A stretch of 9,640 nt of DNA from a bacterium (GCA_025774865.1 JALGZO010000310.1:1-9640), one strand, 5' to 3'. Shown: positions 1-9,640, counted from the stretch's first letter. Numbers and translations are program-made. The notes: generated by a model not told the origin, from the sequence alone.

Positions 1-61
1 AGAGGTCGAAAGCGCGGCGCGATGCGAATTCGGATGCGGCGAGCGGAAGCGGACGGTGACA

Positions 62-195
62 CGGGACGGAGGTCGCCCCCGCGGGGTGTCCCTCGCTCCG
101 CAGCTGCTCTCCTCGCCAAACATCCAAGCCTCTCGTGGTGGCTGCGGTGCGCCATGCGGTTCGAGGGACACCCCGCGGGGGCGACCTTCGTCCCG
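62..195. repeat. Large inverted repeat with nested inner stem
   Basis: Positions 71-95 and 162-186 are perfect reverse complements over 25 bases. Allowing one mismatch, the arms extend outward to 62-95 and 162-195 (33 of 34 pairs). Inside, CCGCAGC at 98-104 can pair with GCTGCGG at 141-147, giving a second stem below a loop of about 36 bases. There is no T-run after the right arm, so a simple intrinsic terminator is unlikely. It could be a REP- or MITE-like palindromic element, a structured leader RNA, or a DNA cruciform. If the TGA at 57-59 ends an upstream gene, the repeat begins right after that stop and could protect or terminate its transcript. The pairing is directly visible; the function is unknown. 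Confidence 0.8.
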
Positions 196-252
196 CCGAC
201 CTCCGTCCCGCGGAGAGGTGCCCTCTGGAGCTGCCGTTGTCGTCCCGCCGAC
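188..252 (+). repeat. Direct repeat of 13 bases, two copies
   Basis: TCGTCCCGCCGAC occurs at 188-200 and again at 240-252, 52 bases apart. The first copy overlaps the outer edge of the large inverted repeat. In DNA this rich in C and G a repeat of this size may be chance or a trace of local duplication. No function is assigned. Confidence 0.4.
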
Positions 253-343
253 TCCCAGCCCCGGTGCTCGACATCCGTGGGCAGGCTCAAGTGGTTACAG
301 GTCAGCCGTTTCCAGTCGAGCGCCCTTCCCCCGACACGAATTG

Positions 344-359
344 TGGACTCATGGGTCCA
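344..359. promoter_or_regulatory. Near-palindromic candidate operator upstream of the operon
   Basis: TGGACTCATGGGTCCA is a 16-bp dyad with a single mismatched pair (positions 349 and 354). It lies about 100 bases before the first start codon of the operon, in a slightly less GC-rich part of the leader. Its size and symmetry suit a dimeric TetR- or GntR-type repressor, families that often control acyl-CoA genes. No such regulator is encoded in the window, so the assignment is only suggestive. Confidence 0.3.
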
Positions 360-459
360 GTTCTCGTAGATTGGGCGAGAACCAGCCCGTCCATCCAGGG
401 ATCCGCGCTTCCGCCCCGCCGTCGCACCGCGGGTCTGAGCACAGAGAAGAGGTGCAGAC

Positions 460-2691
460 ATGAACTCGAACGTGGCCGAACGAGCAGCCGGACCGGCCCT
501 GGACACGCTGCCCGGAGACGACGTCCGGCAGATCATGTGGCGCTTCAGCGACCGGTACGATCTCCAGATGGTCGTGCAATCGGCGCGCTCCATCGCCCGC
601 GGGCCCGTGGCTCGACTCGTGGCCGAAGGCGCCCGTCACTCGCACGAGTGGACCGACGAGAAGGCGAAGCTCCTCGACGCCTTCGACGAAGCCGGTCTCA
701 CGTCGCTGTACATGAGCCCGGAGCACGGCGGCTATCTCGTCGGTCCGAAGAACCTGGCCATGGCTCTCGCAGCGTTCGAGCTCGCCTGGGTCGACGGCGG
801 CGCCGCTACCTGCAGCCTCGCCGGAAACCTCGCGCTCGCGCCCATTCACGAAAGAGGGACCGCCAAGCAACGTCAGCTCTACATGGCCCGTTGCGTGCCG
901 GGCGGTGAAGAGAAGACCTGGCGCGGCGCGTTCTGTCTCACCGAGCCTCTGCCGGGTGTCGGAGTCGAGACCGGCGTGCTCTCGGGCAAGATCCGAGTGG
1001 CCGAGTGGAAAGAGGGGGCTGAACCTCTGGTCCGAGTGGAGAAGCGAGGCCGCTTCATCACGAACATGGGGTTTGCGAACTTCGTGACCGCGGCCGTGGA
1101 GTCCGACGACGAGCGCATCAAGGGAAGTTGCGTGATCGTGCTCGAAGAAGACGATCCCGGCACGTTCGACCGGGGCACCCCCACGAAGAAGATGGTCCAT
1201 CAACTTTCGTCCACGACGGATCCGATCTTCTCGCTCACGGTGCCCGCCAGTCGGATCGTCGGCGGCTACACCGTCCAGGATCGCGTGATCGTTCCGAATT
1301 ACAACCACGGCCAGGTGATCGAGAGCGTCTTCCGTCGCACGCGCGTCACCGTGGGGCTCATGTCGTCGGCGAAGCTTCTTTCCGCCGTGGAGCCCCTCAT
1401 CCGCTATCAGCGCCAGCGCTTCCGTGGCGGCGCGGCCGAGAATCCGGGAACGCCGCGCTTCGAGATGGGGCTCCAGCAGAAAGAGGACGTGGTGCACCGG
1501 CTCGTCGACGTTTGGGCGACGGGCGAAGCGAGCGCGTCGCTGGGATTCGCCGCGGCACGTCACTTCGATGCCTTCGATCTCGTCGAGATGAAGAAGGAAG
1601 ACGTCTTCCTCGAGCGCGGGATCGACGGTACCCGGGCCCAGATGAGGGAGCTCAAGAAGGTGAAGGAGCGGGCGCTGGAGTATCTGAAGCTGCGACGCTT
1701 GCCGGAGGACGGACGGGATCGCGAGCGATTGGACGTGCTCGCAGCCGATCCCATGGTCGAGTATGTGGTGGGCGACTCCGTCGCGAACGTGATCTGCCCC
1801 GCGTGCAAGCTCTGGAACACGGGCCATGGCGCGAACGTGATGCGCGAGGCCGTCAGCATGATGGGAGGCTACGGCATCACCGAGGACTGTCCCGGCTTCC
1901 TCGCCCACAAGTGGATGGACACGCAGCTCGAGGCCACCTACGAGGGGCCGGAAGCGGTGCAGCGCCGTCAGCTCTCCGTCACCATGACGGACGAGGTCTT
2001 CCTGGCCCAGTTCCGGGGCTGGATCGGCGATCTCCGTCTCATCGCGAGCCGGCGTCCGGGGACCGGAGCGTGCACGCTCGCTTCGTCGATGGAGCTCTGG
2101 CTCTGGACGCTGCAGCATCTTCTGCACTCGGAGGATGCGGACGGGAAGCCGCTCTACCGCGGCCACCGTCAGGGAGTCACGTTCGCGATGGCCGATGCGG
2201 TCTGCTGGCTCCTCGCGTCGCGCTTTCAGATGCTCGACGTCGTCAAGCTGGAGGAGGATGGAGCGGAGGATCCGGAGCTGGCCGAGAGTCGGTCTGGCTA
2301 CGTGCAGTTCTTCACCGACCTCTGTCACGTGCAGGCTGCCCGTGCGGCCGGCGAGGTAGGGCGCATCTGTACGGAGCTCACATTCGGCTACAACCGGCAT
2401 CCTTCCTGGGAAGGCGGCGGCGGCTGCTTCACCGCGAACGAGCTGATCCAACTCGAGGGAATCATGCCGGGGATCGACGCGGGGGAGCACGCGTTCGGCG
2501 ACGTGATCGAGGCCGACGGTTCGCATGCACCGAAGGCCGGCCCTTGCGCCAGCTTCCGCGGGATGGAGCAATTCGAGCGCCTGCGACGGAAGCTGGATGG
2601 CTGCGTCACCGGTGCGCGGCTCGCGAAGGACCGCGCGGCACACGCGCTGACCCACGTGGCGATTCCAGAAGCTCTCGACTACCCGCAGTAG
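460..2691 (+). CDS. Acyl-CoA dehydrogenase-like flavoprotein, long atypical form
   Basis: A 743-residue member of the acyl-CoA dehydrogenase superfamily, expected to oxidise an acyl-CoA thioester at the alpha-beta bond and hand the electrons to ETF. Visible family motifs: FCLTEP (158-163) and FITNMG (199-204) in the FAD-binding middle domain; an arginine-containing helix FRRTRVTVGL (291-300); MMGGYGITED (467-476); and YEGPEAVQRR (494-503), whose E495 matches the catalytic Glu of the usual YEGT motif. Oddities: the AGSD stretch that normally follows TEP is replaced by LPGVGVETG; a highly charged insertion spans about 374-425; and some 230 residues follow the catalytic motif, where typical members of about 380 residues stop soon after it. 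The extra C-terminal region recalls very-long-chain types in position only. The ATG is supported by AAGAGG seven bases upstream. First gene of the operon with its own ETF; the substrate cannot be named. Confidence 0.88.
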   Translation: MNSNVAERAAGPALDTLPGDDVRQIMWRFSDRYDLQMVVQSARSIARGPVARLVAEGARHSHEWTDEKAKLLDAFDEAGLTSLYMSPEHGGYLVGPKNLAMALAAFELAWVDGGAATCSLAGNLALAPIHERGTAKQRQLYMARCVPGGEEKTWRGAFCLTEPLPGVGVETGVLSGKIRVAEWKEGAEPLVRVEKRGRFITNMGFANFVTAAVESDDERIKGSCVIVLEEDDPGTFDRGTPTKKMVHQLSSTTDPIFSLTVPASRIVGGYTVQDRVIVPNYNHGQVIESVFRRTRVTVGLMSSAKLLSAVEPLIRYQRQRFRGGAAENPGTPRFEMGLQQKEDVVHRLVDVWATGEASASLGFAAARHFDAFDLVEMKKEDVFLERGIDGTRAQMRELKKVKERALEYLKLRRLPEDGRDRERLDVLAADPMVEYVVGDSVANVICPACKLWNTGHGANVMREAVSMMGGYGITEDCPGFLAHKWMDTQLEATYEGPEAVQRRQLSVTMTDEVFLAQFRGWIGDLRLIASRRPGTGACTLASSMELWLWTLQHLLHSEDADGKPLYRGHRQGVTFAMADAVCWLLASRFQMLDVVKLEEDGAEDPELAESRSGYVQFFTDLCHVQAARAAGEVGRICTELTFGYNRHPSWEGGGGCFTANELIQLEGIMPGIDAGEHAFGDVIEADGSHAPKAGPCASFRGMEQFERLRRKLDGCVTGARLAKDRAAHALTHVAIPEALDYPQ

Positions 2692-2717
2692 AGGGGCGGA
2701 CGAAGGGAGAGCAGGGC

Positions 2718-4559
2718 ATGGACGTCGAGCGCCAGACCCTCGAGGTGGACATCGCCTGTGTCGGGTTCGGCCCCGCGACCGGCGGCTTCCTCACCACACT
2801 GTCGCGCGCCCTCGAAAACGAGGACGGCACGGGGGCGCTCGAGAGCCGAGTGATGCCCGGGATGCCGCTTCAGGTCGTGTGCTACGAGCGCGCAGAAGAC
2901 ATCGCATTCGGAGTGTCGGGTGCAGTCACGCGGGGGCGCGGCATCCGTCGGTCGTTTCCCGAGCTCGATCCGACCGAGATTCCGATGGCGCAGCGAGTTA
3001 CCGGCGAGAAGGTCCTCTACTTGCTCGACCCGATCGGCGCGAGCCGAAGGACCCGCGGAGTCCAGTGGCTTGATCGAACGCTCGGCATCGTCGGGTCAGC
3101 CCGTCGCGACGACGCGATCGAGCTGCCGTGGATCCCCGGTTTCCTCCGAAAGCACGATGGCTTTCTCTTCTCGCTGGGCCAGTTCAACCAGTGGGTCGGC
3201 GCGCGTCTCACGGGCGAAGGACGGGTGCAGATCTGGCCGGGGATGCCGGTCGCGGAGGCCCTCGTGGAGGACGACCGCGTGGTGGGCGTGCGTCTCCTCG
3301 ATCAGGGTACGGACCGCGCCGGGAATCCGGACGCCGGGTACATGCCCGGCATGGACGTTCGGGCTGACCTTACGGTGGTGGCCGACGGTCCGGTCGGTCC
3401 GGTCGGGCGGCAGCTCGACGAGCGCTTCGGGGTTCCCGAAGGACACGAGCGGGACGACTGGGCGGTCGGGATGAAGATGGTCGTCGATCTCCCCGAGGAC
3501 TCCGGGCTCGAGCCGGGCACGGTGCTCCACACGCTCGGCTATCCGGAGCCGGAGATCTTCGGATTCCTCTATGTGCATCCGGACCGGGTGGCGTCGCTCG
3601 GAATCTTCGTACCGAGCTGGCTGGACTCTCCCGTGCGGTGTTCGTATCGGTATCTCCAGCACTGGATGCAGCATCCGCGACTTTGGCCGCACCTGAAAGG
3701 GAGCGCCATGCGTTCCTGGGGAGCGAAGTCGATTCAGGAGGCCGGGCGGCGCGGCGAGCCGATTCTCGCGGGCGACGGCTGGGCGCGCATCGGAGAGGGT
3801 TCGGGCAGCACGAATGTGCTCACCGGCTCGGGCGTGGACGAAGCGTGGACGACGGGCGCGTTGCTGGCGGAGGGCGTGATTCGATTGCTCCGTGAGAGGC
3901 GCGAGCTCGACGCGAAGAACCTCGACGAAGCCTATGTGCGGCCGCGGCGGGAGAGCTGGGTGGAGCGCGAAGGTCGGATCGCGGAGCACGCGCGCGACGG
4001 CTTTCAGCGCGGGTTCTTGCCGGGTCTCGTCGGTATGGGACTCAGCGGACTCACAGGGGGCAGGCTCCACCTGAAGGGTGACGGGCGAAGGTCGCACGAG
4101 CGCGTCCCCACTCTCGAGTCCTGGTGCGACGGACGGATCTCCGCGCAGGAGGTCCAGCGGCTCCGGGTGGAGAGCGCGGCGAAAGGGGTGGCGCTGCACG
4201 ACGCGATCATGGATCGGTGCGGCTGGCCGCCCATCGAGCCCGACGGCAAGCTCTTCGTCTCGCATCAGGATGCGCTCCTCCTCGGGGGTAAGGTCCAGGC
4301 GCCGCCAGGGTACGCGGACCACGTGGTCTTCACGTACCCACACCTCTGCGAGCACTGCGAGAACAAGCTCTGCATCGAGATCTGCTCGGGTCAGGCAATC
4401 ACTCCCGGGGAGAACGGCGTGCCGCTCTTCGACCGCGAGAAGTGCGTGCACTGCGGCGCTTGTCTGTGGAGCTGCACGCAAACTGTGGAGGGAGAGCTCG
4501 GTCGCAAGAACCTCGCGTTCCGTACGGGCGCGGGCGGTCTGCATACGGTCGAAAACTAG
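2718..4559 (+). CDS. ETF-quinone oxidoreductase/FixC-like flavoprotein fused to an eight-Cys ferredoxin domain
   Basis: A 613-residue protein expected to take electrons from the ETF encoded next door and reduce membrane quinone. The N-terminus has a Rossmann-type FAD motif, VGFGPATGG (15-23), degenerate relative to GxGxxG. A second flavin-contact region (351-385; GDGWARIGEGS, then LTGSGVDEAWTTGALLAE) corresponds to the late FAD segment of FixC and ETF-QO. The C-terminus has two cysteine sets: C544, C547, C552, C556 and C576, C579, C582, C586. Ordinary ETF-QO binds one [4Fe-4S] cluster, whereas this layout looks like a fused FixX-type ferredoxin able to hold two. The first set ends CS rather than the common CP. 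The frame is open far upstream, but 2718 is chosen because the ATG follows AAGGGAG and starts 26 bases after the previous stop. No clear transmembrane helix is seen, so membrane contact would be monotopic, as in ETF-QO. Confidence 0.87.
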   Translation: MDVERQTLEVDIACVGFGPATGGFLTTLSRALENEDGTGALESRVMPGMPLQVVCYERAEDIAFGVSGAVTRGRGIRRSFPELDPTEIPMAQRVTGEKVLYLLDPIGASRRTRGVQWLDRTLGIVGSARRDDAIELPWIPGFLRKHDGFLFSLGQFNQWVGARLTGEGRVQIWPGMPVAEALVEDDRVVGVRLLDQGTDRAGNPDAGYMPGMDVRADLTVVADGPVGPVGRQLDERFGVPEGHERDDWAVGMKMVVDLPEDSGLEPGTVLHTLGYPEPEIFGFLYVHPDRVASLGIFVPSWLDSPVRCSYRYLQHWMQHPRLWPHLKGSAMRSWGAKSIQEAGRRGEPILAGDGWARIGEGSGSTNVLTGSGVDEAWTTGALLAEGVIRLLRERRELDAKNLDEAYVRPRRESWVEREGRIAEHARDGFQRGFLPGLVGMGLSGLTGGRLHLKGDGRRSHERVPTLESWCDGRISAQEVQRLRVESAAKGVALHDAIMDRCGWPPIEPDGKLFVSHQDALLLGGKVQAPPGYADHVVFTYPHLCEHCENKLCIEICSGQAITPGENGVPLFDREKCVHCGACLWSCTQTVEGELGRKNLAFRTGAGGLHTVEN

Positions 4560-4571
4560 AAGGGAGAAGCG

Positions 4572-5381
4572 ATGAGCGCAGAGCTTCACGTCGTCGTCTG
4601 CGGAGGGCTCGTGCCGGATCCGCTGCAATCCCTCGAGCCCGTGTCGGGTCCGGACGGCCCCGGCCTCAAGAACGAAGCGATGCTGCCGTCGGTGCTCGAT
4701 CCCTGGGCGGCGCACGCTCTGTACGAGGCCGCCCACCTGGCGGAGAGCGTGTCGGACGCGCGAGTCTGGCTCGTGAGCCTCGGCCCCAAGGCGCGTCTGC
4801 AACAGCTCATGATGACGATCGCGCAGAAGGTTCCCTTCGAACTGGTGGCGGTCGACGGGCCGGCGACTGGCTTCATGGACTCGCGCGAGGTCGCCTCCGC
4901 GCTCGCGCAGTCGATCGAGGGTATCCCGGAGCTCGACCGGTCGCGACTCCTTCTCTTCGGTGGCTGTGCTTCCGCGTCGCGCGACGCCGGAGTCACGATG
5001 CAGCTGGTGGGCGAGCTTCTCGGCATCGGCGATCAGTTCCTGTCGGTCGATGCGCTCGCCGTCGAAGAGGGGGGTGCCCTGAAGATCCACGAACGCGTGG
5101 AGGGTGGACGCTATCTCGTCTCGCGCTGCGCCGGTCCGCCGGCGGTGCTGGCCTGGGCGACCGGCAGTCTTCCGGAGCCGCCCAACAATCCCAAGATCGG
5201 TATGACGAACATGCGCACGATCATGCCCGCGCTCCAGAAGGCGTCGCCGGCGTCGATGTCGCGGGACGCCGTCACGTACGCGAACGTCGAGGTTCCCGCG
5301 CAGCGGCGAGACACGCGAATCGTCAAAGACGTCCCGACCGACGAGATCGCGCGCGAGCTCGTCGAGTGGATCGGAGGGTAG
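4572..5381 (+). CDS. Electron transfer flavoprotein beta subunit-like (EtfB/FixA family)
   Basis: A 269-residue EtfB/FixA homologue, expected to pair with the next gene product and shuttle electrons from the dehydrogenase to the quinone reductase. Family signs: an early VVVCGGLVPDP strand-loop (7-17), LDPWAAHALYEA (42-53) matching the usual NxxDxxAxExA region, the nucleotide-loop region LLLFGGCASASRDAG (126-140), and the signature-like HERVEGGRYLVSR (173-185). In common ETFs the loop at 126-140 reads GKQAIDDD..QTG (AMP-binding) and in bifurcating ones GxQAxDGDTAQVGP. Neither is present here. The docking loop that in human ETF beta reads PRYATLPNIMKA is PKIGMTNMRTIMPA (207-220), two residues longer and without the anchor leucine in register. 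An AAGGGA Shine-Dalgarno precedes the ATG, and only 12 bases separate it from the previous gene. Confidence 0.88.
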   Translation: MSAELHVVVCGGLVPDPLQSLEPVSGPDGPGLKNEAMLPSVLDPWAAHALYEAAHLAESVSDARVWLVSLGPKARLQQLMMTIAQKVPFELVAVDGPATGFMDSREVASALAQSIEGIPELDRSRLLLFGGCASASRDAGVTMQLVGELLGIGDQFLSVDALAVEEGGALKIHERVEGGRYLVSRCAGPPAVLAWATGSLPEPPNNPKIGMTNMRTIMPALQKASPASMSRDAVTYANVEVPAQRRDTRIVKDVPTDEIARELVEWIGG

Positions 5382-5385
5382 CGCC

Positions 5386-6435
5386 GTGGAACGGATTCTC
5401 TTTCTCGCGCACACCGACTCCGAGAACGCACTTCCTGCCACGGCTCGCGAAGTGCTCCGCGGTGCCGTCGATCTGGCCGGCTCACTCGAGGCCGAGCTCT
5501 CGGTCGGCCTCTTCGGCCGAGAGGTGGAGGCGGCAGCCGATACGATCTCGGCGTGTGGCGCGGTGCGGTTTCTCGGAGTCGCGGGCGACGACTTCGGCGT
5601 ATCCCGCTACTCCACGGACGTCGCCGCCGGCGAGGCTCTCGTCGGCGCGGCGAACCCGACGATCATCATCGCCCCCAGCACGTCGCGGGTGGCGCGCTCG
5701 CTGCCGGGCACGGCGCAGCGGGTCGACGGCCGCGTCGACACGCGGATCACGGGTCTCTCCGTCGAAGGGCGAGAGCTCCGCGTGCAGCGCTGGTATTACC
5801 GTCAGCGAATGGTCGCCACGCAGACCCGCGCGCAGCGTCCCTGGTTCCTCGTCGTGGAGTCGGGCGTGTTCGAGCCGTGGAAGGGCGAGGGCGGAGCGGC
5901 GGAGATCGAGGAGGTATCGGTCCCGTTGACGGATGTCCATCGCCGCACCGAGGTTCTCGGCCTCGAAGAAGCGGCCGCTGACACGCAGACGATCCGCCCC
6001 GATGCCGAGGTTCTCTTCGTCGCGGGGGCAGGATGGACGAAGAAGCAACAAGACGGGCAAGCGCACGCGAAGGAAGCCGAGTCGCTCATCCGCCGCTTCC
6101 TCGACGCGTCGAGAGCCTCCCTTGGCAGCAGCAAGTCGCTCGTGGATCAATCCGGCGAGGGGCAGGACGTGATCCCCTTCATGACGCACCTCAACCAGGT
6201 GGGACAGACCGGCGCCACCCCCCGTCACCCGAAGGGTCTCTCCACGTGTTGCCACGGGGAGGAGCCGCACGTCGTCGGCTGGCGGTTCATCACGGAGCGG
6301 CGCGCGGTCAATCTGGATCCGAACTGCGGCTGGGCGCGCGGAAAGGCCGACGTGCTCTACGTGGCGGATGCGTTCGAGGTGATGGAGAAGGTCAACGCGT
6401 TGCTGGAGGCCAAGGCGACGCCGATCCAGCGGTGA
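5386..6435 (+). CDS. Electron transfer flavoprotein alpha subunit-like (EtfA/FixB family)
   Basis: A 349-residue EtfA/FixB homologue whose C-terminal domain should bind the electron-shuttling FAD. That domain aligns by eye with canonical EtfA: LGSSKSLVD (246-254) for LGASRxxVD, QVGQTG (271-276) for the identical motif, VNLDPN (308-313) for IN.DP.A, and GKADVLYVADAFEVMEKV (319-336) for the ADYGIVGDLFEVVP end. Two flavin-contact positions differ. The conserved Arg of the SR motif is Lys250, and GISGAIQH, which supplies the Ser and His around the flavin ring, is GLSTCCHG (284-291) with a Cys pair. These changes could shift FAD potential or binding. Start is GTG: GGAGGG at 5373-5378 sits seven bases before it and the gap to etfB is four bases, so translation is probably coupled. 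Last gene of the operon; its stop is 21 bases from the convergent LysR gene. Confidence 0.86.
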   Translation: MERILFLAHTDSENALPATAREVLRGAVDLAGSLEAELSVGLFGREVEAAADTISACGAVRFLGVAGDDFGVSRYSTDVAAGEALVGAANPTIIIAPSTSRVARSLPGTAQRVDGRVDTRITGLSVEGRELRVQRWYYRQRMVATQTRAQRPWFLVVESGVFEPWKGEGGAAEIEEVSVPLTDVHRRTEVLGLEEAAADTQTIRPDAEVLFVAGAGWTKKQQDGQAHAKEAESLIRRFLDASRASLGSSKSLVDQSGEGQDVIPFMTHLNQVGQTGATPRHPKGLSTCCHGEEPHVVGWRFITERRAVNLDPNCGWARGKADVLYVADAFEVMEKVNALLEAKATPIQR

Positions 6436-6456
6436 GCCGGATCCCCCGAGTGGCGC

Positions 6457-7347
6457 TCAGTTCGTCGAGGCCGACTCGCCGAGAACGGAAATGAACGCCC
6501 GGGCGACGGGACCCGGTGGCCGGTCCTTGCGGTGGATGACGGCGATCGGCCTGGTCCAGTCGCCTCCCTTCAGCCGGACGCGCGCCAGGGTTCCCGCGCC
6601 GACCTCCTGATCGGCGGTTCCCCACGGGACGATCGCTACGCCGGCCCCGATCTCCACGGCCCGTTTGATGGTCTCCACGTTGTCGAAGTGGTGTACGACC
6701 TGCATCCTCACGTCCACGTGGCGCAGCCGCTGTTCGATGAAGTGGCCGGTCGGGAGCTCGGGATCGAACGCCACGAAGAGCTCGCCGCGGAGACGGGCCG
6801 GAGCGATGGCGCCGCGGGAAGATGCCAGCCGGTGGCCCGGCGGCACGATGACGACGAGTTCATCGCGGTGGAGGGGCATGGTCACCACCGTGGCGTTCGG
6901 GCTGGGAAAGGCCACGATCCCTAAATCGAGGTCTCGCTCGGTGACCCGGCGGTAGATCTCCTGGCTCGTGAGGTACTGCAGCGCGACGTCGACGGCCGGG
7001 TATCGCTCGAGACATCGCTTGACGTGGGGCGACAGCTCGTGGAGTCCGACGGACGTCACGGCCCCCAGGCGCAGGCGGCCCGCGACCTTCTGGCCGAGTT
7101 CGTCCAGCTCCCGAAGGAGCTCCTCGTAGCGAAACAGGACGTCGCGGCACGCCCGGTAGAGAGCCTCGCCTGCCTTGGTGGGCGTCGCCCCGGCGCGGGA
7201 GCGGGACACGAGGCGGCAGCAGAGCATCTCCTCCAGATGCTTGATTCGCTGTGACACCGCGGAGCGGGTCAGGTGGTTCTCCTCCGCGGCTCGGGAGAAG
7301 CTCGCGCGGTCGACGAGATCGGCGAAGATCTTGAACGATGTCAGCAT
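6457..7347 (-). CDS. LysR-family transcriptional regulator
   Basis: A 296-residue regulator of standard LysR length. The N-terminal winged helix-turn-helix is at about residues 1-60 (FKIFADLVDRASFSRAAEEN, then HLTRSAVSQRIKHLEE), followed by a linker helix and a periplasmic-binding-protein-like effector domain from about 90 to 290. The effector domain shows LRLGAV near its start, DLGIVAF in the first lobe, and NVETIKRAVEIGAGVAIVPW near the end, all typical. It is transcribed away from the hydrogenase genes and shares their 162-bp upstream region, the usual LysR arrangement for controlling a divergent target. It converges on the ETF operon, so control of that operon is less likely. The start is supported by a TGAGG on the minus strand (about 7355-7359). 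The effector molecule cannot be deduced. Confidence 0.93.
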   Translation of the reverse strand: MLTSFKIFADLVDRASFSRAAEENHLTRSAVSQRIKHLEEMLCCRLVSRSRAGATPTKAGEALYRACRDVLFRYEELLRELDELGQKVAGRLRLGAVTSVGLHELSPHVKRCLERYPAVDVALQYLTSQEIYRRVTERDLDLGIVAFPSPNATVVTMPLHRDELVVIVPPGHRLASSRGAIAPARLRGELFVAFDPELPTGHFIEQRLRHVDVRMQVVHHFDNVETIKRAVEIGAGVAIVPWGTADQEVGAGTLARVRLKGGDWTRPIAVIHRKDRPPGPVARAFISVLGESASTN

Positions 7348-7379
7348 TCCTCAGCCTCAACTCATCGTTAAGAAGATCT
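7326..7379. promoter_or_regulatory. Interrupted inverted repeat around the LysR start codon
   Basis: The left arm AGATCTT-g-AACGATG (7326-7340) is complementary to CATCGTT-aag-AAGATCT (7363-7379), with two extra bases in the right-arm spacer. The 22 bases between the arms contain the LysR start codon (7345-7347) and its Shine-Dalgarno. Such a dyad could be an autoregulatory operator or an RNA hairpin limiting LysR translation. The left arm lies inside the coding sequence, so chance similarity is possible. Confidence 0.35.
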
Positions 7380-7509
7380 GAACCAAACGTCAATATAAGT
7401 CACTGGAAAAGAACCGACCAGATGACGACTTTCTCGTCGGGGGACAGACGGCTTGCCCCCTTTTTGTTTGCCGGTCTGACCCTGCGCGGCTCGGAAAGGG
7501 GGTGCCGCG
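7348..7509. promoter_or_regulatory. Divergent promoter region between LysR and hydrogenase genes
   Basis: This 162-bp region is the most AT-rich of the window, especially 7363-7420. It must hold the LysR promoter on the minus strand and very probably the hydrogenase promoter on the plus strand. A TATAAG (7394-7399) could be a plus-strand -10 element, but no convincing -35 stands 17 bases before it. I found no exact T-N11-A LysR box with good symmetry. The Shine-Dalgarno of the hydrogenase gene, AAAGGGGGT, is at 7495-7503, six bases before the ATG at 7510. Confidence 0.6.
7424..7465 (+). terminator. Weak attenuator-like hairpins in the hydrogenase leader
   Basis: GGGGG (7439-7443) can pair with CCCCC (7456-7460) around a 12-base loop, and TTTTT (7461-7465) follows at once, as in an intrinsic terminator. 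Just upstream, GACGA (7424-7428) can pair with TCGTC (7434-7438). The stems are only five pairs each. The element lies between the presumed promoter and the start codon at 7510, so it would act as an attenuator rather than end a gene. It may be fortuitous. Confidence 0.22.
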
Positions 7510-8670
7510 ATGGCTGACTCGGGAACACTGGGCGCCACCGGTCGATGGACAGGAGGTCCAACGACCGACCGCCGAGCCGTCCTCAAACAAGTGTGTATTC
7601 TTGCAGCGGCTTCGGTGGGACTGCCCTCGTCGGTGGGCGTTCGGATCGCCCTGGCGGCGGCCTCCGGCCTCCGGCCGTCGGTCATCTGGCTGCACTTCCA
7701 GGAATGTACGGGCTGCACCGAGACGCTGCTGCGGACCTCGCACCCGACGCTCTCGAAGCTCATTCTGGATCTCATCTCGCTCGACTACCATGAAACGCTT
7801 CTCGTGGGCGCGGGCCGACAGGCTCACGACGCGTTGCGCGAGACAATGGAGCAGCGCGTCGGGAAGTACGTCTGTGTGGTGGAGGGATCCATCCCCACCG
7901 CCGACAACGGCGTCCACTGCAAGATCGGCGGCCGCCCGGCCGTGGAGATCCTGCGCGAGGTCGCCGATCGCGCGGGTGCGATCATCGCAATTGGCTCCTG
8001 CGCGGCGTTTGGCGGTCTCGCGGCGGCCGATCCCAACCCGACGAGAGCGAAGGGCGTTTCCGACGTTCTTCCGGACAAGACGATCGTCAACATCCCCGGC
8101 TGTCCTCCGAATCCGTACAACTTCCTCGGCACCGTGCTCCAGTACGTCGCTCTCGGGGGGCTTCCGGAACTCGACGAGAAGGGACGTCCGAAGTTCGCGT
8201 ACGGCCGTACGATTCACGAGCATTGCCCGCGCCGACCGCACTTCGATGCCGGACGTTTCGTACGCAAGTTCGGCGACGAGGGGCACCGGGAAGGCTGGTG
8301 CCTCTACGCGGTGGGATGCAAGGGACCGCAGACCCACGCGAACTGCCCCACACAGCAATTCGGCGAAGTCGGTGCGTGGCCGGTGGGGGTCGGGCATCCG
8401 TGCGTTGGGTGCACGGAGGAGAAACTCCTGTGGAGAACGGCGATCCACGAAACGATCCCGGTGGAGAGCCCGACCTCACCGGCCTTCTATCCCCCGGTGG
8501 AGCCGACCCGGCAAGGTGTGAGCCCCGTCGCGACGGGCGTGGCCGGCCTCGTCGCGGGCGGTCTTCTCGGAGCAACGATCATGGGTGCCCGAAAGCTGAG
8601 CCGGAAGCACATGGAAGAAGAGGAGGGCGGTGAGAAAGGCGGGACGGCCGGTCGAGAGAAAGGGACTTAG
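7510..8670 (+). CDS. hybO: [NiFe]-hydrogenase small subunit, Tat-exported, membrane-anchored (HybO type)
   Basis: A 386-residue small subunit that carries electrons from the NiFe site of the large subunit through three iron-sulfur clusters. The N-terminus has a twin-arginine signal, DRRAVLK (20-26), then a hydrophobic stretch, so the complex faces the periplasm. Proximal cluster ligands: C66 and C69 in ECTGCTE, C164 in GSCAAFGG, C198 in IPGCPP. Distal cluster: H236, C239, C264, C270. Medial three-Cys cluster: C279, C298, C301. The two extra cysteines that mark oxygen-tolerant enzymes are glycines (G68 and G169), so this is the standard, probably oxygen-sensitive form. A hydrophobic segment at about 336-357 is the membrane anchor, followed by a charged tail (KHMEEEEGGEKGG). 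A HybA-like gene follows at once, as in hybOABC operons. The large subunit is not in the window. Confidence 0.95.
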   Translation: MADSGTLGATGRWTGGPTTDRRAVLKQVCILAAASVGLPSSVGVRIALAAASGLRPSVIWLHFQECTGCTETLLRTSHPTLSKLILDLISLDYHETLLVGAGRQAHDALRETMEQRVGKYVCVVEGSIPTADNGVHCKIGGRPAVEILREVADRAGAIIAIGSCAAFGGLAAADPNPTRAKGVSDVLPDKTIVNIPGCPPNPYNFLGTVLQYVALGGLPELDEKGRPKFAYGRTIHEHCPRRPHFDAGRFVRKFGDEGHREGWCLYAVGCKGPQTHANCPTQQFGEVGAWPVGVGHPCVGCTEEKLLWRTAIHETIPVESPTSPAFYPPVEPTRQGVSPVATGVAGLVAGGLLGATIMGARKLSRKHMEEEEGGEKGGTAGREKGT

Positions 8671-8673
8671 GTC

Positions 8674-9588
8674 ATGTCCATGGACCGGCGTACCGCGCTC
8701 AAGAGGCTGCTGGCTGGCGCGACGGTCGCCGCGACCGGGCCCACGGTCACGTCGGCGCGCGAGCCGGCCCCGCCTCGAGAAGATGCCGTCGGGATGCTCT
8801 ACGACGCGACGACCTGCATCGGGTGCAAGGCGTGTGTCACCGCCTGCAAGAACGCCAACGGCGACCGCGCCGAGTGGGGTGGCGTCCCCGGCGAGCAGAA
8901 CCTGGGCGCTCTCTACGACGCTCCGATTGATCTCTCGGGGCGCACCAGGAACATCATCAAGCTGGCGAAGGAGAGTGATCGCACCTCGTTCGTGAAGCGT
9001 CAGTGCATGCACTGCTTGGAGCCCGCCTGCGCCTCGGTCTGCATGATGGGTGCGATGCAGAAGCGGCGGTGGGGAGTGGTCACCTACGACGTCAGTCACT
9101 GCATCGGTTGTCGATACTGTCAGGTCGCCTGCCAGTTCAACATTCCGAAGTTCGAGTGGGATTCTCCCACCCCGACCATCGTCAAGTGCGAGATGTGTTA
9201 CCACCGCCTCGTCGAAGGCGGGATCCCGGCTTGCTGCGAGGCGTGCCCGGCTGAAGCCGTGGTCTTCGGGCGATACGAGGAGCTCTTGAACGAGGCGAAG
9301 AACCGCATCGAGAGCAAGCCAGATCGTTACGAGCCGCATGTGTACGGAGAGACGGAGGGGGGCGGCACCCAGGTTCTCTACCTGACGGCCAAGGGCTTCG
9401 ACTTCGAGAAGCTGGGTCTTCCCGACATCGGCGACGAGCCCGTGCCGGAGCTGGCGGAGACGATCCAGCACGGCGTGTACCGCGGATTCATCGCACCCGC
9501 CGCCCTGTATGCGGCCCTGGGCTTCGTGTTCATGCGCCACCGACGGAACACCACAGAGTCGGCGGAAGGGGAGGGGGCGACATCGTGA
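8674..9588 (+). CDS. hybA: HybA-like periplasmic four-cluster ferredoxin of the hydrogenase
   Basis: A 304-residue iron-sulfur subunit expected to pass electrons between the hydrogenase small subunit and the quinone-reactive membrane subunit. It begins with a Tat signal, DRRTALKRLL (4-13). Four [4Fe-4S] ligand sets are visible: C48, C51, C54, C58; C111, C114, C119, C123; C143, C146, C149, C153; and C172, C175, C187, C191, with an additional C188 beside the last set. This is the arrangement of HybA and related DmsB/NrfC-type proteins. A C-terminal hydrophobic helix (about 270-286, GFIAPAALYAALGFVFM) followed by RHRR anchors it in the membrane, as in HybA. The start lies three bases after the previous stop and is preceded by GAGAAAGGG. 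Its stop overlaps the next start as GTGA, which points to translational coupling. Confidence 0.93.
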   Translation: MSMDRRTALKRLLAGATVAATGPTVTSAREPAPPREDAVGMLYDATTCIGCKACVTACKNANGDRAEWGGVPGEQNLGALYDAPIDLSGRTRNIIKLAKESDRTSFVKRQCMHCLEPACASVCMMGAMQKRRWGVVTYDVSHCIGCRYCQVACQFNIPKFEWDSPTPTIVKCEMCYHRLVEGGIPACCEACPAEAVVFGRYEELLNEAKNRIESKPDRYEPHVYGETEGGGTQVLYLTAKGFDFEKLGLPDIGDEPVPELAETIQHGVYRGFIAPAALYAALGFVFMRHRRNTTESAEGEGATS

Positions 9589-9640
9589 GTACTGTCGCGC
9601 GCCCGGTTGGCGGACCGATCGTCAACTGGCCCTTCAAAGT
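9585..9640 (+). CDS. hybB: N-terminus of a probable HybB/NrfD-type membrane subunit (cut by window end)
   Basis: Only about 18 codons are present. A GTG at 9585 overlaps the TGA of the preceding gene, and GGAAGGGGAGGGGG at 9563-9576 is a strong Shine-Dalgarno. The translation begins (M)STVARPVGGPIVNWPFK. A PVGG..-W-PF.. start is common in HybB/NrfD-family quinone-reactive subunits, just before the first membrane helix. The order small subunit, HybA, then this gene matches hybOABC. The family call rests mainly on context. Confidence 0.7.
   Translation, partial: MSTVARPVGGPIVNWPFK

Follow-up and report, generated by a model that had tools for sequence, protein, structure and literature searches.

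A divergent acyl-CoA dehydrogenase, ETF and quinone oxidoreductase operon forms a separate lineage in more than ten bacterial phyla

Organization of the operon

The window analysed is an entire contig of 9,640 bases (C313) from a 4.7 Mb bacterial genome of 785 contigs, which is 92.65% complete with 8.3% contamination. Positions 460-6435 contain four co-directional genes separated by short gaps, in the order acyl-CoA dehydrogenase (ACAD), ETF:quinone oxidoreductase (QO), ETFβ and ETFα. The features are as follows.

460..2691, + strand: large divergent ACAD of 743 aa; PF02771 and PF00441; VLCAD/FadE5-like fold with a C-terminal helical domain; catalytic Glu495
2718..4559, + strand: QO of 613 aa; PF21162; C-terminal dicluster ferredoxin domain with 8 Cys and two putative [4Fe-4S] clusters
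4572..5381, + strand: divergent ETF beta subunit of 269 aa; PF01012 (E 4e-10); orthologues 59-63% identical
5386..6435, + strand: divergent ETF alpha subunit of 349 aa with a GTG start; PF01012 (E 3e-17), PF00766 unmatched; orthologues 54-65% identical
6457..7347, - strand: LysR-family regulator, downstream of the module and convergent; PF00126 and PF03466

Pfam recognizes the N- and C-terminal domains of the ACAD, an ETFQO_UQ-bd domain with weak ferredoxin matches in the QO, and an ETF domain in each of the last two products. The module genes are real, since homologues of 54-72% identity are found in dozens of genomes with the gene order kept. The initial annotation read the locus as a four-gene path from an ACAD through ETF to quinone. 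The Pfam assignments and the conserved homologues confirm all four parts, but the QO, which had been listed last, stands second.

No close relative of the window's LysR protein lies beside the module at other loci, so the regulator is not a conserved partner. Further downstream, positions 7510-9588 encode a HybO-like NiFe hydrogenase small subunit and a HybA-like ferredoxin subunit, a pair that is cut by the contig end. The G+C content of the contig is 0.669, compared with 0.667 for the contig that carries the canonical ETF pair of the same genome (C618). Besides the module, this genome encodes that canonical pair and five canonical ACADs. The module is therefore a second, extra system there.

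Conserved and rewritten sites in the four proteins

The AlphaFold model of the ACAD (pLDDT 86, pTM 0.86) is best matched by 3owa, 2z1q, FadE5, DmdC and VLCAD, with Z scores of 27-30. The protein shares with the large ACADs (VLCAD/ACAD9, FadE5, FadE1/2 and DmdC) the fold, an extra C-terminal helical domain and the position of the catalytic Glu. It differs from them in its low sequence identity (13-18%), a helical insertion near residues 385-445 and its private ETF. The catalytic residue E495, part of a YEG motif, is invariant in 39 homologues and aligns with the YEG of butyryl-CoA dehydrogenase (4l1f). The middle domain PF02770 is unmatched by Pfam in the window ACAD.

The QO model (pLDDT 87) is nearest to porcine ETF-QO (2gmh), with TM scores of 0.78/0.82 over nearly the whole length, and the sequence match to 2gmh has a phmmer E value of 1.3e-29. 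The next best fold is EtfC (7koe_C). Eight cysteines, C544, C547, C552, C556, C576, C579, C582 and C586, are invariant in 39 homologues and are arranged as CX2CX4CX3C and CX2CX2CX3C. This pattern departs from the four-cysteine arrangement of a single cluster (Fer4_ETF_QO), and Pfam reported no match to PF05187 in the window QO. Members of the ETF-QO family contain one [4Fe-4S] cluster; the eight invariant cysteines suggest two such clusters in the module QO.

The ETFα sequence is rewritten at two canonical motifs, with GASRAxVDAG changed to GSSKSLVDQS and GISGAIQH to TCCHGEEPH. The flavin-site arginine is replaced by an invariant lysine, and the Ser, Thr and His positions and QVGQTG are retained. 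According to Talfournier 2001, as cited in PMC12630350, the flavin-site arginine of Methylophilus ETF stabilizes the semiquinone by about 200 mV. PF00766, the ETFα FAD domain, misses the window ETFα, and the module copies are absent from the PF00766 matches in 48 module genomes.

In ETFβ, the AMP-site stretch and the recognition loop NEPRYxxLxxIxKA are replaced by other conserved sequences. The stretch aligned with the canonical IDxDxAQxG is conserved and ESASRGAGATLQMVG-like, the alignment being remote and the exact equivalences uncertain. Most module ETFβ proteins carry Gly, Cys or Trp at the position aligned, again remotely, with the Arg of the GRQAID motif. We take this Arg to be the equivalent of Arg140 in T. 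maritima EtfB. Arg140 is essential for bifurcation (PMC10734219). Sequence searches for solved relatives returned distant matches only, with a best E value of 0.047 for ETFβ.

It had been proposed that the four proteins keep their fold motifs, depart from consensus at cofactor or docking sites, and have diverged jointly. Both points hold: E495 and the eight QO cysteines are invariant, the ETFα and ETFβ sites are rewritten, and the joint divergence is real.

In the usual view, ETF is a β-oxidation carrier shared among dehydrogenases. The module has the same three-step path as canonical EtfAB, with AMP in the β subunit, and the mitochondrial-type ETF-QO, which serve many ACADs. In contrast to that system, it has a dedicated ACAD in the operon, a QO with eight rather than four cluster cysteines, an ETFα that PF00766 does not see and in which the flavin Arg is Lys, and an ETFβ with an altered AMP stretch and docking loop. 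The membrane-linked bifurcating ETFs (EtfABCX/FixABCX) are alike in that the ETF feeds a quinone reductase with a flavin and two [4Fe-4S] clusters. The two clusters of EtfX belong to the quinone branch (PMC10734219), and the putative cluster number of the module QO resembles that of EtfX. However, the ferredoxin part of the module is fused to the QO in one chain instead of being divided between separate EtfC and EtfX proteins, the unit includes an ACAD, which EtfABCX does not have, and the GRQAID Arg of bifurcating ETFs appears to be absent by the remote alignment. No description of the four-protein module was found in the open-access papers examined; an earlier mention elsewhere is possible.

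Related domains also occur in giant fusions. Two module-bearing Verrucomicrobia genomes encode polypeptides of 2,553 and 2,484 aa, each in one open frame (L145:21-7679, + strand; L146:3513-10964, - strand), with ETF-QO, acyl-CoA dehydrogenase, ETF and ETFα FAD domains. A module-bearing Kutchimonas genome encodes a 1,758 aa ACAD-ETF-ETFα fusion (L147:2091-7364, + strand). These fusions belong to a lineage separate from the module, because PF00766 recognizes their ETFα domain.

Distribution and genome content

The ETFα alignment was used to scan 84,980 species genomes and produced 563 pattern matches; a relative is encoded at 461 of these. The divergent ETFα is thus encoded at no fewer than 461 genome loci. 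The best 80 of these 461 (58-65% identity) were retained for analysis and span more than ten phyla, including Geobacter and other Desulfuromonadales, Omnitrophota, Planctomycetes, Verrucomicrobia, Acidobacteria, Gemmatimonadota, Latescibacterota, Methylomirabilota, Myxococcaceae, Bdellovibrionales, Eisenbacteria and Fibrobacteria. All 48 complete sets, the window included, have the order ACAD-QO-ETFB-ETFA on one strand.

The four genes also stay in one genome when the operon is split. An orthologous ACAD (61-69% identity) is encoded elsewhere in 14 of the 15 genomes that have no full ACAD beside ETFB-ETFA; the single genome without an unlinked ACAD, G071, has the QO. The QO is present in all 16 module genomes tested. 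Among 60 genomes related to that of the window, nearly all of different families, three encode the ETFα (54-57% identity), and all three have the four genes. The genes lie together in G049 (L026), and are split into ACAD+QO (L130) and ETFB+ETFA (L025) in G016 and into ACAD (L131) and QO+ETFB+ETFA (L027) in G027. The four gene trees are congruent, with Mantel r values of 0.71-0.82 that none of 500 permutations reached, a congruence to which shared descent also contributes. Near-constant co-occurrence and matching topologies, the two checks that the initial annotation had named, support its idea of a co-evolved private set. The ACAD/ETF/QO module is a separate lineage that moves as a unit.

A genome from the window genome's own family, G002, encodes an orthologous ACAD of 67% identity (L129:7677-9878, contig C115), and no matching QO or ETF was found in that genome. 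This ACAD may be an orphan, a contaminant or a remnant. In Omnitrophota, an α-acetolactate decarboxylase gene lies between the QO and ETFβ genes (L036:8194-8958; also L031, L032, L040, L047, L052 and L059), often accompanied by a PNPOx-like gene. Some Omnitrophota (L032:11940-15591) carry a canonical ETF-QO gene followed by a fused ETFβ-ETFα gene (~655 aa), at least about 1 kb after the module.

The module was compared with β-oxidation genes in the 48 module genomes. At a threshold of E 1e-20, thiolase is unmatched in 17 of them; 17 have no canonical ETFα over the PF00766 cut-off, and 23 have no canonical ACAD as judged by PF02770. All three are apparently absent from 14 genomes, and at least one is present in 34. 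Most module genomes are MAGs, for most of which completeness is not established, and a single absence may be a gap; the triple absence in 14 genomes is less easily a gap. PF02770 is also unmatched in G016, G027 and G049, which are 96-100% complete. A separate canonical ETF is retained in many of the module genomes that have β-oxidation genes. The module is separable from, and independent of, β-oxidation genes in many genomes. A private ETF had tentatively been explained by a substrate unsuited to the general one. This reason is not supported as stated: the 17 genomes without canonical ETFα and the 23 without canonical ACAD seem to have no other system of this kind. Since the set recurs in more than ten phyla, in some genomes without the ordinary genes of fat breakdown, its job probably lies outside that process.

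Neighbouring genes and possible function

Apart from enoyl-ACP reductases and locally shared synteny in Omnitrophota, no conserved flanking genes were found at the roughly 80 loci (the best 80 of 461). At 7 of these loci, in four independent settings, the module adjoins an enoyl-ACP reductase gene, and three types of the enzyme are represented. The neighbour is FabMG at five Geobacterales loci, FabV at L081, and at L062 a FabL-like protein 26 bases after ETFα. Enoyl-ACP reductases account for 7 of 413 genes within three genes of the module and for none of 348 genes further away. Four independent settings compare with 0.18 expected (Poisson P ~4e-5) at an assumed base rate of 1.5 per 3,500 genes, and the true weight of the statistic is lower because the base rate was assumed and the category was chosen post hoc. 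The window's own copy has no enoyl-ACP reductase beside it and adjoins the LysR gene and the NiFe hydrogenase.

FabMG was found in 4 of the 48 module genomes, in each case at the module. Among 146 Desulfuromonadia genomes, fabMG occurs in 72 and the module in 6; fabMG being common and the module rare, fabMG does not need the module. Module-free and module-bearing Geobacterales sites (L133-L144, L029, L035, L041, L048 and L069) were compared. In the module-free genomes, fabMG occurs in either of two arrangements, PlsY-BamD-FabMG-HypE or RecO-DnaB-FabMG. The module adjoins fabMG in both, on opposite sides, and in one it lies between fabMG and hypE; the surrounding genes are shared.

Two further links were considered. 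A replacement of enoyl-ACP reductase by the module is rejected for most genomes, as 29 of 48 have a FabI whose best match is at least 40% identical. A link to NiFe hydrogenases was suggested by the HybO/HybA pair in the window, NiFe hydrogenase genes clustered a few kb away from the module in L081, HypE beside it in L035 and L069, and HypD/E near L027. This candidate was also dropped. Relatives without the module already have hypE next to fabMG, so the HypE adjacency reflects where the module was inserted. This makes the hydrogenase link less persuasive, and the remaining cases are too few.

The favoured reading, held tentatively and at somewhat less than even confidence, is that the module is a dedicated acyl-thioester:quinone oxidoreductase outside β-oxidation, likely acting in the oxidative direction on an acyl chain of fatty-acid synthesis. 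We infer the following path. The large ACAD would interconvert acyl- and 2-enoyl-thioesters on its FAD. The private ETFα/β would dock on this ACAD and carry the electrons, which the two-cluster, flavin-containing QO would exchange with the membrane quinone. The substrate would most likely be acyl-ACP or acyl-CoA from fatty-acid synthesis, and a saturated acyl chain would be oxidized to the 2-enoyl form with electrons passing to quinone. Gene neighbourhood, namely the 7 of about 80 loci chosen post hoc, is what points to this substrate and direction.

The first alternative, which takes up the single-substrate route of the initial annotation, is a dedicated catabolic dehydrogenase that oxidizes one particular acyl-CoA, for example one from branched-chain, aromatic or long-chain substrates, and feeds the respiratory chain with its electrons. 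The nearest folds of the ACAD are those of long-chain or special-substrate enzymes (VLCAD, FadE5 and DmdC), the window's genome also has its general ETF and five canonical ACADs, and the patchy distribution in Desulfuromonadia fits an accessory catabolic trait. However, recurrent genes for a CoA ligase, hydratase, hydroxyacyl-CoA dehydrogenase, thiolase or transporter are absent from the roughly 80 loci, and 14 of the 48 genomes apparently have no thiolase, canonical ACAD or canonical ETFα. We regard this role as rather unlikely.

Flow in the opposite direction is improbable. Quinol, supplied for instance by a hydrogenase or by other dehydrogenases, would then reduce a 2-enoyl thioester via QO, ETF and ACAD, making the module an extra enoyl reductase or an electron sink. 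Enoyl-reducing ACAD/ETF systems are known (Bcd-Etf and caffeyl-CoA reductase), and both the three types of adjoining enoyl-ACP reductase genes and the hydrogenase genes near the window copy and L081 are consistent with such flow, but the FabI already present in 29 genomes argues against a replacement and HypE in L035 and L069 is accounted for by the insertion site. That the module is an ordinary β-oxidation ETF system merely diverged in sequence is very unlikely and largely refuted by genome content: β-oxidation could be present in the 34 genomes with at least one marker, but the other 14 appear to have none, many β-oxidation genomes hold a separate canonical ETF, and the module lineage has a docking loop and cofactor sites of its own.

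A further reading, by analogy with FabX, is that unsaturated (or otherwise modified) fatty acids could be made without oxygen: an acyl-ACP dehydrogenase served by a private ETF and ETF-QO would oxidize the growing chain against the quinone pool. We consider this quite improbable. FabX, the acyl-ACP dehydrogenase/isomerase of unsaturated fatty acid synthesis in H. pylori, couples flavin-dependent acyl-ACP oxidation to Fe-S electron storage, for which its authors drew a comparison with ETF-QO (PMC8626469). It is a possible functional analogue of the module only, with no homology: unlike the module, FabX is a single NMO-family FMN protein, and O2 is its only known acceptor. FabA was not found over the cut-off in the 146 Desulfuromonadia genomes, with or without the module, so that this test of a role in unsaturated fatty acids does not discriminate.

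Across more than ten phyla, the module pairs a distinct ETF lineage with a dehydrogenase and a quinone reductase of its own, and in some genomes it is apparently the sole ETF/ACAD system. Annotation pipelines likely label its parts 'acyl-CoA dehydrogenase' and 'ETF', so genomes risk being credited with a fatty-acid oxidation that they may not have. Should the enoyl-ACP reductase link prove functional, the module would offer a testable entry to crosstalk between fatty-acid synthesis and the quinone pool. The FabX-like route, if true, would tie membrane-lipid composition to respiratory redox state in several largely uncultured phyla.
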